Positions 1-64,000 of a stretch of 64,000 nt of DNA are shown here, piece by piece (the stretch's first letter is position 1; every line of letters begins with the position of its first letter). Position numbers and translations under genes: made by a program. Where the stretch lies: contig JBAMJV010001781.1 in assembly GCA_037951105.1 (NCBI GenBank), positions 1 to 64,000 on the forward strand. Reading direction: 5' to 3'. The stretch is from Echinarachnius parma (taxonomy: Eukaryota; Echinodermata; Echinoidea; Clypeasteroida; Echinarachniidae). The notes below the pieces were generated by a model. That model did not search any database. It was not told the DNA's origin and saw only the letters and a list, made by a program, of their open reading frames with translations.

Positions 1-349
1 GTTTATCTTGTGAAAACAGAAACAAATCAATGCCTAATTTTATTCCGATCAGAGTTCGAATACTATGTCTGATTGAGTATCCAAGTCCAAAACAAATCTT
101 AGACAACTATTGGAAGCGCCTTTCAAAAGCAATCTTCACTATCTCCGTATCAAAAAAGAAAAATTAAAACCCATTTAATTCTTCTGTCATACCATAATGA
201 CCAAACAACAAGGTTCAAGAAAAGAATGAAAGCTCCACTGGATCGCTGTATGCATCAATGATTTTGGAGCGATTTGATTTAATGTTTCCTTTCCCCTTAC
301 CCTCAAGTATCTTTGTACTTTTATAGATAATTATAATTATAGTATAAAC
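1..349. other. Unassigned AT-rich flank
   Basis: I see no gene, repeat family or splice-consistent exon here. The short open frames have no recognisable protein motif. Confidence 0.5.
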
Positions 350-1512
350 CAGGGGCGTCGATCCGTTTTTTTGTGATTGGGGGGGGGGGCGAAATTTGAA
401 GAAAAACAATTCCAGAGTGACCACTAAGAGCCTAAAAGCCCCACATTGGCATGCCCGACATTGGCATGCCCGGAAGTTTTATTATGCGCTCATTGAAATT
501 GTCTTAATGGCTCGAAGACCTGACTCGATGCTCGATGGTCGATGCTCGATGACCTTGGGGGGCATCCACATTTGGGGACAATAATGGGGGTTTCAGATTT
601 CAGACATGTGCAACTCCTATCATGGGTGTTAAAATTGTATAAAATAGTGAACCTACTCGTAACGTATTTTTAAAGGGCACAGCGAGGAAAAGATTGAGCC
701 TTGCATATGAGATGGATCCACGTGATCCTGTATACTATAGAGCCATCGATATAGTCTATGGCATTGGGCTCCCATGAAACTAAGCAAGGGCGGCAACAAC
801 TTCTCAAAAGTGGAGGAGAGACATTGCGAGGAAGCGAAGCGACCGAGCGGGGGAGGGTGTGGGAGGGGGTGTCCCCCTCCCACAGTAGTGAGCTTTTGTA
901 TTTTTGGGCGTGAAATTGTGCGATTTGGTGCACACCTGAGACAGAAATTTAACGTAATATGAAGTATATAAGTATGGAACCAAACATACATAATGACAAA
1001 TGGAGGGGGACAATCTCCTCCACTTTCAAATGTGGGGGGACATGATATTCCAATTTGATTTGCGTTCAGCGCATATGGACCGAATTGACTGAAAGATAAT
1101 TATATTTCAGATTATTTTATTTTCTGTGACGGTGTGCTATCTATAGATGAGGGTTTAATAAACTTCGTTTGAGGTGTGCGTTTGAGAAATTACACTGCCC
1201 AACACATTTAGAAAGGTGAGTTCCCGCAACCAAAATGAAACTTGCAATATGAGAAACTGTATGCGCGCAAAAAGGAGATTTACAGTCTTTTTCAAACTAA
1301 AAAACGGCTATTTTGAAGATTAATTATTGATAAATGTGTCTTTCCCCCTCTTTGGCATTATATCACTCGATTTTTTTTCTTCCTCATTTTCGGAAATTAT
1401 TGGGGGGGGGGGGCGAAATTATATGTTCGCCCCCCCCCCCCCCCCCAATATTTTCATGGGGGGCGACCGCCCCCCTGCCCCTCCCCCCCCCCCCCCCGGA
1501 TCGACGCCCCTG
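350..1512. mobile_element. Putative hAT-like element with CAGGGGCGTCGATCC ends
   Basis: The left end reads CAGGGGCGTCGATCC at 350 and the right end is its complement, finishing CCCCTG at 1512. Flanks GTATAAAC (342-349) and GTATACAA (1513-1520) agree at six of eight positions, as expected for a decayed 8-bp hAT target duplication. Both ends carry G or C runs next to a GGGGGCGAAAT motif. The interior has no transposase-like frame. It could instead be two solo ends; the family assignment is inference. Confidence 0.45.
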
Positions 1513-1846
1513 GTATACAATTAAACAACAACAACAATTAAAACAAAAACAATTTGTACCAAAAATGCAAATTACACAACAACAACAAAACACTAACTAT
1601 TTACAAAATTCTAAATCACTTTACAAGGGGAAAAACAAAACAAAATATGCTTTATCAATTCTCCCCCCCCCCCCCCCCCCCCAGGATCGGCGCCCCTGGT
1701 ATACAATTAAACAACAACAACAATTAAAACAAAAACAATTTGTACCAAAATGCAAATTACACAACAACAACAAAACACTAACTATTTACAAATTCTAAAT
1801 CACTTTACAAGGGGAAAAACAAAACAAAATATGCTTTATCAATTCT
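1494..1846 (+). repeat. Two-copy tandem duplication bounded by poly-C runs
   Basis: The stretch from the hAT-like right end (GGATCGACGCCCCTGG) through an AACAACAACAATTAAAAC-rich segment to ATGCTTTATCAATTCT occurs twice, at about 1497-1660 and 1682-1846, almost identical. Each copy is preceded by a run of 15 or more C. Slippage or template switching at the C runs is a likely cause. Confidence 0.85.
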
Positions 1847-2120
1847 ATTTTTCTAAATATTGAGCAACATACTTTGTTTAACCATACTTGGTAAATTGTT
1901 CCACTTGTTTGCACCACGGTAACTTAAAAAGTGTTTTGGGTCTAGGTATTTCTAACTGAAGAGTTGTGCTTCTTATAATCGATATGCACAATTATTGTTT
2001 AGAAATAAATAATTGATAAATGAGATTAATAGATTGATTATGTAGTTCAAGTATATTTGTGTTATGTAGATGTAATATAGAATTTCTCGGTCAATTTCGT
2101 AAGTTGGCCACACGAATTCA
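1847..2120. other. Unassigned stretch
   Basis: AT-rich DNA with no recognisable gene or repeat. Confidence 0.5.
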
Positions 2121-2128
2121 TTTTATGT

Positions 2129-2316
2129 CAGTGGCGTAGCTACGGGGGGGCAACGGGGGGGCACGTGCCCCCCCCCCCCCCAATAATTTCGAAAAAACAA
2201 TAGAAAACATAAGGGGACATTTTTTGAAAAAACAAAGAAATACATAAGGTGTGCCCCCCAATAATTTTCGTGCCCCCCCCCCCCCCCCCAATCAGTCCGA
2301 CCACGCTACGCCACTG
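2129..2316. mobile_element. 188-bp hAT-type MITE with 8-bp target duplication
   Basis: Inverted ends CAGTGGCGTAGC and GCTACGCCACTG are flanked by perfect 8-bp direct repeats TTTTATGT at 2121-2128 and 2317-2324. An 8-bp duplication is the hAT signature. The interior consists of G runs followed by C runs, so the element can fold on itself, and it encodes nothing. Confidence 0.9.
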
Positions 2317-2494
2317 TTTTATGTGCATTCAATTTCGCCGATTTTGTCACCGCAGCTGTATTTTGCAGTTCAAATTCGTTTTTTAGCATTCGAATTCATA
2401 TAACGATCATTCGAAAACATTTTGCTTGCATTTGATTTAAAACGTGTTTCTATTTCGTAAAATTGTCATTCAATTTAAAGCGAGAAAATTCGTG

Positions 2495-2580
2495 ATTACG
2501 TAATAATAATAATAATAATAAGGTATTTATAACGCGCATATCACATAGATATGTCGCTATGCGCTGTAAGAAATTGAAAT
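2495..2580 (-). repeat. SINE/LINE 3' tail-like fragment
   Basis: Read on the minus strand, this resembles GTAAAGCGC...GCGCGTTATAAAT followed by an ATT repeat. The same layout is seen clearly at 9690-9775. Tails of this type are common to short retroposons of many invertebrates. Confidence 0.5.
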
Positions 2581-2916
2581 AGAATTAGAAAGAAATGTTC
2601 AGCATACTGCTAAACCGTAATACCGCCTTCCGTGAAATCCGTTGGCGAAATTGAATGCAAATAGCGTGTTTTTTAAATTGAATGCTAAAAGAAGAGCTAA
2701 ATCGTATGAACAAAATGCAATTTTGAACCACAATTGCAAGCCTTCAGCTCAATTTCGCGAAATTGAATGACACGCTTATCAAAACGAATGATAAGCTTAC
2801 GAAATTGGCCGAGAAAACCTATATATTCTAAATTGTCCGCCAGTAGATGTCAAATTTGTATGTTTTTTTAATGTTATTCGTAGATCTTCTTCTTAGTTTT
2901 GTGTATTTCTGTGTTG
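2581..2916. other. Unassigned stretch
   Basis: AT-rich, with recurring short phrases such as GAAATTGAATG but no clear unit and no coding potential. Confidence 0.4.
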
Positions 2917-3015
2917 TTTTTTTTTTTTTTTTTTTTTTTGGGGGGGGGGGGGTTGTTGGGGGGGGGGTAAAATTATGCCCCCCCCCCCCCCCCGTAGCTA
3001 AGCCACTGCATCAGG
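2917..3015. repeat. Poly-T/poly-G/poly-C tract ending in a CAGTGGCGTAGC-family terminus
   Basis: A T run, two G runs and a C run end with GTAGCTAAGCCACTG. This matches the right terminus of the 2129-2316 family with a small insertion. No matching left end was found. Confidence 0.55.
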
Positions 3016-3065
3016 CCTTGATTAATGCTTGCCTGGCATAGCATCAATCAATATATGCATTCATA

Positions 3066-3325
3066 CGATGGCGAAGCTACGGGGGGCGGGGCTGTACCCC
3101 GCTCCCCCCCCAAAAAAACACAAACAAACAAACAAACAAACAAACAAACAAACAAACAAACAAACAAACAAGCAAGCAAACAAACAAACAAACAAACAAA
3201 CAAACAAACAAACAAACAAGCAAACAAACAAACAAACAAACAAACAAACAAACAAACAAACAAAAACAAACAAACAAACAAACAAAAGTGTGGCCCCAAT
3301 CAGTCCGACCACGCTACGACACTGC
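3066..3325. mobile_element. CAGTGGCG-family MITE with expanded AAAC microsatellite
   Basis: The left end is a diverged ATGGCGAAGCTACGGGG. The right end, AATCAGTCCGACCACGCTACG, is shared almost exactly with the 2129-2316 element. The interior is about 165 bp of (AAAC)n with a few AAGC interruptions. The flanks no longer show a clear target duplication. Confidence 0.7.
3120..3287. repeat. (AAAC)n microsatellite
   Basis: About 40 tandem AAAC units with two short AAGC interruptions, inside the MITE at 3066-3325. Long frames reading TNKQ or CLFV repeats here are artefacts of this tract. Confidence 0.97.
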
Positions 3326-3346
3326 ATCAGTGATATATAATCAATA

Positions 3347-3560
3347 GAGTACCGAAGTGTGACGTCAGAGCTATTCATTGCCATGGGTGATGGTTCTAAA
3401 CAATGTCAGGCAAGCAATGAATTGGTGATCTAGCGGTTGCTAAGAAGGCATTCGTCCAGCTCCAACCCACTGCCACAGGCCAGTATGAAAGGAAAAGTTG
3501 TTTAGAACCATTACTATGCCATAACAAAAGCATGTGACGTCACTGACTACTTCGGTACTC
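3347..3560. mobile_element. TA-flanked MITE with AGAGTACCGAAGT ends
   Basis: The left end AGAGTACCGAAGT and right end ACTTCGGTACTCT are inverted. Further inward both arms carry TGACGTCA-like and GTTCTAAACAA blocks as inverted repeats. TA flanks both ends. A fragment of the same family (ATTGTTTAGAACCATTA) lies at about 28565-28610. Confidence 0.8.
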
Positions 3561-4890
3561 TATAAACACCGTATTGAATTGGGCCTCTGTTTACCAGTCT
3601 TTCTTTACCAGGCAGAGTTTTCTCCGGTTATTGATGGTTTCCTGTTATTTCTGTATCGAAATAGATTTCATTTAAATAATTAAGCGCATTCGCATCATTA
3701 CAATTATGTAAACATATTAGATCATGGCAACAAATAAAGCAAATCAGGAGCTAAAATGGTAAAGATAATTATATTTTCACTTCTTGTCGGAAAATAACGG
3801 GAATTGTGTTATACTGGCACTGAAAACGTCATAATTAATTGTATCTTCTTACACAAATGCAAGCCTCCCCCCCCCCCCCCCCCCCCTCCCCTCCCCTCTA
3901 GTGCCCCCTTCCTTCTCTTGGGGGTTGCAGCACCCCGCGATTTCCGAAAACTTTAATATTTGGGGTATATTTACATCATTTGGGGGCAAAAGTATGTCAT
4001 ATCCGGAAAAAGAAAAAAAATGTAACATTCTGGGAAATTCCTAGTCCGAAAAGATCAGACAATGTTTCGAGGGTTCTTTGACGATTTTTTTTATCACCTC
4101 TCTGAGGGGATTGCACATTTACATGACGTCATAATATTAAAGGACCCCTCCAGAACGAGATGGAATTTTCTGTCTAGCAAAATCCAAGCCATGTCACATA
4201 CTACATAATCCATCGGGCAATATCCTGCCATTTCCAGACAGAATCGTCATAATTATTAATGTCATTTTCGGGTGTAGCTAATTGGCGAGGACATCATTTA
4301 TTTATTTAATGCTTAAATATACACCTAATTATGGATGTCATAAATTATGGGGCAAACAAACAAACAAACAAAAACCGTATAATAATTATATTAGGGCAGT
4401 GGTTCAATGGATGTGCAATCTGATTTCATCTTTCATTCTGTCCATCAACATTTCAAAGAAAGTGAAGAGGTTTCTTCGAATAATGTCATGTTTATAATTA
4501 TAACGCGCATGATCACATAATGTCTCTAAAATAATGTACGTTGTTATTATTATAAACATGGAAAAGTATAGGAAAATAAGAAATACTGTAGCAAACAAAT
4601 ATAACAAAAAAAATATTATCATCCTAATCATCAGCGTATCAACAGCAGCGTCTTCATCATAATAATCATCAATGAGAAAAACTACTAACGTTTTTGAGAT
4701 TGACCCTATAATTTTGTTTTTGATTAGATTAAGTTTGTATAGGTCGAAATCGCTGACCCCCGGAGTTTCAAAATAAAAACCTAATATTTGTTCATTAAAT
4801 GTATTTTTTATGGTATATTACAACTCATTAAATTGTCGTAAATAAAATTATACTAGTCAGTCAGTATTTTTGTTTAACTTACTGCATAAG
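3561..4890. other. Unassigned stretch with C/T run and short tail-like fragment
   Basis: No gene seen. It holds a C run near 3867-3900, a short (AAAC)n at about 4352-4372, and a fragment near 4500-4555 (ATTATAACGCGCATGATCACATAATGTCTC) resembling the minus-strand SINE tail at 2495-2580. Confidence 0.4.
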
Positions 4891-5246
4891 CATGGGCGTA
4901 GGAGAACATAATATTGGGGGCTGAGGCAGTTTGCCCGAATAATTTTCCTTTCCGACTTTTTACCTGATGTATGTTTGATATGTTTTCGATACCGGATCAG
5001 TCCGAAACTAACTCAATTTTTGCCCGAATATGAAACGGTTTTGTCATTAAAAAAAGATGACTTTGCCCGAATACAACATGAGTTTGCCCAAATATGACAT
5101 TGTTTGCCCGAAAATTACATGGCTTTGCCCAAATATGGCATGGTTTTGCCATAATTTCAGGCGCCTTTTGCCCGAATAACGGTTGTCAAAAACTACAAGG
5201 GGGGGGGGGGGGCTGCAGCCCCCAGCCCCCGCCTCCTACGCCTTTG
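4891..5246. mobile_element. MITE with GGCGTAGGAG ends and internal GCCCGAATAT minisatellite
   Basis: The left end CATGGGCGTAGGAG and right end CTCCTACGCCTTTG are inverted. The flanks TGCATAAG and TGCATTTA share five bases, perhaps a decayed 8-bp duplication. The interior has about eight irregular repeats of TTTGCCCGAATAT at roughly 25-45 bp spacing, then a G run and C-rich end. Confidence 0.7.
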
Positions 5247-5339
5247 TGCATTTAAGCTACTAATCGTTATGTTGGATGAAATATTTCACAATTTGCTCAA
5301 AGTTGAAACCTAATTGCCGTGGCACCGGAATTCATGTAC

Positions 5340-5904
5340 TTAAAGGGATAGTTGAGTAATGGTCAGACTTAACTTTAGTAACAAAAACCTGCACCATTAC
5401 GGTACAAAGTAACTGTTATAACTTCACCATGCTCGAAAAGTATACACAATTACAAACGACTAAGTAAAACCCCTGTTATCATTCAAAAAGAGCCGTTACA
5501 ACGCAAGAGGGCGCTATTTAAAAAAATCATTGGTTTTAGCCTTTTTTCATACAAAATTGTGCATTTAATGTTTGTTAAAATAATGATTCAAATAGAGATA
5601 TCATCAACGACTTTTAAAAACCTATTCTGATTTTGTTCAAAGTTAGTGTAGTCTTCGAGCATTTTTTGAAATTTTTCTAAAAAAGTCTAAATATCGCCCG
5701 GTGATTGCCGGTGAAGAACATTTTGAATAAAAATATATTTATGGATATTTCAGCCGTTTCTGAACTGATTTTGATCAAATAAAGTTTATTCTGTCATTAA
5801 AATTGTATGTTATTTCGAATTTGACAGTCAGTATTTCATTATCTCACAAAAAAATATCGGAGGGCACTTCGGGAAATACCAATACTCAACACTACCACCT
5901 TTAA
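5340..5904 (+). mobile_element. TTAA element, family A, copy 1
   Basis: It starts TTAAAGGGATAGTTGAG and ends with a diverged CTCAACACTACCACCTTTAA. The interior matches the other family A copies: GCTCGAAAAGTATAC, CAAGAGGGCGC, and TTCTGAACTGATTTTGATC near the right side. No coding sequence. Confidence 0.85.
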
Positions 5905-6867
5905 CTTTTGAGAACAGAACTTGCACAAAAAATGAGAACACGCACTAACGGCTTCTAGGGGCATTATGAAATTGCAAAAGGGATCTACTACACCGAACTG
6001 GGATTTATGGAGGAAAAATAGAAGTTGGACAAGTTTTGTAGGCAGAAAACATAATAAAAACAGAATTGCAAACCAATAATTAAAATTCCCCATTCGAGGG
6101 AGAACTTAGACGGAAGCGTTTGAACTAAAATTTAATTACTAATACAATATATGGTTTACACTTTAAAACAATAATAAATGTTTAACGTATAAAACAATTA
6201 TACTGGATTTAAAGATTACCATTATTACAAATGAAATATTATTGAGTCTGTTGGTAACACTTTGGAGCAATATTAAGTGTTTAGCGTATTTCAACATTTC
6301 ATACAATTATGAAAATTAATATTAAATACTGTTATTGAGAAACATGAAGTGGAGGGGCTCATTACTTAGAACATAATTATGTTGGTATAACAACATGCGA
6401 ATTTGAAGAATAATGTTGATTCGGATTAAAAGATATAAATAAGTAATTCACTATGTGCACTACATACAATTTGACATTAAAACAACGGAGAGGTCTAGGC
6501 AAAAGCTCCTTTTGCACCCCCCCCCCCCCCCCCCCCTCCCATGAAATTGAAGGTAAAAAATGGGTATGACTTAGGATGATGGGGATGATGATATAACTAA
6601 TATATGGGACACATTGACGGTATAGATTACAAAATATCTGGGATCTTTTATTTGGCGTAAGGCGTAACCCCATTAAAATATTTACTTAAATTTTAGAAAT
6701 TAGTTATATTATATATGCGTACGTACGTACGTTTAGTTAATTTTACACAAAAAAACGTTAATAAGTATAACAAACGTCATTAACACAATTGAATTGAATG
6801 ATAAGATAATTATCACAATTCGCATTTGTGTGTACTAGTAATTTACGAGTAATACATGTATTATTGT
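5905..6867. other. Unassigned AT-rich stretch
   Basis: No gene or family recognised. There is a C run at about 6517-6536 and a short (TACG)n at about 6716-6732. Confidence 0.4.
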
Positions 6868-7030
6868 ACCCGGAAGGATGGAACGTAGTTTCTTAGCATT
6901 GTGTGCACCTTCGAGGATGCCTGGCTGGAATGCTCCCCAGGGAGTGGATTAAACGTGCACTTTGTGTGCTGGATTGATTGAAGTATGCATCCAATAACCG
7001 GGGTAATAATATAATTGTAAGCGCTTAGAT
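6868..7030 (+). repeat. Degenerate SINE-like retroposon fragment
   Basis: CTCCCCAGGGAGTGGATTAAACGTGCAC, a TGTGCTGGATTGATTG block, ACCGGGGTAATAAT and GTAAGCGCTTAGATATGAG occur in the same order as in the better preserved copy at 9585-9778. This is an independent copy of that family. Confidence 0.65.
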
Positions 7031-7860
7031 ATGAGTATTGAATATGTTATTGAATATCATTAATTTATTTTATGTTCAGATTATAATATAAAATAAGAAC
7101 ATTTTTAATCAAGTCTCATTTTTAATTGAAAATACTTTGTATTAATTAATGTACTTTGTATCTGTTATTGAAAACGATCATTATAAAATTATTTAATTTC
7201 TCAATTTCATATGAAGATACTTTGTATTAATTTACCCTCTTTTTGTTATTGAATATGATAAAATTAATTTATGTTCAGAATATAATGTACATGTATGTAA
7301 GATAAAAAGTTAATTATTCAATTTTAATTGATGATACTTTGGATTTGCTATTGAATGTTAAATTTAATTTCTGTTAAGAATATAATACAAGTTAAACAAT
7401 TTTAATTACTCAATTTTTAATTAAACATAGTTTGTAATAATGTACTTTGTATAAATGGAATACGATAAATTTAATTTGTGTTAGGAATATAACATGAATT
7501 AAGACTTGTTTTATTACTCAATCTTTATACCCTGTATTGCTTCCCTTTTTATATTACATTTGATTGTTCTAAAGATCTACTCGTTATTGAGTATGATAAA
7601 CTTAATTTATGTTAGGAATATGATATAAAATAGATAGTTGGATTTGATATCCTTTAATTAAATAATTTCCATGCTCTTATTTTTGCATTTTTGTGATGCT
7701 TATTATTGTAATTTTCCAAAAGATATACATGTACTGTATTAATTTACACTTTGTTAGATTCAATATTTAGTTAGTATTACATATTTAAAAGTAAGTAACG
7801 AATCAGTAAATTGGTTCTTTGTTATTGTTACATTAAAATTAAAAGTAAATGAGAATATGA
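7030..7860 (+). repeat. Degenerate AT-rich tandem array
   Basis: The phrase GTTATTGAATATGATAAA...TTAATTTATGTTCAGAATATAAT followed by ACTCAATTTTTAATTGAAGATACTTTGTATTAAT recurs about six times at roughly 100-150 bp spacing, with heavy divergence. No coding potential. Confidence 0.65.
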
Positions 7861-8063
7861 ATTATAATAATCACATTTTTAATGTTAGTGCCTTTCTTGC
7901 CAAATGCATTCATAAATATGTATCATTTTGTTGTATTTTGATGTTAAATTATATTTATATTGTGTTGTAGTTTTTTTATTCATGTATGTTCATATGTTCA
8001 TGTACGCAAGGCATTTTAGTCTTCGGACTACAGTCTTGTTAATTTTGTTCAATAAATACCGAT

Positions 8064-8090
8064 ATATCTATCTATCTATCATCTATCTAA
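8064..8090. repeat. Short (GATA)n-type microsatellite
   Basis: Several ATCT units on the + strand, just before the telomere-like tract. Confidence 0.85.
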
Positions 8091-8100
8091 CCGTATACCT

Positions 8101-8149
8101 AGGGTTAGGGTTAGGGTTAGGGTTAGGGTTAGGGTCGTTTAGGGTTAGG
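8101..8149 (+). repeat. Interstitial telomeric repeat (TTAGGG)n
   Basis: Six AGGG blocks in perfect TTAGGG register at 8101-8135, a short interruption CGTTT, then another AGGGTTAGG. It lies about 420 bases before the inferred start codon of the ARHGAP39-like gene. It is most likely a fossil of end repair or telomerase action rather than a chromosome end, since unique sequence continues on both sides. Confidence 0.93.
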
Positions 8150-8159
8150 CTGAATGACG

Positions 8160-8451
8160 CAATTGTATGCGGTGCAAAAGGAACTCTTTCCGAGGTCGAT
8201 TATTGCTGTGCAAAAATCAAAGATATTTGGGATAGTATTATTTTATTAAAAGTTAAATAGGGGATAGGAGGGAAATTCTGCGGTATACCTTTGGATCACA
8301 ACATTATTGTGGGCAACGATTGATGGATTGATGTGGAATCGGAACCAAACTAAAATGTTGTTAACACCGCCATCTACGGCATGTGCAAGACAACTTCAAT
8401 TCGTTCATAAAAAATCGGCTGGCTTCGTTTAGTTTTCGATACCGCAATAAC
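8160..8451 (+). promoter_or_regulatory. ARHGAP39: Probable promoter and 5' UTR region of the ARHGAP39-like gene
   Basis: This is the unassigned sequence immediately before the first exon. No TATA box at a convincing distance was found. The start site cannot be placed from sequence alone. It is called by position only, between the telomeric tract and the TISU/YY1-like motif. Confidence 0.4.
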
Positions 8452-8458
8452 ATGGCGG
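8448..8458 (+). promoter_or_regulatory. TISU/YY1-like motif around ATGGCGG
   Basis: TAACATGGCGGA matches the TISU consensus (SAASATGGCGGC) except at its outermost bases, and also matches the YY1 core AANATGGCGG. In animals such motifs lie very close to the transcription start. Here the motif is about 120 bases before the inferred main start codon and supplies the ATG of a short upstream ORF. Confidence 0.5.
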
Positions 8459-8505
8459 AACACCACACCGTATTGGAGTCTAAAATAATTGCTTCCTGTC
8501 ATTAA
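8452..8505 (+). CDS. Upstream ORF, 17 codons
   Basis: ATG at 8452 has A at -3 and G at +4, a strong initiation context. The frame runs 17 codons, starting MAEHHTVLESK, and stops with TAA at 8503-8505. It is not in frame with the main ORF. If the transcript includes it, it should restrain translation from the ATG at 8571, or translation may reinitiate there 65 bases after the stop. The peptide resembles nothing I know, and may only be a by-product of the TISU/YY1-like motif. Confidence 0.4.
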   Translation: MAEHHTVLESKIIASCH

Positions 8506-8570
8506 AAGGACGAGTTTATTACGGAAATAGGAAACGTACCTGGATTTATATAACTCTGACAGAGAAAGCC

Positions 8571-8581
8571 ATGACCGATCG
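8571..8581 (+). CDS. ARHGAP39: ARHGAP39/Vilse-like, coding part of exon 1 (start codon)
   Basis: The exon encodes M-T-D and the first two bases of an arginine codon (CG), then a perfect donor GTAAGT at 8582. The next exon begins with G after a good acceptor, giving CGG (Arg) and then V-E-W-V-E-I, so the phase-2 join keeps WW1 in frame. The reading frame has an in-frame TAA at 8481-8483 and no other ATG between, so 8571 is the only start that fits. The context GCCATGA is acceptable. The 5' UTR extends upstream to an unknown start site. Vertebrate ARHGAP39 has a longer leader before WW1; this start is shorter. Confidence is limited because an 11-base coding segment is placed by phase, donor and position, not by similarity. 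Confidence 0.75.
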
Positions 8582-9817
8582 GTAAGTTTTTAGGTGACAG
8601 AACATGAAGTTTGGCCGTGTTTTCGTGACCAATGTCTGATGATTTGTCATCGGCCATTCAATCAATTAGCACTGCAAGAAATGCCAATAGTGTGAGTGTG
8701 TGTTGTGCGTTATCCAATCTGAGTGTTGTGAATCGCTTTTGACAATGTTGTGTTGACTGTTGTTGTGAGTGCAATGTGAGTTGTGTGAGTTTAATTTGAA
8801 CTTGGCCAATGTCAATGAGTTCATAACAAATGTTTGAAATGAACTGAGCCAAAATGTAATGGGCTTTTGGAGTATAAACTATCGCTGCTTATGTCTGACG
8901 GGAAGCAAATAAATAATTAATAATTGTACAAAAAGTCAAAATTAATAATTGACGAGTATGAAATGATTATCAATATTTCGCCTGCATTGTACTGCCTGTT
9001 TCGTTGTTAATACACAAAAATGAGAAGTTTAGAACATGGCATTGGCAACACAAATCACAAACATATGAAAAAGTAAATATTATTTACTTGAGAACCAAAA
9101 TGGCAAAAATTAGCCAACATGTAAATTAAACTTTTTTAAGAAGCAATATTTAAATTATGGAGAAAAACTTTGTCGTCTTTTTATATCAAATCGCAACTCT
9201 GGTGTCTAACAAAAATAAGGAGGAAGAATCAGAAAATTAAATGGACCTTCTTTCAAGCAGAATAAACATTTGGTTCCGAAAGGCTGTGCAAAATTGTCTT
9301 TTTGTCGATCAATCCTTCAAATTCATTTTCCGATTCTGCAATCTTTAAAAAACCTGACAACAACAGTGTATGGTAAAAAAGAAATACATGCACATTCTAG
9401 CACCCTTATGCATGGTGCCATTGAAATGCGTGTTAAAGTTTGCTACACAGTGGTGGCACCTTGGTCGAAGACTGAAATTGGGGTCCAAATGACATGGATA
9501 CCGAATGGGGTCAATTAAATTTGAGCCATTATCGATTGTAGAATTATGATGAAAAAAAAGAAAAAAGTTTACCATTGAACTTACCATTGAGCGCACCCTA
9601 TGGCAGGCAGGTGCCTTGCTCCCAAGGGAGCAGAGAGTGCACATCATGTGTGGATTGATTGTGAGTGTGTCCGAACTCCGATGACCAGGGTAATTGTCAT
9701 TGTAAAGCGCTTAGAGATGATTATTTATCATATTAGGCGCTATATAAATCAATTATTATCATTATTATTATTTGTTTAAAACCATTATTTTTGTTTTCAT
9801 CTTTGTCATGCTTACAG
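8582..9817 (+). other. ARHGAP39: Intron 1 of the ARHGAP39-like gene
   Basis: A 1,236-bp phase-2 intron from GTAAGT to TTTGTCATGCTTACAG. It contains a TG-rich stretch (about 8690-8790) and a SINE-like copy at 9585-9778. Nothing else was recognised. Confidence 0.75.
9585..9778 (+). repeat. SINE-like retroposon with GCGCTATATAAATC tail
   Basis: The 3' part reads GTAAAGCGCTTAGAGATG, then GGCGCTATATAAATC, then an ATT/ATC repeat. This tail layout is widespread in invertebrate SINEs and related LINE tails. The body shares CTCCCAAGGGAG, AGAGTGCAC and TGTGGATTGATTG blocks with 6868-7030 and in part with 45835-45905. No clear Pol III A and B boxes, so it is probably 5'-truncated. Confidence 0.7.
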
Positions 9818-9919
9818 GGTAGAATGGGTGGAGATCTTCGAACCCAAGACCCAGCGCCCCATGTACGGCAACCTGCGGACGGGAGAGCTAGCATGGGAAC
9901 CACCGCCAAGCGCAAAAGT
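9818..9919 (+). CDS. ARHGAP39: ARHGAP39/Vilse-like, exon 2 encoding WW domain 1
   Basis: A 102-base exon with phase 2 at both ends, between acceptor TCATGCTTACAG and donor GTAAGT. With the flanking exons it supplies residues 4-38. The translation runs RVEWVEIFEPKTQRPMYGN and ends GELAWEPPPSAK. Both WW signature tryptophans are present (W7, W30), with the Y20 position and the W-x-P-P end (W30, P32, P33). The order and spacing match the first WW domain of animal ARHGAP39 (Drosophila Vilse), where this block directly precedes the WWELFDP domain. The family protein is a Rac/Cdc42 GAP whose WW domains bind proline motifs of partners such as Robo (fly) and CNK2 (mammal). No frame damage is seen. 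Copies of the 3' half of this exon lie just downstream at 10114-10178 and 10319-10371. Confidence 0.93.
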
Positions 9920-10088
9920 GTAAGTTACACTTTACACTGTAACATTTGGTATTATATAATTTATGAAGTGTGTAGAAGTGTTGTTACATGTATATGTACA
10001 CACCAGGTTGTGGTGTTTATTAAATAGCAAGTATTATGTAGTGATGTTAATGTCATCAATGAAAGTGTAAAATGTTTTGGTGTGATTA

Positions 10089-10178
10089 AACCCGAGGACA
10101 GAGAACAGCGTTGCGCCCCATGTACGGCAACCCGAGGACAGGGGAGCTCGCATGGGAACCACTGCCAAGTGCTAAAGT
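10089..10178 (+). pseudogene. Exon 2 fragment, intronic tandem copy 1
   Basis: 10114-10178 aligns without gaps to the last 65 bases of exon 2 plus its GTAAGT donor, and encodes RPMYGNPRTGELAWEPLPSA. Of eight base differences, six are synonymous and two are not (Leu to Pro, Pro to Leu). The 5' half of the exon is missing, and the preceding bases (GAGAACAGCGTTG) do not make a good acceptor, so inclusion as an exon looks unlikely. A mini-repeat CCCGAGGACAG occurs at 10091 and again inside the copy. Confidence 0.88.
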
Positions 10179-10318
10179 GTAAGTTACACGTGACTTGACA
10201 CTGTAAATTGTTGTGTTATGACTTATGAAGGGTATACATGTAGAAGTGTTGTTATAAATGGTGGTGTTGGTGCTACATGGTCATCAATGAAAGTGTAAAA
10301 TGTTTTGGTGTCATTCGA

Positions 10319-10371
10319 CCTGACGATGGGAGAGTTTGGGAATCATGGGAATCATTGCCAAGTGATGAAGT
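10319..10371 (+). pseudogene. Exon 2 fragment, intronic tandem copy 2 (degenerate)
   Basis: CCTGACGATGGGAGAGTTTGGG through GCCAAGTGATGAAGT and a GTAAGTTACACTTTACACTG donor region align with the end of exon 2 and the start of intron 2. The shared downstream phrase ATCAATGAAAGTGTAAAATGTTTTGGTG precedes copies 1 and 2, fixing a unit of about 200-225 bp. Coding similarity is nearly lost. A still weaker trace may exist near 10525-10570. Confidence 0.75.
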
Positions 10372-10379
10372 GTAAGTTA

Positions 10380-11394
10380 CACTTTACACTGTAAGGTTCT
10401 CATGAAGGGTGATTTGATCAGTGCTAAATTGTCTTATGAATGGTTTTAAAATGAAGAACAATGTGGTGTTTTTATGTTTATGACTTTATGTAGCTATCAT
10501 GTGTCATATTTCTGTGGAATTTCAAGATGGCCATGAGAACAAAAGTGCAAGTTGTAACACTGAATTAAGTGGGATTATGACCTTGTTCTAAATGTGACAC
10601 TCTTGATAAATAAAGTTGTGTAATTCTTAGGTTCAATTTTTTTGCCCAGGTTGTGTATTTTCTACATTATCCGTGAGAAGATTTTAAAACACACACATGT
10701 TCCGCATTCTTGAGATCTGGAGTCATTTCCAAAAAAAAGTTTGATGCCATTACATTAGTAAAGTGATCTTTGTACAGCCTATATGATCTATTATATTTCT
10801 CTATTTGCATTCATTTCGCAGTTGGTTTCCCTGTGTGCCTACTTTACAATGCAAAGTACACAAATTCCATCATTGTAAATAGTGTGCACAAATTCCTGCA
10901 TTGTTACTTGCAGGGTTGCCTATAATGCATTGTACACAACAATGCAAAGTGCATTCATTCACTCCAGACTTCACATTGTTAAATTGCAAGCTTTATTGTT
11001 ATGAAAAGTTCATCTTTTTTTACAATATGGGGCATGATGCATGCATGACTGACTGTGAACTTATAATACATTCCTTATGTCTGGGTTCACCTTGTGTACG
11101 TAGACATTTATTATATACAAGTTGCATACATTTACAAATTACACTGTATATATATATAATGGAAGCATTTAATTTGTTTCTGTAGTACTGTATTTGTTAG
11201 TGACGAAAATACACTTAGCCTCGGGGCGATAGAGCTTGCAAAATGCTAAAAATAACCCCTGAAAATGTAAATAGAACCCCAGCATATTTTGCATCTAGGT
11301 AGACTTAATGCAAAACAGATTTTAGAGTGATCAATACCGGGTTTGGTGTTCTGAAATTATTTTTGTTATGAAGATATTTATGAAGGGCACTAGT
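10380..11394. other. Unassigned intronic stretch
   Basis: AT-rich intron with no recognisable family. A short CA/TG-rich set of repeats (TGCAAAGTACACAAATTCC) lies near 10845-10965. Confidence 0.4.
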
Positions 11395-11590
11395 AGTGGA
11401 GACGTTTAACTGTGTACATATTCAGTGCAATGAGATAGCGAATATCACTTTGCATTTTCGCTCATGACATTAATTTACAATGGAATTTTCACACATCACA
11501 TACTGGACATATCCGATCACAAAAAGACACATTTTTATCAACCCTTCATTAGTTTTTTAACATGACAACAAAGTTACTAGCCCCCTTTAA
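11395..11590 (+). mobile_element. TTAA element, family B, 3' fragment
   Basis: The sequence from GTGTACATATTCAGTGCAATG to GTTACTAGCCCCCTTTAA matches the right half of family B. Its terminal TTAA is shared with the next copy. Confidence 0.7.
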
Positions 11591-11971
11591 AGGGACTTAG
11601 TACATTGTCCAAATCCTCAAAATCCAATTGAAATTCTAGTGGTTCCCTCATACCTTGTTGTATTCGTACACAATAAAAGCATGGGACAGGTTTTGGTTTT
11701 TCAAATTTCCCTTTCGTTAAAAAGATATTTACGATTGAAGTTTTAGATGTCAAATTATCCAATGGATCGTCAGAACCGTGTACAAAGTGAGTGCAATGAG
11801 TTAGTGAATGTCACTTTGCATTTCTGCTCATTACTCGGCCATATTTAAGTCCATTTAACTTGAAATTTTCACACAATACCCTGTGGACATATCCGATCAC
11901 AAAAAGACACATTTTTTATCAAACCTTCATTAGTTTTTGCACATAATAACAAATTTACTAACCCCCTTTAA
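11587..11971 (+). mobile_element. TTAA element, family B
   Basis: It begins TTAAAGGGACTTAGTACATT and ends ACTAACCCCCTTTAA. The interior carries the family blocks GGTTCCCTCATACC, CATGGGACAGGTTT, TTTCCCTTTCGTTA, AAAGTGAGTGCAATGAG, and TTTTCACACAATACCCTGTG. Non-coding. Confidence 0.88.
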
Positions 11972-12603
11972 TGCTTGCAAGACTCCATCATTATTATAGC
12001 TAGGGGATGGAGCAACTACTACTGTATGAGTATGAGACGGCACACTTAATTAAGAGAAGATTAAAAGGATTCCCCCCGTACCGCAGCAAATAAGTATTAA
12101 AGTAGCTGTCATTAAGATTAAAACCAAGTCAATGCTTAATTGCATGTTTCCTTCCTCGTTCTTTCTTTAGAACGATCTGAATACTGGTAGCAATGCTAGA
12201 AATTAAAGTGAAACCAGTAAAGTGTCTTAACTCCACGAAAATTACTTGGAGCTTCTACATTTCTCTTCTACCGTGTTGTTTCGCTTAAATGGTAAGAGAA
12301 GAATAAAATAGGGTTAGATTTGTTAAAATGCCCCTTTAGTATGACGATATCTATCATTGATAATCATTCAGCTCAAGAGCGTTAATGAATGGTCATACAT
12401 GTAAACCTCATACACGTCATACAGTAATTCGTTGTAAAAGCTGACGCAAATTTTCTCTTTTTTAACCAGGAAAGCAGTGTGCTTTTTCAATGAAACTTTC
12501 ACATATCATTCGGACATATCTTACAATGATTTTGTTATATATATATAGGATTGAAGTCTCAAATGTCATTTTGGGCAATATCTGACACTTAACAGGTGCA
12601 CCT
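11972..12603. other. Unassigned intronic stretch
   Basis: No gene and no family recognised. Confidence 0.4.
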
Positions 12604-13039
12604 TTAAAGGAGGGGTTCGGACGATTTCCAGCATTTACCAATCAAAGAAGCAATATATGTTCAACATATTGCCTTTGTCCCGACGAAAAAAGACCAACTG
12701 GATCATTCACAATCACTTTGGGACTAAATAAGGTAACAGATCTTGATCGAATCTGCCGCCAGTGGGATCTATCCCAGCATGCAATTTTCGTGACGTTGAT
12801 GCCTCACTTTGCTGCCAATACAAAGCAAAGTGAGGCTGGCGAGTCACGCGATCACGTGATAAAGTGAGGCTGGCGCGTCACGCGACCACGTGATAAAAAT
12901 CGGAAGCGTACAGAAAATAGACGATGAATATCAAAAATTGCAGACACAAAACAATCGAGTATACTGTAAATATTACCAATGAGTAATTTTTTTAGATTCT
13001 GGTACATTCATTTTGAAATCGTCCGAACCATCCCTTTAA
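12604..13039 (+). mobile_element. TTAA element, family D
   Basis: The ends TTAAAGGAGGGGTTCGGACGATTT and AAATCGTCCGAACCATCCCTTTAA are inverted repeats. Inside, a 34-bp unit starting AAAGTGAGGCTGGC and ending CACGTGAT occurs twice in tandem (12827-12860 and 12861-12894). It is preceded by an inverted CCTCACTTTG that can pair with it. The only copy in the window. Confidence 0.88.
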
Positions 13040-13059
13040 CTACCTTTAACCCTTTTTGC

Positions 13060-13150
13060 TTTGTGGCCCAGGCGGGCAAGTCAAAACAAAATTTCTCAAA
13101 TTCTAGTGGCCAGAAGTTCTGAATCTGGTGGCCCAAAACAAAGTAAACTT
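13060..13150 (-). repeat. Fragment of the GGGCAAGT hAT-like family
   Basis: GGCGGGCAAGTCAAAAC and CTAGTGGCC...GGTGGCCC phrases match the elements near 37026-37320 and 56179-56517. The ends are not defined. Confidence 0.4.
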
Positions 13151-13570
13151 CTTTAAAAATGCCAAGTTTGTCGACTTTTGCTGCAAAAATGTTCTTTAAA
13201 TACAGTAGTTCAGGACAATTGTAAATTAAAATACAAATCATAATTTGCAAATTCCATTTACACAATTTATATGTGTAGTAAACATGCACATTTTATGTAC
13301 AGTAAAGTACACATCACTCAGACCTTACGTGATATACTTGTGAGTGCTTCCTAAAAATTTATGATTCATAAGTTTATAAATTGTTTACTTTGTCATAAAT
13401 TTCAAGTGGGTTTTAAGTGCTTCCTGATATGTCGCAATGCAATACAAGTATGAAATCTTTGGTATTGACAGATTCTGTTTCAACAGATACTGATTTGTGG
13501 AAGCATGTTATTCAAATTGAACAATTTGTTTTGATTTGTGTCATCTCAGTGATTAATTTGAACATATTTA
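13151..13570. other. Unassigned intronic stretch
   Basis: Nothing recognised apart from a weak repeat of GAGTGCTTCCT (about 13340) and AAGTGCTTCCT (about 13418). Confidence 0.4.
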
Positions 13571-13998
13571 TTAAAGGGTACCACCACCCCAAAATATTAT
13601 TCTTATCAAAGAAAGGTATCATCTTTAGTATTCCATTCCATCAACAAATTCACAAAAATATGTTTCCAGAAAAAATATATAATTGAAAAACGCATCACCA
13701 TTCTGAATGCGGTCTGAATGAAAAGACTACCGGTGTGCAGCAGAGTCAACGTGCTCTGTGCAGAGCGAACGAATCATCCGGGATATACAAACGTACGCGT
13801 GAATAGCATTGGCGCACTCGCAAATGTTTGGCTCGTATGGAACCAGGAAATAGTAGTGGTTCCGTAAGTGGTGGAAATAAATTGCTTTGTTTATGAATTA
13901 CACAACCCTTTGTAAAATGTTGGGTATCTATTTGATATCACAAAACGATACCAAAACATATAATAATGTGTTGTTCTTTGCCTGGTGGTCCCCTTTAA
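13571..13998 (+). mobile_element. TTAA element, family C, copy 1
   Basis: It begins TTAAAGGGTACCACCACCCC and ends GGTGGTCCCCTTTAA. The interior blocks ATATGTTTCCAGAA, GAGCGAACGAATCATCCGGG, CAAACGTACGCGTGAAT, GAACCAGGAAATAGTAGTGG and GATATCACAAAACG recur in the other copies. Non-coding. Confidence 0.9.
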
Positions 13999-14409
13999 TA
14001 TGAAGATAAAAATGTGTGTCAAATAGGAATATATAATCAGAAATACATGTAGGTTTAGTCTGAAAGAAACAAGCATTTTGAAAGGGTGATTCATGAGATA
14101 ACTCTGTTTACTCTGTGATTAGTTTGAGGTGGGTCTCTGGTCACTGCTGTACACATCCTGTCTGGAGGTAGATTTAAAATACAAATAATATCAACAAATA
14201 GTCCTTGCATCCATACACTGTACTTGTATAATGACTAGTTACAATACTGGGCATATTGTGTGTGCATATTGTGAGATTTATTGAAAAGAGTTTCCGTAGC
14301 TTGAAGAGTGGAGAGACTACATACTTCAAATTTAATTTTATACTAAACAAAATAATGAAAAATAGAACAACAAAAACGTGTACTTTAAAATGTATGTTTT
14401 GGCTGCACA

Positions 14410-16012
14410 TATAAAATGTGCAATTAGCTAAATGGTTGGGATAGGGGGAGAAGGAGAGGGGGGGGGGGATGTTTTTAGCAATTTAGCATGCTTCTTGGTT
14501 TAAATCAAAGTAGAAATGTAGGGGAATGAGCTCCCATACATGTTGTATTGATTTAAATTAATGTTACTCTCAGCTTCATAGTTTGAATAGAGGGGATTCG
14601 GAAAACTAATAGAGAGTGGATATATCGATGCTTTTGGACTAAGCAATGGAGATGGTTGTACATGTATGTGTGCATCTTAATTGTGGATTAGCTGCATGGT
14701 TGCCGTTGGGATGGGGGAGGGGGGGGGGGGGGATGTTGGTTCAGCATAATGAAGAGAGCGGAGAGATACATGTTTGGCTCTTAGTTTAAATGGGATGCTT
14801 TTTGACTGAGCAATGTCGCGCTAAATTTGATACTGAGAAAATAGAACTTAGCAATGTGTAGTCTAGCAATACAGTGCAGGGATGCCACTTTTCCGGTTTT
14901 GGACGGAATTCCGGTTTTTCCGTCATCAATCAAAAAAAGTTCCGTCTTTCACTCCCTCTCTCCCCCTCTCCCCGTCTCTTCAAATCATTTTCTTTTCCTG
15001 TGTACAGCGTGCGTGCGCATCTTTTACTCATGACATTCCGCATATAATATATGGGAATACTGTTGTAACGAGCGCGCGCTCGCATTGAATAGCGTATGGT
15101 ATACCGCCCTCGAATGAGAGAGGAAGACCATTCGCTTAACACACCGGTAGCCGTTTTTCAATACGTACGCAGTATACATGTATTTCATGTATGTACACGC
15201 GATCGAACGGCAGTGCAGTGCATACGCTATACACGGAGCGTTACGTCTGCCGCGTTGTGTTTCCGGTTTTTTGGAGGCGACCCAGTGGCATCCCTGACAG
15301 TGGGAGAATGCTGTATCTCCCGTTTAATTGTGGATAAGCTTTATGGTTGGTATAGGGGAAAGGGGGGCGGGGTAGGTTCAGGATAATGAAGAGAGCAGAG
15401 AGATGGCTCTTGGTTTAAATGGGATGCTTCGTGACTTAGCAATGTCGCGCTAAATTTGATACTGAGAAAATAGAACTCAGAAAAGTGGAGCATACAGTGG
15501 GAGAATGGGAGAATCTTCTGTTTAATTGCGGTTAAGATTTATGGTTGGGATAGGGGAAAAGGAGGGGGGGGGGGGGTGGGGGGTAGGTTCAGGAGAATGA
15601 TTTGATTGGAGAGATGGCTCTTAGTTTAAATAGGATGCTTCGTGACTGAGCAATGTCGCGCTAAATTTGATATTGAGAGAAAACTGTGGATCCTATACAG
15701 TGGGAGAATGCTGTATCTTCCATTTAAATTTGGATAAGCTTCATCATGTATGGGATGGGAGGGTGGAGGGTCCACGGAGTAATGGAGTAATGATTGATAA
15801 CTCTGGAAAATGAGCCATGTACAGTACATGTGAAGGGGAACGCTGCATATCTTAATCGTAGATTAGCTAAAATGGTTGGGATAGGGGATATGGGGGGGGG
15901 GGGGGGGGGGGTGGTGGAGGTTCAGAGCATAATGAAGAGAGTGGAGCGATGGCTCTTAGTTTAAATAGGATGCTTCGTGACTGAGCAATGTCGCGCCAAA
16001 TTTAATATTTCT
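14410..16012 (+). repeat. Tandem array, unit about 195-205 bp, with internal poly-G tracts
   Basis: The unit is CAGTGGGAGAATGCTGTATC...GTTTAATTGTGGATAAGCTTTATGGTTGGGATAGGGG, a G run, GTTCAGGATAATGAAGAGAG...TGGCTCTTAGTTTAAATGGGATGCTTCGTGACTGAGCAATGTCGCGC. Clear copies start near 15297, 15495, 15697 and 15845, with more diverged ones at about 14410 and 14660. A hAT-like MITE (14877-15296) splits one unit. Confidence 0.9.
14877..15296. mobile_element. 420-bp hAT-like MITE inside the tandem array
   Basis: Ends CAGGGATGCCACT and AGTGGCATCCCTG are inverted, with TTCCGGTTTT next to both. The element is flanked by direct ACAGTG at 14871-14876 and 15297-15302. Neighbouring units carry an unbroken ACAGTGGGAGAATG at this site, so the insertion point is exact. 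No coding sequence. Confidence 0.88.
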
Positions 16013-16019
16013 CATGACT

Positions 16020-16041
16020 AATGCAACAATTTTGCCCGACC

Positions 16042-16073
<32 letters not shown>

Positions 16074-16075
16074 TC
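16020..16075. repeat. (TC)n microsatellite
   Basis: CTCTCTCTCT runs with few interruptions. Confidence 0.9.
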
Positions 16076-17333
16076 TGTATTGCCCTGATTAGTGTCGGCC
16101 TTGCCTGAGCATTTGCACTCAATTGTTCTGAAAGGGATCGACTGATGAATGCATCCAGCGTATAATGTACAAACCTATGGAAGCGTTTGATATGTTTGTC
16201 TATTGATAGTAATGTTAACGTACTGTATGTACCAGCTAGTGGAGAAAGTAGAAAACTGTACAAGTTGTATGCAAGCAGTGCTCAAACTGGGTGTGTGGAT
16301 CAGGGAAACAAATTAATATATATTTTTCGGGTGCTACTTTTCAAGCTTGCTTGCATGAAAATAACACTCTTTAATTTGTTATGCATGCATTGAACTCTAT
16401 GCAAATTTTCTGGGGCTCTTTTTGGCATTTTGGGGGCGAATTCGGCCCAAGCCCCGTGTATTTTTTCCCTGGTGTGTATTAACTTACTCATGACAGGCAA
16501 GCTTTCAACAAACTTGTTTTTAGTAAAATTGTAAATTTTCTCATTTTACTTGCCTAAACCAAACAAAAATGTAAAATCAACATGTATAGCTCAAGGACCA
16601 GAGTATATATATACTCTGGCTGGGGTTATGGAGAATTGTATTAAATACTGAATTTAATTTTTATTCTATGGGTTTGTCTCTAGATAGATGATAGGTCTCT
16701 AATTATTGATGGTTGAATTGATCAAGAAATAGCTTGTTGAGTTGATAATGGACCCTTTGTTGTACAGTTCTGTTTGCACTGGACCGTGTGTACAAGAGCG
16801 TATTACATGAATAGTCATACTAATTCGGGTTAATCATGTGAATAATTTCCACATCAACCAATTTATTGATAGCGTGGCGGTACAATTGTAATGTTTGATT
16901 AGCATTCTAGGCTAGATGGGTTTCTTTGTGCACTAATTACTGCTGGTTGAATAACTGAAATTGCTATATTATGAAAATAGAATTGAGTGGGTTGCTAAAT
17001 TCAGGGTTGTACGATTATTGAGAACAAAGACAAACAAATTAATGGATTATTAATATTGAAATAAAAACAAACATTACATGCATGTACTCATATTTATTTT
17101 GTAATAATGTCTATAAAAATAATTATTTAACTGATTTTATTTTAAAAGTTCTTGGAAAAATGCATAATTTGTCTCTTCATCAACATTGGATGTACATGTT
17201 TAAAACTGAAACAAAATATCAAACTGACTTTGGTTGGGAATCACAATCGTATGTATGTTTTTCTTATTTTTTTTTTATAAAATTGTTCTTCTTACCCCGA
17301 CCTGTTAACTAGGAAAAAAAATAAATCTATAAT
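16076..17333. other. Unassigned intronic stretch
   Basis: No gene or family recognised. A short hairpin CCAGAGTATATATATACTCTGG is centred near 16606. Confidence 0.4.
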
Positions 17334-17822
17334 TAGGCCATAAAAAATAAATTGTTGGATTGGCGTAACCCGTCCGTCCCTAAAAATACCGCCGACCCTA
17401 GATGTTTTTGCCGATTGCGATCAATATCGTTATGTATCGTTGTGTATATCGAAGCGAAAAAATTGCTATCGCCTGAGTATCGCGCTGCATTTGCGATCGA
17501 TATATTTGCTGCACTAAAAACCTGGAAGTGTTGCGATATCGCTTTTTCCCCGCGAGGCGATGAAGGCGCGAATATATAGTATGAATAAACAAACCAACCC
17601 GTTTACAGTACATGCAATGTACCGTACGTATACGCGGTACCGAATACCCCGCGGTACCTATGCAGCGCATGCATGTACAATGTTTATGCCGCCGGTCAGG
17701 GCTAGCATGCATATCTGCATATAAAAAAAAAGTAAAAAAAAAAAAAAAAAAAATCCCGACCGACCTACCCTAATTTTTGGTTGCCCGTTACGCCAATCAA
17801 ACAAATTTTTTTTTTTGGCCTT
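17334..17822. mobile_element. MITE with TAGGCCATAAAAAA ends
   Basis: The left TAGGCCATAAAAAATAAATTG with GATTGGCGTAACCCG is mirrored at the right by CCCGTTACGCCAATC followed by AAATTTTTTTTTTTGGCCTTA. The interior has several near-palindromic GTACGTATACGCGGTACCG phrases. The target duplication is not clear. Confidence 0.75.
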
Positions 17823-18060
17823 ATAGCATTGGGTCCCACAATCTTGACAAATCTTGTGCATAAATTTATGAATAGATGTAACAATGCATGTTTCTTGTAG
17901 ATTTGTGTACACAGAAAAATCTACGTATACATATTATATAGTATTGTGTCCCACAATCTGACAATTTTGTGCATTTATGAATACATGTAGATGTTACAAT
18001 TCATGTTGCTTGTAGACTTGTATTGTGTATATAAACTCTGTACTTGTACATTACACTAGT
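17823..18060 (+). repeat. Two-copy local duplication
   Basis: TTGGGTCCCACAATCTTGACAAATCTTGTGCATAAATTTATGAAT...TACAATGCATGTTTCTTGTAGA and TTGTGTCCCACAATCTGACAATTTTGTGCATTTATGAAT...TACAATTCATGTTGCTTGTAGA are copies about 115 bp apart. Confidence 0.75.
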
Positions 18061-18208
18061 TCACTTACGCTGCTGGTCCAGTAAGTATGCGGTTTCATGC
18101 AAAGAGCATCGAGCATAGAGCACGTATTGTAGAGAGTGACATACATGTTCAATCCCTCTCAATGCATAGAGAGCCTTTTGCCTTAGAGGAGCGATGTAGA
18201 TCCGCATA

Positions 18209-18594
18209 TTAAAGGGACTTAGTAACATTGTCCAAATCCTCAAAATAAAATTTTAATTCTAGCGGTTCCCTCATGCCTTGTTGTATTCGTATTAACAATA
18301 AAATCATGGGACAGGTTTCGGTTTTTCAAATTTCCCTTTTGTTACAAAGATATGTACGATCGAAGTATTCAGATAAGAAAAACTCCGGGCAAGTTTTTCT
18401 TCTGTGTACAAAGTGAGTGCAGTGAGTTAGTGAATATCACTTTGTATTTTCACTCATTACTTGGCCATGCAATGTCCATTTGACTTGAAATTTTCACACA
18501 ATACCCTGTGGACATATGAGATAACACCAATATACATTGCATCAACCCTTCATCACTTTTTGCACATGTCAACAAAGTTACTAGATCCCTTTAA
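18209..18594 (+). mobile_element. TTAA element, family B
   Basis: A complete copy from TTAAAGGGACTTAGTAAC to TTACTAGATCCCTTTAA with the family interior. AAGAAAAACTCCGGGCAAGTTTTTCTT forms a small hairpin in the middle. Confidence 0.92.
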
Positions 18595-19300
18595 CGATTC
18601 CTGCCACGTCTTTCGGCCCACCCATCTGCGAGCTGCAGGGGGTATGGTAACACCGTATTTTTACAAGGCGGCCACTGTTGCACTAATTTGACCATAATTG
18701 GCTATGTTGTAGTTTTTTTTTCTGAACACCGTCCCATTTATTACTCTGTTCTCCTCATTTTAAGAAACAGTTAAATTATAATTGGCTTTGGCTGTGGGAT
18801 ACAAAAAATAATGACCTAGTCCATCTCGCCCTAAATGGTATAATACCAAATTTATTGCCATATTTTGCCAATATTTTGAAAACACGTAAATGAGATGTGC
18901 ATACCATTACTGTGTGTAAAAAAATAGTAATAATAAAATTGTATTTTATTCAACAAATCAACAAACAAAATGTCAAATTCGCAGCTGAATTGCGGCACGT
19001 GCAACAATAATTCTACCTCCTTGGTATTACATAATTATTACGGAGGAGCACATGTTGTACTATTTTGAGCGTAATTGGCTTTGCGGTCCTTTTATTTTGC
19101 TGGCCAGCCCCATACATTACATGATGTAATGTCTGAAATGAGTTTGTTTTAATTGACCTTAATTGGAAAGACCTTACCTCCCCCCCATATTTAATGAAAC
19201 TGCAAGTTGCATCTTTTCTCTTGATTGGTTTTACCTTCAAACTGTATCTGAGCTAGGGGCTGTTGTTAATTGGATCGTAATTGGCAATGTAGGGTTATTA
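18595..19300. other. Unassigned intronic stretch with TAATTGGC-type repeats
   Basis: The phrase ACC/GCGTAATTGGCTTTG recurs near 18690, 18780, 19070 and 19275 at irregular spacing, suggesting an old tandem array. No gene seen. Confidence 0.4.
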
Positions 19301-20488
19301 TTGGGGTTGATATTGGCGCACGGCAAGCCTCAACACTAAATTTGTCTTCTACTAGCCCTCCATTTCACATTTTACTTGCCCAAACAGAAAATTGACTTGC
19401 CCAAACAGAAAATTGACTTGCCCACTTACTTCTAGAATTTAGATGAACAGTATTCTCTCGTAGTTGACCAATATTTTTACAGAGTTGCCCAACTCGAGCA
19501 AGGAACTAGATGTAAACTAGAAGGCCGACAAAGTCAGCATACCCACGCCTCCCATTAGCCCTGTTCTACCCCTTCGTCGGCCTCAACCCTGTTTTGCTTA
19601 CCGATGCATCCTAAAAACATAGTGATCAACCGTTGAACAGAATCCTCCACAACTCCAGGCATAGTAAACTATGCTGACTGGGTATGCCTGCAGGGAGGGC
19701 TTGAAAATGCCGACATCTGTCCAATTTATTGGCGATAAATGTAACATAAATCATGAATTCAAACAAAATAAACTATTACAAACAATAACAGATACCTTAT
19801 CTTCCTGATTCTGCAAACTTTTATGTCCATTTCTCTTGCATAAATATGATTTTAGATCTTTTCATGACAGCTATCTGCCGATTCGCACGTGTTTTTACTA
19901 GCTGCCTGTGTAGTATAGATATGCCTAATATTTATGCATTGCAAATTGACGCAACGTTAAGCGGTACGATTGCTCGCAGAGTTTACACTAGATCATTGCA
20001 CGCGCAACGCCGGAAATGCGCGACGCTGATTGGTGCCAGCAAACACTGTTGTGTCATTGGGGTATCATGGCAGCGAGCATAGAACTTCCATACGTTGTGT
20101 ACAACGTGCACTAGCTATAACGTGCAGATATTATTTAGGCACACACGTGCATTAAATACATACTCAAACTTCAAGGTTCCACAGAATTTGCAGGGGTCAA
20201 CCAATCATCACCAAAATCTAATCGATTCTTCCATGTCACTATCCAAACATTCCCTGAAAATTTGGTGCAAATCCGTTCACCCGTTCTCTAGTTATCTTGT
20301 ACACAAACAAACAAAAAAAAAAAAAAAAAAAAAAAAAAACAAACAAACAAACAAACAAACAAACATACGGAACCCTTTACATAACCCCCTGCCGATTTCA
20401 TCGGCGTGGGTAATTACAAATATTTTCTTGCCCGATATCAATTTTTACCTGCCCCGGGCAATAGGGCACGTGCTGTGTTGAGCCCTGT
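19301..20488 (-). mobile_element. hAT-like GGGCAAGT-family element, split by an insertion
   Basis: The left part (about 19301-19514) carries AAGCCTCAACACTAAATTTG, CATTTTACTTGCCC and AACAGAAAATTGACTTGCCC. The right part (about 20411-20488) carries CTTGCCCGATATCAATTTTTACCTGCCCCGGGCAATAGGGCACGTG and ends TTGAGCCCTG. Together they match the uninterrupted copy at about 44636-44921. The block between them is a later insertion. Confidence 0.7.
19515..20410 (+). mobile_element. Retroposon-like insertion with AAAC-rich tail
   Basis: It begins near ACTAGAAGGCCGACAAAGTC with CATACCCACGCC and ends CCGATTTCATCGGCGTGGG. Near the right side is ATTTGGTGCAAATCCGTTCACCCGTTCTCTAGTTATCTTG, then A and AAAC repeats. 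That phrase is typical of the 3' region of RTE-like retroposons and their SINEs. No reverse transcriptase frame is present. Confidence 0.6.
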
Positions 20489-20589
20489 GTATGGTGACTT
20501 GTACTATGTTCATGTTCATGGAGTATGGGTTGGTATGATACACATGTGTCCTCACTTACTACATTGTAGATGTTGCAACTTCCCTGAAG

Positions 20590-21062
20590 TTAAAGGGTAC
20601 CACGGTCACTACCACTACCACCACCCAACAATAATATTCTTATTTCATTTAAATAAGAATATTGGTAACATCTTTAGTAGTCCATTCCATCAACAAGTTC
20701 ACAAAAATATGTTTCCAGAATTGTTTTGAATAATTGGAACACGCATCACCATTCTAAAGCATGCGTTCATGGGTCTGCATGTACATGTATGAAGACTACT
20801 TTGTCCAGAGCGAACGAATCATCCGGGATTGTATTCTATTGTCTCCAAACGTACGCGTGAATTTGCCCACTCGCAAATTATGTTTGGCCCGTACGGAACC
20901 AGGAAATAACAGTGGTTCCGTAAGTGGTGGTAATTAAATGCTTTGTTTATGAATTACACAACCATTTGCAAAATGTTGGGTATCTATTTGATATCACAAA
21001 ACGGTACCAAAACATATACATGTAATTATCTGAATTGTTCTTTGCCTGGTGGTTTCCTTTAA
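20590..21062 (+). mobile_element. TTAA element, family C, copy 2
   Basis: TTAAAGGGTACCACGGTCAC to GGTGGTTTCCTTTAA, with the full set of family C interior blocks and a few small insertions. Confidence 0.9.
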
Positions 21063-21099
21063 TACAGGGCCCACAATGTCCCCCTTTGCAACATTTGTT

Positions 21100-21600
21100 T
21101 TAGTTTTTGTGAAGTGTACAAATTATACACTTGACCTTTCTGCACTGATGGAGTGACAGTAATTGGCAGAAAGTATGAATTGGACACTACAGAAACTGCT
21201 AATTAATTTGTAATCTGTGTAAGTTTAGTTGCAAAATGACTTTAGGGCATCATTCTTTGCATTGCGAAGAATATCACATTGCAAATAGCAAAAAGAAATA
21301 GCTGTCATATTTGAAGAAAGATAGATGATCATACAACAAATGTTATAGAAGTATTGATATGAAAAAAGATGGGTAAGTTTACTTACAAAAATCCCTTAGG
21401 GCATCATAATATGGAATGCAAATACGTACTATCACATGGCACTAATACTAGTGACAGTTATTTACAGAAATGAATAGTTTGGACACATGAATTTGCTAAT
21501 TAGTAATTGGGGTGCATTGCAAAGGATATCACGCTACACAGATCTATATAATATGTAGATTAAATGTTTGAATGGTTTAAAGACAAAATGGTTGCATTCA
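21100..21600 (+). repeat. Degenerate two-copy duplication
   Basis: GAGTGACAGTAATTGGCAGAAAGTATGAATTGGACAC...GCTAATTAATTTGTAAT and TAGTGACAGTTATTTACAGAAATGAATAGTTTGGACAC...GCTAATTAGTAATT, plus TTTAGGGCATCAT blocks, repeat about 280 bp apart. Confidence 0.65.
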
Positions 21601-21864
21601 AACTTGGACATGAAGATGAAATGTAGAGGACTGTATGTGTCACATAATTAAAGGTGACATGAATAGTTGAATACCAAGGAACTTGAAAAGAATTTGTGTG
21701 CTTCCTAAGTCACACTTGTATACATACAGTATACTGTTGTACGCATACTTTGACTTTGCCATTGATTCTGAACAGCAGGCTTGTTTGTGCAGAGCAATTA
21801 ATTTTCGAGGAAGCCCACTTAAGCTGTGAACTCGGTGACCCCGAGACTCTGTGCGCTACCGCTT

Positions 21865-22900
21865 TACAAACAGAAGTTCAAGATGTGGAAACACACCTAC
21901 AGCAATATCAATATGCATTCCTTCTGTGCTGTTTATGTATCATTGTATACAAATATGGTTGTGTTCACATAGCTAATTTTGCATTCAGGTATATTCAGGC
22001 AGTGTAAAACACATACTGTACAGAAGTTTGTGTAGTGGAAACACACCTAGAGCGATATGCATTCCTTCTGTGCTGTTTCTGTGTCATAATTGGATACAAA
22101 TATGGATGTGTTTACATAGTTCAATTAGTTTGTTAAAGTCTGCATGAGATTTATAAGTGGTCAGATAAATTGATATTCATGCAGTGTAAACATAAACAGA
22201 AGCACATGCAGTGGAAACACACCTAGAGTAATGCATTCCTTCTGTGTTGTTTATAAATGTATCATCGTAGTATGAACAGGTTGTGTTCGCATAGCTCCAT
22301 AAGTTTTTTACAGTCTGCATTAGGTAAGTTGTCAGACAAATTGATATTCATGCAGTGTAAACATAAACAGAAGCACAGGCAGTGGAAACACACCTACAGC
22401 AATATGCATTCCTTCTGTGCTGTTTATGTATCATTGTAGTATGAAAATATGGGTGTGTTCGCATAGCTCCATAAGATTTTTACAGTCTGCATAATTAGGT
22501 AAGTTGTTGGCAAATTGATATTCATGCAGTGTAAACATAAACAGAAGCACAGGCAGTGGAAACACACCTACAGCAATATGCATTCCTTCTGTGCTGTTTA
22601 TGTATCATCGTAGTATAAACATATGGGTGTGTTCGCATAGCTCCAAGAAGTTTGTGGAAGTGTGCATAATTAATTAGATAATTTATTAGTTGTTAGACAA
22701 CTGATATTCGTTTAGTGTAAACACAAACAATTCTAAGACTAAGCACATCTAGTGGAAACACACCTAGAGCAATGTATATTTCATATCAGTGTGTTCACAT
22801 AGCTCAGGAAGCGTGTGAAAGTCTGATTTAATTAGATAATGTATTAATTAGTTGTCAGACAAGTTGATATACCGTGGAAAGATAACACTACACTCTACAG
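21865..22900 (+). repeat. Tandem array, unit about 150-195 bp, six copies
   Basis: The unit is CAGAAGCACAGGCAGTGGAAACACACCTACAGCAATATGCATTCCTTCTGTGCTGTTTATGTATCAT...GGGTGTGTTCGCATAGCTCC...TTGATATTCATGCAGTGTAAACATAAA. Starts lie near 21869, 22021, 22199, 22370, 22543 and 22738, the last diverged. The array seems non-coding. The short frames over it change from copy to copy. Confidence 0.93.
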
Positions 22901-23690
22901 TGACAATATTTTCTTCTTTGCTGTTTTATGAAGTTGAATTTGTATACAACTTTTATCCTACCCTCGCGCGATGTTGACGCCCGAACTTTGTGTTAACACA
23001 ACCTACATATATTGCGTTGCAACGTCAATTTGGCGGTAATTAAGACTCATCGCATGCCCTTCGGCACAGCAGGTGTATGGGCCTGATGAGTGCAGTATCA
23101 TATTATGTTGCTTTGAGAATCACTACAGTATGTGTTATACTATGAGTGTTTGCACATCTTATTGTGAACTCATTATAAGTACAATGTAGTCTCATTGACT
23201 CATTCAACAAATTTTGTGAAATTTCCTGACACTGCAGTATGAACCCAAACTAACAAGATAGAGAGAATGGGCAACAGGGAATGCAGTTTTTGAATTAATG
23301 ATTTGACAATGCAAACATTATTTGTATGTATGATACCATGAACCTAGGTAGTAGGTTCATGATGATACATACAGGGCTTGTCAAGATGGCACCGTGTACA
23401 TACATTACATGTAGTTTACAAATCCATTTTTACAAATCCTTGCATTTGATGAGGAGCTTATCTTTGAACAGAATTCCTTCAGAGTGAGCTTCATACTAGC
23501 GTAACACTATCAAATGACACGGCTGGTTCGTGTACTGACAGATGGATGGATTATTTTGTTTGGTACATGTATGTACGTACACCTTTTCATGTTAGAACAT
23601 GTTAGGACGTTAGCCTTGATTTCAAGCTTATGTGCCATAACATCACGATTCAAATTCATTTAATTTTCTAAACAGAAGTACAGTATATAA
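22901..23690. other. Unassigned intronic stretch
   Basis: No gene or family recognised. A short inverted repeat GATACCATGAACCTAGGTAGTAGGTTCATGATGATAC lies near 23330-23366. Confidence 0.4.
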
Positions 23691-24720
23691 ATAGACTAAC
23701 AATGCTCAGTTTACAATGTACATCTAGTAATCCAGTAATCTATTTGATCATTTGTTTGTTCATTCATTCATTCATTAATTTATGTGTGTTCATTCATTTG
23801 TTTGTTCATTCCTTTGTTTGTCCGTTCATTCATTTATTCAATCATTCATTTCAATTACACATACTGTACGCTGTAGACTAATACAGTAAACAATATAATA
23901 AAACACTCACCTCACAGTCACAGTCACATACTTAGTCATGAAGCATGTCTACACAACACATCTCATGTGCAAACAATGTAATGTGTGCAGACATTTAATT
24001 TATTTGTTTGTTTATCAAGTTCATTCTTTGTTCATTCATTAATTAATTTATGTGTTCATTCATTTGTTTGTTCATTCCTTTGTTTGTCCGTTCATTTATT
24101 TATTCAGTCATTCATTTCAACTGCACACACTGTACGCTGTAGACTAAAACAGTAAACAATAGAATAAAACATCCATCTCATAGTTGTTTTTTCGTTCATT
24201 CATTCAATCATTCATTCATTTCAATTTGTACAATGTAGACTAATACAGTAAAACAATGAAATAAAACATGCACCTCAACTTTCTGAGTCATACATTGTTA
24301 ATTATGTATGCAGATGGCATTGTGGCTCACATAACATTACAACACATGTGCAAAGACTACAAATATACTGTTATAATACACATAGTAATTCACCTTGAAA
24401 GTAGAGGCAATTTGATCTGCATAATATTTACAATGGACTGATTGTGTTGCCTTCACATTGCAATTATAATTACAATTACTATTGTCATTACACCTGTACA
24501 ATATAGACTAAAACAGTAAACAATAGAAATAAAACATGCATTTCTATCAGTCCTATAGATATAACATACAGGACACATCTCATGTACTAACAAATACAAT
24601 GTAAATGTAATTTTATGTATGCATATATATACACGTTTGTTTCTCCTTGAAAGTATCTATAGGCAATTTGATCTGCATAATGTTTACAATGGACTGATTG
24701 TGTTGCCTTCACATTCTCAA
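23691..24720 (+). repeat. Tandem array with TTCATTCATTTGTTTG blocks, about three to four copies
   Basis: The unit joins a CATTCATTCATTAATTTATGTG/TTTGTTTGTTCATTCCTTTG block, a TGTACGCTGTAGACTAATACAGTAAACAATA block and a CATCTCATGTGCAAACAATG block. In the later copies it also carries GGCAATTTGATCTGCATAAT...GACTGATTGTGTTGCCTTCACATT (24403 and 24661). The period is about 240-300 bp. Confidence 0.85.
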
Positions 24721-25604
24721 ACATGTTACAAATCTGTTGGCAAGTAGCTTAGCTCCCAGACTTCTGGATTATTTTGCACATTTATTTCATCTCTACTTCT
24801 CTAGTATCAATGGAACATGGCAAAGTTGACCAAAATAGCTTACACATGTTCCACGATGTCAAAATGCAATACACTATCGTGGATGAATAAAACAAGTCCA
24901 AGTAGCTTTGCAACAAAGTCATGAAAGTACTGTACTACAGATGTAATACAGATGTTTGTGGGTTTGTCCTTATGGTATGAAATCGTTACTTGCGCATTAA
25001 AAAAAGGGAAGAAATTTGAATTATATTTAGTTATTGATGAACAAATTTAAATTGAATGAACTGCCAATAAACAGCAACAACAACAACATGTGAGGTATAC
25101 AGGTTAAGGAAGATTTAAAGATCTATATGCAGTGTGTATGATTGTGATACACATTCCTCCCCAGAATGCCTGATAGTACTGATAGATACCCTGCTGATTC
25201 AGGGATAAAGCTGTCAACCCCATGTATTAGTCAGACAGGCAAAGTTCATACGAGGTCATGTTTTTAGGACCCTACATGTAGGTGTAGTTGAACATGCAGG
25301 TATTTGTTGATCATTCACTGCAATGTTAGTTACTCCAGGGTTTTGGGCTATTAAAAAATACTCAGGGGCTGGGGGCAAATTTGCCCCCCCCCCCCTGAAA
25401 TACCCAAAAGAGCTCATGAAAATCATCACAGATCGAGCCCCCATAAATTTGCATACAGTTCAATGCAAAACATATTTCATAGTGTTATTTGCATGCAATT
25501 GCAGGCAAGCTTGAAATTATTATTTAGTTAATATCACCCTCGAATAGACTACTCTCCATGTTTTACATAATTTGTAGATGTTTGATACATTGATTGAATA
25601 TAAT
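24721..25604. other. Unassigned intronic stretch
   Basis: Nothing recognised beyond a C run at 25384-25396 inside a GGGGCTGGGGGCAAATTTGCCCCC hairpin. Confidence 0.4.
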
Positions 25605-25672
25605 TGTGACCGGCTATAGCAAAACCCACATTAATTGCCTACAAGTGCAGGGTTATGCTATAGCGGGTCACA
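25605..25672. repeat. 68-bp hairpin with GTGACCCGCTATAGCA arms
   Basis: GTGACCGGCTATAGCAAAACCC on the left pairs with GGGTTATGCTATAGCGGGTCAC on the right, two mismatches, loop about 23 bases. Confidence 0.85.
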
Positions 25673-25678
25673 TATAAT

Positions 25679-25924
25679 GACCCGTATTCACAAAGGAGGT
25701 TTGTAGGAGGAGGTTTGTAGGAGGTTTGTACAAACCATGGTTTGACCAAGGTTTACATCTATGGAATGCCATTTGTAAACTGATGGAGAAGGAATGTAAA
25801 CTCCATACTTGTTTACAATGTTGATTTACAATTTACGGTATGCGAAGCAGCATTCCATAGATGTAAACCATGGTCAAACCATGGTTTGTACAAACCACCT
25901 ACAAACCTCCTTTGTGAATACAGG
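25679..25924. mobile_element. Palindromic MITE with GTATTCACAAAGGAGGTTTG ends
   Basis: The left arm GTATTCACAAAGGAGGTTTG, TACAAACCATGGTTTGACC and TTTACATCTATGGAATGC mirrors the right arm over about 90 bases. The left arm has an extra AGGAGGTTTGT duplication. No clear target duplication, no coding. Confidence 0.88.
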
Positions 25925-26146
25925 CCAATATGTTTTGATGTGAATGTCTTCATTGCATTATACCCCATATATCAGCCACTGGGGAAAGTTCAGTTTGGGT
26001 CACACAGGCTGGCACAGTGTCATATCAAGGTCATGTTATACTAGTTATGCTAAAGGTTGGGGTCAGCCTAATCAGTGTTAAAGTTCATGGTAACGTGTCA
26101 TCACATTTACTACATCAGTGCTTGAAATAGAACAGAAGATGTCGTA

Positions 26147-26688
26147 TTAAAGGGATAGTTGAGTTTTGGTAAAGAGAGTACAGTTTTGGTCAAACTAATA
26201 GTTATAACTTTACCATGCTCGAAAGGAATACAAAATTACAAACAACTTTAGAAGTAAAAAGCCTGTTATCATTCAAAAAGAGCCGTTGAAACTTGAAAAT
26301 CAAGAGGGCACTCTCTAAAAATTAATTGGTTTCAAGCATTTAAAATAAAATATTGTGCATGTGATGTTTCGTTGAAATAGTGTTTAGATAATCAACAACT
26401 ATTTAAAAACCTCTTTTGTTAATTTTTTAAAAGAGGAGGTATATATTTCTAAATTGTTTAACGGCTGGTTCAAAATTATAGAATATTTGTGGGGCCCAAC
26501 AATTATTACATTGAAATGGTAAATGTTTATTGATATTTCAGCCGTTTCTGAACCGATTTTGATCAAATAAAGTTTATTCTGTCATTAAAATTGTATGCTC
26601 TTTCAAATTTGACACTCAGTTTTTTATCATCTCACAACAAAATTATTCCGTGTAGTGCCCTCTATACCAAACTCAACTATCCCTTTAA
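26147..26688 (+). mobile_element. TTAA element, family A, copy 2
   Basis: TTAAAGGGATAGTTGAGTTTT to ACTCAACTATCCCTTTAA. The interior includes TTCAAAAAGAGCCGTTGAAA, AGAGGGCACTCTC, and TCAGCCGTTTCTGAACCG. A good reference copy for the family. Confidence 0.94.
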
Positions 26689-27512
26689 TCTCTGAGCACT
26701 GTTTATTGTGGTTCCAGGGTCACATGATCAGTGTTAAAGGTCACGGTAATGTGTCATCTTAAATTTGCCTCATTGCTTGAAATAAAGCAGATCTGTTGCA
26801 TTTAAATCACATGTTGGCTTTACAATTATGGGTTCTACTGTATTTCAAAGAAATATACATGCTATGGCAGTTCTTTAAATTTCTTTCCTGGTAGTCCATG
26901 GACTCCATGGATACAATTATACAAACATTTCATAAACTTTTGTTTCATAGAAATGCACAGGGACTCGGTTTGGTTTAATAGCAATTGAAATGCCAGAACA
27001 GGCCCACTAAAATCATAGAAATCATACAATTAAATTTATTTATAAATGTATTTATTTTATTATTTTTAAAAAGTTAAATTTATGTAAAACAATTTGTAGT
27101 GAGCTTAAATTTCAAATACCACTGCAGTTTGAATAGCCCACTAAATTGAAATGTATTGTTTCCTGTACAGACTGTATCAGGGTAGGAAATACTTGTACTG
27201 GTGCTATTGGCGATTTTGCCCCCTAATTTTCGAAATAGCCCCCTGAAAACAGTAGGTAGCCCCTAAAATGACCATAGCTTATTATGTGAACATTCTCTGG
27301 ATATTCATCACTCATCAGATTGGAAAAGTAGCCCCCTAAAATTAGAAATTAATTCCTGCATTGGACTGTATCCATGTGATCTACCTACATAGCTGTAGAC
27401 CACAGTATAAACTTGGGGAATGCTAAACAGGGGTATAGCCCTCAAAATGTCAGAACAAGCCCCCCCCCCCCCCCCCCCCTAAAATCATAACACAATTTGC
27501 AGTTTAGTTAGC
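26689..27512. other. Intronic stretch with an old duplication and a GCCCCCT-rich segment
   Basis: CAGTGTTAAAGTTCATGGTAACGTGTCATCA (near 26070) is repeated as CAGTGTTAAAGGTCACGGTAATGTGTCATCT (near 26730), flanking the family A insertion. A degenerate TAGCCCCCTAAAAT repeat lies at 27215-27345 and 27435-27485, similar to 40860-40975 and 46045-46195. Confidence 0.5.
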
Positions 27513-27905
27513 TTAAAGGGACTTAGTAACATTGTCCAAATCCTCAAAATAATGTTTTTATTCTAGCGGTTCCCTCATACCTTGTTGTATTCGTATTACC
27601 AATAAAATCATGGGACAGGTTTCGGTTTTTCAAATTTCCCTTTCGTTACAAAGATATGTACGATCAAAGTATTCAGATAAGAAAAACTCCGGTGGAGTTT
27701 TTCTTACTGTGTACAAAGTGAGTGCAGTGAGTTAGTGACTATCACTTTGCATTTTTGCTCATTACTAGGCCATGCAATGTCCATTTGACTTGAAATTTTC
27801 ACACAATACCCTGTGGACATATGAGATAACAACAATATACATTGCATCAACCATTCATCACTTTTTACACATGTCAACAAAGTTACATGTACTAGATCCC
27901 TTTAA
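27513..27905 (+). mobile_element. TTAA element, family B
   Basis: TTAAAGGGACTTAGTAACATTG to ACTAGATCCCTTTAA, complete. A small insertion ACATGT sits in the right terminus. Confidence 0.93.
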
Positions 27906-28320
27906 ATATCAATCGACGCAGGCATGATACGCTCCAGTTTGAATAGCCTAATAAATTGGAGTGTAAATTCCTGTACACACTGTATCCATATTAGATTTTG
28001 ACTCTGTTTTGTCTAGATGCGCTTTAATAGCGTGCTTTCGCGCTAACATTCAAACTGACATTCAAATTGAGTTTTGTTTACTCAGATCAGTTCAAATAAA
28101 TCCCTGACGAAGCCCTATGGGGGAAAATTAGGAAAGAAACTATGTTTCCTTACGGTGATTTTGTAACGTTTTGTTTGCCTGTATGTATCCATATTATGTA
28201 TGTATTGTACCTATCACAGTACATGCTATCTAGTAGCTACATGTACCTGCACGTAGTATATATGTGACATGTACAGAGTAATTTCATCAACTGTTATATA
28301 TCCTCTAATTATCCATCAGG
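27906..28320. other. Unassigned intronic stretch
   Basis: Nothing recognised. Confidence 0.4.
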
Positions 28321-29128
28321 CAGCCGAGCCCTCATATTGACCATGGCGTGATGGGCTTGCCATACGGCCAACTTTCCAATTAATGGCAGGCAAAGATAGG
28401 GTGTGCGACTGCCGATCAATGCAATATGACCTACATTTATGTAGGTTCTCACTCGAATGTATTGATGGCACTGAAGTAGTCACATGAATTTATTTATGTT
28501 TAAAAGCGTATTAATGTTTCCAAGCAACTTGTTAAGTTGTCTAGATTAAATGGGGCATTTTAGAAATTGCCGGCTTTGCTAAACATTGTTTAGAACCATT
28601 ATCCATTGCTTTGAATAGCTTCGCCATAACACTTCAATGATACTCCTTGATGATGATGAAGATAATGGTGGTGGTGGTGGTGACAATCATGATGATGATG
28701 GTTGGTAGGGATGAGCAAGTTGATGATGGGCATGAGGATGATAATGAAGATGATAATCATCATGCTGATATTGGTGATGATGAAGATGATGATGTTGATG
28801 TACTTGCCATACGGCGAACTTTCCAGTTAACGGCAGCCAGGATTGCCTCTCATCAGCGGTGTGTGTGTGTGTGACTGCCGATCAATGCAATATAACTTCT
28901 CGGTTCTCACTCGCGTACATGTTATGTAAGGATAATCTCACATGATGATGATGATGGTGGTGGTCATGATGAAGATGGTGATGGTGATGATGATGATGAA
29001 GATGATAATGATGATGATGATGATGATGCTGATAAAGAATAAGACGAAAATGAAGACATAGACAAATTAAAAGACAAAGACAAAGATTAGTATGGTGTTG
29101 GTGATGATGATGATGGTGGTGGTGATGG

Positions 29129-29160
<32 letters not shown>

Positions 29161-30275
29161 ATGGTGATGATGATTGTGATTGTGATGCTTATGATGCAAA
29201 ATGTCATGTGATATTAACCTTGGCATGATGATGCGCCTGCCATGAGGCCAACTTTCCAATTAATAGCAGGCAAGGTTAGGGTGTGTGACTGCCGATCAAT
29301 GCAATATGAGATGGATTCTCACTAGAATATTGTTATGTAATGATAATCTCGCATGGTGATGATGGTGAAGATGATTATGATGATGATTATGATGCTTATG
29401 ATAAAAACAAATAATTTCATATTGACCATGACATGATGCGCTTGCCATAAGGCCAACTTTTCAATTAATGGCAGGCAAGGTTAGTGTGTGTGTGACTGAC
29501 TATCAATGCAATGTAACCTGGATTGACAGGTTCTTACTAGAGAATTATTATGCAAGGTTCATCTCACATGGTGATGATGATAGTGGTGGTGTTGGTGATG
29601 ATGGAGATGATGATTGATGGTGATGATGATGGTGATGGTGATGGTGATGGTGATGGTGATGGTGATGGTGATGGTGATGGTGATGGTGATGATGATGGTG
29701 ATGGTGATGGTGATGGTGGTGGTGATGGTGGTGGTGATGGTGATGGTGATGGTGATGGTGATGGTGATGGTGATGGTGATGGTGATGGTGATGATGATAA
29801 TGATGATAATGATGATAATGATGATAATGATGATGATGGTGATGATGATGGAGATGATGATTGATGGTGATGATGATGAAGATGATGATTTTGAAGATGA
29901 TGTCGATGTGCTTGCCATAAGGCCAACTTTCCAATTAACGGCAGGTAAGATTAGCTCTCATCGGTGATGTGCGTGTACATGTATGTGTGACTGCCGATCA
30001 ATGCAATATGACCTACATGTACTTTATGTAGGTTCTCACTACGTGCATTTATGTTTATAAAGCATTGTAATGTTACCAAACAACTTGTCCATTTTTAATC
30101 GGGACTGTTGCCCGACATATACATCACCCATGGGAATGACTAGCTGTGATATCAGACTTCGATACTACAAGGGTCATTTCATGATGATGATGATGTTGAT
30201 ACGCTTGCCATTAGGTCAACTTTCCAATTAACGGCAGGCGAGATTAGTGTGTGTGACAGCCGATCAATACAGTAT
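28321..30275 (+). repeat. Mosaic array: conserved core of about 110 bp alternating with GATGAT microsatellites
   Basis: A core CTTGCCATACGGCCAACTTTCCAATTAA.GGCAGGCAAGGTTAGGGTGTGTGACTGCCGATCAATGCAATATGACC...GGTTCTCACT occurs six times, near 28355, 28803, 29230, 29436, 29908 and 30203. Most spacers are (GATGAT)n or (GGTGAT)n of variable length. The longest, about 29570-29890, explains the long poly-His, poly-Asp/Gly and Met/Val open frames, which are not genes. Confidence 0.92.
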
Positions 30276-30469
30276 ATTGATTATAATGAGTTCTTTCCAT
30301 GCCTGTACGGTACATGTAAGTCTCCATTTAATAAGCAATGTAGTAACAAGTATACAAGTATCCATAGTCCATACATATTTTGTACCTTCGTCTGATCATT
30401 AATGATGAGATCCCTCCCGTGAAGTACGATTCCATTCCAGAGGTTTCAAGAATTTAGTTTGTAGTACCT

Positions 30470-30915
30470 TCTTATTTTCATTTCTGGTGAGAACCCAACC
30501 AGAACTTGTAATGCTCAATATCATCCCAAATACCATGGATTCTGGAACTAACAAACTTATGTACACTCCTTTGCTTTCATGACAAATGACAAATGAAATG
30601 GTTCACATTCTAAAATTTAAAAACAAAGATACAACATTTTCGTAGTGAGAATCTAACCTTGAACTAAGATATCTATCCCCATATAACACTAAAAGAACAA
30701 TGTCATCCCAAATACCAGGGATTCCACATTTGTACAACAAAATATGTGAAGGTTTATCCAATTTAGGTACAATTTAGAAGTGACTGTTCTCAATGTCATT
30801 CTAAAATATGTTTTTCCTAGTGAGAACCTAGTTCTGAACTAAGATGTCTGTCTCCATATAACACTAATGAACAATGTCATCCCAAATACCTGGGATTCCA
30901 GAGGTTGCAAGTACA
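30470..30915 (+). repeat. Tandem array, unit about 175-185 bp, three copies
   Basis: AGTGAGAACCTAGTTCTGAACTAAGATGTCTGTCTCCATATAACACTAATGAACAATGTCATCCCAAATACC.GGGATTCC appears at about 30485, 30643 and 30818. The first copy is the most diverged. Confidence 0.88.
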
Positions 30916-32495
30916 CTCTCTCTCTCCCTTTTATTACAACCATTCCCAAGTGCACCATCTTAAAGCTACAATGGAGTTTTGTGCACAGTAGAATTTGTAT
31001 CAAGATAGATAATGCTGTCAAAAGCATTAGCATCGTGTACATGTACGGTATTGTAAATTAAATTGTGTTTCACATCAATGTTGTTATTAAGAGCTGAACA
31101 TTCCTTCAAAATGCAAATCAAATCTAGCTCATCATGTAGGATGAAAGTGGAACCTGATACATTGTACACACAGACACTTAACATAGGAACTTTTAAGACA
31201 TTGAATATTTTTTTGGCGAGCAAATAGAAATTTTTTTTTTTTAAAAACACGAATTTGTGCAATTTTGCTGGTAAGAGGCAAGTAGAGGTAAATCACACAG
31301 ACACACACTCGTTAAGCTTTCAGTGGAATTCAAACAAATGATACAAACATTCTTCAACCAATTTCTCAGAAAATGGTATGAACTTTCTACCAATACCTGA
31401 GTGTCTCTTTAACTCACAGGGTGGCCTCACATACAACATACATCATACAGTGCAGCATTCAGGGTTAGCTAGGATATAGGGCAGAGGGGGGGGGGGGGGG
31501 GGGGGGGAGCCAAGAGTGTGTTTTGTGTGTATCTAGGTGTGTGTGCGCATCTGTGGCGCGTGGGTGTGATTGTGTTAGAATGTGTGTTCGCTCATTTATA
31601 GTCATAGAAGAGGACAGATTACAAAGAAAATTTCCATGATTGATGGATCTGAAACAATGAGGTGTTCTTGGATGAGTACTAAGCAAAATAAGCAAAAAAG
31701 CTGTCCGCCAAAGTACACACATCATGTACTTTCAGAATGTAGAAATTTGTTCTTGTGTGTGTGTGTTACCTACTCACTGGTGTGTTTCCAGATATTTGGT
31801 TGGGGAGGGGTGTATAAGGGGGAGGGTTTGTTGAGGGGGGGGGGGGGGGGGGGCATTGAGAGTAGCGAATCCTATTTGTCTACAACTACAAGTCTTTAGA
31901 AATATCTCTACTCCACGGGGAGCATTCCATCTTAGCTGCTCGTCATGGATATACAAATCAAATACTGTAGACATTCACTCAAGTATGGTACAGTGAATGT
32001 AATGTAATGTTGGTACATGCATTATATCACCTCAGCAGTAGCAGCAATAACAACAACAAAAATAAAAGTAATTTTGCCAACGTACTGCCCATGAGTACAT
32101 GCTGTATCAACTACATAATGTAATCTCCAGTTTCCTTTTCAAATTTATGCAATTAGAAAATAAATTGAATCATGTGAACTTTAATATTCAATTGCTATTT
32201 TGAAAAACTGAAATTGCTATTATTAATACCTCCCAAAATCAATTTCTATTACACTTTTTCCGCGCACCGCGAATAACTCGCAGTTGAGGAATCGAATCGA
32301 TACTGAATTAATGAGGAATATAAGTTCATCTGTCCTACGTTCCGCATGGTAATAATGAATTCCGCACAGAATTGGGTGTTATCTCCATTGATGATAATGG
32401 ACATCGCATAATTCATCAACCCACAAACGGTGGGACATGTACTGCGTTGAAAAATGTAATTATGCAGCGCTAGATAAAAACAATTATTTGTCAAG
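30916..32495. other. Intronic stretch with G runs and no gene
   Basis: Two long G runs (about 31486-31507 and 31835-31853) and TG-rich stretches are the only notable features. The open frames across them have no protein family character. Confidence 0.45.
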
Positions 32496-32782
32496 TCTGG
32501 CAAGAATCTAAGCAAGCCTCCCTCCACACTAATTTTTTTTTCTGTACTGGCCCGTTCGGGCAAGTAAAATGATAAAAGCTTACATTCTACTTGCCCCAAT
32601 ATATAATTGACTTGCCCTCTTCAAGATGCGAGTAACACATGTTATATAAAATTACATTGTACTCTCATAGTCGAACAATTATTTAGTTGCCCGATCAGAC
32701 AATTTATGAAATTTGACTTGCCCTACAGTACATCAACTTTTACTTGCCCGGACAAGCGGGCAAGTGCTAGTGTCGAGCCCTG
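32496..32782 (-). mobile_element. hAT-like GGGCAAGT-family MITE
   Basis: CTGGCCCGTTCGGGCAAGTAAAAT near the left and TTACTTGCCCGGACAAGCGGGCAAGTGCTAGTGTCGAGCCCTG at the right match the family. The terminus CAGGGCTCGACACT (complement) is of a hAT type common in animals. A further partial copy continues to about 33010. Confidence 0.7.
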
Positions 32783-33023
32783 TTTTTAGGACTTGCAAAG
32801 TCTGGCAAGTATCTAAGGAAATTGCTTGCCCCAAAACATGTTAGTGTTACTTGTCCGAATATTGTAAAAAAAAAGGAACATTCAATTTGTGACTGTCATC
32901 CATATTGCTCAAGAGAAATCAGTGATTAACATTTACATTTACTTGCCCTGGTTGGGGCAAGTGACTTCAATTTTCACTTGCCCTGGCTTGGCAAATGGGC
33001 AAGGATGTCTGTACAGTCCTGAA

Positions 33024-33220
33024 TACTGAAAACGTGGTAATGTTCGCCGATTTCGCGCTGAAGTTGGCGTCCGCAAATATTAAAACCCGCGAATATAAGT
33101 GCGCGATTTGCAATGCATGTGAACACTTGCTCGGCCACGAAATTAGAAACCCACGAATGTGTTTTTGTATCGCTCAGCGCGAAATATTAATCGCCGCGAA
33201 AAATAACAACGTTTACAGTA
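33024..33220. mobile_element. MITE with TACTGWAAACGT ends
   Basis: The left TACTGAAAACGTGGTAATGTTCGC and right AAATAACAACGTTTACAGTA are inverted. Subterminal CGCGAATAT and CGCGAAATATTAA phrases follow. The frame across it (starting MGKDVCTVL) is not a real gene. Confidence 0.75.
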
Positions 33221-33512
33221 TTACATCAACATCAACATCTTATCTCCATTCAATGATACACCCAATACATCAACCCAGATAACGGCACATGCAGCGCTAT
33301 GTAAATTGTAATGATGTATTTGCACAGCTTGTTAAATGCAAGTGAATGAAATGAATGACAGAGTGAAATTAATCTTCAAGCCTTGGCGCTGGAGAATAAA
33401 ATCAATTGAACTTAAAACTTAATAAGATACATTATTACCACAGCCTACATCTGTAACTAGGCTAGTTTGTGTGCACTACATAATACTTAAACCCCTTTCA
33501 GAGTGCAATGAT

Positions 33513-33546
33513 TTTCATCAGATGCGTCCGGACGCATCCGATGAAA
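33513..33546. repeat. 34-bp near-perfect palindrome
   Basis: TTTCATC, then GATGCGTCC and GGACGCATC, then GATGAAA form a self-complementary site with one mismatched pair and no loop, centred at 33529/33530. Confidence 0.9.
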
Positions 33547-33912
33547 CGGCCACCATGAATGGTACAGAGGAGAAATATCAGGGGAAATAGCCGATAGAAA
33601 GAAGAGAAATAGGTGATGAAATTCTCCTGCTCCATAGCAGGATAAAAAATTATTATATCGGTGTGACTACAATGGGTTCGGGAGAAAAACACTGATGAAA
33701 ATGGTAAAAGGTCATTATTTTGTTCCGGCCACTGTAGCGGCCCAGCTAACAAGCAATTGCGCAATAATTCTTCACTTCCGGCCGAAGCTCGCCCCAGCCA
33801 GTGAATTTCTCTGTCACTATGAATGGTGCACGTGGGCAAGCGTCGGTTTCATCTCTGTTTACACAAGGCAAATTCTATCAGTATTTTCATCGGTGTGACA
33901 CCAATAGAACTA

Positions 33913-34075
33913 CCGTATTTGTCGGTGTATTAACCGCTCCGGTGTATTAACCGCACCCCCTTAAAAAAAAAAAAAAAAAAAAAAGTGCGGTTAATACGGT
34001 CGTGTATTAACCCCCCCCCCCCTTTTTTTTTTTTTTTTTTTTAAAAGGTGCGGATAATACAGTCAGCAAATACGG
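33913..34075. mobile_element. TA-flanked MITE with CCGTATTTG ends, copy 1
   Basis: CCGTATTTGTCGGTGTATTAACCGC on the left is mirrored by AATACAGTCAGCAAATACGG on the right, flanked by TA. The interior repeats TGTATTAACCGC and has A, C and T runs. Confidence 0.88.
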
Positions 34076-34900
34076 TACTATGAAGAGGGTACTGTTAGCC
34101 ATCGCACTGCACATTGTAACGGCCTTTGTGTATTTTGCACGATGTGCAGGGCGTTTGTAGGATAGCACCCAAAGTCTGATAATTTACAAATTATCCGAAA
34201 CTACCTTTAAAAAAAAATGAAAGTAGAACTTTTGCTTCAAGTATGTACGAGCTTTGTGGACTCACTCACATTGATCAGGTGATGTTTTGTTTCCACTTGT
34301 GTTGTAAAACCAAACCAACAAGATTGAGAGATAGAGAGAGTAAGAGAGAGAGAATGAAGAGCATTGAGATATAGGTTTTGAATTATTTGTAAATGATGTA
34401 AACGTACTATTGAAGAAAGAAAAATGGGGGAGGGGGGGGGGAGGGGCGATTTAGCCCACAAAAGAGCCCCCCCCCCCAAAAAAAAAAAAAAAAAAAAAGG
34501 AGCTCACATAAATTTGCATTGATATGTATCTATAGATACTACTACTAGATACAATTCAATGCCAATTTTTGTTTAGATTGAGCTGTTTTCATTGAAGGGT
34601 GCTAGGGTTTTCTATCTTTCTTTTACCCCAGCTGAAACTTACAGGTTATTACATTGTATTATCTGTGTATCTGGTAATGATTTTAATTGTTTCTATTCTA
34701 TTTCGGCTGAGTATGATGCATACAAATGCATACTAATCAATAATATCAACATTTCTGGTAGGTTAAGATTGGGATCTTCATGTATTTAAGTAGCATTGTG
34801 ATATATTGCTGTTTCTTATGCTGTTTGAATTTATCAAACAATGAATGCATTAATCCATTATTATTTATTCCAGTTTCTGCCCTTTTGTCTGATTATTATG
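34076..34900. other. Unassigned intronic stretch
   Basis: G, C and A runs at about 34425-34500. No gene or family recognised. Confidence 0.4.
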
Positions 34901-34914
34901 ATGAAAAAAGGAAA

Positions 34915-35715
34915 TGTTAACCAAATCAATACTAGTCAAATTCATGGTAGATTAAATAGTATTTGATCCATCATGTAATAAATAATCAATAATACAGTAC
35001 TTTTATACAATGATAAAATACCATTGGAATGTCGACGTTACAAAGGGGCGCGTACATAATTCTTGTCATGATGGTATTTGAATAATTGATGGAAAATAAT
35101 CAATAATATACCTATTTTATGGTAGATTAAATAGTATTCGAACCAACGTGTAATAACAAATCTATAATACAGTAATATCCTTTTGTTCAATGATATTTCG
35201 CATTGGAATGTCGATGTTATAAAGTGGCGTGTACTGTACATAATCCTGTTCACGATGGAATTTTCATAATAGATGAAAATGAATATTCATAGCCACATTA
35301 ATGTTAGATTAAATGGAAGAAGTATTAGAGCGAACGTGTAATAAATAATCAATAATAATATATCTTTGGCAATGATAGAATAACGTTGGAATGTCAACAT
35401 TACAAAGTGGCGTGTAGATAATTCTTGTCATGATGGAATTTTAATAATTGATTGATGCGTAAGCTTGTCAATTCTGAAAAAGAAATGATACGAATGATAC
35501 AAAATGCTGACAATTTCTAAACAGTTAATCAATAATAGCCAATTTTCTGGTAAATTGAATAGTATTAGACCAAAATGGAATGAATAATCAATCCCTTTTT
35601 TTTCAATGTTAAAATAGCATTGGAGTATGGATGTTATACGTTATATACAAAGTGTCGTGTAGATATGTGTGATGTAATTTGAATAATTGATTGGTGCATG
35701 CGTAAGCTTGTCAGT
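34915..35715 (+). repeat. Tandem array, unit about 175-250 bp, four copies
   Basis: GGTAGATTAAATAGTATT.GA.CCA.C.TGTAATAAATAATCAATAAT...ATTGGAATGTCGACGTTACAAAG.GGCG.GTA.ATAATTCTTGTCATGATGG recurs near 34945, 35122, 35303 and 35550. Confidence 0.9.
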
Positions 35716-35744
35716 TATGAATAGAAGCCCCAAGGACATTGAAT

Positions 35745-36150
35745 TGGATTGAATTCATTTAATTAGAATTGATGCAAATTCTCTTCACGCAATATTCTAT
35801 CTTGATTTTTTAAAGGGTAGGGCATGTAGTGAATTAATTTAGTTAGAATTGATGCAAATTCTATTCACGCAATATTCTATCTTGCTTTTTTAAAGGGTAC
35901 GTCATGTAGTGAATTAATTCAGTTAGAATTTATGCAAATTTTGTTCACCCAATATTCTATCTTGCTTTTTTAAAGGGTAGGTCATGTAGTGAATTAATTT
36001 AGTTGGAATTGAGGCAAATTCTATTCACGCATAATATTGTATCTTGCTTTTTTAAAGGGTACATGTAAGTGAAGTAGTGAATTAGTTTAATTAGAATTAA
36101 TGCAAATTCTATTCAAGCAAAATTCTATCTGGTTTTTAAAGGGTTAGTAT
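35745..36150 (+). repeat. Tandem array, unit about 80 bp, five copies
   Basis: TTAGTTAGAATTGATGCAAATTCTATTCACGCAATATTCTATCTTGCTTTTTTAAAGGGTA..TCATGTAGTGAATTAAT repeats at about 35760, 35838, 35918, 35998 and 36087 with a few differences per unit. Confidence 0.93.
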
Positions 36151-36499
36151 AAAAAAAGGCATATAAAACCCCCACTAGAGTTGGCATGTGAGTTTGGTTA
36201 ATACAGACAAACTTTCATAATCCCTTACACAGACAAACTTACACATTTGCCTTTGCCCTATAGATACCAATGCGATTCTTCATTGCGCTATGTACTATGT
36301 AGTGTGGGCCGCTGCGGCAAAATAGATGTACAACTTTTCACCGTTTTAATTATGATCCAATTTTACCACGTTGTCACAAGAGCTTGTAATTACGTATAAT
36401 TTGTGAGTTTGCAAGCTAGCAATTATGCAAATTAAGTGCAGTGAAGTAAATTAAAACGGGGGATGCATGATAATCTGGTAGGAGCAAAGTCGGGTGGAG

Positions 36500-37012
36500 A
36501 ATTTCATTATGAAAACCTAATGCACGGAAATTGCTGCAAAACATGGAGCATCACTGAAACAGTGTAAGGTTTAGAAAATTTGATTATATTTTAATTTTTG
36601 ATAGGAAATCGCCAACATTAACATAACTGAAATAGTGTAGGGCTTTATTAAAATTGAAAATGTGATAATTGAATTTTGATGGGAAATTGTTTAAATAACA
36701 TAGAATTACTGGAACAGTGTAATAGGTTTCGATTATATGTGATTGTACATGAAATTTCCTTATTTACAAAAAATAGCAGAAAAGGGATGTAGGGTTCAGA
36801 GCATTTGATGTTTTCATTTTGACAGGAAACTGCCTACATAACATGTATTAATTAGTATATCATTGAAATATTGTTTGATTTAGAATATATGTGATATTTT
36901 AATTTTGACAGGGAATTGCTACCAGAACGTAGCATCCCCAAAATCTAGTGGAGGGTTTAGAAAATTTGATTATATTTAAATTTTGACAGGTACAGTGTAC
37001 CAGTGTAGTGGC
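36500..37012 (+). repeat. Tandem array, unit about 105-115 bp, about five copies
   Basis: The unit is TTTTAATTTTGACAGGAAATTGC, ACATAACATAGAATTACTG, AACAGTGTAGGGTTTAGAAAATTTGATTATA. A further unit lies at 37380-37440, after a hAT-like fragment interrupts the array. Confidence 0.85.
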
Positions 37013-37025
37013 TTCTGTTTTTAGT

Positions 37026-37330
37026 AATAATGCAGTGCCCAAAATTAACACAGGCCCTGCTGGCCCAGAGCCACGAAAAATTAGCATTGGGCCACCAAAT
37101 TTCATTGATCCTAATTTCCACTTGCCCACATATGGGCAACCAAAATAATAAATACAATTTTATGTTTGTATTTGTTTGACTTTAGGGCCACTAGAATTTA
37201 TGAAAATGAGCAACCAAATGTAACATAATTTGTTATGTGTTTCTTTGCTGGGGGCCACCAGATTTATGTTTGGGGCTAGTAGATTTTGAACATTCTTGAT
37301 TTACTTGCCCAACTGGGAAAAAAAACACAA
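37026..37330 (-). mobile_element. hAT-like GGCCACCA/GGGCAAGT-family fragment
   Basis: CAGTGCCCAAAATTAACACAGGCCCTGCTGGCCC with repeated GGCCACCAAATTT and TTACTTGCCCAACTGGG resembles the 56179-56517 element. The right end is uncertain. Confidence 0.55.
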
Positions 37331-37436
37331 AATTAAAGAGAAAAAGCTAGCATTGTCTACGCTCTAAAGAATAATCATCATCCCTGAAATAGGGTGAAGG
37401 GTCTAGAAAATTTGATTATGTTTTAATTTTGACAGG

Positions 37437-39170
37437 TAGCGGCGTCTGTTTTAGTCATAATGTGAGGCAAGGTTGCGGTGTGCATTGGTTGCTGGTTACA
37501 CTAATGGATGACTAACGCACCAATATAACCTTCTCATCAACTTGTTTTTCTCTACTGTCCTATTTGGGCAAGTAAAATCATTCATGTTCAAATTTTAAAT
37601 GCCGAACCGAAAACTTACTGCCCCCCCAAAAACATTTTGAAACAAAAGAAAAATTAATTGCGCAGGGTAGCTCGATCTGCTTGGCAAATATCTTGCTTTA
37701 TCCTAGATGACATTACATACATTACATACATTACGTTTGAGGAATTACATTTTCCTCTCCTAGATGAACACATTTTTAGTTACCATATTATACCATTTAT
37801 GAAATTTTTACTTGCCCCATGTCATGTTTTGCTTGCCCGGGTGGGTAATCGGGCGAGTGCCCGTCTTGAGCCTTGAAAAATGTTAGGCAAGGTTGCGGTT
37901 TGCACAATTGCTTATTGGTTACTAATGAATGACTAACGCACCAATATAAATACATTTTCAACATAGTTGTCAAGCGTGGGGATTCTAAACTGCATATCAT
38001 AATTTTGAACTACATGTAGCCTAGTTTGTGCGCACTGCACAACACCTGAGGTAGTGTGTGTTACGCACCGTACACAAGGAGTTTTCAAGATGGCATCGCG
38101 CATCCGATTTACGAACCCGAACTACCTTTAACGTACCTTTCCATTCAAAATGCTTGCAAGCGAACCCACCAATAATAATACAATCTTTAAACATTGTCAA
38201 AGGTGAGGATGCTACACTGCATACCACCATTTTGAACTATCTATAGATAGAGGCTGGTTTGTGCGCACTGCACAACACTAATGTAGTGTGTATTACGCAC
38301 TGTGCACAAGGAGTTTTCAAGATGGCACCGCGCATCTGATTTACGAACCTTTAACGCACCTATCCATTCAAAATGCTTGCTAGTGGACACACATTACAGC
38401 TTGGTGGCCAAGCGTCACTCGGCGATGCACATTTATAGGATCCTGTGTGTACAGTAATCGCTTGTAGTCTTTTTCGATGATCATATCATCGCATAAATAA
38501 ATGTTGCTCACAGTGCGTACAAACATATTATGCGTGATTGACTCATCAAACAGTTTTCTCCTGATTGGGATTTAGAGGCCACATACATTGGATATATAAT
38601 ATACATTGTGCAATGCTTGAAAAGTGCAGTGGCCCACTGGCCCGGGCCATTAGAAATGGGCGATCAAATAACAGAATATTATTTTAATTTTGACAGGAGC
38701 GGCGTCTGTTGTAGTAATAGTGTCAGGCAAGGTTGTGGTTTACATACACACTGGTGGTTACTAATGGATGACTAACGCACCAATATAAATACATTTTTAA
38801 CATACCTAGCCACTCAAAATGCTTGCTAATGAACATTTCAGCTTGGCAACCATACTATGTACACTTGTGAAAACAAAAACACAGTGAAAAAAACAACAAC
38901 AACTGAGCCCCCACAATTGATAAAAGAGGTGCCATTCAGAAAGAAATCAGAGTGAGCACACTACATGTATGTCAGGCAAGGTTGTGGTTTGCATTGGCTG
39001 GTGGTTACTAATGGATGACTAACGCACCAATATAAATACATTTTAACATACCTACCCTACCGATCCACTCAAAATGCTAAAATGCAGTGAATGTTCTAGC
39101 TTGACAGTCATACTATTTACACATATATTATATACACACAGTGAAAATAAAAAAACACTGAAATGCCAAA
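37437..39170 (+). repeat. Complex local array with two interleaved units
   Basis: Unit one, AGGCAAGGTTGCGGTTTGCAT...GGTTACTAATGGATGACTAACGCACCAATATAAATACATTTT, occurs near 37463, 37883, 38727 and 38967. Unit two, GTTTGTGCGCACTGCACAACAC...GTGTGTTACGCACCGTACACAAGGAGTTTTCAAGATGGCA, occurs near 38026 and 38261, about 230 bp apart. The short frames over unit two are repeat artefacts. Confidence 0.85.
37536..37874 (-). mobile_element. hAT-like GGGCAAGT-family MITE
   Basis: TACTGTCCTATTTGGGCAAGTAAAATC and TTACTTGCCCCATGTC...GCCCGGGTGGGTAATCGGGCGAGTGCCCGTCTTGAGCC match the family. It interrupts the GAGGCAAGGTTGCGG array. Confidence 0.7.
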
Positions 39171-39944
39171 AGAGCCCCCTTAATTGATAAAAAGAGGTGC
39201 CATCAAGAAAGGGAAAAAAACAAAAACAATTCAGTTATTCAGAACACTTTTTCAATGTCCTGCAAACAAAACTAGACTGTGAAAATAACATTGTAATTTG
39301 TATCTCTCCAAATAGTTTGCAATCATAGTACTACAGACATATCAATTTCACCTCATAGATTTAGTAAATAGGATGGTATGTTAGCTTTTGAATGTCAAGC
39401 TTAGTTGAACAATGAATGATACAGCACAATGATGTACTCGTATTTAGTTGCTGCACTACTAAATGCAAGAATTATACAATAAATGTATACAGTGTAAACA
39501 CTTTTTAGTTCAATCCCATATAGATCCACATGTTAGTTATCAAATGTCAAAGTAAAAACAAAACAATTGAATCTAGTATTTGTTTGTTCATACTCCTATC
39601 CTGTAAGTAGTATACTCGACCGAATGCCAGAAATACTTCTTGTATATTGTACAGAGTAAATACAGTTCTAGACCCTTATATAATCATCATCAAGTACATT
39701 TGTACATATCGATTGCCAGAAATATCCAGTGTAAATACACTTGTCCCACATACTCATATCCATGTAGGCTACTTGATGCCTTGAGTACACTATCTATGTA
39801 AACATGTGTATTTTAGTCCTTTATAATCGCCCCTTTGTATGTTACTGAATGCCTCAAAAAACAATGTGAACAGTGTAATATACACAGAAAGCTATACAGT
39901 CTAAACAAACTTTGTCCACTCATCCCGTGGTTAACATAAACATT

Positions 39945-40452
39945 CCCCGTGTTCACACACAAAATTTTCAGCCCTTAATCATGACTAAAGAATCAGCAGC
40001 TGACTATAGAATCAGCTTCCCATTAAAAATTCGTGTCTGAACGCTTACTAACGAAACGACGTATCGCTAGAGATGACTAGCCATACGCTGGTTTTATCGT
40101 CGTTTCGTACGAGAGCTGACTATAGAATCACGCTTATTCCGTGTGTGAACAACCGTAACTGGCTAATCATGACTAAGTGGGCGTGGCTTAATGCGAACGT
40201 TCGCTCGCACAGCTGCAGAGAGAGAGCGCAGACAGAAAAAAATGACAACACACTGCGCAGTAACAAACTGCGCACTTATACGATGTTCGGGGTTCGGCAC
40301 CATCTGGAAAACAGCTGTTGTTCGATATAATGCTCTGTGCATATGAACGTAGACCAGGTTTGATTTAATCATCACTAAAGAAACGTCGTATCGCTAGTGA
40401 TGATTCTATAGAGATGATTAAGGGATGAAATTTTTTGTGTGTGAACACGGGG
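39945..40452 (+). mobile_element. Long-palindrome MITE, CCCCGTGTTCACACAC ends, copy 1
   Basis: The left CCCCGTGTTCACACACAAAA and ATCATGACTAAAG are mirrored at the right by ATCATCACTAAAG and the complement ending GTGAACACGGGG. Several subterminal CGACGTATCG and CTGACTATAGAATCA blocks repeat in both arms. The middle has a unique block with ACTGCGCAC and CGAACATCG. A second copy lies in opposite orientation at 49529-50029. Confidence 0.9.
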
Positions 40453-40757
40453 ATGGTATATTAAGTGTACATTTTGAAAGTCCTATATATATGTTTGTTT
40501 ATGTATGAAATATACCCAGAAAAGATGCCAAATAAAAATAAAGGCCCCCAATATAAAGTAAAGTGAACTGTATCAGTATATGTACAATGTTGTAAACACA
40601 CTCGAGTTCCATTTATAGTCTATCCCTATAAACATTCTTTGTAAAGTAAAGTTTTGAATGTGAGAAGTCCTAGTACATGTTATCATACCAGAACACAAAG
40701 CTTGAAGTGTAAGCTATACACCTCAGTTCCACATAGTCATCCAGCGAAAAAAAATAC

Positions 40758-40990
40758 ACGGGGGGGGGGGGGGCGGGCGAATTCGCCCCCGAAATGCCCA
40801 AAAGAGGATTTTCTGTGGATCGTGATCAAATGCTTATAAGATGATCACTCACATCATTAGAGCTTAATAGTAGCCCCTGAAATTCGAAAAAAGAGCCCGG
40901 AAATTTGTAGCCCCCGAGATGATAAAAGTAGCCCCCGAAAGTTGGAAAAGTAGCCCCCGAAAAGGAGCCCCCGAAATAAAAATATTAATT
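40758..40990. repeat. G run and GTAGCCCCCGAAA minisatellite
   Basis: A G run (40760-40773) is followed by about seven irregular repeats of TAGCCCCCGAAATT at 20-25 bp spacing. Confidence 0.65.
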
Positions 40991-41094
40991 TTTTCGCTGT
41001 AGTCATCCCCTTGTTACATAAACATTCCTTGTGAAGGGACCATCTACAAAGTACGTACACAAAATGTAGCCCCCCTTCCTCCCTGTATACACTA

Positions 41095-44000
41095 GGGCAA
41101 TTCCGTATGAGAGAAGGCAAAAACACCACATCTCAAAGTTGAGCAATCTTCCCTAAATCAAACTGTTATCAATAAAGGAAAACTTGAATTTTAGGAAACT
41201 GAAAACCGTTTGTATATAGCTCTATTGGTTTTTCAAATATTTCTGCTTGAATTGAACAGAAATGTATGACCTTATTTCATAAATCAGCTTCATTTTTATG
41301 AAAATAAAGTGAATCTTTTAATTCAATGACTGTTTCTGCTCATTTTCTCATATTTTCCATATGATATTGTAACAATCACAAATTGTAAAGCATGGGCAGT
41401 AACTTCATTGCATATTTTTTTGAGAATTTTTTTAAATCTATGCACATTTGATCGTAATTCCGTTACGATAAAACGTTTTAAGTTTTTATCAATATCTGAT
41501 TACTTGTTCTTTGGTCATGTCATTGTGAATTCTCTTCCTTCACCATATCCCTAAGAACTTCCAACATAATTTTCTGAAATAATGTCACTACTTTTTCCAA
41601 AAATGGCGTAACAGTATTAGTAATTCCGTTACGTAACGGAATTACACGCACATGGTTTGTAAGGTATTGAATGATATTGCTGAAATTTTTTTTTCTTTCT
41701 TGTTCTGAATGTAGAAATACCCTTTAAATAGCATGTAGCATAACTGTAGCCATGTACGTAGACAATAAGTCATTATACATGTACTGTACAATGTTACTTT
41801 ATGTGACTCATTGCCTCACATGCTTCATATTGCATCAATGGTGATTTAACTAAATTGATACACGATAGATAATTTCTCTCTCCATGAACATAATAGAGAT
41901 GATAATGTTCTATGATACTTCTATCGTTAAATTAGTTTCTAGCAAGACCCACTTGACTGAAATTATGAAGATGCAGCAGATTCATGTTTGTACTTTAGAA
42001 AGGGAACAACAAAAACAATAACACAAATTTAAAAATATCCAGTAATTAGTATCACACTGGTTCTACATTTATTTTCTCACATTAATTTACATTGATGCAT
42101 TATAAGATATAAATCATACATTCAACTTTCAAGGAGATTTAATATTAATAATTGTGTATACATGTAGATTTGATTATCATTGATCAGTTAAGGGCTCATA
42201 ACTCACCATTAATTATGTAAATATGTATTAAACTGAAGCATATAAAATCAAACCTAAATACAGAATAGGCTTCAAGATATTCAAAACTACATATACACAT
42301 AATACAGGCTAAGATATGTTTTATTCATTATCATAAAGTCAGAATTCATTGAGTGTTCAGTGTGCTTCTGTATGCAGATCAAAGAAGATGTACAAAGTAT
42401 TTGCATTTTCAAATGGGAATTCCTAAAGGTGTCTTTCATTTTTTGTAATTCGATATTTATATTTGATATGCCAACTTTTTGTATTTGGATCATACATGTT
42501 TATATCCGATATCATGTATTTCATGGAATGAATTAAAACGCATTCCAAATTAATTTGAGAGTAAATTAAGATCACTTTAAGGATGAATTTTCAAAAGAAT
42601 AATTTCAGAATATATAACAAGAGTTTATACAACAAATCTTGATTTTTTTGTAATTCCGTTACGCACACACATAAATTCAGGATTTGTTCTGGTCCTTATG
42701 TAAGAGTTTAACAATTATTGTTTAACAATGCATACAAAATCTTTACTATAGACTATAAGCAGAAAAATGTAACCAAGAAATTGCATTTTTATGGGTGGAT
42801 TCATGGGTGGATTTCACAGGCGTAATTCCGTTACAGTGACATTCATTTGTTTTAAGGTAATTTCAGAGGTTAAAACAGATCATTTCTGGAAAAAAGATGT
42901 ACCAAATTCAAGTTTGTAACTTACATGATAAGTTTTTATTACCAATGCAGAATTTTTTGAGGTAGCTTTTGCAGAAAATCATTACAAAATTAGTGTTGAA
43001 TAAAAGACCACTTTCCGTTATGATTGTATTTTGGTCTCCTGACGCTACAGTGTTATAGATTTGTACCTCTAGTACCCCTGCCAGTTATTAAAGTTGTAAA
43101 AACTGTGGAAGTGAAAGGAATTTTAAATATGATTAAGAAAACAGAGCTAAAAATCACTTATTTGTCATTCTGTAACAGTGGAATTGCCCATTCACAATGC
43201 ATTTCCATTCACACCTTGATTTTCAATATTTAGGAAGTTTACGAGGCTTTATAGCATTGAAAGTGGAATGATTTGACCTGTTTGTGATTTTAAATTGTTT
43301 AAATGTTTCTTGATATTGATGATGTGCAGTTCTTTAGCATGTCACATAATGTAGGTACTTTTTTTTTTTTTTTTACTTTGGGTTTTTTCACAATTTAACC
43401 ATTTTTCTTGAAGTAAAGGAAAAATTATAAAATGTTGCTATTTTTTTCTTCAAATATGGTTATTATTGTCACATTATTGATTTTTGAAAAGTATTGAAGC
43501 TAAAATGTGAATTCTTTGTTGTTCATGTACCGATTTGTGGAAAAGTTGATTTCACTGCTTAAGTTGTGTAATTCCGTTACACACTTTAGTGGACATAGTT
43601 TCTAGGATTTTTCTTTAATTTAATTGATGCAATCCTTTTTAATTCCTTGCCTACTAATATGAAGCTGAAAATAAACCAAAATAAAGCTGGATTTTAGCAA
43701 TAGTTTTTTCAAATTTCATTCTTAATTGTATTTTGGCCATATTTTCATTCATTTAACACATGACAAGTTTAAATATTGCTTTACAGATGTATCAAATTAT
43801 GGTTTATATTCAAGTGCTAGATAGCCTTGATGTTTGCATTAGTATGTAAGAAAAGTTGAGTGCAAAATAATTGAGTTTACCTTGTAACTGTCAGAGATGT
43901 AATTCCGTTACAATTTTGTGTAATTCCGTTACAGTGCTCTTTTTTCAAAAAAGTGAATTTGTGAACTTATCATTGTGTTGATTATGCACCTAATTGTTCC

Positions 44001-44322
44001 AAAGTGAAGTTGACATTATCAAGATAGAAAAAATACATAAAATCAGTTTCAAAGTGTCTTATATTTCAGAGAAACTTAACGCAAACTTGTAGCAAAAAAA
44101 AACCTCCATTCTCCAGTAATTCCGTTACGGTCACACATATTGGTCTAGTGTGCAACAACACATGGAAGATATAAAATCGTTTCCCTATCATTTTGTAGCC
44201 TGGCTGCCCGTGCAACTTATTTAAGTATCAACATTTACTTAAGTCATGAGAATATTGCGCAGAGAATAAAATAATGAGCAAAATAGGTCTCTGAATGTAA
44301 TTCCGTTATGGTGGAATTGCCC
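41095..44322 (+). mobile_element. 3.2-kb non-coding element with repeated GTAATTCCGTTAC motif
   Basis: The left end GGGCAATTCC (41095-41104) and right end GGAATTGCCC (44313-44322) are perfect 10-bp inverted repeats, each flanked by ACTA (41091-41094 and 44323-44326). Inside, the 13-mer GTAATTCCGTTAC occurs exactly at 41454, 41620, 42650, 42822, 43568, 43899, 43920 and 44116 on the + strand and once on the minus strand (41633-41645). A one-mismatch copy lies at 44297. Several are followed by an RGTGAC-like extension. No frame longer than about 70 codons is present and none resembles a transposase. It is probably a non-autonomous DNA transposon whose motif binds a trans-acting transposase, but no known family is recognised. 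Confidence 0.75.
41620..41645. repeat. Perfect 26-bp palindrome of two GTAATTCCGTTAC motifs
   Basis: The 13-mer is followed directly by its exact reverse complement, with no loop. It lies inside the 41095-44322 element and is the only head-to-head pair there. Confidence 0.97.
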
Positions 44323-44635
44323 ACTAACCTCTTATGCGTACATACTTTTTAGAGGGTCCCAAAGTGTACTCCAGTAAAAGTCAAGTTCCTTTGCAGGGGG
44401 TCAATACGCAATTCTGATGCAAATTATTCCTACTTCCCCCCCACTTTGTTACATATCGAAGGGGAATTCCGTTTGCACAAGTTCTAGTTGTAAAACTGCT
44501 TGTAATTTGTAGCCACATCTAGAATGCAAATTGTTGTACTAGATACATGTAGTAGTATGACCATGATTTACAAGCTATTATGCAGAATTTCCTGGTCATT
44601 GCATGTGCAAATTGTGCAAATTGAACACCAACAAC

Positions 44636-44921
44636 AGTCCAGGGAAATCCAAACTAACTTTTTTTTCCTACTGGCCCTTTCGGGCAAGTAAAATCATAAC
44701 TTTTCAAATTTTACCTGCCCTGAACAGAAAGTTTACTTGCCCGCTTACTTCTAGATGAGATTTAAACCTAAGGGAATACATTATTCTCTCATAGTCATAG
44801 TTGGGCAATAATTTAGTTGCCCAGTTGGGCAACCAAACTAAGCCATTTATGAAATTTTACTTGCCCGACATCAATTCTTACTTGCCCCGGGCAATAGGGC
44901 AAGTGCAAGTGTTGAGCCCCG
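44636..44921 (-). mobile_element. hAT-like GGGCAAGT-family MITE, well preserved
   Basis: CTACTGGCCCTTTCGGGCAAGTAAAATC near the left end. At the right are CTTGCCCGACATCAATTCTTACTTGCCCCGGGCAATAGGGCAAGTG and a TTGAGCCCCG terminus. It serves as the unbroken reference for the split copy at 19301-20488. A partial copy follows at about 44985-45060. Confidence 0.8.
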
Positions 44922-45534
44922 ATTATACCTTGGTTTTGTAATGAACCATAAACTAAGCCTCAAAAATAACTTTTCTTTCTAATTGCCCATTTGGGCAACC
45001 TAAACCAGGAATGTTCAAATTTTAGTTGCCCGAACAGAAAATTTACTTGCCCATAAAAACAATGTGACCCAAAATGACAAATTTGTCGTTTTTGTTCACA
45101 TTGTTTTTATGGGCTGGTAAATTGTTTTCAGTACCCCTACATTGTGAGGAAAATGATTTACTGACAAAGTCATGACCACATGACTAGCAACATTTGTGTT
45201 TGTGTGTGTGCGCGCGTGTGTGTGGAGCCCTGTTTTTGCAAACCACGAAAGAGGACATTTGGGGGGAAATTTTATGTTGGAAAACAATAACAGTCAAGTG
45301 CAAGGCCAGGGCATTTTATTTTAAAAGCTTTTCTTGCTTCAAGAAATGTGTTTGTCCCCAACATGACCTTTTAACAGTGAGTGGGCCTGGGAGTCATCTG
45401 ACATAGGCTGTACAAAATACTTGATTTGCTAGTGCAGTGGCCTTCAGGCTACACTCTTATGTATTTCCTTATTTTCAAAGATTTCTCCTTATAAATGTTT
45501 TATAACTATGCTATACGGGCACTTCGCACTTGGT

Positions 45535-45775
45535 TTTTTTTGTTCGCTTGGTCTACACTCAGTTTGGTCTACAACTCATTTGGTCTACTACCTGATGCCT
45601 TTAACTTCAATTTCCCCAACTCCAAACACGATCCCTAACTCAAAACCTAACCCTAACCCTAATCCACACCCCTAACCCTAATCATAATCCATAATTATAA
45701 TCATAAGCCCCCGAATTTATAATTTTCTAGCAGACCAAATGGGAGTAGACCAAATGGCTGTAGACCAATCTGCAA
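45535..45775. mobile_element. TTGGTCTAC repeat element with telomere-like core
   Basis: CTTGGTCTACACTCAGTTTGGTCTACAACTCATTTGGTCTAC on the left is mirrored by AGACCAAATGGGAGTAGACCAAATGGCTGTAGACCAA on the right. The middle (about 45646-45690) has CCTAACCCTAACCCTAATCC, a degenerate CCCTAA stretch. Confidence 0.75.
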
Positions 45776-45834
45776 GTTACCCTTGGCATGAACGAGGGTG
45801 TGTAAAGCATGAGTGCACTATAAAAGTAGCTCCT

Positions 45835-45915
45835 GAAATCCTCCCCAGGGAGTGGAGAGAGTGCACAATAAAGTGCGGATGTCTATCCGATGGCCGAGGT
45901 AAAAAAAAAAAAAAT
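45835..45915 (+). repeat. SINE-like fragment
   Basis: CCTCCCCAGGGAGTGGAGAGAGTGCACAATAAAGTGCGGAT and CCGATGGCCGAGGTAAAA match the body of the family at 6868-7030 and 9585-9778. Confidence 0.55.
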
Positions 45916-46305
45916 TAGATGCATGCCTCTGGGAGAACAGAGCAAAAGCATTGAAGAGGTAAAGAACATGGATAAATAGCTTCCCAATTTTCCCTGTTAC
46001 AAGTACACCAATCAACCGATGCAGGAATTAATTTGTAATTTTAGGGGGCTACTTTTCCAATCTGATGGATATCCAGAATTTGTTTTGCATAATACCCTAT
46101 CTATAGATGGTAATTTTAGGGGCTACCTACTGATTTCAGGGGGCTATTTTGAAAATTAAGAGGGCAAAATCGACCTCAGCCCCCGTATATTTCCTACCCT
46201 ACAATCACCATCTTTTTATTTTGAGATATATGTATATCAATTAGTGGGCCCAAGGTGCTATTTATAATACAATGTACAATGTACAATACACAAGTCATTA
46301 TTACA

Positions 46306-46614
46306 TTAAAGGGAATAAGGGATAGTTGAGTTCTGGTAAAGATAGTAGTTTTGGTCGAACCTAAATTTTAGTAACCAAAACCTGCACCTTTAATGTACAT
46401 TACAAACTAACATTTTACGTTTATAACTCCACTATGCTCAAAAGGAATACAACATTACATATGACTAAGTAGCCATTTTGGAACCGATTTTGATGAAATA
46501 AAGTTTATTCTGTCATTTAAATTGTATGCTCTTTCAAATTTGACACTCAGTTTTTCATTATCTCACAGAAAAATTATTTTGTGTAGCGCCCTCTATACCA
46601 AAACTCAACTATCC
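46306..46614 (+). mobile_element. TTAA element, family A, copy 3 (internally deleted)
   Basis: It starts TTAAAGGGAATAAGGGATAGTTGAG and keeps the left 150 bases and the right TTTTGATGAAATAAAGTTTATTCTGTC block. It ends ACTCAACTATCC without the last CTTTAA. The middle (about 230 bases) is missing. Confidence 0.85.
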
Positions 46615-46924
46615 ATCTGCACATCTAGAAGGAAAGCTCTAAAGCCGCCACAGTGTAGTATGGATATATCACAGCTTCTACATCTACATGTACGTTATCC
46701 CGATTCAGCCAATATCAGAAGTAACAGATGTGGATTTACTCCATCAAAAAAAGATGAAGAATAATTTGATATGATGACAGATCAGTCGGAAACAAGTTTT
46801 AGCCCTCGAGGGAAATAGAGAATAGACCCCTGTTGGGAGTGAGGGAATTAACCTTAATTTGTGTCCCCCTTTAATTATGATGGCTTTCACAAATGGACGG
46901 ACATTCCAAGAGTTCTTGGGCCAT

Positions 46925-47115
46925 TCTTGAGTAGTGGCGTTCACATTGGCAATTTAATCTGATTCTGAAGAGATTCTGAATGTGATTTGGGTACTTAAGT
47001 GGATTGTAGTATTGTAGTTTGCTTTTCTTGACTGCCCTGTTCATATGGGCAATTTAATCTAATTCTGAACTGATGCTGCATATGATTTAACTAACTATAA
47101 AAGTGGATTGGAATA
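46925..47115 (+). repeat. Two-copy tandem repeat, about 107 bp
   Basis: GGCAATTTAATCTGATTCTGAAGAGATTCTGAATGTGATTTGG...AAGTGGATTG is followed by GGCAATTTAATCTAATTCTGAACTGATGCTGCATATGATTT...AAGTGGATTG. Confidence 0.85.
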
Positions 47116-47254
47116 TTATTATTCAGTGGTCTTGTAGAAAAATGCAATGTCAATCTCAAGTCGGAAGTATTAATTTGATGTTCAGAGTCCGTTTGTTGAC
47201 TTTTCCAGTTAATTGAATGCTCAGAGTGTCCCCTTATAACTTGTACATACAATT

Positions 47255-47565
47255 ACAGTCAGTTAACTCCTATCCATGTGAACAGCACTCCTGTAAAAAA
47301 AAAAAAATGTTCTAAGAGCCCCCATTGACCCTAGCTCTGCAAACAAGATAACAGTTAGTTGATTTTCTCCAATGCGAATGGCACCCCAGAAAGAAGACAT
47401 TCTTGCGATTTGCATCCATGTGAACAGCACTACGGTAACAAATGTTGTTCTGAATGTCCCCATTGACTGGACAAAAACGTGATTACAGCCAGTTGATTTT
47501 TCTCCAGTGCGAACAGCACCTCTGAAAGAAGGCATTCTTGAGATTCCTTGCAATGTACATTTCAC
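47255..47565 (+). repeat. Tandem repeat, unit about 110-120 bp, about three copies
   Basis: ACAGTYAGTTGATTTTCTCCAATGCGAAYAGCACCYCWGAAAGAAGRCATTCTTGMGATT and CATCCATGTGAACAGCACT..GGTAA...TGTTCT blocks alternate. The frame on the minus strand is an artefact of the repeat. Confidence 0.8.
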
Positions 47566-47619
47566 CCCCTGTCATCTACAATCAAGCCCTTGTGTGTCTT
47601 GCTATAGATATGATGTGAG

Positions 47620-47862
47620 AATATTGGAGATGTTATAACCAGATTCAATTGTAATTGGATAAAAAGACTATTTACAATCACGGTGAATGCCATGGCATTT
47701 GATTATAAGTATTATACTGACAGTGTTTATTCTCCAAACATATTTGAAGATGTTGCAACTAGATTCAATTGTAATTGGATAAAAAGACCATTTACAATCA
47801 CAGTGAATGCCATGGTGTGATTGTTAGTAAGATATATTATACTGACAGTTTCTTTCTCCTAG
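47620..47862 (+). repeat. Two-copy tandem repeat, about 118 bp
   Basis: AGATTCAATTGTAATTGGATAAAAAGACYATTTACAATCACRGTGAATGCCATGG...TATTATACTGACAGTKT occurs at 47642 and again at 47760. Confidence 0.93.
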
Positions 47863-48164
47863 AACGAAGGAACAAACGAACGTACATACATGTACACTGT
47901 AGGACAGAATTGGGATTGATGTATAAAGTAATCCCTAATTTGGAGCTAACACTTCATGAAAAATGTGGAATTTCAAAGGAAATAAATGATGAAGATGTTG
48001 ATGTTTTGTATTCCACAGAGCAAAGAATGAGTTATTTCTTACCCCAATGGGCAAACAAATATTGAAGAATTATTCATGTTTTAAATTTTTGTTGGGACTA
48101 CCAGATTCAGGTTTCTTGCCGCTAACATTTGTTAAATGAATGAAAATGTACAAAGAAAAATAGG

Positions 48165-48290
48165 CTTCACCGGGTTTGATTCCCGAGACCTCCAGATTGC
48201 TAGACTGTTGCTCAACCATCGAGCCACAAAGACCCTTGAATGGGGGATGTTCCCATGAAACCCTCCTCACCGCCCATCTTTTCTGTACCT
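48165..48290 (-). repeat. tRNA-derived SINE head-like fragment (degenerate)
   Basis: The minus strand reads GGCTCGATGGTTGAGCAACAGTCTAG, then AATCTGGAGGTCTCGGG, then ATCAAACCCGG. This has the layout of tRNA D-arm, anticodon region and T-arm, with an A-box-like TGGTTGAGCAA. The B-box position is damaged. It is not an intact tRNA gene. Confidence 0.45.
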
Positions 48291-48448
48291 GGCCGATCAG
48301 GCCACAAAGTAACAATCGTAATGTTTTAGCATTGAATTGGATATGTTGCGAACAGAATCAGTTGTGTATTTTATATACAGATGAGTCATGTGAATGCTTT
48401 CTATGTAACCTTTCCTCAAAATATTTGTATTTTTCCATCACCTTACAG

Positions 48449-48507
48449 AAAGAAACGCGATAACAGTCAGTGGTGGGTTTGATCCAAAGACGTCTCAATT
48501 TTCTTGA
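48449..48507 (+). pseudogene. Exon 3 fragment, upstream copy with intact acceptor
   Basis: After CATCACCTTACAG the sequence repeats the start of the WW2 exon (AAAGAAACGCGATAAC.GTCAGTGGTGGG). It then lacks five bases and continues TTTGATCCAAAGACGTCTCAATTTTCTTG. The upstream pyrimidine tract is duplicated too. The copy lies 218 bp before the true exon. If spliced to exon 2 in the same phase it reads VKKRDNSQWWV and then TGA, so it would truncate the protein. The 3' half of the exon and its donor are absent. Confidence 0.9.
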
Positions 48508-48610
48508 TTCAGCATATGTGTGTATGCATGAATGTCAATTTTCAATAGTAATAATTAGTAAATGAGATGATAGCAATCAATGAAGAAAAGAAGAAGAAAA
48601 AAAAGGATAA

Positions 48611-48907
<297 letters not shown>

Positions 48908-49122
48908 TAGTTAGTTTAAGTAGAGAACATGTCAAAGCCATACTAATTCAGATTCATACAAATAATTTCTTTTTCTTCTTTTCTTCAAGTTTAAAATTAA
49001 ATCACAGTATGAATCGCATTTCTAGCAAAAGTCTTCAGGGTGGGATGCCGGGTATAGAAGAGAAGTGGTTGAAATGTTAACAAATTAAAATTAAAATTAA
49101 AAAAAATACAAAATTCAATTAA

Positions 49123-49311
<189 letters not shown>

Positions 49312-49324
49312 TGAGGTATCATTA

Positions 49325-49377
49325 AAATAACCTGGAGATGTTACAGTCTGTGATTTAATACCATTGGTCCTGATTGT
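49325..49377 (+). pseudogene. Exon 3 fragment, downstream copy 2 (degenerate)
   Basis: GGAGATGTTACAG, then GTGATTTAATACCATTGG, with a TTGTACAT end and the same downstream TTTGTTTTCTATTTTGCT intron sequence as copy 1. It has internal deletions and stops. Confidence 0.65.
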
Positions 49378-49474
49378 ACATTTGTCTCTATTTTCATATG
49401 TTTGTTTTCTATTTTGCTCATTTTGTTTTGACTTCATGTTATTTCAAAGTTTGTTTAAGAGGTGTTATTAAAAT

Positions 49475-50052
49475 AATGAGATGCTACAAAAGACAGTTTG
49501 GCATTGGCCTACAAACTGTGACATACAGCGTGTTCACACACAAACATTTTCATCCCTTAATCATGACTAAAGAATCATGACTAACGATACGACGTATCGT
49601 TAGTCATGATTAAACCAAACTACCTCTTACGTTCACACACAAAGCCAAGATTCCACAACAGCTGGCTTCCAGGTGCACCGAACATCGTATAAGTGCGCAG
49701 TGTGTTGTCTTTTTTCTGTCTGCTGTCTTCTGTGGGCGCGCGAACGTTCACGTTAAGCAAGCCCAGTTAGTTACGAGTCGTATAGCTAATCATGATTAAG
49801 CGAGCGACCGTTGTTCACACACGAAAAGAGCGTGATTCTATAGTCAGCTCTCGTACGAAACGATGATCAAACCTGTGTTTCGTTAGTCATGATTCGCTAT
49901 ACGTCGTTTCGTTAGTCAGCGTTCAGACACAAATTTCATCGTATAGCTAATCAGCAGCTGATTCTATAGTCAGCTGCTGATACTTTAGTCATGATTAAGG
50001 GATGAAATTTTTGTGTGTGAACACGGGGATAGAACATTTGGCAAAGCTTCAG
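49475..50052 (+). pseudogene. Exon 3 fragment, downstream copy 3, interrupted by a MITE
   Basis: 49475-49528 matches the start of copy 1 and shares its GTT and ACA variants, with extra changes CAG to CAA, ACC to ACA and CGG to TGG (Arg to Trp). The copy resumes at about 50030-50052 (TTTGGCAAAGCTTCAG and GTATAT) after the palindromic MITE at 49529-50029. It therefore derives from a copy-1-like ancestor, and the MITE came later. Confidence 0.9.
49529..50029 (-). mobile_element. Long-palindrome MITE, CCCCGTGTTCACACAC ends, copy 2
   Basis: Same family as 39945-40452 but in the opposite orientation, shown by the central block CGAACATCGTATAAGTGCGCAG. The left terminus has lost its outer C bases. 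No confident target duplication. Confidence 0.9.
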
Positions 50053-50252
50053 GTATATCCTAAGATGTTTCGTCTCACTTTCTTTGTTTTCTCTTGTCTT
50101 ATCTTGATATTGTTAATTTATCTTTTTTGGTTCATGCTACTGTGTGTTTTTGCTAAGTCTCTTTTTTGTTTATCATGACAGTGCTCAGGGAACAATGTTA
50201 AAGCCATAATATTTATCACATTCCTGTGTTGATTTGATGATAATCAAACATA

Positions 50253-50795
50253 TTAAAGGGGTAGTACAGTTTTGGTAAAGCCTGAGCTTTAGTAACCAGA
50301 ACCTGCATAATAACATTACAAACTAAAACTTTATATAACTCCACCATGCTCGAAAGGTATAGAAAATTACAAACAATTAAGTAAAAAGCCTGTTATCATC
50401 CAAAAAGAGCCATTAAATCGCAAGAGGGCGCTCTCTAAAAAAGCATTGGTTTCAACCACTTTTTTTACAAAATTATGCATGTGATGCTTTGTTGAAATAC
50501 TGATTAAATAGAAAGATCATCAACAACTATTTAAAAACCTTTTTGAAATTGTTGAAAAAGTGTAAGCAATTTTTGAATAAAAAAAAAAAATCGAATAAAT
50601 CTGGGGCCCAGATTTATTCCGATGGGATATATTTATTGATATTTTAGCCATTTCTGAACCGATTTTGATAAAAACAAATTTATGCTGCCATTAAAATTGT
50701 ATGCTCTTTCAAATTTTATACTCAGTTTTTCATTTTATCCCAACAAAATTATTTCGTGCAGCGCCCTCTATACCAAAACCGAACTACCCCTTTAA
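50253..50795 (+). mobile_element. TTAA element, family A, copy 4
   Basis: TTAAAGGGGTAGTACAGTTTTGG to CCGAACTACCCCTTTAA with the full family A interior (CCACCATGCTCGAAAGGTAT, AAGAGGGCGCTCTC, TTTCTGAACCGATTTTGAT). Both termini carry matching GGGGTAGT/ACTACCCC changes, so the pairing of the ends is preserved. Confidence 0.93.
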
Positions 50796-51725
50796 GTGTT
50801 ACACCTGACAAAGCAATGCTATTTTTACCAATGAGGTGGTCAAAACAAAGATAAACGAGGAACCCCCTTCCCCCCCCCCCCCCCCCCCCCCAGTGCCCTA
50901 CCGTTGCAACACCTGAACAAGGGGTTTTACAGAGCAACAATATTTTTTGCAAAACTACAAAGGAAATGTTAAAAGGAAAGGGCTAAAATTAATAAACTTG
51001 TTTGATGAAATAAGGGGAAAAACCTAAGGTTACACAAACATGTAATGAATTGCTCACGATTTATACTAATTGTGTAATATACAACAAGAGGAAGGTCTAG
51101 ATTTATAAACCTTTTATAAGATGAATGAAGTGACGCTAGTATCAAAACAAGAAGATACAAGTGAAATATTTAAGTAAAAGTCAAAGGGAAACGTGATAGG
51201 AAAGGGCTAGTTCTTGATGTGTACTTTTGATAAAGATGAAGGGTGGACAACCACTCCCCTCCCTCCCCCCGCCCCAACAAAAAGTAGGACAAAATACTGA
51301 GAGCATAATTATGTCATATATATTTAGGCTTATCAGAAATTAATCAGTCCCCGATATTTTCCTATAAAGGGAATATTGGAATGTCCACAAAATTGGTGTG
51401 AAATAAAGGCTACTAAATTTTTTACAGATATTTTGGGGGCAAAAAAGTCAATTTATATGTAAAAAATCTACATCTAGGGACTTTAGGCTATTTTATGCTC
51501 CAGGTCATTGGGCAAATCCTGGGGGGTTGAGCCCTGTATGTTTAAAATTGTAAACAGTTAAATTTTAGCGTGCGCAAAGGTTATATCCCAGCCCTTTAAT
51601 TGATCGGTATCGGTGATTAATCGAGGCATGATCTCATCCCAGGGTTGGTGAAGAGGGGGAAAGGAAGGGGGGAAAACAAATCGGAAAGTCCAGAAAAACT
51701 AGCGCATTAAATTATAAGGCAACAG
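50796..51725. other. Unassigned intronic stretch
   Basis: A C run at about 50871-50891. TTAAAGGAAAGGG and GATAGGAAAGGGCTA phrases recur near 50975 and 51198, suggesting an old duplication of about 220 bp. No gene. Confidence 0.45.
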
Positions 51726-51727
51726 GT

Positions 51728-52335
51728 TCTGCCTATGACTCAGCAAGCAGGGCCTTGAGTGTGGGACGTATCACTTAGATCTTGTGCCTCCGCTCTCTGA
51801 CAAAATACGGTTTGATACCCGCATGACCACCAACGTTATTTAGTGATCTGATTTTCTGGATGGACTTGCTAATTTTGTGAAAAGTTTTAGGAGCTACCTC
51901 TAAAAAACTTGCACTTCAGATTTCTGAGAAAGTACAGGAGTTTGGAATTGAGTTGCAAAGTTTATTTTCATGCTTGTTCAACTTCATTTCTAACTTTCTG
52001 AGGTGTCTTTGAGTTTTGGATCTATCACTTTGATCTCGCGCCTCCGTTGTGACCACCAAAGTTATTTTGTGTTCCAATTTATTTTGGATGGAGCTACAAC
52101 TTTTCTAATTCTAATTTTGTGGAGAATTTAGACATACAGCTATTCGCATGATCACCAACACATTTTGTTCATGATCTGTTTAACTGGGCAGAGCTTTAAC
52201 TTTGTTTTTAATCTTTTGAAGTGACTTTGATCTCGCGCCTCCAATTTCTGACGCACTATGGCTACTAGCTGGCATGAGATCACCAAAGTTATTTAGTGAT
52301 CTGACTTGCTGGTTATAAGTTTTAAAAGTTTTTTT
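51728..52335 (+). repeat. tRNA-derived SINE-like head and two partial local copies
   Basis: TGACTCAGCAAGCAGGGCC resembles a Pol III A box, and GGTTTGATACCCGCATG about 75 bases later resembles a B box with a long variable arm between. The following ACCACCAACGTTATTTAGTGATCTGATT block and the preceding GATCTTGTGCCTCCGCTCTCTGAC block recur near 52020-52090 and 52225-52310 (GATCTCGCGCCTCC, ATCACCAAAGTTATTTAGTGATCTGA). Confidence 0.55.
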
Positions 52336-53515
52336 GTTAAAACTTATTTTGTATTCATTCTGTATGGAGCTGGAGGTATTTCTTTGAATTACTGGATCAT
52401 AGTTACACATGATCTATTTACACTTTATCTCTTGAGGAATAGCACTTTTAGATGACTCTGTTGATGGAATGTGGATTTACATTTTGGATGCTATTAATGT
52501 TATGATGTGGATGCATGGAATGAAGTTGCAGCACATATGATTCCACTTTCAAGGAACTTCCGGATTTATATGCCACTCATTTGTATGTGGAAGCACTGTA
52601 TTATGAAGATTTTATTCAAAGGACAGGATCTTTTAAAGGAATAATAAGTCACGATTTTATGTGGATGCACAGAATGAAGAAGTGATTTGAATGATTCCAC
52701 TTTCCAAGGAGTTTTTTAAAAGGAATAAGAAGCCAACATGTTGCTGTTCGTCCATGAGGTTCATCCCAAGATTGCAAGGATATATCAAGTAGGATTTCTC
52801 TACATTTATTGATTAAAATTCTGCATGTTGCGCTTTTAGTCTTCCCATTCCAATATAACAGATCTATGTAAACCATTCAGTAGGGCACAACGTTAGCACT
52901 TGCCATTGCCAATGGTACTAGGCAATTAAAATTGAAGTTGGTCCAGTTAAATTTCATCGAGTACAGAAGCTATGAAATCATAAAAAATCATTTTAGAATT
53001 TCTCAATTTGAACTTTATTTTCCAAAAGAGCATCACAAATAATGTCCAAATGTTGAAAATCAATCGAATATGTTAAGTATTGGCTGAGATATGCCCATCC
53101 GAATGAATTTTATTTCAATAGGCAATCAGTGTTATTTTGCTGTGGTTCATATTTGTTGAATATTTTCTCTTGTTTGGACATAGAAATGTTAAACTCTTGG
53201 AATTCCAGGCCAAATTAGAGGAATAATTAATGAAAATTTGTTTAGAATTTGACAAGAAACAAGATTTCAATTTATTTGAAAATCAAAAAGTTATGAACTA
53301 GGACATTTTATTTTATTTTTTATTTTGATATCACTTATCATTTCTGCTTTACTAGCAATCTCATCTCTGTAGGATCTAATACATTGCAAGGGTCATATGT
53401 ATTACAGTACAGTACATGCACACGTATGTACTGTGTATAGCACGCTAACGTTGGCGGGCTACGCACATGATTGGAAGGCGTATTATGATAATTATGATGA
53501 TAATCCCCCAAGCGT
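52336..53515. other. Unassigned intronic stretch with weak duplication
   Basis: GTGGATGCATGGAATGAAG...TGATTCCACTTTCAAGGAACTT (near 52507) and GTGGATGCACAGAATGAAG...TGATTCCACTTTCCAAGGAGTT (near 52661) are copies. Nothing else recognised. Confidence 0.55.
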
Positions 53516-53519
53516 GATG

Positions 53520-54385
53520 CAAAGCCAGACGCTGCCCCTAATAAAACGCTGCTTCTTCCAAAATGGATTATCGACAATAAATCTGAGCTAATTTTAGAGA
53601 TTTCTGTCTTCTATCACTCTCTCTCTCCTTTGCTTTCTTTTCTTTAACGTACAGCACATATTTCTTTCTTTTTCTCTTTCTTCTGCAATTGTATTTATTT
53701 AAAGGGGACCACCAGGCAAAGAACAACACATAATTATATGTTTTGGTACCTTTTTATGATATCAAATAGATACCCAACATTTTGCAAAGGGTTGTGTAAT
53801 TCATAGACAAAGCAATTAATTACCACCACTTACGGAACCACTATTATTTCCTGGTTCCGTACGGGCCAAACGTATGCGAATGCGCCAATGCTATTCACGC
53901 GTACGTTTGGAGACAATAGAATCCCGGACAATTTTTTCGCTCTGGACTATTAAGTAGCCTTCGTACATGCAGACCCATAAACAGCCTCTAATAATAAATA
54001 GACGCTGCTACTTCCAAAATGGATTAATGACGATAAATCCAAGCTAATTTTAGAGATTTCTGTCTATGCACACTCTTTCCTTTTCTCTTAAATGTGTTCT
54101 TTCCCCCCCCCCCCCCCCCCCTCTCTGGCATTTTTGTTTATCAAATATTACTATGCCAGACACTGCCTAGAAAAGCTGCTACTTCCAAAATGGATTATTG
54201 ACAATAAATCCGAGCTAATTTTAGAGATTTCTGTCTATGCTCAGTCTTTCAGTTTCTTTTAAATTTGTTTTATTTTTTCCCTCTCCCTCTCCCCCTCTCT
54301 CCCTCTCTCTGGCATTTTTATTTATTAGATATTATTATGCCAGACACGGCCTCTAATAAACGCTGCTTCTTCCAAAAAGGATTTT
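53520..54385 (+). repeat. Tandem array, unit about 160-180 bp, four copies
   Basis: CCAGACACTGCCTCTAATAAACGCTGCTTCTTCCAAAATGGATTATTGACAATAAATCCGAGCTAATTTTAGAGATTTCTGTC and a pyrimidine-rich tail recur at about 53526, 53985, 54157 and 54333. The first interval contains the family C insertion. Confidence 0.92.
53699..53980 (-). mobile_element. TTAA element, family C, copy 3 (truncated)
   Basis: TTAAAGGGGACCACCAGGCAAAG starts the copy. The family interior continues to CCGGACAATTTTTTCGCTCTGGAC and TTCGTACATGCAGACCCAT, where it stops. The GGGTGGTGGTACCCTTTAA half is missing. Confidence 0.88.
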
Positions 54386-54714
54386 CTTCTATTTCTCTTT
54401 CTCTTGTATTTTTACTTATTTTTTTACATAGTATACTGAGTCTATAGCAGCTTTAGATGGGAGCACTTTTTAGGGATGGATTCAAGTCTTGAGATTCATC
54501 TGCCGTAATATTTATTTCATGAATATAATATATCATACACCTAAGCCAATTTTGAAGTGTAAGCTCATTTCGCCCCTCTCACAAGTATGCTTTTGTAGCA
54601 CCATTAATTAATGGGATTTAGTAGGGTGAACTTGGGGTTAATCAGGGTTCAATAATGGGTTATCTGGCCAGTCATTGGTCATCAAGGCTGACTTAGTTTG
54701 TTTACCGTATTTGT

Positions 54715-54855
54715 CGGTGTATTAACCGCTCCGGTGTATTAACCGCACCCCTAAAAAAAAAAAAAAGTGCGGTTAATATGGTCGTGTATTAACCGCACCC
54801 CCTTTTTTTAAAATTTTTTTTTTAAAAGGTGCGGTTAATACACCAGCAAATACGG
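54715..54855. mobile_element. TA-flanked MITE with CCGTATTTG ends, copy 2
   Basis: The same family as 33913-34075, with identical CCGTATTTGTCGGTGTATTA left end, CAGCAAATACGG right end and TA flanks. Confidence 0.92.
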
Positions 54856-54859
54856 TAAG

Positions 54860-56178
54860 TTGGCTGGTAATAATATGTAACATTTTACAACTTGCTTAAA
54901 TTTGAGATTTATGTACCTGCCCAAAACCCAGGTCTGTGTAATTATCCAACAAATATAGCCCAAAACTTCTTTAGTGGCCAAGGCTCATATTTGGTGGCCC
55001 TGGCAGTCGTAGTGTTTTGCTGGCCAATAGATCTTAGCCTACAATAAATAATTCATTGAAGTATGCACAGAATGGGATAATATCAAAAACATCACTTTGA
55101 TTTTTGTAAATTTGTGTAGAAAGTGCAAGCAGAATACCTGAAAATAGCAAACACTTGTTTCCAAGGAATAAAATTATTTCACTCTTGAAAATACCCCCAA
55201 AGTAATCTAAAATGAAATGAATTCACTTGGGGCAAATTGTATTATTAAAACGGGCCTCACTATTTATTCCCTAGTGAATGTATGACTATTGCCTAAAACC
55301 ATTCATCAATCCAGCGCGAATGAGTAATCCATTTGTGTAGACACTGGGGAAAAGGCGATGCTTGAAAACCACCGTTTACATCTTATTTCATTGCGAAAAA
55401 ATGTCATTAGTGCTTTCAGGAAAAAAAAAAAATCATATCTATACACTATCTATAGATTATAGGTTTTACCCATATATATTATAGCACTAGATAGAAATGG
55501 TCAATCATTTTCAGCAATACAGCACAAATGAATAAGAGATACCCATTTGTATATAGACACCAGGGAATAGGGTTGGGTAAAAACCATCATTTGCATCTTA
55601 TTTATTGGAGAAAAACTATATTCCCTACTCATTGCATCTTCTAGTAAATAACATTTTCTAGAAAATAACATTCCCCACCATTCAAATGTGTTATTTATAG
55701 GGTCCATCGACATATCTTCTTGCTACATACAAAGGTGAATGCATATGCTCAGCTGTGTACATTTAACAGTATCAAATGCCTCATTGCATTTTCTAGTGGA
55801 CCGTTCATAATGATCATTACATGCTTAGTCAGCCATGTGCAAGTATCTCTTTTTTTTTTGTTTCTCTTCTTCTAGTTCTACCGCAGCAAAATATACATGT
55901 GGGACTATCACTATAGTATAGTATAGATGCAAATTGTTAACTGAACTCAAGTTGCCTATTTCTTTCATTTTGATTCTTTGAATCTTTGATTCTTATTTTT
56001 GTGCATAATTTCAGTTGAGATTTCTCATATTTTTCCAGTTTTTTTGGCTAATTATGTGAAGCTTTTTCGAAGCAAGATTGGCATGAATTGAATTGTCTTA
56101 AATTGTAATTGCAATATTTATTTTATTTGTGACATAAACAAAAAAATGATTATTAGAAGTGATAAATTTTACTAACTC
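54860..56178. other. Unassigned intronic stretch
   Basis: CACTGGGGAAAAGGCGATGCTTGAAAACCACCGTTTACATCTTATTTCATTG (near 55343) and CACCAGGGAATAGGGTTGGGTAAAAACCATCATTTGCATCTTATTTATTG (near 55558) suggest an old duplication of about 215 bp. No gene. Confidence 0.5.
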
Positions 56179-56517
56179 CAGGGCTCGACACTCGCACTAG
56201 CCTGATGGCCTGGGGCCGGTGAAATTGCACTTCGGGCCAGCAAAAATGTATAAAAGTCATATTTTGGTGGCCCGATCGGGCAAGCAGATTTTCAACCCAA
56301 CATTGACAAAATTAGAAAAATCGTCTTATCTTCCATGTCATGCTTCATCTATAGTCACAGGTTTGATCAGGAAAGAGTGATATTTTTAATAGTAACAAGT
56401 TTACGCATGAAATTTTCAGGCCAGTAAATTTTTCTTTCGGGCCACCAGAAAAAGGGAAGAATTTATTTCACTGGCCCGACCGGGCCACTGACAAAAAAAG
56501 GCAAGTGTGGAGCCCTG
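56179..56517. mobile_element. hAT-like MITE with CAGGGCTC ends
   Basis: Ends CAGGGCTCGACACTCGC and AAGTGTGGAGCCCTG are inverted. Flanks CTAACTC and CTAAATC agree at six of seven bases. The interior has GGCCC/GGGCC phrases (GGTGGCCCGATCGGGCAAGC). No coding. Confidence 0.85.
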
Positions 56518-56564
56518 CTAAATCCCTTAAAAACCAAGAGACATTAAACAATCTTTTGAATAAC

Positions 56565-57895
56565 ATTGTAAATGTTTTAATGTAAATGCAAATATTTACG
56601 CCTTTATTTGACAATGTTGATGACATGTACGCAGCATATGGTTTTGAATGGTAAAGATCAGGTTACTCGTTGCTCTCATATATTCCCGGGTGGAATTTCG
56701 CCCATGGCCAAAGGACTCGCATCTTATTGTGCGTGGCGGCATACTCCGGAAGAGAGATCCTAAGTAGGCAGGCCGAGATCCAATATTTGTATAAATTGTC
56801 GCTTTAATGGCAAAATTTTGGGTCTTCATGTAACATTCCGTTGAGTTATTGCTAGATTGTAAATGTGTTAATGTCAGTGCAAATATCGACGCCTTTATTT
56901 GACAATGTGCATGACATGTATGCAGCATAAATGGTTTTGAAGGGCGAATATCAAGTTACTCGCTGCTCTCATGTACAATGTATATTCCCGGCCGGAATTT
57001 CGCCCATGGCAGGCAAGGCGCAATAAGGTGGCGTACTCTGAGAAGAGAGATTATTTGGTAGATGGGGGCCGCAATCCAATATTTTGTATAAATTGTCTCT
57101 TTAATGGCAACATTTTTGGTTTTCATGTAACATTCCGTTGAGTTACAGCAAGATTATAGATGTTTTAATGTCAATGCAAATATTGACGCCTTTCTTTGAC
57201 AATGGACAATGTACACATATGCAGCATATATGGTTTTGAAGGGCGAAGATCAAGTTACTCGCCACTCTCATCTAGAAATATTCCTTACCAGATTTTTGCT
57301 TGTGTCTTATTGTGCATGGTGGCATACTCCGGAAGAGAGATCCTAAGTAGGCAGGCAGCGATCCAATATTTGTATAAATTGTCGCTTTAATGGGAACATT
57401 TTTGGTTTTCATGTAACATTCCTTTGAGTTAATGCTAGATTGTTAATGTGTTAATGTCAATGCAAATATGAACGCCTTTTTGACATGTATGCAGCATATG
57501 GGTTTGAAGGGCGAATATCATGTTACTCGCCACTCTCATCTAGAGATATTCCTGACCGGGTTTGTGCCCATGGCGAAAGGACTGTGCGAGGTGGCATTGT
57601 GCGAGGCGGTGTACTCAGGGAGAGAGCTTCTCTGCTTTGAGGGTCTGCGATCCAATATTTGTATAAATTTGTCTTTTCAAAAGCAACATTTTGGATTTTC
57701 ATGTGAAAACATACAGTCATCTGTAGATATTCCCCGACCGGATTTTTGCCCGAGGCGAAAAAAACTTGCGTCTTATTATGCGGGCGGCATACTCGGAAGA
57801 GAAATTTTTTCGGTAGATGGTCTGCGATCCAATCTTTGTCCCTTTAATGGCAACATTTGGGATTTTCATTTGAAAACATTAAGTTTTCTAGTTTA
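56565..57895 (+). repeat. Tandem array, unit about 290 bp, four copies plus a partial fifth
   Basis: Units begin TGTAAATGTGTTAATGTCAATGCAAATAT near 56568, 56858, 57155 and 57441. They include GACATGTATGCAGCATATGGTTTTGAAGGGCGAA, TCAAGTTACTCGC.GCTCTCAT, ATTCCCGACCGGATTTTCGCCCATGGC, and GATCCAATATTTGTATAAATTGTC. A shorter unit follows near 57702-57895. The 165-codon frame from 57468 is made of these units and is not judged coding. Confidence 0.93.
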
Positions 57896-58353
57896 TGTTC
57901 TGAAGTGCGTTTATTTAGCCTTTAACAACAATCTTGAGTTCCATATATCACATTCATTTTTGTAGTGTTTTTTTTTTAGGAAGTGATTTTTTAGCCTTTA
58001 CCGTAAAAGCTTGAGTGCCATGACCATCAAAAGCATGTCAAATTTCTTCTCGTTAAAATATTACAGGTCAACAGTTTGATTTACAATTAATAACTAAATA
58101 AGTACTGCAAGCAGTATTTTAGTATTCATCATAACAAGACGCATGAAAACTATACTGCAAGGTTTTTTTTTTGGCACTTTAATGAAACTGATAAAGAGAA
58201 ATTATAATGGAATGGGAGAAATAATAATAAGAGATCCTGCTTTCTTGTCCTTGTATTATAATCATTAATCAACCTCTAGAAAATTGTATAGAAAGTGGAA
58301 GAGGATGATGAGAGATGATGATGTAGCCATTCACACTAACATCTAAATGCCAT
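57896..58353. other. Unassigned intronic stretch
   Basis: Nothing recognised, except that its end (TAGCCATTCACACTAACATCTAAATGCCAT) belongs to the array that continues after 58832. Confidence 0.4.
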
Positions 58354-58832
58354 TTAAAGGGATCTAGTAACTTTGTTGAGATGTGCAAAAAGTGATGAGT
58401 GGTTGATACCATGTATATATATATATGTCCACTGTCTCAAAATTAATATTCTCTAGATACTTTGTTGGCATATAAAGCGAAAGTGATGAATGGTTGGTAA
58501 AATGTGTCTAGTTCTGTGATTTGATATGTTCTCTGAGTACTGTGTGAAAATGTCACGTTAAATGGATGTTATATGGCCGAGTAATGAGCAAAAATGCAGA
58601 GTGATATTCGCTAACTCATTGCACTCACTTTGTACACGGATTTGACGGTCCAGTGGATAATTTAACATCTGAACATTTCAATCGTAAATATCTTTTTAAT
58701 GAAAGGAAAATTTGAAAAACCAAAACCTGTCCCAAGCTTTTATTGTTAATACAAATACAACAAGGGATGAGGGAACCGCTAGAATTCCAATTGGATTTTG
58801 AGGATTTGGACAATGTTACTAAGTCCCTTTAA
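58354..58832 (-). mobile_element. TTAA element, family B, with internal duplication
   Basis: TTAAAGGGATCTAGTAACTTTG to GTTACTAAGTCCCTTTAA. About 90 bases longer than other copies because the GTGATGARTGGTTGRTA block occurs twice. It sits exactly in the TTAA of the tandem unit GCCATTTAAGTGAAACACT, whose empty version is at about 59139-59157. Confidence 0.92.
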
Positions 58833-59611
58833 GTGAAACACTTTGGTAAACATTAGCTAGGGTTCATTGTGTCAAAACTACATGACAATGTTAATTGTTA
58901 ATGTTTCCCAGTTACGAGTTGAGTTGTTTCATAACTGGCTAATTATATACAAAAGACAACGAAAGATGATTATAACGGTGTGTATGTTTGCGTTGCATGA
59001 AAGGGGAGAAATAAGAGATCTTGCAGTTCTTGTTTTGGTATGGTCAACCTCTTGAAGATCGGTCGGGGGAAGGTATTTGAGAATGTTGAGAAGGTGTAGG
59101 AGAGAAGATAATGGAGCCATTCACATTCAAATCTAAATGCCATTTAAGTGAAACACTTAGGTTAATATTAGCTATGGTTCATTGTGTCAAAACTACATTA
59201 CAATGTAAATGTTACCCAGTGATGAGTTGAGTTGTTTCATAACTGGCTAATTATACAAAAGACAAAGAAAGCAGATAACGGTGTATATATATGTTTGCGG
59301 TGCATGAAAGGGAAGAAATAAGAGATCTTGCTTTCATGTTCTTGCGTTCTTGGTCAACCGCTTGATGATCATTGTGTCAAAACAACATTACTATGTTAAT
59401 GTTGAGTTGTTTCATAACTGGGTAATTATACAAAAGACAACTTAGAAAGATGATATAACGGTGTGTATGTTTGCGGTGCATGAAAGGGAAGAAATAAGAT
59501 ATCTTGCGTTCTTGTTCTTGCGTTCTTGGTCAACCACTTGATGATCATTTGGGTGAAAGTTGAATAGAATGATGAGAAGGGGGAGGAGAGAAGGTAATGG
59601 AGCCATTCACA

Positions 59612-60029
59612 TTAAAGGGGACCACCAGGCAAAGAACAACACATTATTATATGTTTTGGTACCGTTTTGTGATATCAAATAGATACCCAACATTTTGCAA
59701 AGGGTTGTGTAATTCATAAACAAAGCAATTAATTTCCACCACTTACGGAACCACTACTATTTCCTGGTTCCATACGGGCCAAACATTTGCGAGTGCGCCA
59801 ATGCTATTCATGCGTACTACGTTTGTAGACAATAGAATCCCGGGCGATCCGTTCGCTCTGCACACATTATATTAGTCTTCATGAACGCATGCTTTAGAAT
59901 GGTGATGCGTTTTCCAATTATATATTTTTTCTGGAAACAAATTTTTGTGAACTTGTTGATGGAATGGAATACCAAAGATGTTACCTTTCTTTGATAAGAA
60001 TATTATTTTTGGGTGGTGGTACCCTTTAA
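59612..60029 (-). mobile_element. TTAA element, family C, copy 4 (complete)
   Basis: TTAAAGGGGACCACCAGGC to GGGTGGTGGTACCCTTTAA, complete and close to copy 1. Its right TTAA is the left TTAA of the next element. Confidence 0.94.
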
Positions 60030-60415
60030 AGGGACTAAGTAACATTGTCCAAATCCTCAAAATAAAATTTTAATTATAGCGGTTCCCTCGTACCTTGTTG
60101 TATTCGTATTACCAATAAAATCATGGGACAGGTTTTGGTTTTTCAAATTTACCTTTTGTTACAAAGATATGTACTACGATCGAAGTATTCAGATAAGAAA
60201 AACTACCCTGGAGTTTTTCTTACCGTGTACAAAGTGAGTGCAGTGAATTAGTGACTATCACTTTGCATTTTCGCTCATTACTTGGCCATGCAATGTCCAT
60301 TTGACTTGACATTTTCACACAATACCCTGTGGACATATGAGATAACAACAATATACATTGCATCAACCATTCATCACTTTTTGCACATGTCAACACAGTT
60401 ACTAGATCCCTTTAA
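60026..60415 (+). mobile_element. TTAA element, family B, abutting family C
   Basis: TTAAAGGGACTAAGTAACATTG to TTACTAGATCCCTTTAA, complete. It shares four bases (60026-60029) with the family C copy on its left. Confidence 0.94.
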
Positions 60416-60580
60416 AGGGAAAGATGATGAGGGGGAGAGAGAAAAAGATGGAGCCATTCGCATTAAAATCTAAATGTCATTTTAGTTGGTTATAATAACA
60501 TTGTGTCAAAACAACATTACAATGTTAATGTTACCCAGTGATGAGTTGGGTGGTTTCATAACTGAAAGACCAAGGTAGAT

Positions 60581-61425
60581 TATAATAATGGTGTGCATGC
60601 TTGCATCGCACGAAAGGGGAGAAAGAAAAATAGATGCCTTCTTGCTCTGCTATATATAGGCGACCTCTTGAAGATTGTCTGGATGAAAATAGAAGAAGAA
60701 TGGAAGAAAATTATGGGAAGGGGAGGCGTGAAGGTGTTTGATTTAGCCTATCACACCAAAATATAAATGTCATCTAGTTTACACAAATGATGGTTTACAT
60801 TAAATATGTTCATTCGTCAAAATTCATTAAAATGTCTAATCAATATAGTAGACTGCGATGAGTTGATTTGTTTCTTTAATGTAAAATTAAATTCCACTAG
60901 ACCTCATTATGTGCAAGTTTTTCCAAGTTTTTCGACAGTCCAGGATATCCCTTTTTTGGTTTAGCTTTTGATGACCTAATTGCATATTTTTAGTATCATT
61001 GTCATAATTATAAACATGAATTGTATCCCGTCCTATTTACGTCAGCGCTTGCATACGTGTGTGTGTGCAAATTGGAATATTGATTTCAATGTCTGGTATA
61101 TATCTGGTACCGGTGGTACCGGTTTGATTATTGCATTGTGTTTTTATTTTCTTTTTAACATCTGGTAGGGCGGAAACAAATTGTGGTATTTTCTTTTGGA
61201 CTTGAGGCACCAGTTTGATAATAATTCTTAACCCATTCAAGACTTTCATTTGGGCATAACAGGCTCTCATTAGCATTAGTTGTTCATCGTTCATTCTCTC
61301 CAACAAATAAACATGTTAAAACCAAATACCAGTAATGTGAAATGCCCCACACAAAAAGAATGATATATATACACTTCTATCACTGACCATGTAAAATAAT
61401 ATATAATTGATTATTATAATAATGA
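60581..61425. other. Intronic stretch, partly a further degenerate array unit
   Basis: GGTGTGCATGCTTGCATCGCACGAAAGGGGAGAAAG (60590) is a decayed unit of the array before it. The rest is unassigned. Confidence 0.45.
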
Positions 61426-61480
61426 TAATAATATGAACATTTATATAGCGCAGCTACTATAAATATATACTCTACTGAGC
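61426..61480 (-). repeat. SINE tail-like fragment
   Basis: ATAATAATGATAATAATATGAACATTTATATAGCGCAGC reads on the minus strand as GCGCTATATAAATGTTC plus an ATT/ATC repeat, the tail type of 9690-9775. A family A element follows directly. Confidence 0.65.
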
Positions 61481-62043
61481 TTAAAGGGAAAGTTGAGTTT
61501 TGGTAGAGAGGGCGCTAGACTACTTAATTGGTTTGTGAGGTAATGAAAAACTGAGTGTAACATTTGAAAGAGCATAATATTTAAACAATAAAATCATCTT
61601 TGTTTGATCAAAATCGGTTCAGAAACGGCTGAAATATCCATAAATATAACAATTTGTAATAAACCCGGGGCCCCGGGTTTATTAGAGAATTTTGAACCAG
61701 CCGTTAAAAATTCAAAAAAATGCTTCCTCTTTTCAAAAAGTTACAAAATAGGTATTTAAATAGTTGTTGGTTATTTCTCTATCTAATCACTATTTCAACA
61801 AAGCATCACATGCACAATATTTTATTCAAAATGGTTGAAACCGATGAGTGTTTAGAGAGCGCCCTCTTACGTTTTAACGGCTCTTTTTGAATGATAACAT
61901 GATCTTTACTACGTCATTTGTAATTTTGTGTTCCTTTCTAGTTATAACTATTAGTTTGTAATGTAATGATGCAGGTTTTGGTTACTAAAATTCAGTTTCA
62001 CTAAAACTGTACTCTCCTTACCAGAACTCAACTATCCCTTTAA
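61481..62043 (-). mobile_element. TTAA element, family A, copy 5 (reverse)
   Basis: TTAAAGGGAAAGTTGAGTTTTGG to AGAACTCAACTATCCCTTTAA. Reversed interior (GATCAAAATCGGTTCAGAAACGGCTGAAATAT, GAGAGCGCCCTCTTACG). A central CCCGGGGCCCCGGGTTTATT hairpin lies near 61663-61683. Confidence 0.93.
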
Positions 62044-62384
62044 ATTAGTATTAAAAACGTTGTACAAAAATGGTTTTGAAATAGACTATTTGAGCAATAA
62101 AATGCGTCGGTCTTTCACCTACCACCAACTCATTCTGTGCAAACTATGTGGTACACAAATTTGATTGGGTAGCTACGGGTACCCAAGCCAGCGAACATGG
62201 GCGAAACAAGCTGTGCAATTTTGGTCTAATCTCAGCGGTGCACATGGAACTTTTTCTTATATTTCTGCATTTAACGATGTCTTGGTTAGGGTTTTACCAT
62301 GTATAAACACACTTTTATACTGTTTTAACCATGTCGATCATTAAGTTTGACAAATGGAGTTGATTTCTGTAACTTTCCCTGACC

Positions 62385-62552
62385 ATATCTGACCACTTAA
62401 ATCATAAATATCTTTTGAACGAAATGGAAATTTTTAAAACCGAAACCTGTCCCGTGGTTTGATTGTTAATATGAATATGATAAGGTATCAGAGAACCACT
62501 AGAGTTCCAAGTAAGTTTTGAGGATTTGGACAATGTTAATAAGTCCCTTTAA
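62385..62552 (-). mobile_element. TTAA element, family B, partial
   Basis: The end AGGATTTGGACAATGTTAATAAGTCCCTTTAA and the adjacent AACCGAAACCTGTCCC block belong to family B. Sequence left of about 62385 is too diverged to follow. Confidence 0.8.
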
Positions 62553-62951
62553 GATCAAACAGTCACAGATGTGAGTTTGTGGGACATTACCACTGATGTG
62601 TTGGACAATGCAATTAATCATATCTTTTGTTTTCAGTTAAAATACAACTAAGCGAGAATCCTTGTAAATATGAACCTACTTCAAAATTTGTATAACATTT
62701 TCACTTTCTGAATGACAGGTCATGCACATTCAAACTCTCATAGGAAGGAAGTCACTTTCAGTTTTCATTTTAAAACAAATATGATTTTCTTTGATAGAAA
62801 ATCATTTCAAGGCTGTCTGACTCCTTTTTTTATCAATTTTACTTTCACTTTTTGACATTAAAGATTCATGGTTGCTTTCAATTACAAAGCTTTTGTTCTC
62901 TTTCTTTTGACACCTAGCGTTCTTCAGAATTATCAGAATCCGATCAGCTAT

Positions 62952-63915
62952 TTAAAGGGATCTAGTAACATTGTTCAAATCCACAAAACTTCTTTGGAAA
63001 TCTAGTGGTTCTCTCAAACCTTGTATTATCAATATAAACCGAACACAAAAAGTAACTTCACCCCTAAGCAATTGCCCATAATTTCATAACCAAGAATCGT
63101 TTCAAGATTTCGTCTTGCCAATATATCCATATGGTAGTTAGGAAAACAATGTGTAAAAATAAGAGCTAACCATTAATCCATGGTTGAGTGAGCACACATT
63201 ACAGAACAAATAGTCATATTTCAAAATTCGCAAAAGTATTATCATCATTACAAATTATTGAGAGTTGGAAAATTTAAAAATTCACTGTTTTACAATTGCA
63301 ATTAAGGCATTTTACCACATGTGCCATCAAAAAATCAAAATGAATAGAATATCAAACAGCATTGTTTCATAAACCATGATCAATGCATTCCGCCACATGT
63401 GCGGATTCACAACAATGTACAGGCACGCGCAATACCTTGTGACTTTTGAATTGGGCCATTTTGTCTTTAATCTGTGCGCATTCAGCCATAAAGTAATGAA
63501 TATCTCTGATTTTCGCACATATCGAACATAACAACTGTACCAATATTGTGGTAAGATGACATCTTGAAACAATAATCGGTAAATGAAATTATCGGCAATT
63601 GCTTAGGGGTGAAGTTACTTTTTGTGTTCGGTTTAGAAACATGGAACAGGTTTTGTTTTCAAATTTCCCTTTCGTTAAAAAGATATTTATGATTGAAGTG
63701 TTTGTGGATGTTTAACTATCCACTGGATAGTCATTACCCTGTACAAAGTCGGTGCAATGAATAGTGGATATCACTTTGCATTTTCGCTCATTAGTCAGCC
63801 AAATAACATCCATTTACCATTGAATTACTTAGTGGACATATCAGATCACAATATACATTGTATCAACCAGTCATCACCTTTTTCACATGTCAACAAAGTT
63901 ACTAGATCCCTTTAA
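62952..63915 (+). mobile_element. TTAA element, family B, carrying a nested TA-flanked MITE
   Basis: TTAAAGGGATCTAGTAACATTG to TTACTAGATCCCTTTAA. The left 85 bases and right 280 bases match other family B copies. The block between is a separate element at 63037-63633. Confidence 0.93.
63037..63633. mobile_element. 597-bp TA-flanked MITE nested in family B
   Basis: Inverted ends of about 48 bp start AACCGAACACAAAAAGTAAC and include TTCACCCCTAAGCAATTGCC. They are flanked by TA at 63035-63036 and 63634-63635. TA duplication suggests a Tc1/mariner-like mechanism. The interior frame on the minus strand (63327-63572) has no recognisable domain. Confidence 0.9.
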
Positions 63916-64000
63916 ATAACAAATACAATTGTAGTTAAGCAAACACCGTACCAATTTAATAGCATAAAAGATTTAAGAGCGACAATGGAAAGGAAAATAG

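What the first reader, a model, noticed from the sequence alone, without database searches (positions are those of the whole stretch)
41095..44322. A 3.2-kb non-coding element with nine exact GTAATTCCGTTAC sites
Perfect 10-bp inverted ends (GGGCAATTCC) and an ACTA duplication bound a 3.2-kb AT-rich block with no plausible protein. Inside, one 13-mer occurs nine times exactly and once with one mismatch, against a chance expectation far below one. Several sites continue with RGTGAC, and the terminal GGGCAATTCCG shares AATTCCG with the motif. This suggests one DNA-binding protein recognises both ends and internal sites. I know no named superfamily with this combination. Most small non-autonomous elements here are under 1 kb, so a 3.2-kb empty element studded with sites is unusual. 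Host-factor binding or a satellite-like origin are alternatives.
Basis: partly seen in the sequence, partly recalled or inferred. Interest (0 to 1): 0.75.

Follow-up and report, generated by a model that had tools for sequence, protein, structure and literature searches.

The report
Jumping gene with swappable address sites
This 3.2-kb stretch is one copy of an abundant animal DNA transposon that encodes no recognisable protein of its own; relatives in the same genome keep the same ends and put a short repeated 'address' site at much the same positions, but different relatives spell that address differently, which suggests that each kind has its own matching DNA-binding protein.

Summary
Window 41095-44322 is a 3228-bp non-autonomous TIR DNA transposon (TIR GGGCAATTCC, TSD ACTA) in metazoan DNA. 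The 13-mer occurs 6,800 times in the 1.2-Gb genome (reversed-word control 19); the element's left-end 24-mer occurs 632 times. All 19 elements with both ends in fetched sequence have an exact 4-bp TSD.

The interest lies in the relatives. They keep the TIR and the site positions (left end: 360; right end: 26, ~205, ~404, ~421), but spell their sites differently: GTAATTCCGTTAC (fam1, fam2), GTCCTTCCGTTAC (fam3, 8,935 places), GTCACGCTGTTAC (fam5, 2,749 places). In 18 elements scanned, none carries another type's exact word. Between fam1/fam2 and fam3/fam5 spacer similarity is hardly detectable, yet site spacing agrees. So TIR and array are probably read by separate DNA-binding parts, and the array-reader switches specificity by family, as proposed for CACTA subterminal repeats and shown for Arabidopsis VANC.

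The right end is duplicated in tandem inside fam1 and inside fam3. No autonomous partner or transposase was found, so the superfamily and the reader protein stay inferred.

The parts
41095..44322 (+). Non-autonomous TIR DNA transposon, 'fam1' copy, 3228 bp
   Evidence: boundaries, 44 other copies; one search left-end 24-mer at 632 places in the genome
41095..41104 (+). Left terminal inverted repeat GGGCAATTCC
   Evidence: identical in the 8 other copies aligned, which were picked by exact ends
44313..44322 (-). Right terminal inverted repeat GGGCAATTCC
   Evidence: identical in the 8 other copies aligned, which were picked by exact ends
41091..41094 (.). Target-site duplication ACTA, left copy
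44323..44326 (.). Target-site duplication ACTA, right copy
41454..41466 (+). Site 1, GTAATTCCGTTAC, position 360 from the left end
41620..41632 (+). Site 2, position 526
41633..41645 (-). Site 3, position 539, inverted, abutting site 2
41620..41645 (.). 26-bp perfect palindrome made of sites 2 and 3
   Evidence: self-match 526-551 inverted, 100%
42650..42662 (+). Site in the inner (duplicated) right-end region; 7 of the 9 aligned copies read T at its position 8 (GTAATTCTGTTAC-like)
42822..42834 (+). Site in the inner right-end region, 368 from the internal terminus
   Evidence: coordinates
43164..43176 (+). Decayed inner site GTCATTCTGTAAC, 26 from the internal terminus
   Evidence: 3 mismatches
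43180..43189 (-). Internal copy of the terminus (GGAATTGCCC on +), no adjacent ACTA; exact in the window and 4 of 8 other aligned copies, one change in the other 4
43060..43189 (+). Old tandem duplicate of the right end (64% over 134 columns against 44192-44322)
43568..43580 (+). Site, 755 from the right end
43899..43911 (+). Site, 424 from the right end
43920..43932 (+). Site, 403 from the right end
44116..44128 (+). Site, 207 from the right end
44297..44309 (+). Terminal-proximal site, 26 from the right end, GTAATTCCGTTAT (1 mismatch)

Best explanation
The element is one of several hundred copies of a non-autonomous cut-and-paste DNA transposon. It was presumably mobilised in trans by proteins of an autonomous relative that was not found. 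Shown: exact ends, 4-bp target duplications, high copy number, a site array at near-fixed distances from both ends, and relatives with the same ends and array positions but another site spelling. Tandem duplication of the right end, seen in fam1 and in fam3, adds sites and inner termini.
For: Genome: GTAATTCCGTTAC 6,800 places, control 19; GTCCTTCCGTTAC 8,935, control 44; GTCACGCTGTTAC 2,749, control 114. TSD exact in 16 of 16 plus 3 of 3. A fam3 nested in a fam1 copy gives an empty site at window 41509-41512. Positions: left 360 in fam1, fam2, fam3, fam5 (361 in two of the fam1 copies, absent in one); right 26 / 204-210 / 402-407 / 416-424 in the representatives. fam5 in the genome: of 20 groups listed, 8 have all seven sites, with spacings 166, 20, variable middle, 14, 197-198, 180; 12 are incomplete. 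Of 18 elements none carries another type's exact word. Spacers: fam1-fam2 z 3.6-5.4 and fam3-fam5 z 0.6-5.8; between the two pairs z -0.8 to 1.7 in 11 of 12 comparisons (exception fam2-fam3 R27-200, z 3.7). Summed site offsets are 13-19 bp in the four cross-pair comparisons against random means of 387-517; as low in 0, 0, 0 and 3 of 200,000 draws each. fam1 against fam2 right ends: sites 64 of 65 identical, outside sites 414 of 661. Among fam1 copies sites match the window at 861 of 871 cells against 19,460 of 20,423 outside, leaving out L022, which lacks three sites.
Against: No autonomous element or transposase was found, and no binding was tested. The last 420 bp of fam1 and fam2 against fam3, sites included, still score above shuffles (230 and 238, null mean about 154, null maximum 200.5 and 195), so homology between the groups is not wholly lost and some positional agreement may be plain descent. 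Individual copies tolerate indels (fam2 L016: 414/394 instead of 424/404) and site loss (12 of 20 fam5 groups incomplete). The inner terminus is exact in only 4 of 8 other fam1 copies, so it is not shown to be functional. With L022 kept, sites in fam1 copies are 971 of 1001 against 22,203 of 23,412, a small difference. fam5 rests on one full copy read plus listed positions. The null is uniform placement, leaves out sites beyond 560 bp, and counts two one-mismatch sites.
Confidence: 0.67

Rival explanations
1. VANC-like anti-silencing: the arrays are landing sites for an element-encoded protein that removes silencing, not for transposition. Families diverge in motif as VANC21 and VANC6 targets do.
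For: PMC5735166 (abstract, section 9 and passages read): related TEs in one genome carry different short motifs (YAGTATTAY against AGTTGTCC/AGTTGTAC) in non-coding regions, bound by element-encoded VANC, and the motifs evolve together. Our arrays are also non-coding, also family-specific, and partly multiplied by tandem duplication.
Against: Our sites are few, at near-fixed distances from the ends, and include one 26 bp from the terminus. VANC targets are described as often forming tandem repeats that vary between related TEs. A geometry kept where spacer similarity is hardly detectable fits a complex at the ends better.
Confidence: 0.14
2. A host DNA-binding factor reads the sites (transcription or silencing), and the elements exploit it.
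For: Short, partly dyad-symmetric words; two sites abut as a palindrome.
Against: Three spellings, each exclusive to its type among 18 elements, at the same positions. One host factor would not follow family boundaries; several related host factors cannot be excluded.
Confidence: 0.09
3. The arrays have no present function: copies of a few old repeats that spread by gene conversion or duplication inside the ends, positions kept by descent alone.
For: Right-end duplications exist in fam1 and fam3; residual homology of whole right ends between groups.
Against: Spacers diverged to about 60-64% between duplicates and families while most sites stay near-identical; the sites of an element share one spelling although the spacers between them do not resemble each other.
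Confidence: 0.06

Closest known systems
CACTA/EnSpm elements (En/Spm TNPA motif; soybean Tgmt against Tgm1, PMC2613891, passages read)
   Same: Conserved TIR plus subterminal copies of a short motif; motif differs by 6 positions between subfamilies in one genome; that paper proposes co-evolution of repeats and binding protein. Length of the region is alike (24 repeats in 732 bp at the right border of Tgmt).
   Different: Here the TIR starts GGGCAATTCC, not CACTA, and the TSD is 4 bp, not 3. Here there are about 7-10 sites, widely spaced at near-fixed positions, not a dense array. No TNP2-type transposase seen.
Arabidopsis VANDAL/VANC system (PMC5735166, abstract, section 9 and passages read)
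   Same: Family-specific short motifs in non-coding regions of related DNA TEs, multiplied partly by tandem duplication, changing together.
   Different: VANC targets often form tandem repeats that vary among copies; ours sit at near-fixed positions. VANDALs are MULE-type elements (recalled: about 9-bp TSD).
MULEs with tandem TIRs (PMC3310237, abstract and discussion read)
   Same: An additional inner terminus carried along in amplified copies.
   Different: There the amplified families have both ends duplicated and elements with one solo extra TIR rarely amplify; here only the right end is duplicated, in a family with 632 exact left ends.
Sola2 (PMC3627910, passages read)
   Same: 4-bp TSD with short TIRs.
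   Different: Described there with AT-rich AWWT targets; here 6 of 19 TSDs fit AWWT. The transposase could not be compared.
hAT elements with subterminal transposase-binding repeats, e.g. Hermes (PMC10368747, start of abstract in a search listing only)
   Same: Multiple contacts of a multimeric transposase with the transposon end.
   Different: hAT TSD is 8 bp (recalled); here 4 bp.

Membership tests
TIR cut-and-paste DNA transposon (non-autonomous) | Inverted terminal repeats and constant-length target duplication at unrelated loci | tested here: met
   19 of 19 elements with both exact ends in fetched sequence have an exact 4-bp TSD; loci with only one end seen were not counted
TIR cut-and-paste DNA transposon (non-autonomous) | Empty site without the element | tested here: met
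   For the relative fam3, nested in fam1 copy L010; the window copy of fam1 is uninterrupted there. Not found for fam1 itself
TIR cut-and-paste DNA transposon (non-autonomous) | Autonomous partner with transposase | tested here: inconclusive
   Only a decayed fragment in fam2 (at least 151 matches) without a significant Pfam match; no full gene found; several long candidates unread
CACTA/EnSpm | TIR beginning CACTA/CACTG and 2-3-bp TSD (recalled; 13-bp CACTA TIR and 3-bp TSD for Tgmt in PMC2613891) | tested here: not met
   TIR GGGCAATTCC, TSD 4 bp
CACTA/EnSpm | Subterminal repeated motif | tested here: met
Sola2 | 4-bp AT-rich TSD (AWWT in PMC3627910) | tested here: inconclusive
   4 bp in 19 of 19; outer bases A/T in 19 of 19, but AWWT in 6 of 19
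Sola2 | Sola2 transposase | not testable with these tools
   no autonomous copy and no Sola reference held
piggyBac / Kolobok / Sola3 | TTAA target (recalled) | tested here: not met
   no TTAA among 19 TSDs
hAT / P / MULE | 8-10-bp TSD (recalled) | tested here: not met
   longest exact flank match is 4 bp in 16 of 16
VANDAL/VANC | Family-specific motifs in non-coding TE DNA bound by an element-encoded protein | tested here: inconclusive
   motif family-specificity met in 18 elements; the protein was not found

The most novel reading that the evidence does not exclude
An undescribed group, perhaps a superfamily, of animal DNA transposons with two-key recognition: a constant TIR for cleavage and an array of address sites at near-fixed positions whose spelling switches as a whole between families, giving mutually exclusive transposase-element pairs in one genome, with site geometry conserved where sequence similarity of the spacers is hardly detectable.
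Probability: 0.35. Interest if true: 0.8.

Novelty: new variant of a known kind. Interest (0 to 1): 0.64.

Why it matters
It offers a natural series for an open question: how a protein and many dispersed DNA sites change specificity together. Here there are three spellings at the same positions, thousands of sites each, and diverged spacers as an internal control, all in one genome. The reader protein's specificity code could be inferred by comparing the autonomous elements, once found, and tested directly by swapping site words. It also bears on how non-autonomous families avoid or share transposases, and on how large non-coding elements come to hundreds of copies.

Tried and rejected
Coding content of the element: no Pfam match in six frames. 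Published mention: no paper in the held library contains GTAATTCCGTTAC; GGGCAATTCC gives 38 papers, of which 20 were listed, none on a transposon by title. Public viral contigs: GTAATTCCGTTACRGTSAC found one viral contig, judged chance on sight of 1,424 bases around it; two sites within 30 bp gave none; a 92-aa fragment gave no relative. Rfam and tRNA scans of the window: none.

Autonomous copy: the 8908-bp fam3 copy C471 looks like a satellite expansion, not a gene; C3368, C8041 and C5173 hold the fam2 fragment but no frame that I recognised; the part read of C11429 (8800-11850) shows no long frame; C5825, C3860, C2278, C1832 and C588 show nested elements, repeats or, in C2278, a frame that looks like a retroelement by eye. 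Pfam was run on L060 1552-6500 (none) and on L059 1-4900, where the hits look like repeat artefacts; the rest of these loci was not scanned. C61, C496, C559, C11384, C13530 and the rest of C11429 could not be read.

A count of intermediate words (GTMMTTCCGTTAC) and of a possible fourth word seen once (C4066) did not complete.

Rejected: 'one protein reads TIR and sites through AATTCCG' (TIR constant while sites change); a composite of two side-by-side elements at 43189 (no TSD there, and the 9 aligned fam1 copies all carry that stretch).

Full report
WHAT WAS CHECKED. The element at 41095-44322 is as described: nine exact GTAATTCCGTTAC and one with one mismatch, none elsewhere in the 64 kb, perfect 10-bp TIRs, ACTA on both sides, GC 29.7%, no Pfam match in six frames. 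In 300 third-order simulations no 13-mer exceeded three copies. The claim that several sites continue with RGTGAC is not right: one of ten does (42822). The window is metazoan to judge by a WW-domain exon near 48.7 kb (ARHGAP39-like by recall).

GENOME. The window lies in G000 (1,200,326,526 bases in 14,790 contigs). The 13-mer occurs at 6,800 places, the word read backwards at 19. I fetched 14 regions covering clusters among the first 100 places listed. Nine of the 14 loci hold copies of this element ('fam1', my label), which match the window copy at 84-98% over aligned pieces and end exactly at the TIRs. The fam1 left-end 24-mer occurs at 632 places. All 16 elements with both ends tabulated, and 3 of 3, have an exact 4-bp TSD, outer bases always A or T; loci where only one end was in the fetched sequence were not counted, and elements were recognised by exact TIRs. 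A fam3 element sits inside the fam1 copy of L010; the window's fam1 copy is uninterrupted at that point (41509-41512) and the two pieces of L010 overlap by exactly four bases. No empty site was found for fam1 itself.

RELATIVES. fam2 (3.9-4.5 kb in the four full copies; 155 exact right ends) shares 29 bp at the left and about 55 bp at the right end with fam1, besides shorter inner matches near the right end, at BLAST sensitivity. fam3: 772 exact left ends and 1,334 right ends of the pattern, the 100 listed all fam3-like; of those 100, 60 pair with a left end within 12 kb: 41 at 2478-2504 bp, 5 at 2135-2153, 5 at 776-782, 9 other lengths up to 8908. fam5 is 1815 bp in the one full copy read (L061). 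A few fam2-like copies with AGGG next to the TIR (6 of the 7 places, L055 among them) are labelled fam4.

THE ARRAY. The site word differs between kinds. fam1, fam2 and fam4: GTAATTCCGTTAC. fam3: GTCCTTCCGTTAC, nine exact in each of three copies. fam5: GTCACGCTGTTAC, six exact plus one with one mismatch. Among 18 elements none carries another type's exact word. Genome-wide the second and third words occur 8,935 times (control 44) and 2,749 times (control 114). A search for right ends with C or T after TAAC gave only 10: eight are one-letter and one a two-letter variant of the known words, one (C4066) is a possible fourth word. Other classes of variants were not searched.

POSITIONS. In the family representatives the first site from the left starts at 360 in all four main families, the second at 515-526; from the right end sites start at 26, 204-210, 402-407, 416-424. 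Single copies deviate: 361 in L013 and L020, missing in L022, 414/394 in L016. The 100 places listed for the fam5 word fall into 20 groups; 8 have all seven sites with spacings 166, 20, middle, 14, 197-198, 180, the middle being 845-3158; the other 12 lack sites, and where spacings can be compared they agree within 5 bp except one pair (157) that fits none. Spacer comparison: fam1-fam2 z 4.9, 5.4, 3.6 and fam3-fam5 z 5.8, 0.6, 3.0 for three subterminal regions; the 12 cross-pair values run from -0.8 to 1.7 with one exception (fam2-fam3, 3.7); mid-element controls run from -0.6 to 1.6. Site offsets between groups sum to 13-19 bp, against random means of 387-517 (uniform placement, terminal site held fixed, sites beyond 560 bp left out). 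Whole 420-bp right ends of fam1 and fam2 against fam3, sites included, still score above shuffles, so common descent is clear; what is striking is that spacing outlasted most of the spacer sequence.

INNER TERMINUS. 43180-43189 repeats the terminus and closes a region that aligns with the right end (64% over 134 columns; units B and C 1050.5 against null 844.9, sd 47.0, maximum 960 of 100 shuffles). Motif-masked 300-bp pieces gave no such signal above the null maximum, so the relation shows only in longer or unmasked comparisons. fam3 has an analogous inner duplicate, 602 bp upstream, with its own site word and a decayed inner terminus. Outside the sites the duplicates are 60-63% identical. 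In fam1 the inner parts decay: 42650 reads T at its position 8 in 7 of 9 copies, 43164 is degenerate, and the inner terminus is exact in 4 of 8 other copies.

MECHANISM. Shown: precise insertion, non-coding copies, constant TIR, near-fixed-position arrays with type-specific words. CACTA precedent: PMC2613891 reports conserved TIRs and subterminal motifs diverged by 6 positions between soybean subfamilies and proposes co-evolution with TNPA-like proteins (passages). VANC precedent: PMC5735166 notes that accumulation of many motifs is hard to explain by simple substitutions and invokes tandem repeats (section 9); here most sites are not in tandem repeats, so how a whole array changes is open. 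Both precedents are plant systems.

MEMBERSHIP. CACTA fails on TIR start and TSD length. TTAA and 8-10-bp families fail on TSD. Sola2 is open: 4-bp TSD fits, AWWT holds in 6 of 19, transposase not testable. The only coding trace is a decayed fragment in fam2 (129-aa query, at least 151 matches; the 30 loci fetched for the best matches all carry fam2-type sites or ends), with no significant Pfam relation. It may be a remnant of the master or a captured gene piece.

LIMITS. fam5 rests on one full copy. Family labels are mine. The host species is not known.

Noticed in passing
L058 4197-6696 and L061 790-2604: In two fam2-type copies a different family inserted beside an A-type site that looks like the same one (about 760 from the right end): fam3 at the TAGT touching the site in L058, fam5 at the ACAT one base from the other side in L061. 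The third nested case (L010) is about 43 bp from a site. This may hint at insertion near array sites.
   Followed up: partly
L017 (fam2), L054 2443-2982; at least 151 matches in G000: fam2 elements carry a decayed reading frame (MEDLK.KWVVVQ.CKENNAKKLIGQV.EAVDSNITVK.LKQ) near the left end, without a significant Pfam match; possibly the tail of the lost transposase or a captured exon.
   Followed up: partly
L057 (C471:37773-46680): A fam3 copy swollen to 8.9 kb by internal repeats between the inner sites and the last 344 bp, ends and TSD intact.
   Followed up: partly
G000 C105, C107, C117, C478, C536: Short fam3 derivatives of 776-782 bp recur (5 of 60 paired), besides 2.14-2.15-kb and 2.5-kb classes; discrete deletion forms that have amplified.
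   Followed up: partly
G000:C4066:109797-109822: A single right end reads TAACTCGCGTAC after the TIR, i.e. a possible fourth site word GTACGCGAGTTAC.
   Followed up: no
window 44461-44475: GGGGAATTCCGTTTG, a terminus-like word 139 bp outside the element; not tied to any element here.
   Followed up: no
window 13570-13998, 20616-21062, 53698-53947, 59612-60032: A dispersed repeat shared with the interior of fam2 (positions about 2950-3393 of L014's element), probably a smaller element nested in fam2.
   Followed up: partly
G000:C16:729-1537: A cluster of GTCCTTCCGTTAC with spacings 196, 392, 14, 194 that differs from the usual fam3 order; maybe another subfamily or a partial copy.
   Followed up: no
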